From positions 1 to 64,000 of IMG/VR virus record IMGVR_UViG_3300024273_002055: a stretch of 64,000 nucleotides of DNA; one strand, 5' to 3'. Source of the DNA: a virus. Below, one piece after another: positions 1-64,000 of this stretch. Each line of letters starts with the position of its first letter. Position 1 is the first letter of the stretch. The translations under genes were made by a program, and so were the position numbers. Below the pieces are notes generated by a model. That model did no database searches, was not told the origin of the DNA, and saw only the letters and a list, made by a program, of their open reading frames with translations.

Positions 1-118
1 AATTTTTAATTTTATAAAATTTCTTATATTCTTTTCTGTCTTTTATGACTACAATTCCAATTAAAGTAACAAAAATTACATAAAAAGTTACAATCGACAA
101 TAATTCTAAGTAATTCAT
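1..118 (-). CDS. Membrane peptide, 3' end outside window (partial)
   Basis: The reading frame begins with ATG at 118 and is open to the left edge, giving at least 39 residues. After MNYLELL comes one hydrophobic stretch (about residues 7-25, SIVTFYVIFVTLIGIVVI) and then a lysine- and tyrosine-rich segment, as in a small single-span protein with a cytoplasmic basic tail. It starts two bases after the stop of the lipoprotein gene at 121-1215, so the two are probably co-transcribed. No family is recognised. Confidence 0.5.
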   Translation of the reverse strand, partial: MNYLELLSIVTFYVIFVTLIGIVVIKDRKEYKKFYKIKN

Positions 119-120
119 CT

Positions 121-1215
121 TTAGTTTTTTAAATTATAATAAGTCCAACTAAACTGTTCCATATCTATTCCACTTAACATTTCGCTTACCACTACAGCTG
201 TGCCATAATTTTCTTCAACATTTACATTTCCAAATAAAGAAATATAACCGACAGCATCCGCTCTAAAATGTGCTTGTGATAAACCATCGTAAATAACTTC
301 AGAATTAACAATTGTAAATGGAGCATTCCACTGGCCTTCGCCACCATCTATTTCAAAAGCGTGGTCAGTAGACAGACTAGGCACTATAAGAACATTGTCA
401 ATGTCTCCACTGTAAGCCTGGTCAATGTCTATGCAGTCGTCACCAACATTCCATACTAATAAATTAGAACAATTGACATTTCCACCAAACCATTCTATGC
501 CATCGTCTTGATTGGCAACCACTTCAATGTTGTTAATAGTTGTTAAATTTCCGACTCCAGCCAAAGTTAGTCCATTAATTTCATTACCCTCACCAATATT
601 TGAGCCTCCATGTCTTATCGAAACATAAGATAGAATACCGCTATTATCAAAATCATCAGCTCCGCCATATAAACCATTTTGGTCTGATGCAGGAATTCCT
701 TCAATTTGTATCGATTGCATATTCCCAGGTGCTGATATGGGTGCTTTTCCACATATTATAATACCACCCCACAATCCATAAATATTTTCATTTAAAGAAT
801 TTCCTATCACCTGGCCCACCTGAATATCGTCTGCTATTGATGTGAAAATTATTGGTTGTTCTGGTGTTCCTTGAGCGTTAATCTTACCCCCTCTTGCCAC
901 AATTAAACAAGATGCATTAGCTCCCGTTCCTGCTTCTGCCTTTATAATTGTACCCGGCTCTATTGTTAGAGTGACTCCATCCACAACACTAACCCTACTT
1001 TGGATAATCCATATTTTGTCTGAAGTTAATGTTGTATTTGTTGTAATATTGCCAGTTATAGTATGTTCTGGAAATGTGTGTTCACAAGAGCCATCATTTT
1101 GTTCTGCATGTTGATTGTAGTTGTTAGCAGTAGGGTCAGTGCATCCTTTTTTCTTACAAGAATATAGTGTTAACGAAGCTATAAATGCTAAAATTAATAT
1201 TGTTGTTTTTTTCAT
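121..1215 (-). CDS. Surface lipoprotein with repetitive beta-structure
   Basis: A 364-residue protein. The N-terminus MKKTTILILAFIASLTLYSC is a lipoprotein signal with the lipobox Cys at residue 20, followed by KKK. A short Cys-containing segment (GCTDPTANNYNQ, then DGSC) matches the calcium-binding-like repeat common in Bacteroidota surface proteins. The rest, rich in Gly, Asn, Ile and Val with motifs such as 'VDGVTLTIEPGTIIKAE', resembles flavobacterial lipoproteins predicted to form a right-handed parallel beta-helix. It is probably displayed on the host envelope or released at lysis and was probably acquired from a host. No catalytic motif is evident. Confidence 0.7.
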   Translation of the reverse strand: MKKTTILILAFIASLTLYSCKKKGCTDPTANNYNQHAEQNDGSCEHTFPEHTITGNITTNTTLTSDKIWIIQSRVSVVDGVTLTIEPGTIIKAEAGTGANASCLIVARGGKINAQGTPEQPIIFTSIADDIQVGQVIGNSLNENIYGLWGGIIICGKAPISAPGNMQSIQIEGIPASDQNGLYGGADDFDNSGILSYVSIRHGGSNIGEGNEINGLTLAGVGNLTTINNIEVVANQDDGIEWFGGNVNCSNLLVWNVGDDCIDIDQAYSGDIDNVLIVPSLSTDHAFEIDGGEGQWNAPFTIVNSEVIYDGLSQAHFRADAVGYISLFGNVNVEENYGTAVVVSEMLSGIDMEQFSWTYYNLKN

Positions 1216-1378
1216 CTTTAGTTTTAATAATAAATAAAAGCAATAATTATTAATTTAGCGTTTTACTATTAACAAATTGTTACCATATCACAGTGTTATT
1301 GTTAATGTAGAATTTTTAAAAAAATAATATAAAAATATACTTTTTTTAACTTATTTATGTTTTCAAAAACAGACAAAA

Positions 1379-1678
1379 ATGAGTTTAAAAAAAATGAAAA
1401 AGGAGTATCGTGATACTTCAAAAAAAGAGATTGCAAAAGGTGTTGCTGAAAATTTTACATACGGCTTTTTGGGCTCGACATTAATCGTATTTATTTCTAG
1501 TGGAATAGACATAGCAGTTCTGTTTAGCTATATGGTATACTACTTCTTTTTGGGAAGAGTTGTAAATAGACCCAAATACGTAACATCAATTGGTAAGTTT
1601 ATAGTATTTCCAATACCAACATCAATAGGAGCATTTATTGGGTATAAATTAGCTAATTTTATTTCAGTATTCTTTTAA
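1379..1678 (+). CDS. Small integral membrane protein
   Basis: 99 residues. A basic N-terminus (MSLKKMKKEYRDTSKKEIAKG) is followed by hydrophobic segments around residues 28-40, 43-58 and 72-98, so two or three membrane spans. It sits 10 bases before the DOT1-like gene. Two closely spaced candidate starts exist (1379 and the internal Met six codons on). No family is recognised. Confidence 0.6.
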   Translation: MSLKKMKKEYRDTSKKEIAKGVAENFTYGFLGSTLIVFISSGIDIAVLFSYMVYYFFLGRVVNRPKYVTSIGKFIVFPIPTSIGAFIGYKLANFISVFF

Positions 1679-1688
1679 TTATATATTT

Positions 1689-2255
1689 ATGGGTATGAAT
1701 GAAATTTTAAAAAAAATTTACGAATCTTCAGCATACACTAAAGAAGTTAAGAACGAAACTGTTTTTAATGAAAATACAGTAGGAAGCCCAGTATACGGAG
1801 AAGTAACTCAAAGTGGCACTGAAGCTATAATAGATAAGTTTTCAGAATACTTTAATGTAGACACTGTATTTTATGACTTGGGCTCTGGATTAGGTAAAAT
1901 GGTGGCTCATGTTGGATTGACTGTGGGAGCAAAATCAATAGGTATAGAATACAGTAAAGAAAGACATGGTGGAGCAAGTGTGATGAAGGATAACTACATC
2001 CCAGATTGTGATAATGTATCATTCAAAAATGGAAATGTATTAGACTTTGACCTTTCCGATGCTACAGTTATATATATGGATAATACAGTTTTTCCAAAAC
2101 ACATAGATTTAGAAATATACAAAAAATTAAGTAGTGGCTGTCTAGTGTTGTATAAAAAGAAGTTAATTGGCATAGAAGAAGAACAGAACTTTCAAAGAGA
2201 CTTAGTGGACAGAACATATCATCAAAGAGGTTTATATTGGATGACTAAATCTTAA
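1689..2255 (+). CDS. DOT1-like SAM-dependent methyltransferase
   Basis: 188 residues with a class I methyltransferase core. YGEVT (36-40) precedes the SAM-binding loop DLGSGLGK (63-70) and the acidic end of strand 2 GIEYSKERH (85-93). This order, including the YGE segment before DLGSG, is that of the DOT1 / histone H3-K79 methyltransferase superfamily rather than of DNA methyltransferases. NGNVLDFD (about 116-123) would contact the adenine. The substrate is unknown; a basic host or phage protein is a reasonable guess. A SET-domain methyltransferase lies 3 kb downstream on the same strand. Start is ATG 1689, with ATG 1695 as alternative. Confidence 0.7.
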   Translation: MGMNEILKKIYESSAYTKEVKNETVFNENTVGSPVYGEVTQSGTEAIIDKFSEYFNVDTVFYDLGSGLGKMVAHVGLTVGAKSIGIEYSKERHGGASVMKDNYIPDCDNVSFKNGNVLDFDLSDATVIYMDNTVFPKHIDLEIYKKLSSGCLVLYKKKLIGIEEEQNFQRDLVDRTYHQRGLYWMTKS

Positions 2256-2258
2256 AAT

Positions 2259-2290
2259 TTGTAATATTTTCTATTAAACTACGTTATTAA
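2259..2290 (+). promoter_or_regulatory. Phage promoter, TTG-N20-CGTT class
   Basis: TTGTAATATTTT begins at 2259 and CGTTATTAA at 2282, with exactly 20 bases between the TTG and the CG. The same two blocks with the same spacing occur at 6024, 8016, 9324 and 12659 on this strand and at 52140 and 57407 on the other. The start codon of the next gene is at 2294. Confidence 0.7.
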
Positions 2291-2293
2291 CGT

Positions 2294-2632
2294 ATGATTT
2301 ATGAAAAAGAAATAAAAGGAGAAATTATAAATATTGAAGTTGGAATGGGCGCAACTAAAAGTGTTGGAAGTGATTCATATCCATATACTGTAATTAAAGT
2401 TCAGAGTAATGGAAGTGAAATACATGCACAACGTGATATATCAACTCCAACTGAAGATAGCGAATATTACGGCAATCAATCTTACACCTATGTCCCAGAC
2501 CCAGAATCAGAAATTGAAATTTTTACTCTAAGAAAAAATGGATATTTTGTAAAAAAAGGAAAACCGTTAAACTATTATTGGGATAGCATATGTCTTGGTA
2601 CAAGAAGATGTTATAGAGACCCCTCTTTTTAA
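2294..2632 (+). CDS. Hypothetical protein behind a phage promoter
   Basis: 112 residues, soluble and probably mostly beta-strand (alternating hydrophobic residues such as EIINIEV and YTVIKVQ). Not assignable to a family. The start at 2294 lies only about 8 bases after the CGTTATT box, so the transcript leader must be very short. It is the first gene of a unit that continues towards the subtilase, although structured DNA at 2637-2766 separates them. Confidence 0.6.
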   Translation: MIYEKEIKGEIINIEVGMGATKSVGSDSYPYTVIKVQSNGSEIHAQRDISTPTEDSEYYGNQSYTYVPDPESEIEIFTLRKNGYFVKKGKPLNYYWDSICLGTRRCYRDPSF

Positions 2633-2636
2633 AAAA

Positions 2637-2766
2637 ACAAGTATTAATACTTATAAGTATCGTAACTTATACTTATAGGGAACTATAGGTGCACATGTAT
2701 TTTAAACATATACACCACCCAAATTTCATGGTTTTACTAAGGTTGTAACTATATATTGCTGTAACC
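2637..2766 (+). promoter_or_regulatory. Three consecutive hairpins in the subtilase leader
   Basis: The gap holds an imperfect palindrome around AAGTATTAATACTT (2639-2652) and ATAAGTAT/ATACTTAT (8 bp stem, about 2653-2676), a longer stem from GGG at 2678 through GGTGcACATGT to ACATatACACCaCCC at 2720, and GGTTGTA/TGTAACC (2741-2766, two G-U pairs). An A-rich run then leads directly to the subtilase ATG. None is followed by a T-run on this strand, so they are more likely leader structure or processing sites than terminators. Confidence 0.4.
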
Positions 2767-2783
2767 AAAAAAAAACAAAAAAC

Positions 2784-4400
2784 ATGAAAAAGATTATTAT
2801 CAACTTATCACTATTAGCATTAGGACTAATAATGTCAAACACCTTAACTGCTCAAGCGTCATCTGTATGGGCTACTGTTGAAAGTTTAGAAGCACTAAAA
2901 CAAGACAAAAACTTTCAAGACTTACAACAAGAATTAAACTTAAAGTACGAACAAGCTTTATCATCTTCAAAAAAAGAACATTTACAAAAAGTTTATGAAT
3001 TTAAATGTGAATGTGATGAAGTAGACCTTTATACATCAATGCACAAAATTAATTCAGTTAACAAAATTGAATATGGACCTAAATACGAAAGCTTATCAGA
3101 ACCAAATGACTATAATTCATTAAGCACAAACTCAAGTTGGCATCTAGATTTAATTAATGCTCAATTAGCTTGGCAATTTACACATGGAAATATTGACATT
3201 GCTATATCAGACCAAAACTACTTTGTAGAACATGAAGAGCTAATTGGTGCAGTATCTTACCATGACACCACCAACACCTCTTCTCAGACTCACGGTACTG
3301 CAGTAGCTATAACAGCTGCAGGAAACACAAATAATGGCGTAGGTCTTTCTAGCATTGGATACAACTCAACTCTTTCGCTATATAGAATGAACTATGGAGA
3401 AGTTTTATCTGCTTCATATAATGGAGCTAAAGTAATAAACTTAAGCTGGACTAGTGGATGTGCCTATAACCAATATTTACAAGATGCAATAAATGAAGTT
3501 TACGAAAATGGAACATTTATAGTGGCCGCAGCTGGTAATGGCTCTACATGTGGAGGCTCAGAAGCATTAGTTTATCCCGCTGCTTATGACAACGTATTTG
3601 CTGTGTCTAGCGTTGGAGAAAATGATTCTCACGAAAACCCAAACGGAGCCACTCATCAACACAACAGTTCTGTTGACATAATGGCTCCTGGGTATGATGT
3701 TCCGATAAGTGCCGCTCCAGGATGGTACCTATATGGTAGTGGAACTTCTTATGCGTCTCCAATGGTTGCTGGAACTGTGGGGCTTATGATTTCAGTTAAT
3801 CCAGACATTACAAATGAAGAAATAGAAACAATATTATCTCAAACAGCTTGGAACATTGATGAAGCAAACCCTAGTTACATTGGAAAAATGGGCTCTGGTA
3901 GGCTAGATGCAGGATATGCTGTTGCTCAAGTTCAAAGAAATTTAGATATTGCTGCTGCAAATGATAATAATGATGATGGGAATAATGGTCACGGAAATGA
4001 TGAAGATGGTGTAGATGACACCAACCCAGGAAATGGGCACGGAAATTCAAACCCAAGTTATGAACATGCAAAACCATCAAAAGGAGACAATGTACATGTA
4101 GGCGATGTCGTAGATAATCCAAATGGAGGTTCGAACAATGTGCACAAATCATTTTCCGATGCTAGTATCAATAGGATAGTTGTATTTCCAAACCCTTCTC
4201 ATGGAGACTTTAGAATAAAGTGGAAAGGAATGGATATGGAGCTTTTATATATTTACAATTCCAACTTTCAGATAGTACAAAGACATAGAGTGGAAATGTA
4301 TAACCAAATTAGCCTAACGCTATTACAGCCTGGTAATTACGTGGCAATGTTAGTGGATAGCAATGGAACTAGATATAGAAAGAGAATAATAATTTTTTAA
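2784..4400 (+). CDS. Secreted subtilisin-like serine protease with T9SS C-terminal domain
   Basis: 538 residues. A Sec signal peptide (about 1-24, ending LTAQA) is followed by a pro-like region and a peptidase S8 domain. The triad reads Asp143 (AISDQN), His170 (THGTAV) and Ser322 (GTSYASP), with oxyanion Asn252 (AAAGNGS). A low-complexity Asn/Gly/Asp/His linker (about 393-450) leads to a Bacteroidota type-A T9SS sorting domain: VFPNPSHGDF, then strands ending in RKRIIIF. The protein should be exported and anchored or released by the host type IX secretion system. It may act on host or neighbour surface proteins, or help degrade exopolymer-associated protein. Such a cargo protein is unusual in a phage. 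Confidence 0.88.
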   Translation: MKKIIINLSLLALGLIMSNTLTAQASSVWATVESLEALKQDKNFQDLQQELNLKYEQALSSSKKEHLQKVYEFKCECDEVDLYTSMHKINSVNKIEYGPKYESLSEPNDYNSLSTNSSWHLDLINAQLAWQFTHGNIDIAISDQNYFVEHEELIGAVSYHDTTNTSSQTHGTAVAITAAGNTNNGVGLSSIGYNSTLSLYRMNYGEVLSASYNGAKVINLSWTSGCAYNQYLQDAINEVYENGTFIVAAAGNGSTCGGSEALVYPAAYDNVFAVSSVGENDSHENPNGATHQHNSSVDIMAPGYDVPISAAPGWYLYGSGTSYASPMVAGTVGLMISVNPDITNEEIETILSQTAWNIDEANPSYIGKMGSGRLDAGYAVAQVQRNLDIAAANDNNDDGNNGHGNDEDGVDDTNPGNGHGNSNPSYEHAKPSKGDNVHVGDVVDNPNGGSNNVHKSFSDASINRIVVFPNPSHGDFRIKWKGMDMELLYIYNSNFQIVQRHRVEMYNQISLTLLQPGNYVAMLVDSNGTRYRKRIIIF

Positions 4401-4401
4401 T

Positions 4402-4485
4402 ATGAAAAAAAACTTAAGACTTTTTATTAGTATTTTCTTGACTAATTTTATAATATTGCAATTAATTAAAACTATAATAACATAG
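4402..4485 (+). CDS. 27-residue membrane micropeptide (tentative)
   Basis: ATG at 4402, one base after the subtilase stop, opens a 27-codon frame (MKKNLRLFISIFLTNFIILQ...) ending TAG at 4485, just before the terminator hairpin. A basic N-terminus plus a continuous hydrophobic stretch is what a small membrane or toxin-like peptide looks like. In AT-rich DNA such frames also arise by chance, so this is a weak call. Confidence 0.3.
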   Translation: MKKNLRLFISIFLTNFIILQLIKTIIT

Positions 4486-4493
4486 AAACATAA

Positions 4494-4521
4494 AAACCTC
4501 ACTATTTAAGTGAGGTTTTTA
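4494..4521 (+). terminator. Rho-independent terminator after the subtilase
   Basis: AACCTCAC - loop TATTTA - GTGAGGTT followed by a T-run (AACCTCAC begins at 4496). A perfect GC-containing stem in otherwise AT-only DNA. Confidence 0.8.
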
Positions 4522-4540
4522 TGTTTATTAATAAAAATTA

Positions 4541-4753
4541 ATGAAATTATTTAATAAAAAAATGAAAAGTGAAATTGACGTTGACATTGACATTGATAGA
4601 TTAAAGGCTATAAGTGAAAATATAAACAAGTGTGTAAATCGTTATTTTAGAATTAAAATAAAGAAGAACATAAGAACTTTCACTGGTATAAATGTGGACA
4701 GATTTAATTTGCTTAATATTTATAAACAAAAAAATGACAAAATCAAAAATTAA
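4541..4753 (+). CDS. Small basic hypothetical protein
   Basis: 70 residues, Lys-rich, with an Asp/Ile repeat (EIDVDIDIDR) near the N-terminus and a helical, basic C-terminus. It overlaps the next gene by 20 bases. Starts about 20 bases after the terminator, so it needs its own promoter, which I cannot identify. No family recognised. Confidence 0.45.
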   Translation: MKLFNKKMKSEIDVDIDIDRLKAISENINKCVNRYFRIKIKKNIRTFTGINVDRFNLLNIYKQKNDKIKN

Positions 4754-4943
4754 AAAAATTTCAAAACATGCATTTCACATATTGCCAATAGTTGGTTTAG
4801 GTATATGTGGGATACTTTATCCAGGATGGATAAAAAACGGATATCTATATGAATGGTACCCAACTATTGCGGCTGGGATTGCTGTCTATGGAGGGTTTAT
4901 AGCTAACTTAGTCTGGTACATAAAACAAAGGAAACACCTTTAA
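4734..4943 (+). CDS. Small two-span membrane protein
   Basis: 69 residues from ATG 4734: a basic start (MTKSKIKKISKHAF), a first hydrophobic span (HILPIVGLGICGILYPG), a loop (WIKNGYLYEWYP) and a second span (TIAAGIAVYGGFIANLVWYI) ending KQRKHL. An upstream in-frame ATG at 4692 would lie well inside the preceding gene and lengthen it with an unnatural MWTDLIC stretch, so 4734 is preferred. Holin-like size and topology, but without further support. Confidence 0.55.
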   Translation: MTKSKIKKISKHAFHILPIVGLGICGILYPGWIKNGYLYEWYPTIAAGIAVYGGFIANLVWYIKQRKHL

Positions 4944-4946
4944 AAA

Positions 4947-5378
4947 ATGAATACTATTATACTATTTTCAATATATATATTATTTATAATTATATCTGGT
5001 GCATCTGAGGCTGTGATGGATAAAATTCAATTTCATTATAACAAATCTATCTTTTTACAATTTAAAAAACAGCTATTCTGGGACCCTAGCATGTCTTGGA
5101 AGAACAAATATAAAAATGGAGACCCTAAGCAAGGTTGTAAATTCATTTTCTCCACTACATACTTTGTTTTTGCCACTGATGCATGGCACTTATTTAAATT
5201 CCTAAAAAACACATTCATATTTGCGTCAATTGGAATAGCAATGTATGCACAAACTTGTGCTTTAAAGGATTTTGATTTATCTAAAATTTTAACTATATTG
5301 CTATTTGTAATATTAGGAAGAGCCTTTTACGGCTTATCTTTTAATTTATGTTTTGATAAAATATTAAAATCAGATTGA
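4947..5378 (+). CDS. Membrane protein, three predicted spans
   Basis: 143 residues. One N-terminal hydrophobic segment (IILFSIYILFIIISG), a long polar loop with aromatic residues (FWDPSMSWKNKYKNGDPKQG), then two hydrophobic segments near residues 85-105 and 112-130. It starts three bases after the previous gene and its TGA overlaps the TTG start of the SET gene, so translation is probably coupled. No family recognised. Confidence 0.55.
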   Translation: MNTIILFSIYILFIIISGASEAVMDKIQFHYNKSIFLQFKKQLFWDPSMSWKNKYKNGDPKQGCKFIFSTTYFVFATDAWHLFKFLKNTFIFASIGIAMYAQTCALKDFDLSKILTILLFVILGRAFYGLSFNLCFDKILKSD

Positions 5379-5767
5379 AACTATTTGTTAGTAATAAAAT
5401 TGAAGTTAGAGATTCCAGCCTATCAGGAAGGGGTGTTTTTGCCAATAAAGATATAAAGGCGGGGGAAATATTAGAAGAATGTCATCATGTTATTTTAGAA
5501 AACACATTTAAAACTCAAGACCCCATGTTACAAACGTACATTTTCTCTTGGCCTAAAGGCTCTCACGGAGGGAAAAACTCATCTTCTGTAGTTCTGGGTA
5601 TGGGCTCTATATTTAACCACAGTGATAATAATAATGCTGATTGGGTCACAGATGAAATTAGGAACTTGTATTCATTTTATGCAATAAAAGACATAAAAAA
5701 AGATGAAGAGATATTTACTAATTATGGCATAATGTACAAAGATGTTGTGGGTACTAATAACAAATAA
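5375..5767 (+). CDS. SET-domain protein methyltransferase
   Basis: 130 residues covering a minimal SET domain: GRGVFA (18-23) with KAGEIL (28-33) at the N-terminal strands, GSIFNHSDNNN (77-87) for the RFxNHSC-type SAM-binding motif, and DEEIFTNYG (110-118) for the GEEL..DY motif. These families transfer methyl from SAM to lysine side chains. The start must be the TTG at 5375 (overlapping the upstream TGA), because the first ATG would remove the SxxGRGVFA strand. With the DOT1-like gene at 1689 this gives two eukaryote-like protein methyltransferase folds within 4 kb. The substrate is unknown. Confidence 0.8.
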   Translation: MKLFVSNKIEVRDSSLSGRGVFANKDIKAGEILEECHHVILENTFKTQDPMLQTYIFSWPKGSHGGKNSSSVVLGMGSIFNHSDNNNADWVTDEIRNLYSFYAIKDIKKDEEIFTNYGIMYKDVVGTNNK

Positions 5768-5778
5768 AAAAACAAACA

Positions 5779-6015
5779 ATGAGTGATAGAGCAAAAAAAA
5801 GGTACGCAAATAAGCAATTGAAAAAGAATTTAGAAAAGCAAAGCTTAAGTATAGGCGAAACAAGCATTTTTAACAAAAGTTTTATGATAGATTCAAAAAA
5901 ACTTGATTCTATAGAGAAAATACAAAAGGCATTTGAACTAATTAAAATTAAGTTCAACCCACCAAATGAAGAGGCTTACAATGAATATTCAGATATACTT
6001 TCCGATTATGAATGA
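5779..6015 (+). CDS. Small charged helical protein
   Basis: 78 residues. A basic, probably helical N-terminus (SDRAKKRYANKQLKKNLEKQ) and an acidic C-terminus (EEAYNEYSDILSDYE). Follows the SET gene by 11 bases and ends just before a phage promoter. No family recognised. Confidence 0.45.
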   Translation: MSDRAKKRYANKQLKKNLEKQSLSIGETSIFNKSFMIDSKKLDSIEKIQKAFELIKIKFNPPNEEAYNEYSDILSDYE

Positions 6016-6023
6016 GGAATAAA

Positions 6024-6057
6024 ATGTAATATTTTATAAAAAAATTCGTTATAATAA
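6024..6057 (+). promoter_or_regulatory. Phage promoter, TTG-N20-CGTT class
   Basis: aTGTAATATTTT begins at 6024 and TCGTTATAATAA at 6046. Twenty bases separate the TG from the CG. The best match to the CGTTATAATAA block in the window. Drives 6078-6846. Confidence 0.7.
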
Positions 6058-6077
6058 GGAATTAAAAAAATTAAAAC

Positions 6078-6278
6078 ATGTATTGGATTTGGAGAAAAAT
6101 TATTAGAAGACCAGTCTCATCAATTTCTTTGTTGAGGAACACAGAGCTTTTTTTGGAAATAGAAAGAAAGTCAGATAGACAATTGCTAAACAATCTTAAT
6201 AAGAGATATCAAAAAAATAAATCAATAATAGATTTATATGAACAACAACCGAGACACATAATAGACGAACCAGGTTAA
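6078..6278 (+). CDS. Small hypothetical protein
   Basis: 66 residues; N-terminus aromatic and basic (MYWIWRKIIRRP), remainder helical and charged (LFLEIERKSDRQLLNNLNKRYQKN). First gene behind the promoter at 6024, followed after 10 bases by the 185-residue gene. No family recognised; a membrane-peripheral role is possible given the amphipathic N-terminus. Confidence 0.5.
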   Translation: MYWIWRKIIRRPVSSISLLRNTELFLEIERKSDRQLLNNLNKRYQKNKSIIDLYEQQPRHIIDEPG

Positions 6279-6288
6279 TATATTAGTA

Positions 6289-6846
6289 ATGAAATTTGTT
6301 GAAAACGTAATACATAACTCACTAACAATTAAAGGTATAACTGTTGAGCTTTTTATATTAAAACAAAATAAAATTGTTACTCAAAAAGTTTTTGATGACT
6401 ATGAGATGTTTGAAGATACAGATGGTAAAATATACTATGTTGAGCACAATATGATTGGTTTAGAATTAAATCTATTTAGACCCATCTTAATTTCTAAGTC
6501 TGAAATGCCACTGAAAGGAGACATGATTTTATTTACTAACATTTTTGAAACTGGTGAATGTTCAATTGAAAATGCAGAAAAAAACTTATCAAACAAAGAT
6601 GTTTATAATTTTCACACCAACAAAAAAGAGATTTATAAAATAATTGTTAACTATAATGAATTTGAATTTAAAAGTCATTTAGAAAACATAAAAAAAGGCT
6701 CTTGGGTTCATGGACAACAATTTTTTGTTGAATGCGATTCTGGTGTTTACGACAAAAATAGATTAAAAGAAGTGGATTATAATTTATATGACTCTTCTTT
6801 AAGTATATTTAAAATCAAAGAACCTATCGTAATACATATGTTTTAA
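6289..6846 (+). CDS. Hypothetical soluble protein
   Basis: 185 residues, mixed alpha/beta, rich in Lys, Glu, Phe and Asn, with no signal peptide, membrane span or cysteine cluster. It shares the promoter at 6024 with the preceding small gene and converges on the T9SS-type gene at 6890. Not recognised. Confidence 0.55.
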   Translation: MKFVENVIHNSLTIKGITVELFILKQNKIVTQKVFDDYEMFEDTDGKIYYVEHNMIGLELNLFRPILISKSEMPLKGDMILFTNIFETGECSIENAEKNLSNKDVYNFHTNKKEIYKIIVNYNEFEFKSHLENIKKGSWVHGQQFFVECDSGVYDKNRLKEVDYNLYDSSLSIFKIKEPIVIHMF

Positions 6847-6889
6847 GATATTTATTTTAATATTAAAAAGAGAAAATAAACAAATATAA

Positions 6890-7954
6890 CTATCTGTTAT
6901 ATATTTTTTCAGAAGAGCCATCTTGATACATTATGACTACTATACCCCTATAACTTCCATCAACCTCTTGCCCTGACAGGTTAAACCTTTTATATATTGA
7001 CTTTTTTTGATAGTTTCTTACAACAGATATTGGTCCAAAAGTTTCACTTTTACCATCATTATCATACTGAACAAGTCTGTAATAAGTTATTTCATTAAAT
7101 CTATCGTCAGGATAATGATAATCTATTTTAGAAACACTATGTCCAGCAGCGCCTTGCACATTTATTACTGTCCAAATCTCGCCATCAGTTGAGCTTTCTA
7201 CCATAAAGTAATCAGAGTTATACTCTGATTCTGTAGTCCAATTTATAAAATTATATTCATCAATAGGCTCAGCTTCAAAAGAAGACAGTTCAACTGGTAG
7301 AGATGTTGGAGACACTTCATAAAGTTCAAAATTATCCATCCACCACTCTTCCCCTGCTCTAGTGACTCTTGCGTAAACATCTATTGCAATCTGAGTAGGC
7401 CCCGCAGGAACATAAAGTTCAATGTAAGAATAGCCATCTCCAGTACCATTTCTATCACCACCAGAGGAAGGTTGAAAAGTTGTTAAATAGCCTGTGGATA
7501 TTTTTCCAGCAGTAGCTGTGGATGAATAGTCCCATGTCGCATTATTAAATCCTTTAACTCTTATTTCACTAACAAAACCTCCGCCATTCTTGCTTAGTTG
7601 AACATCTATGTAATCACCACCATCTAAACCCGCAGTAGACGCTGTAGGGCTAGTTATTGTTTGAGCAGCTAATCGCATTCTAAATATATGGTCTTTACCG
7701 TTATCAACAGTTATGTTTGGGAGTGAATACCAATCTTCCTCCCTTGCATTGTTACCACCTCCATATATTACTGCACTAGAAGATGGAGATACTGATATAT
7801 TATTAAAATAACCTGTAGTAGCAGCTGGCGTCCACCATGCACCACTCCAGTCGAATGATTCAATATAGTCAGAAGCTATTAGAGTTTCCGTGTTTTGAGA
7901 TTTTAAGGTGCTTACAAAAGTTAAAAATAGAGTAATTAAGATAAAGTTTTTCAT
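6890..7954 (-). CDS. Secreted protein with Bacteroidota T9SS-type C-terminal region
   Basis: 354 residues. A signal peptide (MKNFILITLFLTFVSTLKSQ) precedes a jelly-roll-like beta domain (about 25-210, 'YVPAGPTQIAIDVYARV', 'EEWWMDNFELYEV'). Then comes the module LPVELSSFEA - WTTESEYNSDYFMVE - YYRLVQYD, which in Bacteroidota precedes the sorting domain. The last 35 residues (FNLSGQEVDG...GIVVIMYQDGS) look like a type-A T9SS tail. Probably exported to the surface of the infected cell, or released. A carbohydrate- or cell-binding role is possible but not shown. On this strand a TATATTTG box at about 7969 matches the host -7 element. Confidence 0.7.
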   Translation of the reverse strand: MKNFILITLFLTFVSTLKSQNTETLIASDYIESFDWSGAWWTPAATTGYFNNISVSPSSSAVIYGGGNNAREEDWYSLPNITVDNGKDHIFRMRLAAQTITSPTASTAGLDGGDYIDVQLSKNGGGFVSEIRVKGFNNATWDYSSTATAGKISTGYLTTFQPSSGGDRNGTGDGYSYIELYVPAGPTQIAIDVYARVTRAGEEWWMDNFELYEVSPTSLPVELSSFEAEPIDEYNFINWTTESEYNSDYFMVESSTDGEIWTVINVQGAAGHSVSKIDYHYPDDRFNEITYYRLVQYDNDGKSETFGPISVVRNYQKKSIYKRFNLSGQEVDGSYRGIVVIMYQDGSSEKIYNR

Positions 7955-15615: not shown

Positions 15616-15882
15616 ATGAAAGTAGTTTGCATAAATGATAGCGATAAGCCTATAGATATACCAGAGCACAAATGGGTAAAGAAAGATGAGATATACACAA
15701 TTGCAAAAGTTGTGAAATTAAACCTACAAACAAATGCCTTAGGTGTGGAGCTGGAAGAAATTGACTTGATAGGGTGTTTTCCTTATGAGTATTTTTTAGC
15801 AAATAGATTTGCGCCACTGCAACCAGAAAAGTCTCTACAAAAAGAGCTGGAAGGGGAGTTAGAAATAGAAAATACGATTTAG
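15616..15882 (+). CDS. Conserved hypothetical protein of Bacteroidota phages
   Basis: 88 residues. MKVVCINDSDKPIDIPEHKW at the start and LIGCFPYEYFLANRFAPL in the middle recall a widespread small protein in Bacteroidota genomes and phages with no assigned function. Small beta-rich domain followed by an acidic tail. Lies five bases after the DUF3307 gene and four before the nuclease. Confidence 0.55.
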   Translation: MKVVCINDSDKPIDIPEHKWVKKDEIYTIAKVVKLNLQTNALGVELEEIDLIGCFPYEYFLANRFAPLQPEKSLQKELEGELEIENTI

Positions 15883-15886
15883 ATAT

Positions 15887-17737
15887 ATGGATTTAAAAAA
15901 AATATCAGACGAAATAAAAGAAATTGTATCCAATAGGCAAAAGGAACTAAACCTCTCCTTTGTTGAAGACACTCATACTTATTTTATGAAAAACTTACAG
16001 GGGGAAATGGTGAGCAACTACCCTTCTGTGTCTACTGTATTAAAAAGTTTTTATACACCTTTTGACGCAGAGTCAACAAAAAGCTTTAAAAATTGTGGCG
16101 GAGACCCAGAAAAAGAAAAGTCGCTTCTGAAGGAGTGGAGTGATTCTGGAACTTACGCATCTCACATGGGCAGTAGAGTTCACTTTATCTTAGAAGACTA
16201 TTTGGTTGAATTATATGGAGCCTACAAAGAAGTTAGGTTACCAATCTTCGAGTGTGATGATGAACAAACTGAAAACGGAGATTCTATGATTGTTGCTGGC
16301 AAGTCTTTTTTAGACTTAATGCACTCAAGGGGAGCTGTTTTATTAGATACTGAAATGGTTTTAGGTAGTCCCGAATTGGGGTACACTGGTCAACCTGATA
16401 AAGTTTGGCTCATAGTTGGAAAAGATGGTAATCCTGGTATTTTAGTAACAGATTGGAAAGGTTTACCACTAGATACACCAATACTAACAGATAGCGGTTG
16501 GAAAAGTATGGGTACCCTAAATAAATCTGATAAGGTATATGATAAAGATGGTGACTTAGTTAATATCATGAATATATCACAAGTTAAAAATAAGAAGTGT
16601 CTTAAGATTAAATTTGATAATAATGAAGAGGTTGTTTCTGATTTTGAACATAGATGGTTAGTTTATACTGAGAGTAGTGGTGTTAAAAAAGAAAGAGTCA
16701 TGACAACTCAAGAGATTAAAGATTATAATGATGGTTTAATTAAAAGAGATTCATATAAAATATTAAAGATTTCAAACCCAAAACCATTAAATAACCCTAA
16801 AACTGAATTACCAATAGACCCTTATGTCTTAGGTATGTGGTTAGGTGATGGTCATAGTATTGATGCTAAGATAACTCAAGCTAATGAAGTTGTTTGGTCT
16901 GAAATTAAGAAAAGAGGTTATAAGGTTGGAAATGATGTATCACAAGGTGGTGCTGGTAAAGCAACAACTAGAACTATATTTGACTTACAAGGTAGGTTAA
17001 GAAAAACATCTTTATTAAGCAATAAACATATACCAGAAATTTACTTATCCAGTTCATATGAACAAAGGTTAGATTTACTTAGGGGGTTAATGGATAGTGA
17101 CGGTACATATAATAAAACTAGAAATAGTTTTGTAATGGAAACAACTAGAGAAAGTCAAGCTGATTATACTGCTGAAATAATATCTTCTTTAGGCATTAAA
17201 CCTACTAAGAGTTCATTTTATAAGAAATTTAACGGTAAAATTATTAAATGCTACAGAACATCGTTCGTAACTAGTGAATTTAACCCATTCTTATCTAGAA
17301 ATCAAGACCTAGTGTTAAACCTAAAGAAAGATAGAAGAACTTATAGAACTATAGTATCGGTCAAAGAGGTGGAATCAGTACCAACTAAGTGTATTGAAGT
17401 GGATAGTCCGTCTAGTACATTCTTATGTGGTAAATCGTTATTAGTAACACACAACACAAATAAGCCAAAAAACTTCGTTTCACAATTCTACACCAAACCT
17501 ATGTTAACTCCCTTTACAGAGTATGACGACACATCTCTGGGTCACTATTATGTACAACTACCACTTTATGCAAAACTACTCTTAGATATGCTAAAGGGCT
17601 CTAAATATGAAAACATACCACTTCTTGGCGGTATAGTAGTATTGCTAAAAAAAGATGCAACATTTGAAGAGTATAGAATACCTAAGGAAGTTCTAACCAT
17701 TGTAGACAAAATGAATGTTTCACTATACTTAAAGTAA
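15887..17737 (+). CDS. PD-(D/E)XK (RecB-like) nuclease interrupted by an intein
   Basis: 616 residues before splicing, 284 after. N-extein 1-191 and C-extein 524-616 join to give ...GYTGQPDKVW...ILVTDWK/TNKPKNF, in which Asp171 and the DWK motif (189-191) form the PD-(D/E)XK active site; HYYVQLPLYAKLL (about 553-565) is the usual QxxxY helix. Such Cas4/RecB-like nucleases process phage DNA ends. The intein (residues 192-523) sits directly after the catalytic Lys, so the enzyme should be inactive until spliced. ATG 15887 follows the previous stop by four bases. Confidence 0.82.
   Translation: MDLKKISDEIKEIVSNRQKELNLSFVEDTHTYFMKNLQGEMVSNYPSVSTVLKSFYTPFDAESTKSFKNCGGDPEKEKSLLKEWSDSGTYASHMGSRVHFILEDYLVELYGAYKEVRLPIFECDDEQTENGDSMIVAGKSFLDLMHSRGAVLLDTEMVLGSPELGYTGQPDKVWLIVGKDGNPGILVTDWKGLPLDTPILTDSGWKSMGTLNKSDKVYDKDGDLVNIMNISQVKNKKCLKIKFDNNEEVVSDFEHRWLVYTESSGVKKERVMTTQEIKDYNDGLIKRDSYKILKISNPKPLNNPKTELPIDPYVLGMWLGDGHSIDAKITQANEVVWSEIKKRGYKVGNDVSQGGAGKATTRTIFDLQGRLRKTSLLSNKHIPEIYLSSSYEQRLDLLRGLMDSDGTYNKTRNSFVMETTRESQADYTAEIISSLGIKPTKSSFYKKFNGKIIKCYRTSFVTSEFNPFLSRNQDLVLNLKKDRRTYRTIVSVKEVESVPTKCIEVDSPSSTFLCGKSLLVTHNTNKPKNFVSQFYTKPMLTPFTEYDDTSLGHYYVQLPLYAKLLLDMLKGSKYENIPLLGGIVVLLKKDATFEEYRIPKEVLTIVDKMNVSLYLK
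16460..17455 (+). mobile_element. Intein with LAGLIDADG homing endonuclease, class 3 features
   Basis: Residues 192-523 of the nuclease. The start GLPLDTPILTDSGWKSMGTL lacks the usual Cys/Ser at position 1. Block B is SDFEHRWLVY (Trp257), block F KCIEVDSPSSTFLCG (Cys502) and block G VTHN (Thr521, His522, Asn523), followed by Thr+1. Trp, Cys and Thr at these places are the WCT triad of class 3 inteins, where the block F Cys makes the first attack. The endonuclease motifs are YVLGMWLGDG (about 313-322) and LLRGLMDSDG (about 397-406), both intact, so homing is likely still possible. Confidence 0.85.
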
Positions 17738-17764
17738 AATTATTTAAATAAAAAACCCCACCAC

Positions 17765-18559
17765 ATGAGAACGTTAATTTTAATAATATCCGCATCCCTT
17801 TTTGCTGGATGTGGTGGAGAAGATTTAACAAACACATCTAACAAGGAGGTCATTCGGATAATAGAAGACTTTGGTTTTGTTGGATTAAATGAGAATGAAA
17901 TAATAGAGGCGTTAAACACACCTAAGAGTTCTATAGATGACAACCCGCCCTGTTATAACATAGAGGACTTGTCTGCTTTCTTGACTCATTTTGGTTCTTG
18001 CGCTAAAGATATTATTCCAACATTATCTAACGACTACTTTCAAGATGCAAATTGTAATGTCGCTAAATGGGAATCTTCAGCAAGAGAGTTCAATCCTATT
18101 GACTCAACAGGTGTCAATACTAATCTCAACCCTATGTCTATAAAGTGGTTTCTAGATTCAGATAATTATATAAATACAGGCTCTGATTTTACGCTACCAT
18201 TTTACACTTATAATGATGGCGTTATAAATTCTGATTGCGATGGAATATTCCAACCCAGTTGTAATGGTGCGCATAGTGTAGTTATTCAAATGGAATTTGA
18301 AGATGGCACTATCTACAGAAGAATCGGAACAGGTTTCGCTAGTGTTAATAATACACCTTCGGATATTCCGCAGTGCGAATTAAGCATTTTAGATTATAGC
18401 CCTAGTGACTTAAGTCATTTCGACTTTGATACATTTACACCTATAAAATTTGAACCTTATGAATTTATAATTCAAGGTCTAGAGTGGGACTTAGATAATG
18501 ATGACTGCGTTTCCACTAGCGATTTAAACCTATTCCTGATAGGCTTCGGTGATTGTTAA
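17765..18559 (+). CDS. Lipoprotein with dockerin-like calcium-binding repeats
   Basis: 264 residues. Lipoprotein signal MRTLILIISASLFAGC (Cys16) then GGEDL. Two related segments occur: CYNIEDLSAFLTHFGSC (about 64-80) and, at the very C-terminus, DLDNDDCVSTSDLNLFLIGFGDC. The second fits the DxDxDxxV-xxxDLxxFLxxFG calcium loop of Bacteroidota dockerin-type repeats. The middle is a beta-rich domain. Presumably located at the host surface. Preceded by 27 bases of AT-rich DNA without a clear promoter. Confidence 0.6.
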   Translation: MRTLILIISASLFAGCGGEDLTNTSNKEVIRIIEDFGFVGLNENEIIEALNTPKSSIDDNPPCYNIEDLSAFLTHFGSCAKDIIPTLSNDYFQDANCNVAKWESSAREFNPIDSTGVNTNLNPMSIKWFLDSDNYINTGSDFTLPFYTYNDGVINSDCDGIFQPSCNGAHSVVIQMEFEDGTIYRRIGTGFASVNNTPSDIPQCELSILDYSPSDLSHFDFDTFTPIKFEPYEFIIQGLEWDLDNDDCVSTSDLNLFLIGFGDC

Positions 18560-18696
18560 AGTTAAAAAAAGTTGTGCTTTCAGAAAGGTTATAAGGTCAT
18601 AAAAATAAATTATTTTTTATTTTTTAATATAATTAATCCATTTTTCTAAAAAAATAATTATTTATAAATGCAGGACCCCGAACACATGATTTAAAA

Positions 18697-19269
18697 ATGA
18701 ACACAAAAGAACAGCTTATACTAAAGTTTAGAAAACTTCAAACCGTTTTTTCTGTATTACTTTTCTTTTTTATCTTAATGTTCTTTCTGGTTGTAACAAA
18801 ATTTGACGTTAAAGAAACTCAAATATCTCACTGGGGTGTTCTTGAAAATGTGGGTTGGGTTTTTAATTATGGAATAATATTAGTTTCTATATCAACCTTC
18901 TTTAATGTTTTTTTTTACATAAAGAATCACAATAGGATATTTCACAAAAAAACATTACACCTACTGTTTTTCTTTGTGTCTATTTCTCTCTTTTTAGTAG
19001 GCCTTTTTCCAGTAGATATAAACCCATCAATTCATAACCCTTCTGCTTTTTTATATTTTTTTTCATATCCTTTTTCCATTTTTCTGTTATCACACTTAAA
19101 TAGGAAAAATATAATATATAAAGAGTGGATTACTCACTTAGTGGTGTCATCACTAATGATTGTACTTCCGCTAATATTCATATCGTTGTTTAGTGGAATG
19201 GCTATTGCTGAAATGGTTCATACACTACTGGTTATGTTTTGGAATATACGAATACTGGTGAAAAACTAA
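18697..19269 (+). CDS. DUF998-like six-span membrane protein
   Basis: 190 residues with hydrophobic spans near 14-34, 50-72, 84-104, 110-130, 142-165 and 165-185. VGLFPVDINPSIHNPSAFLY (about 108-127) is the characteristic loop (GxFPxD...HN) of the DUF998 family, whose function is unknown. A small frame MQDPEHMI precedes it at 18668-18694 in the leader, behind a TTATTTATAA box. Gap 18560-18696 is otherwise AT-rich without features. Confidence 0.6.
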   Translation: MNTKEQLILKFRKLQTVFSVLLFFFILMFFLVVTKFDVKETQISHWGVLENVGWVFNYGIILVSISTFFNVFFYIKNHNRIFHKKTLHLLFFFVSISLFLVGLFPVDINPSIHNPSAFLYFFSYPFSIFLLSHLNRKNIIYKEWITHLVVSSLMIVLPLIFISLFSGMAIAEMVHTLLVMFWNIRILVKN

Positions 19270-19327
19270 TTTATTCATTTTTTCTTTATTTATTACATAT
19301 TTATTTACGAACAAGTAAAATAACATT

Positions 19328-19558
19328 ATGACAGTACCTGGTATGGGGGTATCCTTTAAAGAATTCGCTAAAAACCCAATAGTAGCACTATTATTTATGG
19401 CCCTAATGGCTATAGGATATCTATATTATGACAATAAATCTAATCTTACCAATCAAGTTGAAGATTTAAGAGATGAGATAACAATATTAAAATCAGACTA
19501 TAAAGAATTAAACGATAAATTTATAGAGACAATACAAAAAATCAACAATGAAAATTAA
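19328..19558 (+). CDS. Single-span coiled-coil membrane protein
   Basis: 76 residues. A soluble N-terminus (MTVPGMGVSFKEFAKNP), one span (IVALLFMALMAIGYLYY) and a C-terminal coiled coil (LTNQVEDLRDEITILKSDYK...). Overlaps the next gene by 11 bases. The pair resembles inner-membrane spanin or holin/antiholin-like proteins by layout only. Confidence 0.5.
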   Translation: MTVPGMGVSFKEFAKNPIVALLFMALMAIGYLYYDNKSNLTNQVEDLRDEITILKSDYKELNDKFIETIQKINNEN

Positions 19559-20060
19559 ACAAAGAACAGTAAACGTATTAACATTTATTTTAGGGCTAGT
19601 TATTTTAATTGTAATTTTTAATAAACTAAAGTCTGAAGAACACGATAAACAAGAAATAAAACAAGAAATAAAAAAATTTCACACAACTAAAGACAGCACA
19701 ATTAGATTGGTAGATGATTTTGTGTTTTCATACCAACAAAAAAAAGAAATTCAAAAAAAAGAACTTGATTCTTTAAATCAAATTCTTGTCAACAATAAAA
19801 TGCTTTCTAAAAAAGAAATGGTAGAACTTAGAAACAAAATAAAAAATAAATCTATTATTATAAATGAAATATCTCAAAAAAATATAATAGAAAAAGATTC
19901 AATTATTTATAACACAATTAAACAAGACACAATTATTTATGATACGATAATTGAAAACACAATAATAAGAGATACTCTTTACTTTACTGATACGTTGTAT
20001 AAAATAGATACTATATTTTACAAAAAAGAAGACATAAAAAGAATAAAGTTTAATAACTAA
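19548..20060 (+). CDS. Membrane-anchored coiled coil with DTI-repeat tail
   Basis: 170 residues. N-terminal anchor (VLTFILGLVILIVIF, about 10-24), a long charged coiled coil (to about 110), then a striking periodic tail in which DTI/DTL recurs (DSIIYNTIKQDTIIYDTII, then RDTLYFTDTLYKIDTIFY). Such repeats suggest an extended beta or coiled periplasmic stalk, as in spanins. Converges with the minus-strand gene at 20057, sharing four bases. Confidence 0.5.
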   Translation: MKIKQRTVNVLTFILGLVILIVIFNKLKSEEHDKQEIKQEIKKFHTTKDSTIRLVDDFVFSYQQKKEIQKKELDSLNQILVNNKMLSKKEMVELRNKIKNKSIIINEISQKNIIEKDSIIYNTIKQDTIIYDTIIENTIIRDTLYFTDTLYKIDTIFYKKEDIKRIKFNN

Positions 20061-20521
20061 ACCTTATTATTATTCTTACTGTTAAAAATAACCTCTATTT
20101 CTTTTATTTTTTCCATAAACTCTCCAGCAACTGCATCTAATTCTGAATGGAAATCATTAGAGCATTTTACAGAATATAAATTTTTACTCAATGTTATTTC
20201 TAACAAAACTAACTCTGTATTATAGTCGATAAATTTAGGAAATTCTGAAAGGAATTTTATGGCATCTTCTTTTTCTCTAAAAACAGAAACCTTATCTTTC
20301 ATTATGTCTTCGTAAACATCAGTGCCCCTCTGATAAAGAGAACTATAAGAATTTTCTGAAACAAGTCTAGATTTATACCTAAAAAGACCAGTTACAACAG
20401 AGTAATAATTTAGATTCTTTTTTTCAGCGACTTTATATCCAACAATTTTTTTTTCATTCAATCTATGAAAATTTGTGTATTTACACAACAGCTGTTCGCA
20501 AAGTCTATTTGAAGCGTTCAT
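20057..20521 (-). CDS. Hypothetical protein
   Basis: 154 residues, mixed alpha/beta, with no membrane span. A central basic segment (LFRYKSRLVSENSYSSLYQRG) and an acidic helix (FHSELDAVAGEFMEKIKEIE) near the end. Not recognised. Downstream of, and probably co-transcribed with, the gene at 20546. Confidence 0.5.
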   Translation of the reverse strand: MNASNRLCEQLLCKYTNFHRLNEKKIVGYKVAEKKNLNYYSVVTGLFRYKSRLVSENSYSSLYQRGTDVYEDIMKDKVSVFREKEDAIKFLSEFPKFIDYNTELVLLEITLSKNLYSVKCSNDFHSELDAVAGEFMEKIKEIEVIFNSKNNNKV

Positions 20522-20545
20522 TATTTCGTAAAGTTAATAAAATAA

Positions 20546-20812
20546 TCAAACAAAATCATCATTTTCATCCAATTCCTCAGACTCTTCTACAGTATCACCA
20601 CCTTCTGTTTCACCAGCTGAACTGGTTACATTATTAAAATATATATGTGTGTCGTTTTTACGCTCTTGCTTAGACGCATCACTTTGGCTTCCATAATAAC
20701 CATAACCACCCTGATTCTTCTGAACGTCTGGACCTCCGCCTGGGGCCCTGTCAACCTCTGTAGATACTATTTCCGACAAAACTTCTCTTACTATATTTCT
20801 TATATCATCCAT
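20546..20812 (-). CDS. Putative virion protein with capsid-targeting-like N-terminus
   Basis: 88 residues. The N-terminal helix DIRNIVREVLSEIV matches the tag shared by at least six other proteins here (basic, Leu/Ile-rich, ending [IL]xE). The remainder is disordered: Gly/Gln/Tyr-rich (GGYGYYGSQSDASKQ) with an acidic C-terminus (EESEELDENDDFV). In T4-like phages such a helix directs small proteins into the prohead and is then cut by the prohead protease; I infer the same here. Confidence 0.5.
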   Translation of the reverse strand: MDDIRNIVREVLSEIVSTEVDRAPGGGPDVQKNQGGYGYYGSQSDASKQERKNDTHIYFNNVTSSAGETEGGDTVEESEELDENDDFV

Positions 20813-20829
20813 TTCAATATATAAATATG

Positions 20830-20839
20830 TATAAATATT
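20830..20839 (-). promoter_or_regulatory. Candidate late promoter, AATATTTATA
   Basis: On the minus strand AATATTTATA lies 18 bases before the start at 20812; a second TATTTATAT follows nearer the ATG. One member of the ATATTTATA set found before putative virion genes. Confidence 0.35.
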
Positions 20840-20862
20840 ATCTTACTGTAATATATTTGAAT

Positions 20863-21417
20863 TTATAACTTGCACATGTTTAAACATATTATAGCTGTAT
20901 TGTATGCATCGGTATCGGCTCTATGTGGAGTTCCTTCAAATTGAATACCAATTTCTTTTAGTGCATTTTCCACACTGTATAGCCTACTTTTATTTTGTTG
21001 CAATTTAGAAAAACACTTCTGTATATCCTTGTGATTTTTTGAGAATGGAAATTCTACACCTTTTGACTTACACTCTTTAGTCAGATGAGTCTTATCAATC
21101 ACCCCCCAACTCCCCCAATTTGTTTCTTTTAAATTGTATTTAGATTCTAAAAGTGAAAAAGCTTCAGATAATGAAATTCCATGTTTTTTAACTTGCTCAT
21201 CCGTTATTGAAGTTAGCTTAGTGCAAAAATTACTCACATTAGACATTTCAGGCTTTATTAAAAATCTGTCTTGTTTTATTATTTTTTTATTTACTAAATC
21301 AATCTCAACCAAACCTATGTCTAGTATTTCTTGAACCATACCCCTGGGCGGCCTTCCCCTCCAACAAGTAAACTCAAAATCAACAACTAAAAACATTTCA
21401 CTTTCCATATGCAACAA
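20863..21417 (-). CDS. DEDDh 3'-5' exonuclease, ERI1/KapD-like
   Basis: 184 residues. VVDFEFTCW (about 11-19) gives the first Asp and Glu, LTSITDEQV the second region, WGSWGVID the middle Asp region, and HRADTDAYNTA (about 164-174) the catalytic His and last Asp. The ...FEFTCW start is typical of the ERI1/KapD branch, which acts on RNA or single-stranded DNA ends. ATG 21417 is followed by two further Met (residues 4 and 8), any of which may be used. Confidence 0.8.
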   Translation of the reverse strand: MLHMESEMFLVVDFEFTCWRGRPPRGMVQEILDIGLVEIDLVNKKIIKQDRFLIKPEMSNVSNFCTKLTSITDEQVKKHGISLSEAFSLLESKYNLKETNWGSWGVIDKTHLTKECKSKGVEFPFSKNHKDIQKCFSKLQQNKSRLYSVENALKEIGIQFEGTPHRADTDAYNTAIICLNMCKL

Positions 21418-21519
21418 CTTAATACACTGCTTACATTAAATATGTAACAATTTACATTTAGCTACATTAAGTAATAATGTTTTTTTTCTTTTATTTATTA
21501 AGGTCCAACAAAAAAATTA

Positions 21520-21771
21520 ATGAAAGAAAATAAAGACGATAAAAAAAAAGATATTGTAGAAATAAAAAAGAAAAGCTCTGAACTTAAACTACTAATAGAA
21601 AAATATCAAAAAAGTCTTAAAGAAATACAAGGCGATTGTAAGCACACTCCTACAGTAAAGTTAGTTTCTGACAATGGGATAACAAATGCACTTAGAGTCG
21701 TATGTAGAGATTGTGAAAAAATAATAGGATACCCTTCTGCAAGTGATACGGACAAATTTTATAATATTTAA
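21520..21771 (+). CDS. Small zinc-binding coiled-coil protein
   Basis: 83 residues. Lys/Glu-rich coiled coil (about 1-38), then CKH (about 41-43) and VVCRDCEKIIGYP (about 61-73), which could form a C-H/CxxC zinc site. Converges with the minus-strand gene at 21768 with a four-base overlap. No family recognised. Confidence 0.5.
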   Translation: MKENKDDKKKDIVEIKKKSSELKLLIEKYQKSLKEIQGDCKHTPTVKLVSDNGITNALRVVCRDCEKIIGYPSASDTDKFYNI

Positions 21772-22283
21772 TTAAATGTTTTTTCATTTAGTATGATATT
21801 AAATTCAAAAACAACACTTTTGGCGTATGACATTAATTTTGACTCCATATCGAAATAAATTTCACACTCATTTTTTGTAAAATCAGATTGTGAAAAAATT
21901 TTTGAATAAGAAAATGATATAAATACTAAAGATAATTCATCATACTTATCATGGTCAGTTCTAAAATTGTTTAAACAAGGATAAGGAATTGACCATGAAC
22001 GATAAGCGTTTTGATATTGAGACAACTCAAAATAAGCTTTATTTAAATTTTCTAAATTTCTATAAATACATTTTTTTACGTCAAAAAAAACATAATAATG
22101 ATAATCTATAGAATATTCATCTTTTTTTTCATTATAATTAACTTCTTGAAACAGCACTTTATCATGAGTAATTATAGATATTTTTTCATTTTTAGAAACT
22201 CCATAAATCTTATTAGAATTATCTAAAAGTTTTTGAAAATAATCATTCATTTTTATTTTTTCTTCTAATAAAAGCAATTTCAT
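21768..22283 (-). CDS. Hypothetical protein
   Basis: 171 residues, rich in Tyr, Phe, Asn and Lys, without a signal, span or motif I can place. A monocistronic gene between two plus-strand genes. Start ATG 22283; a second Met at residue 12 is possible. Confidence 0.5.
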   Translation of the reverse strand: MKLLLLEEKIKMNDYFQKLLDNSNKIYGVSKNEKISIITHDKVLFQEVNYNEKKDEYSIDYHYYVFFDVKKCIYRNLENLNKAYFELSQYQNAYRSWSIPYPCLNNFRTDHDKYDELSLVFISFSYSKIFSQSDFTKNECEIYFDMESKLMSYAKSVVFEFNIILNEKTFN

Positions 22284-22324
22284 AAATTTAATGTAACATT
22301 TTTCAATTCAAAGTAAAGCTTATG

Positions 22325-22356
22325 TTTGTTTTATGGTATTAAAATATTTATATTTG
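22325..22356 (+). promoter_or_regulatory. Host-type (Bacteroidota RpoD) promoter
   Basis: TTTG at 22325-22328, 20 bases, TATATTTG at 22349-22356: an exact match to the Bacteroidota -33/-7 consensus. Located 28 bases before the rhomboid start, so this gene can be read by unmodified host polymerase early in infection. Confidence 0.7.
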
Positions 22357-22384
22357 TTATAAGTTTAATTTTCTAATAAAAATT

Positions 22385-23278
22385 ATGATTTTAAATAAAA
22401 ACAAACAAAAAGGATTAAAGAGACTTGTATTTATAAATGTTGCTTTTTTTCTTATAGCAAATGTTATAATGTCTGCTTCTGGTAGCTATGATTTAATGTC
22501 AGACTTTGCCTTAAGCTCTAGCTTTATGCATGTCATATTAAAGCCGTGGACTTTACTTACTAGCATGTTTTTACATATAGACTTTTTTCACTTACTCTTT
22601 AACATGTTATACCTATTTATATTTGGACAAATTTTATCCGAAAGATTAGGCAGCCAATCTGTAGTTACAGTATATCTTTTGGGTGGAATTGTTGGGGCAA
22701 TATTTTATTTATTATTTTATAACTTAATATCTATTGACCCCAGATATCTGGCCATGGGGGCTTCTGGTGGCGTTATGGCAGTTATGTCTGCTGCAACAAC
22801 AATTAATCCAAATAAAGGAGTTTCAATAATGTTTTTGGGTAAAATAAAGATAAAATGGATTTTTATATTTTTATTTATTATGACCAGTGTATATAATATA
22901 AACATAAATACTGGTGGCAAAATTGACCACATGGGAGGTGCTATGTTTGGCTTTATTTACATAACTCTAATAAAAAACAGAAACCTATACCTGGGGAAGT
23001 GGTTGGATAATATTTGTGTTTATTTTTCAGATAAATTTTCAATAAATAAAACAACATTTAAAATTAAAAAAGATGAATCAAATATCAAAACTGGATTTAG
23101 GGGAGCTCAAGATAGGAGAGACAAAAAAACAAGAGAAGTGGCGGTTGATAATTTTTTAGAAAAAACAGAAATAAACGAAGAAATGGATAAGTTGCTTGCA
23201 AGGGTTAAAAAAGTTGGGTTTGATAACTTAAGCGAATCAGACAGGCAAAGACTAGTATATTTAAGTAAAAAAATGTAA
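22385..23278 (+). CDS. Rhomboid-family intramembrane serine protease
   Basis: 297 residues with about six spans. LTSMFLHIDFFHLLFNMLYL (conserved His..HxxxN), GASGG with the catalytic Ser (about residue 131), and IDHMGGAMFGF with the catalytic His (about 179) define an active rhomboid. The C-terminal 70 residues are cytoplasmic and charged, with RGAQDRRDKKTREV and a short helical domain (EEMDKLLARVKKVGFDNLS) usual in Bacteroidota rhomboids. It cuts single-span membrane proteins within the bilayer. A host-type promoter suggests early expression, perhaps against a host envelope or defence protein. Confidence 0.85.
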   Translation: MILNKNKQKGLKRLVFINVAFFLIANVIMSASGSYDLMSDFALSSSFMHVILKPWTLLTSMFLHIDFFHLLFNMLYLFIFGQILSERLGSQSVVTVYLLGGIVGAIFYLLFYNLISIDPRYLAMGASGGVMAVMSAATTINPNKGVSIMFLGKIKIKWIFIFLFIMTSVYNININTGGKIDHMGGAMFGFIYITLIKNRNLYLGKWLDNICVYFSDKFSINKTTFKIKKDESNIKTGFRGAQDRRDKKTREVAVDNFLEKTEINEEMDKLLARVKKVGFDNLSESDRQRLVYLSKKM

Positions 23279-23279
23279 T

Positions 23280-23594
23280 ATGAGCAATAAAGAGAGAATA
23301 GAAATTGAACCTGGTTTTTTTGTTGGTGAAACTGTAATATTGTTAGAAGAGACTGAATTTACAAAAGTTCACAAGATAAAAATTGGCACTGTGGGCGTAG
23401 TATCAAAAGACGATAACTTAGAAACGCTGAAGGGGTGGAAAGCTATAAATGTAGAAGAAGGCTTCAAGAGCGAAATAGATAAAATGACTCCAGAAAAAAT
23501 AGATGAGCTATATAATCATTTATCTAGGATTGGAAAGATTAAAAATGCTGACAAGCTAGATGATTTAGCAAAAATTAAAACAAATAAACAATAA
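23280..23594 (+). CDS. Hypothetical protein between rhomboid and ClpP-like genes
   Basis: 104 residues. N-terminal half beta-rich (GFFVGETVILLEE, HKIKIGTVGVVS), as in a small barrel, C-terminal half helical and charged. It starts one base after the rhomboid stop and its stop overlaps the ClpP-like start, so the three are translated as a unit. Not recognised. Confidence 0.5.
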   Translation: MSNKERIEIEPGFFVGETVILLEETEFTKVHKIKIGTVGVVSKDDNLETLKGWKAINVEEGFKSEIDKMTPEKIDELYNHLSRIGKIKNADKLDDLAKIKTNKQ

Positions 23595-24157
23595 TGAAAG
23601 AAACACTGCCTTTGGCTAAATGTAGAACTCTGTTCTTTGGGAAAGACGTTGATATGGAATCTATAGAATCTATATCTGAAAATATTATAAAGATAAATGA
23701 AGATGATAGTTTTTTAGAAAAGCTTTATCCTGTATATGGATTGAAATATGAGCGTAAACCTATAAAAATAATGATTGACAGTTATGGCGGATACGTTTAC
23801 CAGTGTATGGGATTGATAGGTATTATGGAAAGTTCAAAAACAGAAATACACACTTATGCCACTGGGGCTGCGATGTCTTGTGGTTTCATAATGTTAATAT
23901 GTGGACATAAAAGATTTGCATACAAACACGCTACACCTATGTACCATCAAGTTTCGACTGGCTTCTGGGGTAAAACTCAAGATATGGAAGAGAGTTATAA
24001 GGAAACAAAAAGACTTCAGGGCAAATTTGAATCATTAACTTTAGAGAAAACAAAAATATCTAAATCAAAATTAAAAGAAATTTTAAAGACAAAACAGGAT
24101 TGGTATATGGATGCGGAAGAGGCTGTGTCCTTTGGTGTTGTGGATAAAATAATATAG
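23594..24157 (+). CDS. ClpP-like serine protease (divergent)
   Basis: 187 residues. IMIDSYGGYVYQCMGL (59-74), ATGAAMSCGFIML (89-101) with Ser95, MYHQVSTG (116-123) with His118 and KQDWYMDAEEAVSFGVVDKI (167-186) with Asp169 reproduce the ClpP fold and triad. The N-terminal region differs from canonical ClpP, and it has no adjacent Clp ATPase. A second, canonical ClpP is encoded at 43765. Phages use ClpP-like proteases for prohead maturation, so this is a candidate prohead protease as well as a cytosolic one. Confidence 0.75.
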   Translation: MKETLPLAKCRTLFFGKDVDMESIESISENIIKINEDDSFLEKLYPVYGLKYERKPIKIMIDSYGGYVYQCMGLIGIMESSKTEIHTYATGAAMSCGFIMLICGHKRFAYKHATPMYHQVSTGFWGKTQDMEESYKETKRLQGKFESLTLEKTKISKSKLKEILKTKQDWYMDAEEAVSFGVVDKII

Positions 24158-24462
24158 TGAAGTGGGTTTCACATAATAGATTGATTGTTGAAAAAACTTC
24201 TTCAAAAGAAACTTTAAGTGAATGTCAAAATGATTTTTATAGTTTATATGAGGGTGTGTCACTATTCAATTATAAATTTAATACAGTTAACAGAGTGTTT
24301 CGTTATAACAAAATGTCTGATAAAGAAAAAAAAACTCTTTTGTCCTTGTTAGATAGTGCGACAACCACAGATGAAATTAAAAAAATAATAAAAATAAATA
24401 AACTCCAAACAAACTTGCGGCATATAGACACCCAGGAGAGAGTACGACATTTAGATTTATGA
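24157..24462 (+). CDS. Hypothetical protein
   Basis: 101 residues from GTG 24157, overlapping the ClpP-like stop by one base. A short N-terminal beta-rich part and a helical C-terminus (DEIKKIIKINKLQ). ATG within the frame (MSDKEKKTLL, about residue 53) is an alternative start. Overlaps the next gene by four bases. Not recognised. Confidence 0.4.
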   Translation: MKWVSHNRLIVEKTSSKETLSECQNDFYSLYEGVSLFNYKFNTVNRVFRYNKMSDKEKKTLLSLLDSATTTDEIKKIIKINKLQTNLRHIDTQERVRHLDL

Positions 24463-24953
24463 TGGAAATTGAATGGCTATTAGTTAATTATAAACATGAC
24501 AAGGATAATGATAAAATGTATTCTGATTGTGTAGAAATAAAAGATAATAAAATTTTTAATGATTTAACATTTTCGCAATCAATTAGAGGTAATGTGAAAA
24601 ATGTTGGATTTTTTAAATTTCGTATAACTAAAGGTTGTGATATAAGATATTATGCTAATTTCAGTAGAATAAAAAATCATTCAAGATTTAAAAACAAATT
24701 CTTATTAACATTAACTGGTCAAATTGATGTTTTAAGCCCAAGCCACCATAATAGCAATCAGGCCAAAATTCAAGTCGCAGGCTCTTATGACAAAGCAAGA
24801 GATGCACTTCAGGCTGCGAATGACATTTCTAATGGCTTTATAAATTCATTAGTTAGTGGTGGAGATAATTTGGAATTTTGCAAAGAAAGCAAAAAATTAT
24901 TAATAGAAAAAAAACATGAGCTTCGGTTCGTTGGGCGACCACAATTAAAATAA
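24459..24953 (+). CDS. Hypothetical protein
   Basis: 164 residues from ATG 24459 (ATGATGG overlap). Beta-rich N-terminal two thirds, then a helical segment with AGSYDKARDALQAANDISNG. The C-terminus is basic. No family recognised. Lies six bases before the deformylase gene in the same run. Confidence 0.5.
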   Translation: MMEIEWLLVNYKHDKDNDKMYSDCVEIKDNKIFNDLTFSQSIRGNVKNVGFFKFRITKGCDIRYYANFSRIKNHSRFKNKFLLTLTGQIDVLSPSHHNSNQAKIQVAGSYDKARDALQAANDISNGFINSLVSGGDNLEFCKESKKLLIEKKHELRFVGRPQLK

Positions 24954-24958
24954 AAATT

Positions 24959-25519
24959 ATGATTAAAGAAATAGTAAAATATGGTGATGATATACTTAGA
25001 ATTGTTTGTGAGAAATACGCTTCTGGTGCTATTGACATCAATGAATTAATTTCAAACCTAAAAGACACACTTAACTCAGTTAAAAATGGAGCAGGATTAG
25101 CTTCTCCACAAATAGGCATTAATAATAGAGTTTTTGTAACCAGAAACTATAGAGACGACAAGCCAGATGAAATGCTTACATTCATAAATCCAGAAATAAT
25201 AACAAAGTCTAAAGAACAAGTTAAGGTTCCTGATGGCTGCTTAAGCATACCCAATATACACTCTGAAACAGAAAGACATTCTTACATAACAGTATCTTAC
25301 CTGGATGAGGGGCTAAATAGAGTGGAAGAAGAGTTAGAGGGATTTCAATCTGTTGTGTTTCAACATGAACTAGACCACTTAAATGGCGTTTTGTTTTTAG
25401 ACTTGTTAAGTCAGGAAGAAAAAGAAAAGATTGAAGAGTTTATTTTGAGACAGAAAAGTGAGCCTAACATATTTTATATTGAAGGAAAAATAATTGAAAT
25501 GAGTTTAAAAAATGGCTAA
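24959..25519 (+). CDS. def: Peptide deformylase
   Basis: 186 residues. Motif I GAGLASPQ (44-51), motif II DGCLS (92-96, metal ligand Cys94; Asp replaces the usual Glu), motif III QHELDH (135-140, ligands His136 and His140, catalytic Glu137). This is a complete type of enzyme that removes the N-formyl group from nascent proteins at the ribosomal exit. Phage deformylases are known in marine viruses and may speed maturation of phage proteins. Overlaps the next gene by eight bases. Confidence 0.92.
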   Translation: MIKEIVKYGDDILRIVCEKYASGAIDINELISNLKDTLNSVKNGAGLASPQIGINNRVFVTRNYRDDKPDEMLTFINPEIITKSKEQVKVPDGCLSIPNIHSETERHSYITVSYLDEGLNRVEEELEGFQSVVFQHELDHLNGVLFLDLLSQEEKEKIEEFILRQKSEPNIFYIEGKIIEMSLKNG

Positions 25520-25733
25520 AAAAATAATGTTTGAAGAAGTGATGCGTGAAGAGTCTAGAATTTTTAGAGTTAATATGGGAACTATACCTCCAGGTGAGGT
25601 TGAAGCTTTTTTGGCCAAAATTAAATCAGAATATAAGAAAAGTCCCATCATGCATTTCCAACAAAACTTATACAAAAGAACCCTCATTACAGAGAAGGTA
25701 GAAAAATTCCCACCATTGCCATATGAAAGATAG
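25512..25733 (+). CDS. Small protein with a portal-like segment
   Basis: 73 residues. ESRIFRVNMGTIPPGEVEAF - LAKIKSEYKKSP resembles the segment RVFYIDVGNLP..KAE-YL..I...YK of T4-type portal proteins (gp20), but the rest of a portal is missing. It may be a small protein that borrows this fold, a displaced fragment or chance. It follows the deformylase gene with an overlap of eight bases. Treat the portal link as tentative. Confidence 0.4.
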   Translation: MAKKIMFEEVMREESRIFRVNMGTIPPGEVEAFLAKIKSEYKKSPIMHFQQNLYKRTLITEKVEKFPPLPYER

Positions 25734-25797
25734 CTATTACTTTCCAATAAGATAAAAGGATTATTGACTTTTGTAAAAAATATGTTATTTATAATAT

Positions 25798-26505
25798 ATG
25801 TACAAAAGACTATCAGGATTCAACATAAGGAAGGCAATGGAGTTGGAAATATCTATAGAAGATATTTTTCAAATAACCACGGAAGAAGAGGGGGATAAAG
25901 CAGCTAAAGAAATATACTTAGATGACATAACACACTCTTCAGAGATAGATAATATAGATGAAATTTTTAAAGATGATAAAAATATAATTTTTTACTATTC
26001 TCCCAAAAAAGAGGTTATCATAAACGAAACTCTTAAAGCTTATATTTATGAATTTTATGTAGCAAGTCGTGAATTTGAACCAGGAGCTGGTGATTCTATA
26101 ATATTATCTGAAAAGTCTAAAGAAATTATGTTTTTAAACACAGAGGTAATTGGTAACTCTGATTTTATAGAAAACATTATGGCTGCCCAAAGATATTTGG
26201 GACAATTTGAAAAAGCTATATTCAAAAGAAAATTTATTGGAATAGGAAACTTTCAAATGGAAGAATACGCTATAAGTCATTTAATGGTTGGATTCTCAGA
26301 ACTTCATTTACTGGACTTCTTCATAAAGGACAGTAATTTAATATCTACCATTACAAATATAATATCAGCAGAATATGAAAAAGATATTTTGGAGCAAAAA
26401 GAATATTTTACAGAAGAAGAGTTTGAGGTTTTAATGCAAACTGTTAATAAGCACAAAAAGATTCTAAGCGGAAGAAATAGTGGATTAGACTTTGATTTTA
26501 CATAA
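25798..26505 (+). CDS. Acidic hypothetical protein
   Basis: 235 residues, helical, strongly acidic (runs of Glu/Asp). Preceded by TTGACTTTTG (25764) and GTTATTTATAATATATG directly at the start codon. Not recognised. Its 3' end faces the RNase H gene across the IS200/IS605-like hairpin. Confidence 0.5.
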   Translation: MYKRLSGFNIRKAMELEISIEDIFQITTEEEGDKAAKEIYLDDITHSSEIDNIDEIFKDDKNIIFYYSPKKEVIINETLKAYIYEFYVASREFEPGAGDSIILSEKSKEIMFLNTEVIGNSDFIENIMAAQRYLGQFEKAIFKRKFIGIGNFQMEEYAISHLMVGFSELHLLDFFIKDSNLISTITNIISAEYEKDILEQKEYFTEEEFEVLMQTVNKHKKILSGRNSGLDFDFT

Positions 26506-26510
26506 TTACG

Positions 26511-26557
26511 ATAAATCCTCAAGAAAGCCCTCGACTTTAGTCGTGGGAGGATGTCAA
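26511..26557. repeat. IS200/IS605-type end hairpin (omega-RNA-like scar)
   Basis: On the plus strand: TCCTC (26516-26520), AAGAAAG, then CCC-T-CGAC, loop TTTA, GTCG-T-GGG, GAGGA (26547-26551 reuses the last G), then TGTCAA. The GACTTTAGTC core with flanking CCC/GGG, ending GGATGTCAA, is what I know from right ends of IS200/IS605 elements carrying tnpB, which also form the 3' part of omega RNAs. No transposase or TnpB gene is nearby. There is no T-run on either strand, so it is not a normal terminator. Confidence 0.5.
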
Positions 26558-26561
26558 ATAA

Positions 26562-26969
26562 TTACTTTCTGTCAAAATCTGCAAATACTTCGCCCCAATC
26601 TTTAGTCTTCCATTTCAAAACTTCACTTTTGTAAGTGTTATTTTTTAACCAATTTTCAGCTCTAGATATAACTTCCCACAAATCTTTAGTTCTGGAACTG
26701 TAGTCCATCCCACTATTTACCTTCTTGTTTCTAACCCATGCAATAGCTGTATTTGAGTCTGTATAAACATCCTTTTCTATGCCTTCTGATTTCATTTTTG
26801 CCAACGCATGAACAACTGCCAAGAACTCTCCAACATTATTAGTTCCAACAGAAAATGTTTCATGAAAATAAACATTTCCATTATCTGTCCAAACTCCTCT
26901 GTATTCCATGATTCCTGTTTTGCTTGAATAAGCAGCATCTACTGATATAGTGTTTTTTTTAAACATCAA
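26562..26969 (-). CDS. rnhA: Ribonuclease HI
   Basis: 135 residues. Catalytic Asp11 (ISVDAAYS), Glu48 (NNVGEFLAVVHAL), Asp71 (VYTDSNTAIAWV) and Asp131 in the C-terminal WGEVFADFDRK. The ending matches the Bacteroidota/phage type 'WGExxADFGRK'. It removes RNA from RNA-DNA hybrids, for instance primers in phage replication. Near topA and a gene of unknown function on the same strand. Confidence 0.88.
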   Translation of the reverse strand: MMFKKNTISVDAAYSSKTGIMEYRGVWTDNGNVYFHETFSVGTNNVGEFLAVVHALAKMKSEGIEKDVYTDSNTAIAWVRNKKVNSGMDYSSRTKDLWEVISRAENWLKNNTYKSEVLKWKTKDWGEVFADFDRK

Positions 26970-27445
26970 TTAACATATTTATATCTATAAGGATTTTTAT
27001 CTGATATATGATTTTTCAATTCTAAAATATTTGTTTTAAAATTAAGAGAAAAAGATTTAAACAATTCTTCAAAAACTTTATCATGCTCATCTTCTTTAAA
27101 AAAGCCATGAAAATTTAATCCTATATAAACAATTTTTTGGTTTTTTAATTTATATCTAGAAGATACCAAACTAACCTTAAACCTCTTTAAGTTAATGTAT
27201 TTAAATTTATTTTTAAAAAAAATACTTATCAAGTTCACATATCCGAATGTACCATGTTGTTCTCTTTCTGATTTTATTAGAAAATCATAACTAAAAGGAA
27301 AAACGACAACAAATTCAGACGTTTTACTTTTTGTAACATCTAAAATAAGACAATTTTCATCATATAGAAATTTAGCACCTTTTATTCGAGAAACTATTTG
27401 ACAATATTGACCTCCAACTTTAGACTCTACTAAAAGATGTCTCAT
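26966..27445 (-). CDS. Hypothetical protein between RNase H and topoisomerase genes
   Basis: 159 residues, Lys/Phe-rich, mostly beta by appearance (CQIVSRIKGAKFLYDENC, FVVVFPFSYDF). Overlaps the RNase H start by four bases and starts eight bases after the topA stop, so the three form one unit. Not recognised. Confidence 0.5.
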   Translation of the reverse strand: MRHLLVESKVGGQYCQIVSRIKGAKFLYDENCLILDVTKSKTSEFVVVFPFSYDFLIKSEREQHGTFGYVNLISIFFKNKFKYINLKRFKVSLVSSRYKLKNQKIVYIGLNFHGFFKEDEHDKVFEELFKSFSLNFKTNILELKNHISDKNPYRYKYVN

Positions 27446-27452
27446 AATTAAT

Positions 27453-29753
27453 TTACTTTTTCTTTTTGTAAGGCTTCTTTTTAGAAGTTTTAGAATTCTT
27501 TATTATTTCTTCACACTCCTTTAAGGTTAAATCTTTAGGCTCATATGATTGTGGTATTTTGAAATTTTTCTTTCCCTTCTTAATGTAAGCACCGTACTTA
27601 CCTTTTAAGACAAATATATCTTTACTTTCAAAATCTTTTATAACTCTATTCTTTTGTTCCTCTAAAGACTCTTTAATTAAAGAAACTGCTTCATCATAAT
27701 TTATTGTTTCTGGCTTATATTCTTCTGTTATAGATGCATAAACTTTATCCAACCTAACATATGGGCCAAACTTTCCTATTGCAACAGATAGCTCAGAACC
27801 TTCATACTCCCCCAAAACTCTAGGCCAATTCAATAACTCTATTGCTTGTTCTAAAGTTATCGAGCCAAACTCTATAGTCTTATCTATTTTAGCAAATTTT
27901 GGCTTTTCCTCATCGTCTTTATCTCCCATCTGTACCATTGGTCCATATCTGCCTATTTTAGCATATACAACCCTAAGAGTCCCTGGGTGTGTCCCCAACT
28001 CTCTAATCCCAACTTTACCTTCTTCTTCATTGGCTTTTTTAACTTTTTCAGAGAATGGTTCATAGAAATCTCTTATAACTGAAACCCACTCAGCATTACC
28101 TTTAGCTATTTCATCAAAATTACCTTCTACGGTTGCTGTGAAATTGTAATCCATAACCTTATCAAATGTACCCAGAAGATATTCAGTAACTATCATTCCC
28201 ATTTCAGAAGGTACAAATTTCTTTTTTTCTCCTCCATAGTTTTCGACACTTGTTTCTTCAGTAATTGAATCATTTTTTAAAAAAAGTTTATCTACACTTT
28301 TTTCTGACGGCTCCACATCTCTCAATTCAACGTATTCTCTTTTTTGTATTGTAGAGATTATACTGGCATATGTCGAAGGTCTTCCTATGCCTAACTCTTC
28401 TAACTTTTTTACTATAGAAGACTCAGAATATCTAGTTGGAGGCCTTTTAAATGTCTGAAAGGCGTTTATTTCTACACAATTAATTAAATCATCTTTAATT
28501 AAGTTAGGTAACAATCCAGACTCATCTTCTCCACCCTTATCTTCTGGTGTATACAATTTGAGAAAACCATCAAAATTTACAACTTCACCTTTTGTGACAA
28601 ATTTTTCTTTTGAATTTGACAACTTAGTCTTTATAGTTGTTCTCTCTATTTTGGCATCTGACATTTGTGATGCCATTGTACGCTTCCATATTAAATTATA
28701 TAGTTTTTTACAATCTTCTGAATCTCCAACAATATCTACCGATGGGTTTACTGGCCTTACTGCTTCGTGAGCCTCTTGTGCCCCTTTAGACTTTCCTTTG
28801 TACTTTTTTCTATTTGAATATTCACTACCAAATTTATTTATTATTTCACTTTCAATATCATTAAGAGAGTCTTCAGAAAGAGTAACAGAATCAGTTCTCA
28901 TATAGGTAATATGACCGCCCTCATAAAGTGACTGTGCTGCGCTCATTGTTCTATTTAAAGAAAAGCCCATTCTAGAGCTGGCGGCTTGCTGTAAAGTGGA
29001 AGTTGTAAATGGGGCGGGTGAAGTCTTTTTTCCAGGCTTTTTTTCTACTGAGTCTACACTAAACTTAGCTACCTGACACTTTTCCAAAAAAGATTTTGCG
29101 TCTTTTTTTTCTGAAAATCTTTTATCAAGAACTCCATTAAATTCACTTCCCTTAAAATCCATTAAAGATGTAACCTTGAAATCTGAACTTGTTGTAAATT
29201 TTTTAATTTCATTCTCTCTTTCTACCAATATTCTTAATGCGACAGATTGAACTCTACCACCACTAAGACCAGGTTTAACTTTTTTCCATAACAAAGGAGA
29301 TAAGTCAAAGCCAACAAGACGGTCTAGAACACGCCTAGCCTGTTGTGCATTAACCATATTCATATCTAAATCTACTGGGTTTGATATTGCTTCCAGTATT
29401 GCCTTTTTAGTTATTTCAGTAAAAATAATTCTCCTAGTTTTCGAGTCAGGCAACTTGAGACACTCTTTGATGTGCCAAGATATTGCAGTACCCTCTCTAT
29501 CATCATCTCCTGCTAGCCAAACGACTTCTGCCTTATCAGCTAATTTTTTAATTCCTTTTACAACATCCTTTTTGTCTGATGATATAATGTATTTAGGAGT
29601 GAAATCATTTTCTTTGTCTATACCTTTGTTTCCCTTATCTAAGTCTCTAATGTGACCATAACTGGCTACCACTTTATACTCATTACCTAAAAAGCCTTGT
29701 ATTTTATTTATCTTACCTGGCGACTCTACTATTACTAAATTTTTTGCTGACAT
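27453..29753 (-). CDS. topA: DNA topoisomerase I (type IA)
   Basis: 766 residues. TOPRIM domain VIVESPGKINKI (8-19) with GHIRDL and the acidic DDDREG motif (about 78-83), catalytic Tyr284 in GHITYMRTDS, and PTRYSESSIVKKLEELGIGR. The C-terminal tail has three Topo_C repeats (GRYGPMVQMG, GKFGPYVRLD, GKYGAYIKKG) and a poly-Lys end. The enzyme relaxes negatively supercoiled DNA, and the near full cellular length is notable for a phage. A host-like TATATTTG box lies on the minus strand at 29779-29786. Confidence 0.95.
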   Translation of the reverse strand: MSAKNLVIVESPGKINKIQGFLGNEYKVVASYGHIRDLDKGNKGIDKENDFTPKYIISSDKKDVVKGIKKLADKAEVVWLAGDDDREGTAISWHIKECLKLPDSKTRRIIFTEITKKAILEAISNPVDLDMNMVNAQQARRVLDRLVGFDLSPLLWKKVKPGLSGGRVQSVALRILVERENEIKKFTTSSDFKVTSLMDFKGSEFNGVLDKRFSEKKDAKSFLEKCQVAKFSVDSVEKKPGKKTSPAPFTTSTLQQAASSRMGFSLNRTMSAAQSLYEGGHITYMRTDSVTLSEDSLNDIESEIINKFGSEYSNRKKYKGKSKGAQEAHEAVRPVNPSVDIVGDSEDCKKLYNLIWKRTMASQMSDAKIERTTIKTKLSNSKEKFVTKGEVVNFDGFLKLYTPEDKGGEDESGLLPNLIKDDLINCVEINAFQTFKRPPTRYSESSIVKKLEELGIGRPSTYASIISTIQKREYVELRDVEPSEKSVDKLFLKNDSITEETSVENYGGEKKKFVPSEMGMIVTEYLLGTFDKVMDYNFTATVEGNFDEIAKGNAEWVSVIRDFYEPFSEKVKKANEEEGKVGIRELGTHPGTLRVVYAKIGRYGPMVQMGDKDDEEKPKFAKIDKTIEFGSITLEQAIELLNWPRVLGEYEGSELSVAIGKFGPYVRLDKVYASITEEYKPETINYDEAVSLIKESLEEQKNRVIKDFESKDIFVLKGKYGAYIKKGKKNFKIPQSYEPKDLTLKECEEIIKNSKTSKKKPYKKKK

Positions 29754-29850
29754 CTATTAATTATCAATGATTTAAAGACAAATATAACATTTTTTAATTA
29801 AACATAAAAGAAAACTTTACATAAAACAAGTCATTATTATAATAAAACTT

Positions 29851-29860
29851 AATATTTATA
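29851..29860 (+). promoter_or_regulatory. Candidate late promoter, AATATTTATA
   Basis: AATATTTATA 23 bases before the start at 29883. Same motif and similar distance as before other genes with the shared N-terminal tag. Confidence 0.35.
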
Positions 29861-29882
29861 TCTGAAACGTATTTTTAATATA

Positions 29883-30293
29883 ATGAAAGAAAAATCAGTC
29901 AGACTGTTAGTGAGGGAGGTTATTAGTGAGATTGCTATGTCAATGGGTGGTTCTGGGTGGGACAGCAACAATGATATCCAGTCATTTCATGGATATCCTT
30001 CTGGGTATGGTCAATTTCCTTATTTATATACAGACATACCTGAAATGTTGCCCGGTGCAGAGGAGATAAATAAAAACAGTGAGCATATAAAAATAAAAAA
30101 ATACGAAAACAACAATGAAGTATATGACTTTCCTTTTGAGAATTTTAAAAAAGGATTTGAAATTGAAAAATCAGAACTAGAAAAACAAAAACAACTGTTG
30201 AATGTTTTTGACATAGCAAAAAAAGTTATAGACAATTTAAGAAAAGACAAAAATTTTTATCAAGATGAGAATGCTGGAGATACACCGCAGTAA
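29883..30293 (+). CDS. Putative virion protein with capsid-targeting-like N-terminus
   Basis: 136 residues. KSVRLLVREVISEIA at the N-terminus is the clearest copy of the shared tag, nearly identical in pattern to that at 20546 (IVREVLSEI). Then a Gly/Ser/Tyr-rich stretch (MGGSGWDSNNDIQSFHGYPS) and a helical, charged C-terminus. By analogy with T4 internal proteins it may be packaged in the head and processed after ISE. Standing alone on the plus strand after topA. Confidence 0.5.
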   Translation: MKEKSVRLLVREVISEIAMSMGGSGWDSNNDIQSFHGYPSGYGQFPYLYTDIPEMLPGAEEINKNSEHIKIKKYENNNEVYDFPFENFKKGFEIEKSELEKQKQLLNVFDIAKKVIDNLRKDKNFYQDENAGDTPQ

Positions 30294-30297
30294 AGTT

Positions 30298-30495
30298 ATG
30301 GTTATATTGGAAGTGGACTATAGCGAATTCGAAAGAAACCATTTTGATGATATATGGGATGCGATTAGAGATGTTTACGAAGAAGAACTTTACAAGCTAA
30401 AAAAAATAGAGAGAAAAAAAGATAAAATGCATGTTAAACTTAACATACTAAGAAGACGTGCATATTTAAAAGAAAGAAAAAAAACTAAACAATAG
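30298..30495 (+). CDS. Small basic helical protein
   Basis: 65 residues from ATG 30298, five bases after the previous stop: MVILEVDYSEFERNHFDDIW then a basic helical tail (LRRRAYLKERKKTKQ). An earlier in-frame ATG (30265) would overlap the upstream gene by 29 bases. Its end overlaps the convergent gene by 11 bases. Not recognised. Confidence 0.45.
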   Translation: MVILEVDYSEFERNHFDDIWDAIRDVYEEELYKLKKIERKKDKMHVKLNILRRRAYLKERKKTKQ

Positions 30496-30847
30496 TTATA
30501 TAACTTACACCATTCGTCATAGTTATTTTCTCTAAATTTATATATGTAAGATTACCAGACACACTTTCATGTAAAGACTCCCACCTTTCTGTTAATAAAA
30601 TCTTTTTTCCAAAAGCAAAACAAGCGAAAGACTCTATTGAAGCATAATCCATATCATCATCTAGCTCTGATTTTCTACTTTTTTTGAGTGTGTAATAAAG
30701 AAATGATGATTCATATTCTTCAATTTCCGAAATTTGACTAAGGTTAATTCTGACAACACCCCAATCATATACAATTACATAACGATTACCAGTATTGGCT
30801 GGGTTATGTATTGTTCCTTGAATATATTTTCTCTTAGCAAATTCCAA
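30485..30847 (-). CDS. Hypothetical protein
   Basis: 120 residues, beta-rich N-terminal part (RYVIVYDWGVVRINLSQI), acidic centre (ELDDDMDYASIES). Begins one base after the stop of the coiled-coil gene at 30849. Not recognised. Confidence 0.5.
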   Translation of the reverse strand: MEFAKRKYIQGTIHNPANTGNRYVIVYDWGVVRINLSQISEIEEYESSFLYYTLKKSRKSELDDDMDYASIESFACFAFGKKILLTERWESLHESVSGNLTYINLEKITMTNGVSYITIV

Positions 30848-30848
30848 T

Positions 30849-31607
30849 CTATAGCTTTTTTAACATAATCTCCTTTACAACTTCATTGTCATAAGACACT
30901 AAATCATAAGTGACATCTGTCACTTCAACTCCACACACTCTTCCTTCTGAGTTTTTTAATATCAACTTAGTGCCCTTAGATAAGTGCTCCAAGACACTTT
31001 CTGGTGGCAGCTCTATGTCAGACATGGTAAAGTTTAGATTTTCTATATTTACTCTAGTGTGGCTTCTAGTTTCTTTTACTATCTCATTAACAATAGTTTG
31101 ACCAGTTATGCTTTTCATCGAAGCCTCTTGCACTAAAAACTCTTGTTTTTTCTCTTGAAAATAACTGTTTATCTCTTTAGTTTTTGTTTCTATTAATGAT
31201 TCAAGATTTTTAGAAACTTTTTCTATTTGAGATTCAATTTCTAATTTTGTTTCTTCTCCTAAACTTATTATGCTAGCCTTCTCTTTTTCCTTTTCCCTTT
31301 TAACCACCTCTTCCTCTTCCAGCATTTTAAGCAACTCTTCCTCGTTTTGCTTTTTTATACTCTCCTTCGATACAACATAATTTCCATTGGAGTAGTTTTC
31401 AATTACGTAATTTACATAATCATCTCTATTTGCACTTTCGTTATAAGAGGGGTGCCCTTTAAAGTTATATCTTATAATTAGAGTCTTTATTGCATCGTAC
31501 TCCCTTCCATTATAGTTTTTAACTATTCTGTCTACCTCTTTTATTTTAGCAGGATTATAATGATTATACAAATCAATAAGTGCTTTCTTAAAACTGTCAG
31601 AATCCAT
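30849..31607 (-). CDS. Coiled-coil hypothetical protein
   Basis: 252 residues. N-terminal 80 residues look like a small helical domain, followed by a long charged coiled coil (about 85-165, EEELLKMLEEEEVVKREKEK ...) and a C-terminal beta domain (FTMSDIELPPESVLEHLSKG, LILKNSEGRVCGVEVTDVTY). Likely a structural or scaffold-like component, but unassigned. A TTTATTTATAAAATAA box lies just before the start, after the ssb terminator. Confidence 0.5.
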   Translation of the reverse strand: MDSDSFKKALIDLYNHYNPAKIKEVDRIVKNYNGREYDAIKTLIIRYNFKGHPSYNESANRDDYVNYVIENYSNGNYVVSKESIKKQNEEELLKMLEEEEVVKREKEKEKASIISLGEETKLEIESQIEKVSKNLESLIETKTKEINSYFQEKKQEFLVQEASMKSITGQTIVNEIVKETRSHTRVNIENLNFTMSDIELPPESVLEHLSKGTKLILKNSEGRVCGVEVTDVTYDLVSYDNEVVKEIMLKKL

Positions 31608-31631
31608 TTTCTTTTATTTTATAAATAAAAC

Positions 31632-31661
31632 AAAAAAAGGCTGATTAACAGCCTTTTTTTG
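31632..31661 (-). terminator. Rho-independent terminator after ssb
   Basis: AAAAAAAGGCTG - ATTAA - CAGCCTTTTTTT. A symmetrical hairpin with A- and T-runs, so it could stop transcription from either side. On the minus strand it lies directly after ssb. Confidence 0.85.
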
Positions 31662-31678
31662 AAGTTTAAAAACTTAAC

Positions 31679-32161
31679 CTAGAATGGCAAGTCATCATCC
31701 GTACCACCTACAGCAGCTTGTGGTGCGGCAACTTGTGGCGTAACGGCTGGTGCAGCAGCTTGTGGTGCAGCAGCTTGTGGCGCAGCAGCTTGTGGTGCAG
31801 CAGCTTGTGGTGCAGCAGCTTGTGCGTTCTCATTTCTTCTTCCGTCTGTTAGGATTCTGAAATCTCTAGCATTTATATCTGTATATCTAATTTTACTACC
31901 ATCTCTTTCAACGGTTCTATACTTTAATTCTCCTTCAACAAAAACTAAACTACCTTTTTGCAAGATTCTCTGAGCATTTTCTGCTAACTTTCCAAACATT
32001 GTGATATTATGCCAAGAAGTCTCTTCTTGCTTTACACCACTTTTGTCAGTCCAGTTTTTGTTTGTGCCTACTGAGATTCTAGCCAATGTAGTTCCATTGT
32101 CTAACGTTTTTACATCTGGGTCCGCCCCCAGTCTTCCTAATACTTCTACTTTGTTTACCAT
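31679..32161 (-). CDS. ssb: Single-stranded DNA-binding protein
   Basis: 160 residues. The OB fold opens MVNKVEVLGRLGADPDVK and continues with TSWHNITMFGKLAENAQR and GSLVFVEGELKYRT, as in bacterial SSB. A low-complexity linker of repeated QAAAP units (about 113-145) leads to the acidic tip DDDLPF, which in cellular SSBs recruits replication proteins. The intact tip suggests that it can dock host or phage partners. It has a perfect host-type promoter and its own terminator, so it is probably an early, independent transcript. Confidence 0.95.
   Translation of the reverse strand: MVNKVEVLGRLGADPDVKTLDNGTTLARISVGTNKNWTDKSGVKQEETSWHNITMFGKLAENAQRILQKGSLVFVEGELKYRTVERDGSKIRYTDINARDFRILTDGRRNENAQAAAPQAAAPQAAAPQAAAPQAAAPAVTPQVAAPQAAVGGTDDDLPF
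31750..31825 (-). repeat. 15-base tandem repeat encoding QAAAP in ssb
   Basis: About five near-perfect copies of a 15-base unit (on the plus strand GCAGCAGCTTGTGGT). Replication slippage here would change only the linker length by five residues per unit, so the linker is probably variable between related phages. Confidence 0.85.
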
Positions 32162-32186
32162 AATTATTATTTATTTTATATTAATT

Positions 32187-32218
32187 CAAAATTAGTCATT
32201 TAAGTTTACATATTCAAA
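32187..32218 (-). promoter_or_regulatory. Host-type promoter of ssb
   Basis: On the minus strand TTTG (32218-32215), 20 bases, TAATTTTG (32194-32187), an exact TTTG-N20-TAnnTTTG match, 25 bases before the ssb start. Confidence 0.7.
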
Positions 32219-32220
32219 CT

Positions 32221-34239
32221 TTACTTAAATATTTTTTTAATAATGTTTTTTACTAAGCCTTTTTCCTCAGCATTATCTATACTAACATTACTTACATTTT
32301 CTTTTCTAATAATAAAAAGCTCTTGCTCAGACATCTGACCTGGCATCAATCTTTGTCTAGAAGAATCAGGATTCATGTCGCTAGAAAAAGAAGTTTTAGT
32401 TTGTATTTTATTGTTACTACAAAAAACAAAAATACTATCTATCAACTCTTTAGTAGCCCTACTATTATAGTATCCTTTCAATTGTTCTAGCTCTATTGTC
32501 TTGCCATTTCTCAAAAATCCAGCAGTAGCTCTTTCGCCAGTAATCATATGAGTTACATTTATAGCTAAATATTTTTTATCACAAATTCTATTTAAATATG
32601 TATATATGCAATGATGCATTTGTAACCCTTCTAAGTTCAATCTTTCGGCTGTGTCAACTATTTCAAATTTCACATCTCCAACTTGAGTATTTAAATGCTT
32701 AAAATCAGAAGTTGCTTTTTTGTAAAATTCAGATTTTTTAGCATCTTTCATAACGTTATACCTGGAAGTGTAGTCGTCATGCAAGTCTTTCAATTGCTTA
32801 AAGTTTTTGCACTTAAAAATCACTTTTTGCTTTACTTCCAATAAATCAACTACCCTTAAAGAATCTCTATATATTGTGACATAATCACTACCTGATTTAT
32901 CCATTTTACAATCTAGAATATGTCTTATGTTTTTAAAAGTCAAACATGTATCATCTGTTATATTTCTAGACTTTACCACTTTAGACAAAACTTCATAAAC
33001 CCTTTTTTGTTCAAAATTTTGCAACAAAAATTCTAACTGATTCTTTGAAGTTATTTCAAGTAAATAAGATTTATTCAAAGTTTCTAAATGAGAAATTATT
33101 TTTATTGAATTATATATAGTGGAGCTTACTTTCAAAAATTCTGAATCAAACACTTTTTTTAACGAAACCAACTCATCTTTCATGCCACTACGTGATGAGG
33201 TACCTGCTTTAGAAAATAGCATGGAAACCTCCATTATTGATTGTGGATTAGTTGCTTTTTTTTCTTTGTAAATATCTGGTTTACATATGAAAGTACTTTC
33301 TGTCCACGCTTTAAAGAAATTGTATCCTTTTGTGTGAATTATACAGGATGCACTTTCAAAGGACAAAATGGACAACATAAGTTTATAACTATTCATAGAG
33401 TTGAAAAGATAATCGCCTAGATTTAGTTTCTTTTTAACAATTTCACTATCTCCAAATCCACTATCTAAATTCTGATAATATTCTACATTTCCAAACTCAT
33501 CTTTTTCTATTTGAATTTGACTTTTAGATTTTATGAAATCAATAAAATAAACAGAATTAAATTTATCCAAATCTTTAATTTGTTTCTTTATTAATTCTAA
33601 AGATTTTAACACATTTTCAAAGCCTGTATATTTAATAGAATCAGAGTAGAAAAAAAACTCTTCTAAATAAGCAACATTTGTGATGTCTAAACCAAAACTT
33701 TCAGAGTCCTTACCTTTAATTGAAGAGTCAATAACTTCACTTTTTTTTGCACTCAATTCCCTAATAGAATTTTCACCTTTAACAAAAGGTTTAGACAAAT
33801 TTATTTTAGAAGTCTTATTAAGCATATCAATTTCTAGAAAATCTAAAGATTCAGAAAATTTTAATTCACGATTTCCAGAAATGTATTCAACCACATTTTT
33901 CATCCTGCTAAGTACAAGTTTTTCTTCTTCAACTTTTACACTATAAGCTACTCCATACAACTCTGTTAAATTAGGCTCTAACAAATATAACTTTTCTAAG
34001 TTATCGTAAACAGTATTGCATGAAGTGCAAGTTATTGACTTTAAACTTTCTGAGTCTTCAGTTAATTCATCATAATTTTTTATGACATTTCTAACGAGTT
34101 TACCATTAAACTTTTGAATACTGCCGCATTTACAATACAGTATTTGGCCTTTTGTGGAAATGTTTGATTCTTCAGACGCAACTGAAACAACCATACTAGA
34201 AGACAAATCAATAATAAATGAAGGCTTTTTTATGGACAT
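32221..34239 (-). CDS. PcfJ-like protein with N-terminal zinc ribbon
   Basis: 672 residues. Near the N-terminus CKCG ... CTSCN (about 33-75) can bind zinc. The C-terminal 160 residues carry LNLEGLQMHHCIYTYLNR, an 'ITGERATAGFLRNGKTIELE' strand pair and QLKGYYNSRATKEL, the order found in PcfJ-like proteins of plasmids and phages (EGxxMHHCV..Y ... Q..G..N). The central part is helical and unassigned. PcfJ proteins are conserved but of unclear function; Cys/His residues in MHHC suggest a metal site or catalysis. Confidence 0.65.
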   Translation of the reverse strand: MSIKKPSFIIDLSSSMVVSVASEESNISTKGQILYCKCGSIQKFNGKLVRNVIKNYDELTEDSESLKSITCTSCNTVYDNLEKLYLLEPNLTELYGVAYSVKVEEEKLVLSRMKNVVEYISGNRELKFSESLDFLEIDMLNKTSKINLSKPFVKGENSIRELSAKKSEVIDSSIKGKDSESFGLDITNVAYLEEFFFYSDSIKYTGFENVLKSLELIKKQIKDLDKFNSVYFIDFIKSKSQIQIEKDEFGNVEYYQNLDSGFGDSEIVKKKLNLGDYLFNSMNSYKLMLSILSFESASCIIHTKGYNFFKAWTESTFICKPDIYKEKKATNPQSIMEVSMLFSKAGTSSRSGMKDELVSLKKVFDSEFLKVSSTIYNSIKIISHLETLNKSYLLEITSKNQLEFLLQNFEQKRVYEVLSKVVKSRNITDDTCLTFKNIRHILDCKMDKSGSDYVTIYRDSLRVVDLLEVKQKVIFKCKNFKQLKDLHDDYTSRYNVMKDAKKSEFYKKATSDFKHLNTQVGDVKFEIVDTAERLNLEGLQMHHCIYTYLNRICDKKYLAINVTHMITGERATAGFLRNGKTIELEQLKGYYNSRATKELIDSIFVFCSNNKIQTKTSFSSDMNPDSSRQRLMPGQMSEQELFIIRKENVSNVSIDNAEEKGLVKNIIKKIFK

Positions 34240-34338
34240 AATTATTTAATATTTATTTTTTTAAAAATCAATGTATTTTAGTTATCTGTGAAATTAATAA
34301 GTTTAATGTTATAAACAAAAAAATATATGTTTTTTTTT

Positions 34339-34348
34339 AATATTTATA
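34339..34348 (+). promoter_or_regulatory. Candidate late promoter, AATATTTATA
   Basis: AATATTTATA after a run of nine T, 26 bases before the start of the 941-residue gene at 34374. Confidence 0.35.
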
Positions 34349-34373
34349 GCAAAGTACTTTAATAAAAAAAATT

Positions 34374-37199
34374 ATGCATAATAATAAAAAGCTTTATGAA
34401 GAAGTTTCAAGAATGATTGAACTATTAGGAGGAGAGCAAAAAGATTCAAAAACACTTAAAGAGTCTTTTGACAATAAAGTGATATCTAAAAGAAATTTAA
34501 CAGAATCTATAGATGACATAGACTTCACTAACTTATTTGATGATGACTTAAACGATGAGGAATTAGACAAAAAAATAGATAGCAAATTTTCGTCACTTTC
34601 AGCCAATGATGACATTTCTTTACTGGGCAAGTTAGCTCTGGTTACGGGTTCAATTAACAAATTACAAGCTGCGATGTTTGATTTGCAAAAAAAGGATTTG
34701 TTGACTCTAAAAGACTTAAGTTCTGAAAGAATTAATAGAGATGACGATAAAGGTGCTGTAGTTCATAAAGGAAGAAAAATTTTATACCCTGGGCAATCTG
34801 TTGCAGATTTTAGAGACATGATGAACAAGGGAAGGCTTATGTTAAAGGTTGGAAATGAATCAGAAAATCTAGACGGAGACAATGTAGGCAAGGTATTTAA
34901 GTGGCTAGGAGGAACTCAAGGAACAAAAACTTTACATAATATTGGATTTGGAAGCGATGGTAAATTGAGTAAAAAAGGAAATGCTGAACTAAACTTTCTA
35001 GCAAGAATTCTTTCTAATCAGCCAAAAGATGATTCAGAACAGAAAATAATAGAAACATTTGGAGATGCTGCAAAAAATAATGCACTAAAAATATTACTTG
35101 ACCTATATAAAGTTGCAGGTACAAACATTCTACTTCCACTCCTAAACATGGAGCCAACACCAGAAAATTTAGATTCTATTTCAGATGGAGTTACTAAGGC
35201 GTTGAATAACTTAGCTGGCATTAGTGGAGATAAGCTAGAGGCTAAAGAAACTAGCTGGGACTCTTCGAGAAATGTTGGGTCTTGGATTTTACAAGTTGCA
35301 AAGAATTATGCTAAAAATGCAATTAAAAAAAATACTGAATACTTACCAAATATAAATTCTGCTAATCAATTTTTAGAAGATATGCTAAGTAGGGAGGGAG
35401 TCATTTCTTTTTTATCAAGAAAAGAACCTTCACATGACAACTATGCTGACTCAGTAGAAAAAGTGGGTGAGAAATATTTATACAAATATTCAAAAATTGA
35501 TGATGCTATTGATGACTTAAGAAATTCAACTAAAGTTAAAAATCATCATTTAATGCCATATAATTTAGAAATATCTAAATACAAAGATTTATTTTCACTA
35601 GAAAGAAAGGCGCCTATATCAATGAGTCCTGAAATGGAAAAAGAAATAGGACAAAAAGTTGCTGATGAAGAAAGTTTACTAAACTTAGATAGTGGTGATG
35701 AAATGAAAATAAGAAACATATTGTCTAAAGTTGTTGATTTTATGACTTTAGATTCTAAAAAATATGGAATCAAACAAGCTACTCACGACCCTAGTTATTT
35801 ATCTATTTCTGACAAAAAGGAAATACAATCAGGTAGAGATGAGTCTTTAATTAGAAAGAGAAAAGAGCTAGCAAAAGAAAATGCTATAAACTTCATGTAT
35901 AACTTTTTATTGTCTGCAGTTGGTAACACTAAGTATGGTACAGATATAGGCATTTCTGGTAAGGTGAGTCCAGAAATTATGTCTGACTGGATAGAGTCTC
36001 AAAGAAAGACAATGTTGACCAAGCTTATAAAAATAGAAAAAGCAAACAATCCCGATATAGATAGTGAGAAAATAAAGGAAAGAGCTGAAAAGCTAGGACT
36101 TTTAACTAAAGGAGGTAAATTTGCTCAATCATTTAAAGGTGGTTTAAAGGATTACTTTTCTAACAACAAAGAAGAATTGTCTAAAATAATGAAACTAGTT
36201 TCTTCAACATCTCCTGAAGGATACGAGGTAGAGTCTGATATCGAAACTATATTCGAACAGAAAGTTAGGGCTAGAATTCAAGAAATAATTAGAGAGTCAT
36301 TTGTCATAAAAGAAGAAGAGTACGAAGACAATAATTTAGAAGAAGATGAGTTAGATAAATTGATAAATGCATTTGGAGACAGGTTTTCTAAAGCAACATC
36401 TTACAATAGAGCTGGGAATGGTGGATTAGACAAAGAAATTAAAAGCATTGTAGATGGAAATCTATCAAAGTGGCACTTTGAAAATAGTGAACAAGGTCAA
36501 CATAACTACATCAGCTCAGTACTAGCTTCTATGTATAACACATTAAGCAGTTCACAACAAAGAAATGTCTTAAAACACATTTTTCTTTCTTTCTTCCCAA
36601 GAGGTGAGGAAAGTAGAATAGTTACACAACTAATAAACAAACAAGTACCAGGCTCTTTAATGAGCAATAGACCAGAAATGTGGGATGTTATTATATCTTC
36701 TGAAAATGATGGAACTCTATTGTTACAAAAAGCCTTAGAAACATATGAGCCTAAAGGCTCATTATTTAAGTACTTATTGAGAAGAATTCTTAACGAAGCT
36801 AGAAATAAGTCCAGAAAAGAAGATGCCTCATTACATAAAGGTGAAAGGACTTATCACAGTACTTCTGTAGATTCTATTGACGCACCATTAGGAAGCGATG
36901 AAGACGGGAGTAGAGCATATGAACTAGAGGCAGAAGATTCTTCTGATGATAAAATAGGTGAATTAAGAGACAGAATTTCAAACTATCTATATAAAGCAGA
37001 AGATGCTGGATTACTTTCTGGTAGTGAGTTAAATTTATTGAAATCAATCAGTCAATTTGGTTCCGAAGTAATGGATAACGATAAAATTAACTATGAACTA
37101 TTGGGAACAAGAATAGGAAAAAGCGCTTCTAATGTTGGAACTATGATGTCCAACATAGTAAAGAAGATGAAGCAAGGTAGAGAAAAGGGAATTGTATAA
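34374..37199 (+). CDS. Large protein with C-terminal sigma-70-like domain and virion-type processing sites
   Basis: 941 residues. The N-terminal 50 residues contain KTLKES and RNLTES, both of the [IL]xE-S type. The middle (about 60-620) is helical and unassigned. At about 630-640 stands RARIQEIIRES, which resembles the N-terminal tag of other proteins here. The last 300 residues look like a sigma factor: a region 2 pattern (PEMWDVIISSENDG, ETYEPKGSLFKYLLRRILNE, about 765-810), SIDAPLGSDEDGS (about 830-843, close to SLDAPLSSDDDGY in the sigma factor at 55509), and a region 4-like helix-turn-helix (LLSGSELNLLKSISQFG ... LGTRIGKSASNVGTMM). I infer a packaged transcription factor. Confidence 0.55.
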   Translation: MHNNKKLYEEVSRMIELLGGEQKDSKTLKESFDNKVISKRNLTESIDDIDFTNLFDDDLNDEELDKKIDSKFSSLSANDDISLLGKLALVTGSINKLQAAMFDLQKKDLLTLKDLSSERINRDDDKGAVVHKGRKILYPGQSVADFRDMMNKGRLMLKVGNESENLDGDNVGKVFKWLGGTQGTKTLHNIGFGSDGKLSKKGNAELNFLARILSNQPKDDSEQKIIETFGDAAKNNALKILLDLYKVAGTNILLPLLNMEPTPENLDSISDGVTKALNNLAGISGDKLEAKETSWDSSRNVGSWILQVAKNYAKNAIKKNTEYLPNINSANQFLEDMLSREGVISFLSRKEPSHDNYADSVEKVGEKYLYKYSKIDDAIDDLRNSTKVKNHHLMPYNLEISKYKDLFSLERKAPISMSPEMEKEIGQKVADEESLLNLDSGDEMKIRNILSKVVDFMTLDSKKYGIKQATHDPSYLSISDKKEIQSGRDESLIRKRKELAKENAINFMYNFLLSAVGNTKYGTDIGISGKVSPEIMSDWIESQRKTMLTKLIKIEKANNPDIDSEKIKERAEKLGLLTKGGKFAQSFKGGLKDYFSNNKEELSKIMKLVSSTSPEGYEVESDIETIFEQKVRARIQEIIRESFVIKEEEYEDNNLEEDELDKLINAFGDRFSKATSYNRAGNGGLDKEIKSIVDGNLSKWHFENSEQGQHNYISSVLASMYNTLSSSQQRNVLKHIFLSFFPRGEESRIVTQLINKQVPGSLMSNRPEMWDVIISSENDGTLLLQKALETYEPKGSLFKYLLRRILNEARNKSRKEDASLHKGERTYHSTSVDSIDAPLGSDEDGSRAYELEAEDSSDDKIGELRDRISNYLYKAEDAGLLSGSELNLLKSISQFGSEVMDNDKINYELLGTRIGKSASNVGTMMSNIVKKMKQGREKGIV

Positions 37200-37204
37200 T
37201 TACT

Positions 37205-38080
37205 TTATTCAAAACCTATATTTCCAGAAGCATTATTAGAGTATGTAGATGATATAATATTGTCCCTCATCTCTTTTAACTCTTCTAGCTTTTCCAAATA
37301 ATTGTAACCGTATAATTCTACTGATTCTATCAAATTTTTAATGTGGCCAATAGATAAGCCATTAGTTTCTTTTGATATTTTACCAACTTTACTTTTGCTA
37401 ATTTTTATATCTAATTTTTCACAAAAAGACTTTATATACTGCCCCCTCTCTAGTTCGTCTGGGTATTCTATGAAATACTTTTCCTCAAACATTCCTGGCT
37501 TATCTGTTAAAAATTCAGCTATCTTTGCCTCATAATTGGTTGTTGCAATAAAATATATCCCATCTTTATTATCATTAGACTTAAGAATGTTTTTTACAGC
37601 TGATATTCCGTACTTTTCTAAAGACACTCCAAACTCTTCCATGATAATTAACATATCAGCATCATTGTTGCTTTCCTTTATGAAAGATATAAAGCTACTT
37701 AAATCAGTTGGGTCTTCTACATAAACAACAATACCATCATATGATTCGGCCATTCTTCTACATAAATACTTTTTGCCACAACCTGGTTGACCGTGTATTA
37801 ATATGGCCCTATTATACTCAACTCCAGAAGACTTATATTTACTTTTTAAATTGATAAAACTATTAAAATCATCTTTAATATCTTGATAATAAGCATTTAA
37901 TATTTCAACGGGATTATCATTTTTAAAGTGTAACTTTGACAAATGTGCCCCATGCTCTAATGAATAGTTTAGACTATATATACCCTTTGGTATTTCGCTA
38001 TATACTGGTTTGGCTGGGTGGTAGTTTTCTCCATCTTCTGAAGTCCACACTCTTTTAGTTTTATTTTCTGACATAAACAT
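37205..38080 (-). CDS. AAA-type ATPase with unusual P-loop
   Basis: 291 residues. ILIHGQPGCGKKYLCRRM (about 92-109) is a Walker A in which Lys follows GK in place of Thr/Ser. The Walker B strand reads MLIIMEEFG (Glu-Glu rather than Asp-Glu). FIATTNY (about 176-182) is sensor 1, with a helical lid domain after it (ETNGLSIGHIKNLIES). Family-level resemblance is to AAA proteins such as those with BCS1/ClpX-like cores. ATG 38074 (MSENKTK) is an alternative start. The altered residues may reduce hydrolysis. Its role is unknown; converges with the sigma-like gene. Confidence 0.65.
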   Translation of the reverse strand: MFMSENKTKRVWTSEDGENYHPAKPVYSEIPKGIYSLNYSLEHGAHLSKLHFKNDNPVEILNAYYQDIKDDFNSFINLKSKYKSSGVEYNRAILIHGQPGCGKKYLCRRMAESYDGIVVYVEDPTDLSSFISFIKESNNDADMLIIMEEFGVSLEKYGISAVKNILKSNDNKDGIYFIATTNYEAKIAEFLTDKPGMFEEKYFIEYPDELERGQYIKSFCEKLDIKISKSKVGKISKETNGLSIGHIKNLIESVELYGYNYLEKLEELKEMRDNIISSTYSNNASGNIGFE

Positions 38081-38141
38081 TTAATATAATTCAATATAAG
38101 AAAAATATAGATAAAGTCAACATAGATTATAAAAAATGTTT

Positions 38142-38152
38142 TATATTTATTA
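38142..38152 (+). promoter_or_regulatory. Candidate late promoter, TATATTTATTA
   Basis: TATATTTATTAATAAAT 12-23 bases before the start at 38165. On the opposite strand TTGACTTT (38120-38113) faces the ATPase gene, so the gap holds divergent signals. Confidence 0.35.
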
Positions 38153-38164
38153 ATAAATCTAATT

Positions 38165-38986
38165 ATGAAAGAAAGTAAATCACATAACTTATTTTTAAAA
38201 AACTTTTTAACAGAGAGTTATAAATCTGTAGATGAAAAAGTTAATGAAATTAAAGAGAAGATAAAAGAGTTAGAATCAGAAGAGGAAGTTGCAATAAAAA
38301 ATTGGGGTGGAACTGATGGAGACGAAGATGTAGAATTTAGTCCTGAAGAGTTTTTTGGAGCAGCAGGAGATGCTGCTGAAGAAGATATAAAGTCAGACCC
38401 AACAATGGGAGGAAGTGATGAGTTTGCATCCTTTGGAAGTATGGAAGACCCCAGAATGCTAAAGAGCTTAACTGAGGAAGAGTTTAGGCTTATGATTAGA
38501 AAGACAATAAGCGAGTCAGGATACCCTGCTTTGGATGGTGGTGAAAATGCAGACGGTGGAGAAGCTGAAAATGATAATAATGATGATGCTACAGTAGCAG
38601 AATCTGAAGATAACTTAGAAGAAGAAAGAATAGCTAACACAGAAGCAAGTAAAGATGTTAATGAGTTGAGAAATTTCATAGGTAGTCACATATACGGAGA
38701 AGACTTAGGTGATTTGGGTAAAATGTATGTTGCTTACTCGTATGGAGAGCAATTCCCAGCTTATTTGCACTATAAAGACAAATGGTACCACAATACTGAT
38801 TATTATATGTTAGAAGACGGTAAAATTAATAAACCTACAGAAAAGCACAAAAAAGACATGAAGCCTTCAAAAGAAACTCATGGAATGTCTACAATAGGTC
38901 TACAGTCTTTAATTAGAGCATTTAAGAAAAAGAATCAAATTGGTGAAAATAACCATACAGATGTTGAGCCTGGTGAAAAGAATTAA
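38165..38986 (+). CDS. Putative virion protein with two processing-like motifs
   Basis: 273 residues, acidic. KNFLTES (about 12-18) near the N-terminus and EEFRLMIRKTISESG (about 101-115) internally both have the [IL]xE-S form. The region between is helical then Glu/Asp/Gly-rich. The C-terminal part (about 165-255) seems folded (FIGSHIYGEDLGDLGKMYVA, YLHYKDKWYHNTDYYMLEDG). Probably a head or internal protein. The family is not known to me. Confidence 0.5.
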   Translation: MKESKSHNLFLKNFLTESYKSVDEKVNEIKEKIKELESEEEVAIKNWGGTDGDEDVEFSPEEFFGAAGDAAEEDIKSDPTMGGSDEFASFGSMEDPRMLKSLTEEEFRLMIRKTISESGYPALDGGENADGGEAENDNNDDATVAESEDNLEEERIANTEASKDVNELRNFIGSHIYGEDLGDLGKMYVAYSYGEQFPAYLHYKDKWYHNTDYYMLEDGKINKPTEKHKKDMKPSKETHGMSTIGLQSLIRAFKKKNQIGENNHTDVEPGEKN

Positions 38987-38993
38987 TTAATTT

Positions 38994-39506
38994 CTAATTA
39001 TCCTGACCTGAAGTTTCTTCAATTATTTCACCTATAATATCCATCCAAAGTATTGTAGCCCAATCCTCAGCACTTTTTTCCCAAGGTCTATCATCGTATG
39101 GTATATATTCTGTTATACGTTCTCCTAGCCAATATTTTGGGTTTTGACACAAATCTCCATTTGCCATATCTATTACGTGACCCATCTCATTAAGTAATGT
39201 CCAGACTCTAGACACTTTTTCTGTAAGACTTTCATTTATAGATATTTGATAAACATTTTCTGAATACTGATATGTAATACCTTTTATTAGATACTCTAAT
39301 GGTTCATTACCATTTAACAATACAAAAACATTTGTATCGCATATATACTTTTTTAGAACCCTATCTGCCACCTCTACCTCAAATGAAGGTGTAGAAAAGT
39401 GAGGTATTAATTTTTGAGAGTTAATATAATTACTAAATAATAAAAATATTATAATAAAAAAATTAATATTTTTATTATTTAAACTTTGTATATATTTAGA
39501 TTTCAT
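38994..39506 (-). CDS. Exported zincin-like protein with altered HExxH
   Basis: 170 residues. An N-terminal hydrophobic signal (FFIIIFLLFSNYINSQ) follows a basic lead. The core contains LLNEMGHVIDMANG (about 105-118), which reads like the metalloprotease motif HExxH with the first His replaced by Asn (AAT, one base from CAT). EKSAEDWAT (about 143-151) is placed like the third ligand region of such proteins. Either an inactivated metalloprotease retained for binding, or a true variant. Lies between two genes for secreted or virion proteins. Confidence 0.55.
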   Translation of the reverse strand: MKSKYIQSLNNKNINFFIIIFLLFSNYINSQKLIPHFSTPSFEVEVADRVLKKYICDTNVFVLLNGNEPLEYLIKGITYQYSENVYQISINESLTEKVSRVWTLLNEMGHVIDMANGDLCQNPKYWLGERITEYIPYDDRPWEKSAEDWATILWMDIIGEIIEETSGQDN

Positions 39507-39513
39507 TTGTTAA

Positions 39514-40488
39514 TTATTCTATAATAATTTTTTTACTATAAAGTATATTTTTTGAAGTAGCCACAACCAAGTAGGTGCCTGCAGATAAGTGGTCAGTTTT
39601 ATCAATGGCAATCAAATGCTCTCTACAATCTATAACTTCTATTTTAGAGTAAACTTCATTTCCTCTTACATCTCTAAGAACAACTAAAATTTCTTGTCTA
39701 CCTATACAATTAACATCCTTAAATAGAATATTAATACAATCACCTCTCTTTAATGGAGTTGGGTATATGTCCATTACACCATCTCCATTGGGAGCATGTT
39801 CAACAGGAATAATATTAAACGTCTCTTGCTCACCATTAAAATCTACCTGCGTAAGCCTATAGTAAGACAATCCTCTTAGTGGGTTACTGTCAATTTCAAA
39901 GTAGTTAATTATATTGACACTGTTGCCTGCTCCTTTTGTTTCAATTGTAATTTTCCAATCTATTGCATCTTGACTTTTCTCTACAATGAAGTAATCGTTA
40001 TTAATCTCAGAAGCAGTTGACCATGATATCTCAACAATGTTTTCATTTACAACAGCATTAAATTCTATTAATTTAATGGGTAAAAATCCGCCATTACTTA
40101 CAGTGGCTGGGCCTGTTAGAGGTGGGTCGTTCCCGCTCCACCAAGTATTAGAGCCAATATTTAATCTAGAACCTGAGTTGCCCCCAGTTAGTGTCCCTCC
40201 AGCATATACCTGAACTACACCATCACTATCTAAATTTATTTTTCTTCCATTACTAAATAACATCGTTCCATAAACCTCAATCCTCATGTTAACATAGGTA
40301 GGACTATTTAAATCAATTACAACAGACATTGAAGCGGGTATTCGCATTGTATCTCCTGTATTTGCAGGTACATAACCACAATCCCACGAAGCAGCACTAC
40401 TCCAGTCACCACCATCGTCAATTAAAGTACATATAGCAGAACTAGTAAGTGTAAGTGATAATAAAAATAGTAATAGTAAGTTTTTCAT
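39514..40488 (-). CDS. Secreted G8-like protein with T9SS C-terminal domain
   Basis: 324 residues from ATG 40488 (an upstream ATG at 40524 would place 12 residues before the signal peptide). Signal MKNLLLLFLLSLTLTSSA; a G8-like beta domain (WSSAASWDCGYVP, DTMRIPASMSVVIDLN, GTLTGG); then LPIKLIEFNA - WSTASEINNDYFIVE - YYRLTQVD, the usual Bacteroidota module. The tail is a type-A T9SS sorting domain (DIYPTPLKRGD ... LSAGTYLVVAT ... YSKKIIIE). It should reach the surface or medium through the host T9SS. Its parallel to 6890-7954 suggests a common source. Confidence 0.78.
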   Translation of the reverse strand: MKNLLLLFLLSLTLTSSAICTLIDDGGDWSSAASWDCGYVPANTGDTMRIPASMSVVIDLNSPTYVNMRIEVYGTMLFSNGRKINLDSDGVVQVYAGGTLTGGNSGSRLNIGSNTWWSGNDPPLTGPATVSNGGFLPIKLIEFNAVVNENIVEISWSTASEINNDYFIVEKSQDAIDWKITIETKGAGNSVNIINYFEIDSNPLRGLSYYRLTQVDFNGEQETFNIIPVEHAPNGDGVMDIYPTPLKRGDCINILFKDVNCIGRQEILVVLRDVRGNEVYSKIEVIDCREHLIAIDKTDHLSAGTYLVVATSKNILYSKKIIIE

Positions 40489-40546
40489 ATGTTTATGTTT
40501 TGTTATAAATGTAAATATTTCCAAACTTCATAAGTAATTATACTAA

Positions 40547-40732
40547 TTAATCTTCATCATTTAGATTTTGTATATATTTAGCCTTATCAATTTCCGACCT
40601 TCTTTTTACTGATTTTTTTACAAACTCTTTTCTCTCTCTAATATCATTAAGCATCTTAGTTTTGAAAACTTTATTTTTTAAATTTTTCAAAGCCTGATTT
40701 ATATTTCCTTTAGCGACTTTTATTTTAAGCAT
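40547..40732 (-). CDS. rpsU: Ribosomal protein bS21
   Basis: 61 residues. MLKIKVAKGNINQALKNLKN, the helix KTKMLNDIRERKEFVKKSVK and RRSEIDKAKYIQNL match bacterial S21 along its length, with the Bacteroidota-like C-terminus. S21 binds near the anti-Shine-Dalgarno end of 16S rRNA; in Flavobacteriia it helps to hide that sequence. A phage copy could replace the host protein in ribosomes and shift initiation towards phage mRNAs. No Shine-Dalgarno precedes its own start. It follows the membrane-protein gene by 13 bases. Confidence 0.88.
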   Translation of the reverse strand: MLKIKVAKGNINQALKNLKNKVFKTKMLNDIRERKEFVKKSVKRRSEIDKAKYIQNLNDED

Positions 40733-40745
40733 GTGTTATAAATTT

Positions 40746-41705
40746 TTATTTCTTAGACGTTGACCACCAATCTTTACTTTTATTATCAACAACAACTTTC
40801 GCCATCTCATCAACACCTTTCTCATCAACTTTTAACATATCTACAGTTAAGTATTTAGACATTATCGAGCAAGCTTCAGAGTAGTTAGTTTTTGCCTTTC
40901 TTACATTTTCAGAAAGTTCTGTTATGTCTAAAAAGTTACATAGAGTTAAAAACATCTTTATATTATCATCTGTATAACTTGAATCTATACCACTTCTAAA
41001 TTCAGCATAAGTAGGAAGTGCTTCACCTAAAACTACAGTACCGTCTTTGTATAAAGATTTTAATAAAGACTCAAATATGGCCTTATCTTCTTCAAGTTTT
41101 TTTTTCTTTTCATCAACAATTACTTGATAATCTTCTTTGTTAGATATATTTTTATCAACACTTTCTTGACCAGAATCCTCATCAGGCCCTTCGACAGAGT
41201 CGTTATCACTATTAACCAATTCACCATCAGTGCCTTCTTCTACTTCTTTTTGATATTTCACAAAGAAATGTAATGAAGTTAAAGATATTACTGGTAACAA
41301 GCCGCCCTCTAAAAATGCTAAATACCTTTTCATACTAGGTATGTCCGTAATGTCCGAGCCGAGCATTTCCCATATTGGACCAGTTAATTCAATCCAAGAA
41401 ACGAATAGCTCACCATTTGGGTCTATCTCTTTATATGAGTAAAATATATTACCTAACATTTGAATGAATGTTACAATTCCAAACATAAACCATACACCAC
41501 CCTTAACTCTATTTGTAGCAGCAACTAAAGCAGTTATTGCGGCAATTTCTATTGCAATAGATAAATATACAGCCCAACTAAATGGATTGGCCATGTCATA
41601 CCAAGTAACAACGTGAGAAATGGATATTCCTGCCACCAATAAAATTGGAACAAGAAACATAGCTCTATTCGGATTTTCTTTTACCCACTTAAATAAACTT
41701 ATCAT
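40746..41705 (-). CDS. Four-span membrane protein with cytoplasmic domain
   Basis: 319 residues. Spans near 15-33, 41-62, 67-88 and 133-150, then an acidic, disordered linker (about 160-195) and a helical domain to the end (FESLLKSLYKDGTVVLGEAL ...). Similar proteins with a membrane part of this type occur in Bacteroidota phages, but no function is known to me. Its ATG overlaps the stop of the preceding gene. Confidence 0.6.
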   Translation of the reverse strand: MISLFKWVKENPNRAMFLVPILLVAGISISHVVTWYDMANPFSWAVYLSIAIEIAAITALVAATNRVKGGVWFMFGIVTFIQMLGNIFYSYKEIDPNGELFVSWIELTGPIWEMLGSDITDIPSMKRYLAFLEGGLLPVISLTSLHFFVKYQKEVEEGTDGELVNSDNDSVEGPDEDSGQESVDKNISNKEDYQVIVDEKKKKLEEDKAIFESLLKSLYKDGTVVLGEALPTYAEFRSGIDSSYTDDNIKMFLTLCNFLDITELSENVRKAKTNYSEACSIMSKYLTVDMLKVDEKGVDEMAKVVVDNKSKDWWSTSKK

Positions 41706-42031
41706 TTTTGCAAGTCTTTAATGTTGTTTTTTACTAATGAATGTAATTCCATCAATTGAGAACCTCTGTCCTTAGATGAAATCCAGTTATCGTATTCAAG
41801 ATGAATGTTTATTTTTTCAACCCTTATAACTTCTGGTATACTATCTATTTTTTGACTTAAACTATTTATTTTTTGACTTAAACTATCTACTACAAAAGTT
41901 TGTTGTTCACTTATCTTTTGTTGCTTATTAATATCTCCAGACTTTGAACAAGATTTGAAGAAGAAAAACACAAGGGCTACAGATAAAATGTAAATTTTAT
42001 ACTTTTTTAAAAAATCTTTTACTTTTTTCAT
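41702..42031 (-). CDS. Single-span coiled-coil protein
   Basis: 109 residues. A basic start, one span (YILSVALVFFFFKSC), then a coiled coil with an internal repeat (SLSQKINSLSQKIDSIP). The Cys near the end of the span could be lipidated, though it does not fit a classic lipobox well. The layout recalls inner spanins and the plus-strand pair at 19328-20060. Translationally coupled to the membrane protein gene downstream. Confidence 0.5.
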   Translation of the reverse strand: MKKVKDFLKKYKIYILSVALVFFFFKSCSKSGDINKQQKISEQQTFVVDSLSQKINSLSQKIDSIPEVIRVEKINIHLEYDNWISSKDRGSQLMELHSLVKNNIKDLQK

Positions 42032-42059
42032 AATTGTTATTATTATTGTTATTGTTACT

Positions 42060-42070
42060 TATAAATATTC
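42060..42070 (-). promoter_or_regulatory. Candidate late promoter, GAATATTTATA
   Basis: GAATATTTATA on the minus strand, about 29 bases before the start at 42031, followed by an AAC/AAT-rich leader. Confidence 0.3.
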
Positions 42071-42116
42071 ATAAAAACAAATATATGTTATATAATAAAA
42101 AAATCAACAATTAAAG

Positions 42117-43232
42117 TCACTTAATAAAGTGCTCTCTAAATGACCTGTAAATCCCAGGAACGCCTTCTTGTTTGTTGCCTTTAATATTGTCTAAACTACT
42201 TCTAATTGACTCGTCAACTTCGTATGATTTAGGTATTTCAATATTAATATACACAAACATGTCACCCACCACTTCTCTGCCATATACTGGTAGTCCTTTG
42301 CCAGATATTCTAAACACTTTACCCACATGTGAATTGGGGGGAATATTTATTTTTATATTACCGTAAGGGGTGTCTATTTCTAAATTTGGATTTCCGAATA
42401 TAGCATCAACAAGACTTATAGTTTTGTCTAAAACAATATCGTCACCTTCTATCAAGAACTTATCATGCTCTTTTTCAAACACATCAATCAATAAATCTCC
42501 ACTATGACCGCCCTTAATAAAATCGCCTTTCCCCTTAATTGCAAAAGGCATATTAGACCTAGAGCCTTTAGGTATGTTTATATCAACTTCTTCTTGCTCA
42601 TTGAAGTTGGAGCCCAAACCACCACAAGGCACACATCTTTCTTTTATTATAGTTCCTCCACCTTGACAATGATTACAATCTACCTCCTGCCTTATAACTC
42701 CCAACGGTGTAACTTGTTGCATAACAACACGACCTCTACCAGCGCAACTATTACAGGTCACATGACTATTGCCACCCTTTGAGCCTAAGCCATTACAACT
42801 TTTACATTTAGACTTTCTTTTTATAACAACTTTTTTATGAATTCCATTAACTATTTCTTCTACTGTTATGCCCAATTTAATCCTCAAGTTCCTTCCCTTT
42901 GATTTTTTAGGTGCACTATATGAATTTCTTGAACCACCAAAGAATTCTCCAAACAAATCATCCATAGATGGGTTACCGCCAAAACCACGATTATACTGTT
43001 GCCCATTATTTGCACCCATATGACCATGGGCATCATATTTTGACCTCTTATCACCATTACCTAATACGTCATAAGACTCTGAAATTTCTTTAAATTTTTC
43101 CTCAGCCTGTTTGTCGCCATGATTTTTGTCTGGGTGGTATTTTATAGCAAGCTTTCTATAAGATTTTTTAATCTCTACAGAAGTAGAAGACTTTGTTACT
43201 CCCAAAATTTTATAATAATCTAATTGTGACAT
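42117..43232 (-). CDS. dnaJ: DnaJ chaperone
   Basis: 371 residues. J domain with HPD at 33-35, a Gly-rich region (about 76-110), four zinc-finger repeats (CKSCNGLG, CNSCAGRG, CNHCQGGG, CVPCGGLG) and C-terminal substrate domains (IPKGSRSNMPFAIKGKGDF, LLIDVFEKEHDKFL). A complete class A J-protein that would recruit host DnaK. With Hsp20 and ClpC it makes a phage protein-quality-control set. An ATCTATTTATT box lies 30-40 bases upstream. Confidence 0.93.
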   Translation of the reverse strand: MSQLDYYKILGVTKSSTSVEIKKSYRKLAIKYHPDKNHGDKQAEEKFKEISESYDVLGNGDKRSKYDAHGHMGANNGQQYNRGFGGNPSMDDLFGEFFGGSRNSYSAPKKSKGRNLRIKLGITVEEIVNGIHKKVVIKRKSKCKSCNGLGSKGGNSHVTCNSCAGRGRVVMQQVTPLGVIRQEVDCNHCQGGGTIIKERCVPCGGLGSNFNEQEEVDINIPKGSRSNMPFAIKGKGDFIKGGHSGDLLIDVFEKEHDKFLIEGDDIVLDKTISLVDAIFGNPNLEIDTPYGNIKINIPPNSHVGKVFRISGKGLPVYGREVVGDMFVYINIEIPKSYEVDESIRSSLDNIKGNKQEGVPGIYRSFREHFIK

Positions 43233-43272
43233 TTAATAAATGTAGCACATAAATAAAAAAAATAAATAGATA

Positions 43273-43716
43273 TTAAGAGTTTCTTACCATTATAAACCTT
43301 GCTCTTGTTTTGTGTTTATCATTTGAATAAAAAAGGCTTTCAATTCTAAATGATGATTCTAAAATCTTACTAGAGTCAAAGTGACACAACGTAACCAAAT
43401 CTGTACCATGCACCTCTGAAGATGTCCAGCAAGGTGGTAAAAAATTTAAAAAAGGATATTTATTATGTATAGAATTTCTATCAAGCCTCCATTGGCCAAA
43501 ACCATATTCTATCTCACATTCGTCACGAATTAATTTTAAAATATAATAACATTCATATTCAGTTGGAAGCCTCCACCCTTGTCCATATTTAGCACAATAT
43601 ACCTTAGCATCTTGCCATCCCAAATTTAATTTATTTTCAGGAATTTTAATAGACAGATTATTGATATACAATCCATTTTCCAGTATTAAATGACGATTAA
43701 AATTATTGTTGTACAT
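43273..43716 (-). CDS. DUF1566 (Lcl)-like domain protein
   Basis: 147 residues. LGWQDAKVYCAKYGQGWRLP - T-YECYYI, then PPCWTSSEV and a final RARFIMVRN follow the DUF1566 pattern (W.A...C....GWRLPT..E ... WTSSE ... VR). Such domains have a C-type-lectin-like fold and often lie in surface or tail-fibre proteins. Here it stands alone without a signal peptide. Followed by a terminator. Confidence 0.6.
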   Translation of the reverse strand: MYNNNFNRHLILENGLYINNLSIKIPENKLNLGWQDAKVYCAKYGQGWRLPTEYECYYILKLIRDECEIEYGFGQWRLDRNSIHNKYPFLNFLPPCWTSSEVHGTDLVTLCHFDSSKILESSFRIESLFYSNDKHKTRARFIMVRNS

Positions 43717-43718
43717 AT

Positions 43719-43745
43719 AAAAAAGGCCTCGATTTCCCGAGGCCT
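43719..43745 (-). terminator. Terminator between DUF1566 and clpP genes
   Basis: AGGCCTCG - ATTTC - CGAGGCCT with a T-run on the minus strand side (AAAAAA at 43720-43726 on the plus strand). It lies after the clpP stop and so ends the clpC-clpP transcript. Confidence 0.75.
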
Positions 43746-43764
43746 ATATTGGTTATATTTAACT

Positions 43765-44517
43765 TTATTTCTTAGTTTTAGAAGAACCTTTCTTTGTTGG
43801 AGGCTCCAAACCAACCACATGGTCAATAACACCATATTCTAAAGCTTCAACTGCTGTCATCCAATAATCTCTATCACAATCTGCATGTATAGTATCAAAT
43901 TTTTGACCAGTGTGATGAGCTATAATGTCATACAATTCTTTCTTAAGCAAATTAATCTGAGTAGCAGTTATTTCAATGTCTGAAGCTTGTGATTGGCCAA
44001 TACCACCCAAAGGCTGGTGTTGCATTGAGCGTGAGTGCTTTAGAGCATATCTTTTCCCCTTCTCTCCTGCAGTGAGCAAAACAAAAGCCATAGAAGCACA
44101 CAACCCCATATTATAAGTTCCCACACTTGGTTTTACAGCTTGCATAGTGTCATATATTCCAAGGCCAGCATATACAGAGCCACCAGGGCTATTAATGTAC
44201 ATTTTCACATCTTTTTTAGCATCTACGGACTCAAGATATAAAAGTTGAGCGTTAATAACATTTGCAACTTGGTCTGTAACTGGCATTCCCATGTATATGA
44301 TTCTATCCATCATCAATCTAGAGAAAACATCCATAGCAACAGCATTCATCTGTCTTTCTTCAATAATGTTTGGCGTCATTCCTACTGGACTCGTTTCCAA
44401 AATAGAAACTGGATTGATTACGCTTCTCATTTGAAAGTTTTCATAATCGTGAAGAGTTAAACTAGATACTCCATGGTCTCTAGCAAACAGTCTAAAATCT
44501 TTCTTTATATTATTCAT
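43765..44517 (-). CDS. clpP: ATP-dependent Clp protease proteolytic subunit
   Basis: 250 residues from ATG 44517. NSPGGSVYAGLGIYDTMQ (109-126), GLCASMAFVLLTAG with Ser142, RSMQHQPLGG with His167 and DRDYWMTAVEAL with Asp217 give a canonical ClpP. The N-terminal 40 residues are longer than in most ClpP. It starts one base after the clpC stop; a longer frame into clpC (to 44613) has a Leu/Lys-rich head and is rejected. Forms the proteolytic barrel for the ClpC-like ATPase encoded just upstream. Confidence 0.92.
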   Translation of the reverse strand: MNNIKKDFRLFARDHGVSSLTLHDYENFQMRSVINPVSILETSPVGMTPNIIEERQMNAVAMDVFSRLMMDRIIYMGMPVTDQVANVINAQLLYLESVDAKKDVKMYINSPGGSVYAGLGIYDTMQAVKPSVGTYNMGLCASMAFVLLTAGEKGKRYALKHSRSMQHQPLGGIGQSQASDIEITATQINLLKKELYDIIAHHTGQKFDTIHADCDRDYWMTAVEALEYGVIDHVVGLEPPTKKGSSKTKK

Positions 44518-44518
44518 A

Positions 44519-46603
44519 TTATTTTTTATTTTTTTTTGTGACAACTTTTTTAGCAACTTTTTTAACAACGACCTCATCAGATTTAGAGATGTAGTCAACA
44601 GACAATTTATCACCCATTTTTATTTCACCTCTCAATACGGCTTGTGATGCTGGGTTTTGTATGTACTTAGTCACAGCTCTTATCACGGGTCTTGCACCAA
44701 ATTCCTCACTGTAGCTCTCTTTTAATAAGAACTCTTTCATTCTTTTAGTTACAGTAAGTTCGTACTCTCCATTCTCATACATTCTTTTTGTTAAAGAATT
44801 TACGTGTATATCTACAATTTTAGAAATGTCTTCTTCCTTTAAAGTATTAAAGACAACTTTCTCATCAATTCTATTGATAAATTCTGGCCTGAACACTTTC
44901 TTTAGAGACTTTGCAATAACATCATTAACATTCATGTCATCAGTTGTACCAGAATCAAAGCCAACAGGAGTTACATCTAGCTCTTTAACTCCAATGTTAG
45001 AAGTCATTATTATGATAGTATTTTTGAAGTTAATTTCTCTACCTAAACTATCAGTCAACATTCCTTCATCTAGTATTTGCAACAAAACATTACTAACATC
45101 TCTATGAGCCTTTTCTATTTCATCAAAAAGAATAACGCTATAAGGATTGTTTTTGACAGCGTCTGCCAACTGACCACCTTCGTCATGACCAACATACCCA
45201 GGAGGTGAACCTATCATTCTAGAAACCGAATGAGGCTCCATATATTCTGACATATCTAACCTAATTAAAGACTCATCATTACCAAACATATATTCAGCCA
45301 AAGCTTTAGTTAATTCAGTTTTACCTACACCAGTTCTTCCCAAAAACAAAAATGATGCAATAGGTCTATTTGGATTGTGAAATCCTGCTGCAGAGCGTTG
45401 AACAGCTTCAGACACTTTCTGTACAGCCTCATCTTGGCCAATTACTCTAGCTTTAATTTCTTCAGGCATTTTTATCAACCTCAAACCTTCATCATCAGTA
45501 AGCTTTTTAACGGGTATACCAGTCATTCTAGCGACAACTCTAGCTATCTCTTCAAGTAAAACATCAACTTTATTTTCTTTACTATCCCTGTCCCAGCTAA
45601 ACTTATCCAATTCTAATTGCTTCTCCATCTTTCTAATGGCATCTCTTGATTCCGCTGCCATTTCAAACTCTTGCTTTTTAATGTGTGAAGACTTAAGTTC
45701 TACTTGAGACTCTATATCTCTTTCTAGTTTAAGAATTTCTTCAGGAACATTTATATTGTCTATGTGAACTCTAGAGCCAACTTCGTCCATGATGTCTATT
45801 GCCTTATCGGGAAACTGCCTTTCTGTAATATACCTTTCAGCATATGTTATACAAGCATCTATAGCCTCTTCATTAAAAGAAACGTTGTGAAAGTTTTCAT
45901 AGTGTTGCTTTATATTCATAAGAATTTCCTTAGTCTCCTCAGTAGTTGGAGGAGCAACCTTGACCTTTTGAAACCTTCTTTCTAAAGCCCCATCTTTTTC
46001 AATAGTCTTCTTGTACTCATCTATAGTGGTTGCCCCAATACACTGAATAGCACCCCTAGATAGAGCTGGCTTAATCATGTTTGCAACATCTAATGAACCT
46101 TGAGCATTACCAGTCCCTATTATAGTATGTATTTCGTCAATAAAAACAATTACATCTTGATTCTCTTCTAACTCCTCTATTATGGCCTTCATTCTTTCTT
46201 CAAATTGACCTCTATACTTTGTGCCAGCAACAATAGATGACATCTCTAGTTCAACTATTCTTTTATCATGCAAAATTCTGCTAACTTCTTTATTTACAAT
46301 TTTCATTGCTATACCCTCAGCTATCGCCGTCTTACCAACTCCTGGGTCTCCTATTAATACAGGATTATTCTTTTTTCTTCGACTCAATATTTGTATTAAT
46401 CTATCAATCTCTTCCTCCCTTCCTATAACAGGGTCTAGCTGATTATTCATGGCTAATAGCGTTATATCTTTACCAAAAGAATCTAGCGCTGGTGTCTTTG
46501 ATTCCTTTCCATCTTTTCTTTTAATTCTCTTTCCATCATTAGGCTCTTTCCTTCCACCCAATGATTCAAATTCACTTTCATCTGAAGACATATTGATATT
46601 CAT
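44519..46603 (-). CDS. clpC: ClpC-like AAA+ unfoldase
   Basis: 694 residues, two AAA+ domains: Walker A GDPGVGKT (85-92) and GRTGVGKT (422-429), Walker B VIVFIDEIHT and VILFDEIEKAH. Between them, a UVR-type hairpin (HIKKQEFEMAAESRDAIRKM, 307-326) marks ClpC rather than ClpB. The VGF tripeptide at 547-549 lies where ClpC docks onto ClpP. The usual N-terminal Clp_N repeat (about 140 residues) is missing and replaced by 45 polar residues, so adaptor use must differ. With the downstream clpP it forms a complete phage ClpCP protease. Confidence 0.9.
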   Translation of the reverse strand: MNINMSSDESEFESLGGRKEPNDGKRIKRKDGKESKTPALDSFGKDITLLAMNNQLDPVIGREEEIDRLIQILSRRKKNNPVLIGDPGVGKTAIAEGIAMKIVNKEVSRILHDKRIVELEMSSIVAGTKYRGQFEERMKAIIEELEENQDVIVFIDEIHTIIGTGNAQGSLDVANMIKPALSRGAIQCIGATTIDEYKKTIEKDGALERRFQKVKVAPPTTEETKEILMNIKQHYENFHNVSFNEEAIDACITYAERYITERQFPDKAIDIMDEVGSRVHIDNINVPEEILKLERDIESQVELKSSHIKKQEFEMAAESRDAIRKMEKQLELDKFSWDRDSKENKVDVLLEEIARVVARMTGIPVKKLTDDEGLRLIKMPEEIKARVIGQDEAVQKVSEAVQRSAAGFHNPNRPIASFLFLGRTGVGKTELTKALAEYMFGNDESLIRLDMSEYMEPHSVSRMIGSPPGYVGHDEGGQLADAVKNNPYSVILFDEIEKAHRDVSNVLLQILDEGMLTDSLGREINFKNTIIIMTSNIGVKELDVTPVGFDSGTTDDMNVNDVIAKSLKKVFRPEFINRIDEKVVFNTLKEEDISKIVDIHVNSLTKRMYENGEYELTVTKRMKEFLLKESYSEEFGARPVIRAVTKYIQNPASQAVLRGEIKMGDKLSVDYISKSDEVVVKKVAKKVVTKKNKK

Positions 46604-46689
46604 GTTTATTTAATTTTAAATTGTTTTTATTATAAATAATATTTGTTCTGTAAAATTAACTATTAATTTCAATTAAACAAATTATAAAT

Positions 46690-47019
46690 TTAATTTTTTA
46701 ATGCAATAATCCATTCTTTTATTCTTTCATTATCTACTGGGAACTTTAGGGCAAGCTCATCTTTAGAGCTAAATCCCACAAAGCCAGAAGCTTTGAATTT
46801 AAAACCTAGTATGTTAGAGTAGTTTGCAACTATTTCTGTTCCTTCTTTATTTATAAAATCTACCTCAAATGTTCTTGGATTTTTTAAGTCACCCGTTATG
46901 TGGTATATAGATTTTATTAATTTTGAATCACCTCTAAATTTTCTAAATATATATTTAGAATCATATTTAGTCAAATAAATTCTACCAAGCTCATCTTTTA
47001 TTTCAATTGGGCTATTCAT
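46690..47019 (-). CDS. Hypothetical protein
   Basis: 109 residues, mixed beta/alpha (LGRIYLTKYDSKYIFRKF, KASGFVGFSSKDELALKF). Not recognised. A near-consensus -7 box TATATTTA lies a few bases before the start on the minus strand. Confidence 0.5.
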   Translation of the reverse strand: MNSPIEIKDELGRIYLTKYDSKYIFRKFRGDSKLIKSIYHITGDLKNPRTFEVDFINKEGTEIVANYSNILGFKFKASGFVGFSSKDELALKFPVDNERIKEWIIALKN

Positions 47020-47084
47020 AATGTAAATATAATGATTTTTTATGATTTTTAAACACTATTTACAAATATAGTAATCAATAATTT

Positions 47085-47519
47085 ATGAAAAAAAAAATTG
47101 GTGCAGGAATATTTGCGATTGACAAAAATAGTGGAAAAATATTATTATGCCAAAGAGGTTTAGACACCTCTTTCTCTGAAATGTGGGCTGTATTTGGAGG
47201 TACCTTTGAAGAAAAGGACGGGACACCAAAACAAACTGCAAAAAGAGAATTTTTTGAAGAGACTGGATGTGTTGTTGATTATAAAATATCTAGAGAGCCT
47301 TTTTTTTTGAATTCCAATAGATTTATAGACTTTTATACATATTTAGGAGTATTTGACGGGCAGCCAGAAATAAGAATAAATGAAGAGAGTCTTAGCTATG
47401 GGTGGTTTCACATAGACAATTTGCCAACAAACATAATACCTGGTATGGGAGAAATGCTTGATGACAAAATGCCTGAAATTAAACGATTAATAAATACTAT
47501 GTCTAACTCTAATTATTGA
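47085..47519 (+). CDS. NUDIX hydrolase
   Basis: 144 residues. FGGTFEEKDGTPKQTAKREF - FEETG is a Nudix box (Gx5Ex7REUxEExGU) with catalytic REFFEETG, in an alpha/beta/alpha fold of usual size. Substrates of the family are nucleoside diphosphates linked to another group, for example 8-oxo-dGTP, ADP-ribose, NAD(H) or RNA caps. Its position beside the NAD operon makes ADP-ribose or NAD derivatives interesting candidates. It stands on the opposite strand and overlaps the methyltransferase end by 11 bases. Confidence 0.85.
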   Translation: MKKKIGAGIFAIDKNSGKILLCQRGLDTSFSEMWAVFGGTFEEKDGTPKQTAKREFFEETGCVVDYKISREPFFLNSNRFIDFYTYLGVFDGQPEIRINEESLSYGWFHIDNLPTNIIPGMGEMLDDKMPEIKRLINTMSNSNY

Positions 47520-48537
47520 ATGCATTTTTAAGTATATGCTTTATTACAGAGACGGTAAATCCATTACCTATCATTCTATACCTTTCAGTTCTGGATACAT
47601 TTTTCACATTTGTGTAACCATCTGGTAAGCATTGTAACCTTTCGCATTCAACTATAGTTAATTTTCTAAATCCTTTTTGATTAAATTCTAAAGCCTTTTT
47701 TCCTCTAGCATCTAGTTGCAAACTTTTCTTTTCTCCAGAAAATTTATACATTTTTTCTGTACCTTTTACAAACTTATCCATAAAAACTTCTTCACCCTCT
47801 TTTAGTGATGATTTTTCTACTTTTTTACTTTTAAAAACTATTTGTCTTTTACTTTTTTTAACATACATATCAAAATTTGAACCTTTAAAATAGTTTGCAT
47901 CTATACAATAGGACTTTTCCTTGTTTGTATATCCATTTTCTAAAACGTCTTTTAACTTTTTTCCCTCATCTTTAGGTTGAGGCACAACTATGCTAGTCCA
48001 ATAAAGCCTATTTCTCTTTTGGGCAGATAATTTTTCAGAATTTATATTTACATAAGGAGTTCCCATAGCTCTGGATATTGCTGTTTTACTATCTAAACTC
48101 ATGCTCGCCACATTCTCTAAGACAAAGTGTTTTGGATTTAACTTCTCTTTAGCTTCTATATAATTCCAAAACAAACCACTCCTTTCGCCATCCAAGCCTT
48201 TTCTGTTACTTTTGGCTATACTCAAGTCTTGACATGGTGAACCTCCAATAAGCAAATCTACCTTTCCATCACAAATGTCTAATATCTTTTTGTAGTCTAA
48301 AGATTTTACATCTCCCATTTGAATAATTTCAGGATGATTACTTTCAGAAACTTTAATAGCATTAGCATCTACTTCTGAAGAAATATAAACATTTACCTTT
48401 ACACCCATTTCTTTTAATGCAACCATAGCACATGAAGCTCCATCAAACAAACTGACCACATTTATTCCTTTATCCTCTTTTGACTTAAAGCCAATTAGAG
48501 ACATTAATAATTTAATTATTTTTTTCATATTATTCAT
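47509..48537 (-). CDS. DNA (cytosine-5) methyltransferase
   Basis: 342 residues. Motif I VSLFDGASCAMVALKEMG, motif IV GGSPCQDLS with the catalytic Cys, motif VI FVLENV, motif VIII SAQKRNRLYWT, and C-terminal motifs IX-X (RKLTIVECERLQCLPDG, RMIGNGFTVSVI). The target-recognition region (about 195-265) is short and rich in Lys and Ser. It probably modifies phage DNA against host restriction. No partner endonuclease is adjacent. Last gene of the NAD-related operon; its start overlaps the upstream stop by eight bases. Confidence 0.9.
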   Translation of the reverse strand: MNNMKKIIKLLMSLIGFKSKEDKGINVVSLFDGASCAMVALKEMGVKVNVYISSEVDANAIKVSESNHPEIIQMGDVKSLDYKKILDICDGKVDLLIGGSPCQDLSIAKSNRKGLDGERSGLFWNYIEAKEKLNPKHFVLENVASMSLDSKTAISRAMGTPYVNINSEKLSAQKRNRLYWTSIVVPQPKDEGKKLKDVLENGYTNKEKSYCIDANYFKGSNFDMYVKKSKRQIVFKSKKVEKSSLKEGEEVFMDKFVKGTEKMYKFSGEKKSLQLDARGKKALEFNQKGFRKLTIVECERLQCLPDGYTNVKNVSRTERYRMIGNGFTVSVIKHILKNAFNN

Positions 48538-49597
48538 TTGTTATATTTTTTACACTTTTATTATTATAGAAATCCTTACTTTCTAATACATTCAAACAAG
48601 CTTCCGGGACTATGTACTTCAATTTATCAACCCCGTTTTCTTCTCTTAAAATTCGCCTTACCTTAGAAGATGATATGTTTGTTTCCAATAACCCTTCTAT
48701 CTTTTTTATATTTTTATCGACAGATTCAACTCTAACAATCTTATTTATATCTCTCATATGAGAACCGCCTCTTTCGTAGTAGTATATAGGAAAATTATCT
48801 TCTATATATTCGAAAGACTTTAGCTTATCTATATCGTACAAATAGTCTGCACCCATAATTAAAGAAAATTTATAATCTTTATATTTGGAACTTATCTTTA
48901 ACAAAGATTCAGCAACAGAATTATTTTCATCGTTTTTGTAATCTAATTTTGCTAATTTAAAATAAGGATTGTCAAGTATAGCATTTTTCAAAAGTAAAAT
49001 TCTATTTTTTAAACTTAACAACTCTTCACCTTTGTGACTTAAAGGGTATCCTTCATCAGAAAATAAAAACCAAACTTCATCAAAATTGTATCCATGTACA
49101 GCGGTATTTGCAACAATTAAATGAGCATTATGAATAGGATTAAAAGAACCTATAAACAATCCTATGTTAGATGGTTTTTTATTTTTTTTATACCCCAACC
49201 TCTTAATCATCACTATGTCCCTTTCTAGCTGATGTAATATTTTAGACTTTTTCTGCTTCAACTCTCTAATTGAATATGAAACCTTGTTTGAAACTAATTT
49301 ACTAACCAGAAATTTAGAGTTTATATTATTATATTTCTCAATATACTTTTTATTAGACTCATATAATTCATCATGCTTTTTAATGGAACTTATTATGGTA
49401 GCGTGGTCTCTTCCTCCTAAAATGTTTCCAATTTCACGTAGACTAATATTAAAGTTAGACTTAATTATTACTGCAAAAATTCTTCTAGCATCAGCATAAT
49501 CTGGCTTTCTGGTCTTGGATATTACACCCTCTTCAGATAGTCCAGTTTCTTTTGATATTATTGAAAATAGTAAACTTTTCTCTTTATTGGTCAACAT
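48530..49597 (-). CDS. DnaA domain IV fused to NadD-like adenylyltransferase
   Basis: 355 residues. Residues 1-85 carry the DnaA DNA-binding helix-turn-helix: RKPDYADARRIFAVI (30-44), ISLREIGNIL (51-60) and the signature GGRDHATIISSI (61-72). A helical linker leads to a nucleotidyltransferase domain from 144: LFIGSFNPIHNAHL (147-160, the GxFxPxHxxH motif), MGADYL and ISSSKVRRIL near the C-terminus. The latter family (NadD/NMNAT) joins ATP to nicotinate or nicotinamide mononucleotide. Such a fusion of an origin-binding domain to an NAD-forming enzyme is unfamiliar to me. It lies in an operon with NAMPT- and PRPP-synthetase-like genes. Confidence 0.82.
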   Translation of the reverse strand: MLTNKEKSLLFSIISKETGLSEEGVISKTRKPDYADARRIFAVIIKSNFNISLREIGNILGGRDHATIISSIKKHDELYESNKKYIEKYNNINSKFLVSKLVSNKVSYSIRELKQKKSKILHQLERDIVMIKRLGYKKNKKPSNIGLFIGSFNPIHNAHLIVANTAVHGYNFDEVWFLFSDEGYPLSHKGEELLSLKNRILLLKNAILDNPYFKLAKLDYKNDENNSVAESLLKISSKYKDYKFSLIMGADYLYDIDKLKSFEYIEDNFPIYYYERGGSHMRDINKIVRVESVDKNIKKIEGLLETNISSSKVRRILREENGVDKLKYIVPEACLNVLESKDFYNNKSVKNITNE

Positions 49598-49625
49598 TTA
49601 TTTGTTGTAGTTTTGAAATTTTTAA

Positions 49626-51125
49626 TTATACAGTGACAACAGAATATTTGCTGCTTTGTTTATTTATCAACTCTCTAATGTCGCTAATTTTTGTTGTTTT
49701 TACAAAATTACCATCCACATATACAACCTCAAGAAGCCCGGAAGATTCCTCCTCTAATGTACATTGGTCTTTCATCTTTATGTTACCACACTCTCCTTTG
49801 TATAGGTGCAAATAACCTCTAGCAGATTTTTTTACACCATCATCAGTGATTGGGTCTTTAAAAATATCTCTAGACTCGCCATTTACAGTAACATGAGTAG
49901 CTTTAACTGCACCACCTTGACTATCTCTGGTTGCATAACCCATTGAATACGAACCAATACCCAACACAACATTTGTAGATGCAAAACCTTTAGCTTCTAA
50001 TCTTACACAAATGTCTTCAGCCCTTTCTAAAGTAATGCTATCTCCATATATTGCTCCAATGTGAGAGTCTAAAACCTTATACCCTTGAGAGTTAACAGTT
50101 CCTCCAAAAACATCCCAAAGAAGCTCAATTACACCCTTAGAAACAGCTTCTTCCATGTTAGTAAAATCATCATCTGCATCTAGTTCAAATCCACACAAAA
50201 TGTCAACAGGGTCTCCAGAATCGGGTCTAATAACTAACTTACCGTCTCTAGATAAAATCTCTTCTTTAAGTTCAGTAATAAACTCAGTACAAACTTTCCA
50301 CAAATCAAAAGAGTCGGAAACAACCGAAAGTATACCAGTTGGATATTGCTTCATCAACCTTCTAAATGCGTTAATCTCATCCTCTTTTCCGTATGCAGTC
50401 ATTACTGCGTGCTCTGAAGCTGGCACGCTGAAGCCTACATCTTTTGAGTTGTAGTAATATTCAGCCGCTTGTAAACAGGGTATAGTGTCTGTTCCACAAA
50501 AAGAAGTTAAAAATCCTAATCCAGAACTAATTGCAGACTCTGGGTGTTGCATTCCTCTGAATGAGAAGTCATGTCCCTGAAAATCGACAAAACCTAAATT
50601 GTCTTCATCAGTTTTTCTGGCATGTTTTACTAATATTTGCTTATAAGCATACGCTAGAGATGCTGAATGTAGTGGCTTCCACAATAGAGAAGAAATCATA
50701 GTTTCTAAAAAGTTAGGTAACCAATAAAAATCTTTATGAGTATTCTTCACGGTGAAAAATGGAACTTTTTCATCTATTATAGTACCTTCTGGTAAAGACT
50801 TTACTTTTATAGGTAAATATCCCAAGTCGTGTAATGACTCAAAGTGAGATACGTCATAATCTGAGCCCAGGTAAGAAGAGAGAAATTCTTTAGCTTCTCC
50901 TACGACCTCATTTTTAGGTCTACTGAAAAAGTTTTCATTATAAAGTTCTTCTATTTTTTTAATAGTATACTGAACCCCAAAAACAACAACCTTTTTAGCT
51001 TGTACAGGCATGTATTTTACACTTCTAGGAGTAAAGTTTGAATAAACTTCTGTAGTTCCCTCTGGGTACATTCTATGATGACTAGTCTTGTAGCCATCTG
51101 TCATTAATAGTGGATTATTTTTCAT
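49626..51125 (-). CDS. nadV: Nicotinamide phosphoribosyltransferase-like enzyme
   Basis: 499 residues. MTDGYKTSHHRMYPEGTTEV, DFSFRGMQHPESA, GTDTIPCLQAAEYYY, VPASEHAVMTAYGK (active-site His), VIRPDSGDPV and GIGSYSMGYATRD match NAMPT along its length. NAMPT makes NMN from nicotinamide and PRPP. Close phage relatives (Namat) instead join nicotinamide to ADP-ribose pyrophosphate and so rebuild NAD directly. It starts one base after the PRPP-synthetase-like gene, the arrangement known for the NARP1 NAD-restoring pathway. Confidence 0.9.
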   Translation of the reverse strand: MKNNPLLMTDGYKTSHHRMYPEGTTEVYSNFTPRSVKYMPVQAKKVVVFGVQYTIKKIEELYNENFFSRPKNEVVGEAKEFLSSYLGSDYDVSHFESLHDLGYLPIKVKSLPEGTIIDEKVPFFTVKNTHKDFYWLPNFLETMISSLLWKPLHSASLAYAYKQILVKHARKTDEDNLGFVDFQGHDFSFRGMQHPESAISSGLGFLTSFCGTDTIPCLQAAEYYYNSKDVGFSVPASEHAVMTAYGKEDEINAFRRLMKQYPTGILSVVSDSFDLWKVCTEFITELKEEILSRDGKLVIRPDSGDPVDILCGFELDADDDFTNMEEAVSKGVIELLWDVFGGTVNSQGYKVLDSHIGAIYGDSITLERAEDICVRLEAKGFASTNVVLGIGSYSMGYATRDSQGGAVKATHVTVNGESRDIFKDPITDDGVKKSARGYLHLYKGECGNIKMKDQCTLEEESSGLLEVVYVDGNFVKTTKISDIRELINKQSSKYSVVTV

Positions 51126-51126
51126 G

Positions 51127-52056
51127 TTATTTGTTATTATTATTTAATTTAGGCAAGTGACCTTGTCCAACAATGAATAAGCCGTATTGATTCAACTTAT
51201 CATTGCTTTCAAATTCTTTAATGCTATCAGTTGTATACACTTCGTCTATATGTTCAAAGATTGCGTCAAGCCCTTTAGAAAAAATGCCGTGGGTTACTGC
51301 TAAAACTATTTTAGCATCTTCTTTTTCCTTTTTTATAACTTTAGCTAGTTCAATGAAGGTTCTACCTCCATCACATATATCATCGAAGATAACATAGGTT
51401 GCGTTTGAGGCCTTTATGTTTTCCAGTCCTGAAATAGAAGTGTGTGTTATTTGTCCTTTGACATCTCTATTCTTAGAGCCAATAACTAGGTTTTTAATAC
51501 CAGTAGCTTTCTGAATTTTGAATACTTTTTTGAGAGCTCCTGCGTCTGGAGATACAAGTACAAAAGGGTCTAAAAATTTAGGTTTAGAATGAGATAATAC
51601 ATCTTTTAAAACATGGTTAGCAAAATCAACAGTATCAATTCCTTTGAAGTTATTAATACAAGCTTCTAAGACATCTGAATGAGGGTCTAGTACCGTTACT
51701 TTTTCAAAATTCTGTGAGTTAATTATTGGTGCTATAACCGTTTTAATGTAGTTAATTCCACCTTCCTCAAACTTTCTATCACTTCTACCCCCAGTACAAT
51801 ATGGGATATACAACCTTATCCTTTCAACACCAATCTCTTTGAGGCATTGATTGGCACATATTATTAGCTCTAAGTCCTTAAAGCTATTTAATCTTGACTT
51901 AATTGTGATACCTTGACTGTTGTTTTTTAATGAATAAAAAGTATTATACACACCTTCAATAACCTTAAGAGTTTGCTGTCCGTCTGGGAATTTTGAAATC
52001 TCATACTTACAAGATAAACTGTCTTCTGGGTTTACTAAATTTAGTGTTTCAGCCAT
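51127..52056 (-). CDS. prs: PRPP synthetase-like enzyme (Prs or ADP-ribose pyrophosphokinase)
   Basis: 309 residues. KFPDGQQTLKV, GGRSDRKFEEGG, LDPHSD, SPDAGALKKVF, KNRDVKGQI and the PRPP-type loop VIFDDICDGGRTFIE match ribose-phosphate pyrophosphokinase in order. It could supply PRPP to the NAMPT-like enzyme. In the NARP1 pathway the homologous Adps pyrophosphorylates ADP-ribose, the product of defence NADases, and sequence alone does not separate the two. First gene of the operon, behind a TTG-N20-CGTT promoter. Confidence 0.85.
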   Translation of the reverse strand: MAETLNLVNPEDSLSCKYEISKFPDGQQTLKVIEGVYNTFYSLKNNSQGITIKSRLNSFKDLELIICANQCLKEIGVERIRLYIPYCTGGRSDRKFEEGGINYIKTVIAPIINSQNFEKVTVLDPHSDVLEACINNFKGIDTVDFANHVLKDVLSHSKPKFLDPFVLVSPDAGALKKVFKIQKATGIKNLVIGSKNRDVKGQITHTSISGLENIKASNATYVIFDDICDGGRTFIELAKVIKKEKEDAKIVLAVTHGIFSKGLDAIFEHIDEVYTTDSIKEFESNDKLNQYGLFIVGQGHLPKLNNNNK

Positions 52057-52130
52057 AATTGTGTTATAAATTCAAATTTAAAGATAAATTAAAAGAATAG
52101 CAAATATGAATGCTCTATTTTCTTTATTTT

Positions 52131-52163
52131 TATAGTAACGATAAAATATTAAAAAAATTACAA
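52131..52163 (-). promoter_or_regulatory. Phage promoter of the NAD operon, TTG-N20-CGTT class
   Basis: Minus strand: TTGTAATTTTTTT begins at 52163, CGTTACTATA at 52140, 20 bases between TTG and CG. Start codon of the first gene at 52056, so the leader is about 75 bases. Confidence 0.7.
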
Positions 52164-52179
52164 TAAACTATTTATTTAT

Positions 52180-52542
52180 ATGAAATTAAATTATTTATAT
52201 CACTATAGAGCAAAAGTTATAGACGTGTATGATGGAGATACCGTTAGATTAGAAGTTCAGCTTGGGTTCGGGATTACCTGGAGAGGTGTTGACAACAAAG
52301 GGTTGAAGATTAGACTATTTGGAATTAACACGCCTGAGGTCAGGGGCAAAGAGAGGCCTCAGGGATTAATATCTAGAGACAAATTAAGAGAGCAAATATT
52401 GGGAAAAGAAATAACTCTTAAAACAATAAGAGATAAGACTGGTAAATATGGTAGATATTTGGGAATTCTAATCAAGGAAGATGGAACAAATATGAACGAT
52501 TGGCTAGTTTCTGAAGGCTTGGCCGAAAGAAGAGATTACTAA
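52180..52542 (+). CDS. Thermonuclease (SNase)-family nuclease
   Basis: 120 residues. VIDVYDGDTVRLE (about 13-25), KIRLFGINTPEVRG (about 43-56) and KTGKYGRYLG (about 87-96) hold the Asp, Arg, Glu and Arg of the staphylococcal nuclease active site. No signal peptide, so it should act in the cytoplasm. It may degrade host DNA or RNA. Alone on the plus strand, its last four bases overlap the convergent helicase gene. Confidence 0.85.
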   Translation: MKLNYLYHYRAKVIDVYDGDTVRLEVQLGFGITWRGVDNKGLKIRLFGINTPEVRGKERPQGLISRDKLREQILGKEITLKTIRDKTGKYGRYLGILIKEDGTNMNDWLVSEGLAERRDY

Positions 52543-54026
52543 ATTTGCAATAACATATAGTACAATTTCTTTTTAGGCCTTGACACTGCTACGTAATGAA
52601 CGTTCTTCTCTTCTTGATAACCATCCATACCAGGATAAAATGTATAGTAATCCTTTTTATCTGATGGTATTTCTATTTCATTCTTTTCAACTAAATCTTC
52701 TGGCAAGGAGTTTACAACTACACAAGTGTGAAACTCTTTACCCTTAGATTTATGTATTGTTGTAACAAAGTTTTTATTTTCTTTATTTTCTTCTATAAAT
52801 CTAACCAAATCCATAACACCCCCAGGAAAATTATCTAAAACATAATCTAACCTTTTTCTTATTAAAGAATTTATTTTTCCATCCTTTATGTCTTCAACAT
52901 CTTTTTCCTTAAGGTAATTAAAATAATTTAAAGGAACTTTTCTACTCAACAAATTAAACTCTATTAACTTAACTATAAAATTTGTTCTTGCCAAAACTAC
53001 AACTTCATCTTTATTTTTAATTAATTCAACTAATTTATCAAAATCTATGAATGTTTCGTTTATTTCTCCATCAAATGTGTGAAAAGATTTTGCGTCTAAA
53101 CTTGAAAACTGATTAGAATTTGATATTATTTGTTTGGCACTTCTAAAGTTAGTGGTCAAACTCATTCTGTCAACCTTTCTCCTTTTTAACAAAATGTCTT
53201 CAATGGCTGCACAATTACTTCCGCTATAACCATATATAGACTGATTTAAATCACCAACCAAATAATACTTCTTAGCATTTAACTTCATAAGTATGTCCAT
53301 TTGAATAGTACTAGTGTCTTGATATTCATCTAAGAAAAGATAGTCATATTTGTCTTTAAACATTTTCAACCACTTATTCTCTTTGAGTAAATTTCTCACA
53401 TCTAATAATATATCAGAAAAATCTCTCTTTCTTTTTTCTCTTAAATATTTTGAGTATGGAATGTAAAAGTCTGGAATTCTAACTTTTATACCATCTGCCG
53501 TCTGTAATTTATATGATGATATTTGAGAGTCTAAAAAATCTGCATCATCATATAGGTTTGATATTATTTTATCAAACTTGAACACTTCTTTTTGAGTGGA
53601 TTTTTTGGATGGCTTATTTGTTATTTTATACCACTCTATGAATTCATAAAAATTAGTTACACCCTTAAACTTACCCATTCTATGCAACATCCAAAAACAA
53701 AAGGAATGTATTGTAGTTATTCTTATGTCTGGGTTGTTTACTCTTTCCTTTAATTCTTCAACGGCAGCATTTGTAAAGCTAAAGAATATAATTTTTTTGG
53801 GGTCTGCTCCACGTTTTATTAACTCTTTTAACCTTAGAACACAACAATGAGTTTTCCCTGAGCCTGCACAACTTGATAGTAGAACTGACTTTTTAGTGCG
53901 AGAAAGAACGAATTCTTTTTGTTCATCAGTTAACATTGATATTGCATCATTATCTTCTTTTTCTTGAAAAGCGTCTAATTGATTTTCATCTTTCATTTTT
54001 TCCATTTCATTTGAAACTTTACTCAT
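52539..54026 (-). CDS. UvrD/Rep-type SF1A DNA helicase, compact
   Basis: 495 residues, shorter than cellular UvrD (about 720). SCAGSGKTH (motif I), SFTNAAVEELKER (Ia), FLDEYQDTS (II), LVGDLNQSIYGYSGS (III), TTNFRSAKQI (IV), TTIHKSKGKEFH (V) and YVAVSRPKKKLY (VI) are all present, so the motor is complete and the losses are in 1B/2B subdomains. A 3'-5' helicase for replication, repair or end processing. Overlaps the upstream gene by eight bases. Confidence 0.9.
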   Translation of the reverse strand: MSKVSNEMEKMKDENQLDAFQEKEDNDAISMLTDEQKEFVLSRTKKSVLLSSCAGSGKTHCCVLRLKELIKRGADPKKIIFFSFTNAAVEELKERVNNPDIRITTIHSFCFWMLHRMGKFKGVTNFYEFIEWYKITNKPSKKSTQKEVFKFDKIISNLYDDADFLDSQISSYKLQTADGIKVRIPDFYIPYSKYLREKRKRDFSDILLDVRNLLKENKWLKMFKDKYDYLFLDEYQDTSTIQMDILMKLNAKKYYLVGDLNQSIYGYSGSNCAAIEDILLKRRKVDRMSLTTNFRSAKQIISNSNQFSSLDAKSFHTFDGEINETFIDFDKLVELIKNKDEVVVLARTNFIVKLIEFNLLSRKVPLNYFNYLKEKDVEDIKDGKINSLIRKRLDYVLDNFPGGVMDLVRFIEENKENKNFVTTIHKSKGKEFHTCVVVNSLPEDLVEKNEIEIPSDKKDYYTFYPGMDGYQEEKNVHYVAVSRPKKKLYYMLLQI

Positions 54027-54507
54027 TCCTAATATTAATTATACCACCTTTTTTAGATTTTTTAGACCATAAAAGCAAAAATTCACCTGACAAACCCTTC
54101 ATGTTGCTCTTTTCCAAAATTAAACCTCTGCTTTTTTTAAAAACACTTTTAGGTGTAATATTAATTTCTAAATACCCCCTTAATTTTCCAATAGGACATA
54201 ATTCAACACCTCCAAAATTAATAACGTCAAACATCTCATCAGACTTATTGTAATAAAGCTGATTTCCTAAAATGTCACAAATTGACATATCACTTAATAT
54301 AGCGCAAAAATCTTCAGAAATCGGACTATTAGATTCTGTTTCGAATGCTAATTTAGCACATAGTCTGTTAATAGTTGTTATAAAAGTATTATTCCATTCC
54401 AATCTACTAGCATAAGGAGTTATGCCTCTAGGTTGTGCAAAGTCATAAGAATACCATTCTTCTTCAACCAACATTTTACAAATACTATTATTGTAACTTG
54501 GGTTCAT
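54019..54507 (-). CDS. Hypothetical protein
   Basis: 162 residues, mixed fold. Three Cys, a Trp/Tyr-rich N-terminus (MLVEEEWYSYDFAQPRG), and a basic C-terminus (LLLWSKKSKKGGIINIRNE). Overlaps the exonuclease gene by 20 bases and the helicase gene by eight, so it is part of the replication unit. Not recognised. Confidence 0.5.
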   Translation of the reverse strand: MNPSYNNSICKMLVEEEWYSYDFAQPRGITPYASRLEWNNTFITTINRLCAKLAFETESNSPISEDFCAILSDMSICDILGNQLYYNKSDEMFDVINFGGVELCPIGKLRGYLEINITPKSVFKKSRGLILEKSNMKGLSGEFLLLWSKKSKKGGIINIRNE

Positions 54508-55321
54508 TTTGTGTCGTTCTACTTTTCTCCATTATTTTTTCTAAAACTTTTTTTGTATCAGTTGAAAAGTCAGACTTCATAAACCAAGTATAGTATCCTG
54601 GGTTGTGTTTTAAAACATCAACGACTGACTGGTCTTGATATTTTCCAAAATTAAATACAGCAACATTGTTTTCATTTAATACAATCCTTCCAGAATAATC
54701 TAACTGACCTTTGAAATTCGTAAAATCATGAAGTTTAGACATATCGTTTACGATTGGCCTTTCTTCTACGGTTCCATCAGACTCTTCATAGTTAGAATGT
54801 TTATAGTAGTCCAACTGACTCTCCAATATAGCAGCAGTAGCTCTAATGTCATTCATAGCATCATGAGCGCCCTCTAAATCTTTATTACAATAAAACTTAT
54901 ATGCTGCTTTTAGATTTCTAGGTTCCATCTTCTGAAATATTTTCCACACGTCAATAGAACGTCTATTATTCATGTCAAACTCAGAACCAGCTCTATAAAA
55001 CTCTTCTATTAATAAAGGAACATCGAATCTATTACTATTAAATCCACACAAGTCCGCATCGCCTATAAACGATTCTATGCCTTTTGATATTTGCTTGAAC
55101 GTTGGAGCGTCTTGAACCATATCATTTGTAATTCCATGAATAGCAGAAGCTTCTTCTGGTATTGTTACAGTTGGATTTACTAATCTATTTTTTTCTTCAG
55201 GCTTTCTTCCGTCAGAATAGTATTTTATCATTCCTATTTGAACTATCCTATCACTAGAAACGCTAACACCTGTAGTCTCTAAGTCAAAGAACACCAAATC
55301 TTTACTTAAGTTTAAATTCAT
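54488..55321 (-). CDS. DnaQ-like 3'-5' exonuclease with ExoX C-terminal domain
   Basis: 277 residues. DLVFFDLETTGV (8-19), AIHGITNDMV (about 58-67), FNSNRFDVPLL (about 93-103) and HDAMNDIRATAAIL (about 153-166) give the DEDDh active site of PolC/DnaQ-type exonucleases. The C-terminal segment FNFGKYQDQSVVDV - NPGYYTWFM is the small ExoX-type domain also encoded alone at 9055. Proofreading or end trimming of phage DNA is likely. Confidence 0.88.
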   Translation of the reverse strand: MNLNLSKDLVFFDLETTGVSVSSDRIVQIGMIKYYSDGRKPEEKNRLVNPTVTIPEEASAIHGITNDMVQDAPTFKQISKGIESFIGDADLCGFNSNRFDVPLLIEEFYRAGSEFDMNNRRSIDVWKIFQKMEPRNLKAAYKFYCNKDLEGAHDAMNDIRATAAILESQLDYYKHSNYEESDGTVEERPIVNDMSKLHDFTNFKGQLDYSGRIVLNENNVAVFNFGKYQDQSVVDVLKHNPGYYTWFMKSDFSTDTKKVLEKIMEKSRTTQNEPKLQ

Positions 55322-55323
55322 TA

Positions 55324-55506
55324 TTATATTTTTTGTAAATTATCTTTATTTGCCCAAAAAATTCTTTTAACGTTACTTTCGGACACAGTCTCTATCTTAA
55401 CCATGTTAGAAGACAAATCTTCTTCTAATTCTTTTAACAAAACATCTGAAGATACAGAGTTTCCATCTTCAAAAAAAAATTCTTCTTTCAACTTATATTT
55501 TGGCAT
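55324..55506 (-). CDS. Small hypothetical protein
   Basis: 60 residues, acidic. Starts two bases after the sigma factor stop and ends two bases before the exonuclease start, so clearly within one transcript. No family recognised. Confidence 0.5.
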   Translation of the reverse strand: MPKYKLKEEFFFEDGNSVSSDVLLKELEEDLSSNMVKIETVSESNVKRIFWANKDNLQKI

Positions 55507-55508
55507 AA

Positions 55509-56375
55509 CTAACTTAAATGTTGTTTTAAAATTTCACTCCTACTTCTGTGCCTCAAAACTTTTATAGCAGCATCTTTTATTTGCCTAACCCTCTCTCTTG
55601 TTAATTCAAAATATTCACCCACTTCTTCTAATGTCATTTTTGGATATCCCATTATTCCATAATACATACAAACCACCTCTCTCTGCCTGGGTGCTATGCT
55701 TTTTAGTGTTGATGACAAATCTTTATGCAAAGAATCTGCAGCCACACTAAGGTCTACATCATTCATTTCTCCTTCTGAAATTGTATCGTATAAACTATAA
55801 CCATCATCATCTGAAGAAAGTGGGGCGTCTAATGAGGTTTGAGGCTGAGCTGAACGTAGTAATCTAGATATTTTTATCACATCTTCTTGCATTATTTCTG
55901 CTATCTCTTCTTCTGTTGGCTCTCTTTGATTTATCTGCTCAAAACCTCTGGATTCTTGCTTTAATTTATAATAAGTGCTTATTTGATTTGTTGGCAATCT
56001 AACCATTCTGGAATTGTTTGCTAAAGCCTCTAATATTGACTGTCTAATCCACCAAACGGCATAAGAAATAAACTTAAATCCTCTTGTTTGGTCAAATCTT
56101 TCAGCTGCTTTTATCAAACCATAATTACCCTCATTTACTAGGTCTTCAAAATTTATACCCTTACCTTGATATTGTTTTGCAACACTTATGACAAACCTCA
56201 AATTCCCCGTAATTAACATTTGTCTAGACTTTTCATCTCCTTCTTGAGACTTAGTGGCGAGGTCATGTTCTTCTTCTTCTGTAAGTTGTTTAATTTTATT
56301 TATTTCATTTAAATATGACTTTATAGAATCAGAATCTCTGTTTGTTATTTTGTTAGTTATCTTTAGTTGCCTCAT
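55509..56375 (-). CDS. RpoD-like sigma-70 factor (sigma copy 1)
   Basis: 288 residues. The start MRQLKITNKITNRDSDSIKS is typical of Bacteroidota primary sigma. Region 2 includes GNLRFVISVAKQYQGKGINF and FKFISYAVWWIRQSI. Region 3 contains SLDAPLSSDDDGYSLYD, and region 4 ends LEEVGEYFELTRERVRQI, a near-canonical -33-binding helix. It lacks the non-essential region 1.1. It probably redirects host core RNA polymerase. A TATATTTG box upstream suggests early transcription by host polymerase. Copy 2 lies directly upstream. Confidence 0.92.
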   Translation of the reverse strand: MRQLKITNKITNRDSDSIKSYLNEINKIKQLTEEEEHDLATKSQEGDEKSRQMLITGNLRFVISVAKQYQGKGINFEDLVNEGNYGLIKAAERFDQTRGFKFISYAVWWIRQSILEALANNSRMVRLPTNQISTYYKLKQESRGFEQINQREPTEEEIAEIMQEDVIKISRLLRSAQPQTSLDAPLSSDDDGYSLYDTISEGEMNDVDLSVAADSLHKDLSSTLKSIAPRQREVVCMYYGIMGYPKMTLEEVGEYFELTRERVRQIKDAAIKVLRHRSRSEILKQHLS

Positions 56376-56426
56376 TATAATGTTTCTTTAATTGAATTTA
56401 GTTTGAGTATTAAATTTATACATAAA

Positions 56427-56455
56427 CAAATATAAGAATTATTTTAAACAACAAA
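56427..56455 (-). promoter_or_regulatory. Host-type promoter of sigma copy 1
   Basis: Minus strand TATATTTG (56434-56427) is a perfect -7 box; a TTTG at 56455-56452 lies 17 bases upstream, slightly closer than the usual spacing. Confidence 0.5.
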
Positions 56456-56458
56456 AAA

Positions 56459-56487
56459 AAATACCACACAAAAGCATGGTATTAATC
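56459..56487 (-). terminator. Terminator after sigma copy 2
   Basis: On the minus strand ATACCA - TGCTTTTGTG - TGGTAT followed by nine T. Separates the two sigma genes into distinct transcripts. Confidence 0.75.
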
Positions 56488-56507
56488 TTTAAATAATATA
56501 TTAAATT

Positions 56508-57371
56508 TTACAAATACTTTATTAACAACTCTTTTGTTGATGTGTTTTCTAGAAGCTTCTTCTCAGCCTTTCTAGCGATTTGTCTAATCCTCTCATTGCT
56601 ATATCCTAACTTTCTAGCAATTTCCTCCTTAGAGAGAGCTTGACAATCTATACCATAAGTGTATCTTACAACTATAGCTTCTTTGATTGTAAGTATTTTA
56701 AATGCTCTATACATATCTTTCTTTAAAGAATCGTCCAACAGAGAGGAGTCTGGTGCTCCCATACTAGAGTCTTCTATTAAATTAGCTAAAGTTGAAGAAC
56801 TTTCATCAGAGCCCACTTTTGCATCTAGAGACGAATGATATATGCCAGCTTGTTGAAGCAATTTACCTGATTCTACATCTATATCCATATACTCACACAC
56901 CTCAAGCTCCGAAGGCTCTCTTTCAAGTCTTTGTTGTAAGTGTTGCACAGCTCTAAAGTATTTCCCAGCCTCTAAATTTTTGTTAGAAGGAACTTTTATC
57001 ATTCTCTTCTTTTCAGATATGGCTTGTATTATCGTTTGTCTAATCCACCAAACTGCAAAAGATATAAACTTGAACCCCCTAGTGCCATCAAACCTCCCTG
57101 CAGCTTTTATAAGACCTAAATTACCTTCATTTATTAAATCAGCTAAAGGCAATCCTGTATTTTGATATTTTTTAGCAACGCTAATTACAAACTTTAGATT
57201 TGACTGAACCAACTCTTCTAATGCTTTTTGGTCACCTTCTTGGATTAGCCTTGACAATTCAAACTCCCTCTCTGGGGTGATTGAGTCAAACTTATTTACA
57301 TCTGTAAAATACTGTTCTATTGATTTTTCCGTTCTGTTTGTAAGGCTCTGCTGAATTTTTAACTGTCTCAT
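56508..57371 (-). CDS. RpoD-like sigma-70 factor (sigma copy 2, divergent)
   Basis: 287 residues. Starts MRQLKIQQSLTNRTEKSI and has region 2 (SNLKFVISVAKKYQNTGLPL, FKFISFAVWWIRQTI) close to copy 1. Region 3 (SSLDAKVGSDESSSTLANLI) and region 4 (LSKEEIARKLGYSNERIRQI) differ clearly. The changed -33 recognition helix suggests another promoter preference. The gene stands behind a TTG-N20-CGTT promoter, so it may be middle-class or autoregulated. Confidence 0.9.
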   Translation of the reverse strand: MRQLKIQQSLTNRTEKSIEQYFTDVNKFDSITPEREFELSRLIQEGDQKALEELVQSNLKFVISVAKKYQNTGLPLADLINEGNLGLIKAAGRFDGTRGFKFISFAVWWIRQTIIQAISEKKRMIKVPSNKNLEAGKYFRAVQHLQQRLEREPSELEVCEYMDIDVESGKLLQQAGIYHSSLDAKVGSDESSSTLANLIEDSSMGAPDSSLLDDSLKKDMYRAFKILTIKEAIVVRYTYGIDCQALSKEEIARKLGYSNERIRQIARKAEKKLLENTSTKELLIKYL

Positions 57372-57397
57372 TTTTTTCGCTTTTTTTAAAGATTTAT

Positions 57398-57430
57398 AAG
57401 CTAAACGTAAAATGATTAGAAAAATTACAA
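57398..57430 (-). promoter_or_regulatory. Phage promoter of sigma copy 2, TTG-N20-CGTT class
   Basis: Minus strand: TTGTAATTTTTC begins at 57430 and CGTTTAGCTTATAA at 57407, 20 bases between TTG and CG. The sigma start codon is at 57371. Confidence 0.65.
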
Positions 57431-58222
57431 TTATTTTGTTTTTTTTATTTTATTTATCCTGTCTCTTATTTTTGCACACAACTCTAGATTGTCTTTTCTT
57501 ATAGCACCATCCATAACTTGCTTTAAAAAATTAACATCATATATATCTTCTAACTTACTTTCAATTACACTCTCTAAATTCATTGAACTAACATCATCAG
57601 CATACATTTCTTCAAGATTTAAACCAGAGTATATTTCTTGAATTGGAATTTCAGTAAAATCCAAACTGCTAACTATACTTTCTATAATTTTATCCCTATC
57701 CTCATTTGGTATGTTTAATATATTAGAAAAATTAAAAATATTAGTATTATCAAAATTCAATTCTTTATTATCGTAATTTGAGCACATTTTTTTAAAATCA
57801 ATAGGCAATTCACTTAAATCAAATTTACAAGATACACTATTTAAAGTGTTATATATACTTACATTTTTCTTTACACTCTTTGATGTGGCTACAATATAAC
57901 ATCCTGAAATATCATACAATAAACCTAAATTCTTAAAGAAAGAAGGTTGAGAGTTCTTCTTCCTAATATGATTCATAAATGATTTACTATTTTCCTTTGT
58001 GCCAAACAAAAAATCTATATTATCAGACTCATAATCAATACCTAACTTTTTAGACACGTCTTTACAATCTATAACAAGAAAATAGTTTAACTTTTTAATT
58101 CCCAACTTTGCTATAGTGCTATCAGGATTTTTGTATATAAGCTTTTCTATTTTTTGCTTTATCATAGAAAACCTATTTAAAGATTTAGCCTTTTCGTAAA
58201 GTATTAACTCAACTAACCTCAT
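57431..58222 (-). CDS. Hypothetical protein with C-terminal UVR-like hairpin
   Basis: 263 residues. The main part is mixed alpha/beta and unassigned. The last 30 residues, FLKQVMDGAIRKDNLELCAK - IRDRINK, fit the UVR motif (a helical hairpin with ...A...dxExAaxxRDxI) found in UvrB, McsA and ClpC. A similar tail ends the protein at 61748, and the phage ClpC has one too, so docking to a common partner is possible. A TTATTTATATTT box lies upstream. Confidence 0.5.
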   Translation of the reverse strand: MRLVELILYEKAKSLNRFSMIKQKIEKLIYKNPDSTIAKLGIKKLNYFLVIDCKDVSKKLGIDYESDNIDFLFGTKENSKSFMNHIRKKNSQPSFFKNLGLLYDISGCYIVATSKSVKKNVSIYNTLNSVSCKFDLSELPIDFKKMCSNYDNKELNFDNTNIFNFSNILNIPNEDRDKIIESIVSSLDFTEIPIQEIYSGLNLEEMYADDVSSMNLESVIESKLEDIYDVNFLKQVMDGAIRKDNLELCAKIRDRINKIKKTK

Positions 58223-58271
58223 AGAAGTATTTTAAATATAAATAATATCATTTTAATATTATTGATAAAAA

Positions 58272-64000: not shown

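Follow-up and report, generated by a model that had tools for sequence, protein, structure and literature searches.

A degenerate sigma factor at the end of a large phage protein, a candidate for packaging in the phage head

The locus described here raises the question of why a large phage protein should end in what resembles an RNA polymerase sigma factor, and whether such a protein could travel with the phage DNA into the next cell. The window, that is the whole stretch of DNA analysed (64,000 nucleotides), covers the opening 64 kb of a viral contig of 125,053 bases (G000), which also carries genes for a T4-like terminase (106719), a portal and a tail tube (124046); on its sequence the phage is large and T4-like. 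The gene of interest shares the window with two tandem RpoD-like sigma genes (55509-57371).

34374-37199, plus strand: the sigma-tailed protein, 941 aa, with homologues at L002:6477-9302 (75% identity) and L007:9983-12832 (57% identity)
55509-56375, minus strand: a bona fide RpoD-like sigma factor, the comparison gene, with ~50% identity to Bacteroidota RpoD
56508-57371, minus strand: a second RpoD-like sigma factor

The open reading frame, its coordinates and every peptide quoted in an earlier note on this DNA are present in the sequence. The L002 homologue lies on an 83-kb contig and the L007 homologue on a 232-kb contig, G006, whereas wider searches, comprising tblastn of annotated phages, GTDB genomes, pattern scans of viral contigs with the sigma-tailed protein and five more distant phages (three megaphages, Flavobacterium phage immuto and Microcystis phage Mel-JY01), found no homologues beyond these two at the sensitivity used. 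Related contigs carrying the neighbouring AAA-ATPase gene always have the sigma-tailed homologue as well. Since the RpoD at 55509 is about half identical to Bacteroidota RpoDs (those matched being mostly from Flavobacteriia), the host is probably a Bacteroidota, and likely a marine one. Among further proteins encoded in the window are a Clp-type ATPase (44519-46603), a nicotinamide phosphoribosyltransferase (49626-51125) and a DnaJ-like protein (42117-43232). Elsewhere on the contig the DNA polymerase gene (G000:97583-100886, L004) opens with a segment resembling the C-terminal part of an intein (GKVYDLSFDKDNLFF...CHNT) and is preceded by an ORF with a homing-endonuclease match, a possible split or disrupted intein.

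The C-terminus of the 941-aa protein reads as a degenerate but recognisable RNA polymerase sigma factor, in which region 2 is followed by a region 3.2 finger and this by region 4.

36474-36833, plus strand: C-terminal sigma2-like module, residues ~701-820 (YEPKGSLFKYLLRRILNEARNKSRK), from TIGR02937, local HMMs and hhalign
36873-36911, plus strand: sigma region 3.2 finger-like motif SIDAPLGSDEDGS, from alignment with phage RpoD
36945-37181, plus strand: sigma region 4-like helix-turn-helix, residues ~858-936, from TIGR02937, hhalign and a structure model

The NCBIfam profile TIGR02937 matches the three full-length homologues at E=1.4e-6, 3.8e-8 and 1.1e-7, spanning residues 780-934 of the window protein and profile positions 35-163 of 165 (regions 2.2 to 4), with scores of 28-33 bits that fall below the curated cut-off of 42.9; the Pfam Sigma70_r2 score (18.5) is likewise below its cut-off of 24. 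Apart from sigma, no significant Pfam, PHROG or NCBIfam domain was found in the protein. For comparison, the gp55-like late sigma of the relative G006 scores 18.2 bits with the same profile, and the sigma-tailed protein scores at least equal to it. Since TIGR02937 also gave a false match of 14.6 bits, to a frame that looks like a tape measure (G007:45256), the sigma resemblance was calibrated locally. In profile-profile comparison (hhalign) with 30 Bacteroidota sigmas, residues 668-941 gave P=3.3e-7, while none of 100 column shuffles did better than 7.5e-4, and among 68 ortholog pairs of both phages only the two RpoD genes outscore the sigma-tailed protein, the next pair standing at 0.013. Local sigma HMMs match the C-terminal part too, and at the level of sequence its resemblance to sigma is beyond chance.

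The earlier note had read the last 300 residues as sigma regions 2, 3 and 4; regions 2 and 4 are supported by sequence statistics, and the segment taken for region 3 is rejected as a sigma3 domain, being the region 3.2 finger or linker. This finger does parallel the phage RpoD (55509), as had been claimed, with 12 of 26 positions identical between SIDAPLGSDEDGS and SLDAPLSSDDDGY (E=3e-4 in a single comparison), and the SIDAP within it is invariant in the three homologues; pairwise alignment did not show kinship to the phage RpoD beyond this motif. No sigma3 domain was recognised, just the finger-like linker between the sigma2 and sigma4 modules, and the layout is therefore sigma2-finger-sigma4. 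Sigma3 is absent from ECF sigmas too. The C-terminal 160 residues thus resemble the sigma-70 family (ECF/RpoD-like; TIGR02937, PF04542) in their ordered regions 2.2-2.4, 3.2 finger and region 4 helix-turn-helix. They differ from it in the sub-threshold scores and the lack of a recognised sigma3 domain, and in that the sigma part ends a protein of 941 aa that has another sigma2-like module and a late-type promoter, both described below.

AlphaFold2 models built on three sequences are poor (pLDDT 44.8 for the full length and 55.6 for the C-terminus), the region 4 part of the C-terminal model reaching 65-88. The earlier note had proposed comparing the C-terminal residues with sigma-70 by profile or structure; the profile comparison agrees, as given above, whereas fold searches with both models returned no match at E<0.001. 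RNA polymerase sigma chains were the commonest fold matches of the two separate models, but at E>0.1: for the C-terminal model they account for the majority of the top 20, region 4 crystal structures among them, and sigmaE region 2 is among the matches of the full-length model. Such matches are consistent with a sigma fold, not decisive. The poor models, and the false match of TIGR02937 to a tape-measure-like frame, are what might be expected were the protein an ordinary large head or core protein of convergent helical sequence. We nevertheless consider this very improbable, since scores of 28-33 bits over regions 2-4 in three full-length homologues lie far above shuffles and decoys, and two separate models match sigma chains most often.

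A second module, overlooked in the earlier note, lies in the N-terminal half.

35025-35351, plus strand: N-terminal sigma2-like module, residues ~218-326 (WDSSRNVGSWILQVAKNYAKNAIKK), from Pfam, a sigma2 HMM and hhalign

Weaker than its C-terminal counterpart, it contains the best weak Pfam Sigma70_r2 stretch of the protein (residues 295-321) and gives P=2.3e-4 with hhalign, where the best of 100 shuffles reaches 0.011; the sigma2 HMM picks up the two modules in L007 as well as in the window protein. For the N-terminal half hhalign gave no support for a region 4, nor is a recent internal duplication supported as the origin of the two modules (P=0.024).

Region 4 differs sharply between two otherwise close homologues, being only 38% identical between L002:9050-9302 and window 36945-37199, as against 67-88% for the other large regions, while the helix-turn-helix of the window is 71% identical to that of L007, the more distant homologue, a pattern which suggests that the region 4 module has been exchanged or is fast-changing. 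Sigmas use this region to recognise the -35 element and the beta flap. These data bear on the view that the protein, once packaged, is not a working sigma, its sigma domain having been re-used in a DNA-binding or core-filling head protein, or in an inhibitor acting by titration of host RNA polymerase or by blocking promoters. The degenerate modules, with scores under the curated cut-offs, would sit well with such a role, as would the presence of another sigma2-like copy and of large all-helical stretches in which no known domain was found. Yet the SIDAP finger and the sigma2/sigma4 order are kept in 3/3 homologues, dN/dS is below 1 almost throughout the protein, and the contrast in region 4 between close relatives fits a changing recognition specificity, so that we regard a non-working sigma as unlikely.

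Whether the protein is packaged at all is a separate issue, on which short sequence signals bear (in these a hyphen marks the putative cut).

34374-34424, plus strand: N-terminal helix M.N..K.Y.EVSRMIEL, residues 1-17, with 12/17 residues invariant in the homologues
34455-34508, plus strand: LKE-S (residues 28-31) and LTE-S (42-45), plain [LI]xES sites, neither kept in L007
36276-36299, plus strand: internal tag-like helix IQEIIRE-S, residues 635-642, a putative gp21-type cut site ahead of the C-terminal sigma part
29883-30293, plus strand: tagged late gene (VRLLVREVISEI), candidate co-packaged protein, its promoter 12-mer identical to that of the sigma-tailed gene
38165-38986, plus strand: tagged late gene, candidate co-packaged protein, with FLKNFLTES N-terminal and IRKTISES internal

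A tag-like helix, [IVL][RKQ]x[IL][IL]xE[SA], starts ~10 proteins of these phages, and tag matches of at least 13 bits number 26 versus ~2 in shuffles, with a profile trained on these same proteins. Tagged genes, with similar N-terminal tag-like helices and a shared late-promoter-like motif, lie at window 20546-20812, 29883-30293, 38165-38986, 58786-59316, 60800-61435 and 61748-63469 and at L004:7127-7618; the set may represent prohead core and cargo proteins. The tagged protein adjoining the sigma-tailed gene of G006 (L007:13874-14878) contains a tandem repeat of ~65 residues (KKWGGIDYDDEEEFSPEEFFGDAGDAAEED...), and a tagged large protein, G006:167012, was rejected as a paralogue of the sigma-tailed protein, being unrelated. 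G006 also encodes, on the minus strand (G006:219567-222077, L067:10568-13078), an 836-aa tagged polyprotein with an ART-PolyVal ADP-ribosyltransferase (E=1e-8), an N-terminal tag IRNIIRET and LKES/LTES sites separating its modules, likely an analogue of T4 Alt.

At the start of the sigma-tailed protein no match was found to the strong tag with which other cargo proteins begin (e.g. VRKLIRES). The N-terminal helix of the sigma-tailed protein is a possible head-targeting propeptide, past which conservation drops (38% identity with L007 over residues 1-75). The LKE-S and LTE-S sites, which the earlier note had taken for virion-type processing sites, were rejected as weak: [LI]xES occurs 41 times genome-wide against 37 expected from composition, and with their loss in L007 the two carry no weight alone. 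The IQEIIRES noted near residue 637, ahead of the sigma part, fared better. Located at residues 635-642, it is matched at the same position, between the sigma modules, by IRE-SF, IKE-SF and LKE-SF in the three homologues, and an acidic linker follows IQEIIRE-SF. Chance tag-like matches do occur, even inside the sigma2 helix (LRRILNEA), and the chance of an internal match in a protein of such size is ~0.1, as estimated from tag-match counts; taken alone, the site would be moderate evidence for head cargo. A gp21-type (S77) prohead protease (PF03420, E=2e-34) is encoded at G006:143872-144291 and also in G005 and G008; none was seen in G000, which is incomplete.

The DNA upstream of the gene bears on the timing of its expression.

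34337-34348, plus strand: late-promoter-like motif TTAATATTTATA, the same 12-mer as before the terminase (106719), tail tube (124046) and tagged gene 29883

Upstream of the sigma-tailed gene stands the late-type motif ATATTTATA, and a promoter block, TTTTTTTTTAATATTTATA[GT]CAAAGTACTTTAA, persists across the three homologues, in which ~30 bases around the motif are conserved while the upstream DNA of L007 diverges. In its general form, [ACG]TATTTAT[AT], the motif stands ~10-50 nt upstream of virion genes. In G000 it precedes 7/7 tagged genes versus 17/124 others (Fisher p=3e-6); G006, the fairer test because the motif was first noticed in G000, gives 8/13 tagged versus 49/234 other genes (p=0.0025). 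The sigma-tailed gene may well be late-expressed. Non-virion genes such as those for topoisomerase and RpoD are preceded by host-like TATATTTG promoters, and since the phage seems to use these for its non-virion genes, an injected sigma is not obviously needed.

A late gene product need not enter the virion, and the protein could instead be a sigma-like or RNA-polymerase-binding regulator acting in the producing cell, aiding late transcription or shutting down competing sigmas, its tag-like helix being coincidental. This has in its favour that the sigma homology is what is seen and packaging what is inferred, that a strong N-terminal tag is missing, and that an internal tag has the chance frequency given above. 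But the phage already has two RpoD-like sigmas, to which G006 adds a gp55-like one (165718-166602); the sigma-tailed gene is itself under a late-type promoter; and the [IL]xE-SF site stands at one place in 3/3 homologues. We accordingly think a purely intracellular regulator rather improbable.

Head packaging of the sigma-tailed protein, as suggested in the earlier note, is, then, plausible on indirect evidence, and the best reading, to which we would give a little less than an even chance, is that of a late-made head-cargo precursor delivering a sigma-like RNA-polymerase-binding protein. Tag-like helices would draw the precursor into the prohead core, where a gp21-type protease would cut at the [IL]xE-SF site before residue 642, freeing a ~300-aa sigma-70-like protein (sigma2-finger-sigma4) from an N-terminal part retaining the second sigma2-like module. 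Once ejected along with the DNA, the sigma-like protein would attach to the core of the host RNA polymerase and, ahead of any phage gene product, either direct it to early phage promoters or displace the sigma of the host. Of this, the sequences show the sigma homology, the late-type motif, the conserved tag-like site and the protease gene of the relative, whereas packaging, cleavage, ejection and polymerase binding are all steps that we infer. More tentatively, and with more doubt, we suggest that the phage packages a finished sigma factor within a precursor of two sigma2-like modules, matures it with the prohead protease and injects it to capture host RNA polymerase before phage expression.

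Among the closest known systems are the head-packaged, gp21-processed proteins of T4 (IPI-III, Alt), with which the sigma-tailed protein shares a late-type promoter, a tag-like helix and [IL]xE sites, a gp21-type protease being encoded in the relative G006; T4 Alt acts on host RNA polymerase, as the proposed protein would. The tag of the sigma-tailed protein is internal, however, rather than clearly N-terminal, and the cargo of T4 serves to modify RNA polymerase or to protect DNA; to our knowledge no T4 cargo protein has been described as a sigma factor. The T4 precedent comprises capsid targeting sequences, gp21 processing and the action of Alt, once ejected, on the polymerase of the host (PMC9026906, PMC3012670), Alt being packaged, gp21-cut and ejected (PMC9026906). 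The virion RNA polymerases of N4 and phiKZ/AR9 would serve the same purpose, early transcription machinery entering with the DNA, but these are polymerases, whereas the sigma-tailed protein would be just a specificity or RNA-polymerase-binding factor for the host enzyme. AR9 gp226, the promoter-specificity subunit of a phage polymerase, is likewise a sigma-equivalent specificity factor of phage origin; it serves the phage's own non-virion RNA polymerase and does not resemble sigma in sequence (PMC7598289). Phage polyvalent proteins (PMC5512222) are similarly large, multi-module, late and presumed injected, and the 836-aa protein of G006 has ART-PolyVal; in the sigma-tailed protein, by contrast, no polyvalent-protein domain was found, and the text of the polyvalent-protein paper makes no mention of a sigma factor (PMC5512222).

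Injected polymerases and ADP-ribosyltransferases are covered in PMC3012670, PMC9026906, PMC7598289 (on jumbo phage RNA polymerases), PMC7824862 (on jumbo phage takeover factors) and PMC5512222. No virion-packaged or injected sigma factor was found in the open-access literature searched, and provisionally a virion-borne sigma factor would be new. Complete RNA polymerases are injected by some phages (N4, phiKZ), and an enzyme that modifies the host polymerase by another (T4 Alt). If the reading preferred here is true, loading the specificity factor alone would be a third, cheaper route to immediate control of transcription, and the sigma-tailed protein may provide the phage with a transcription switch that is ready to act when the next cell is entered.
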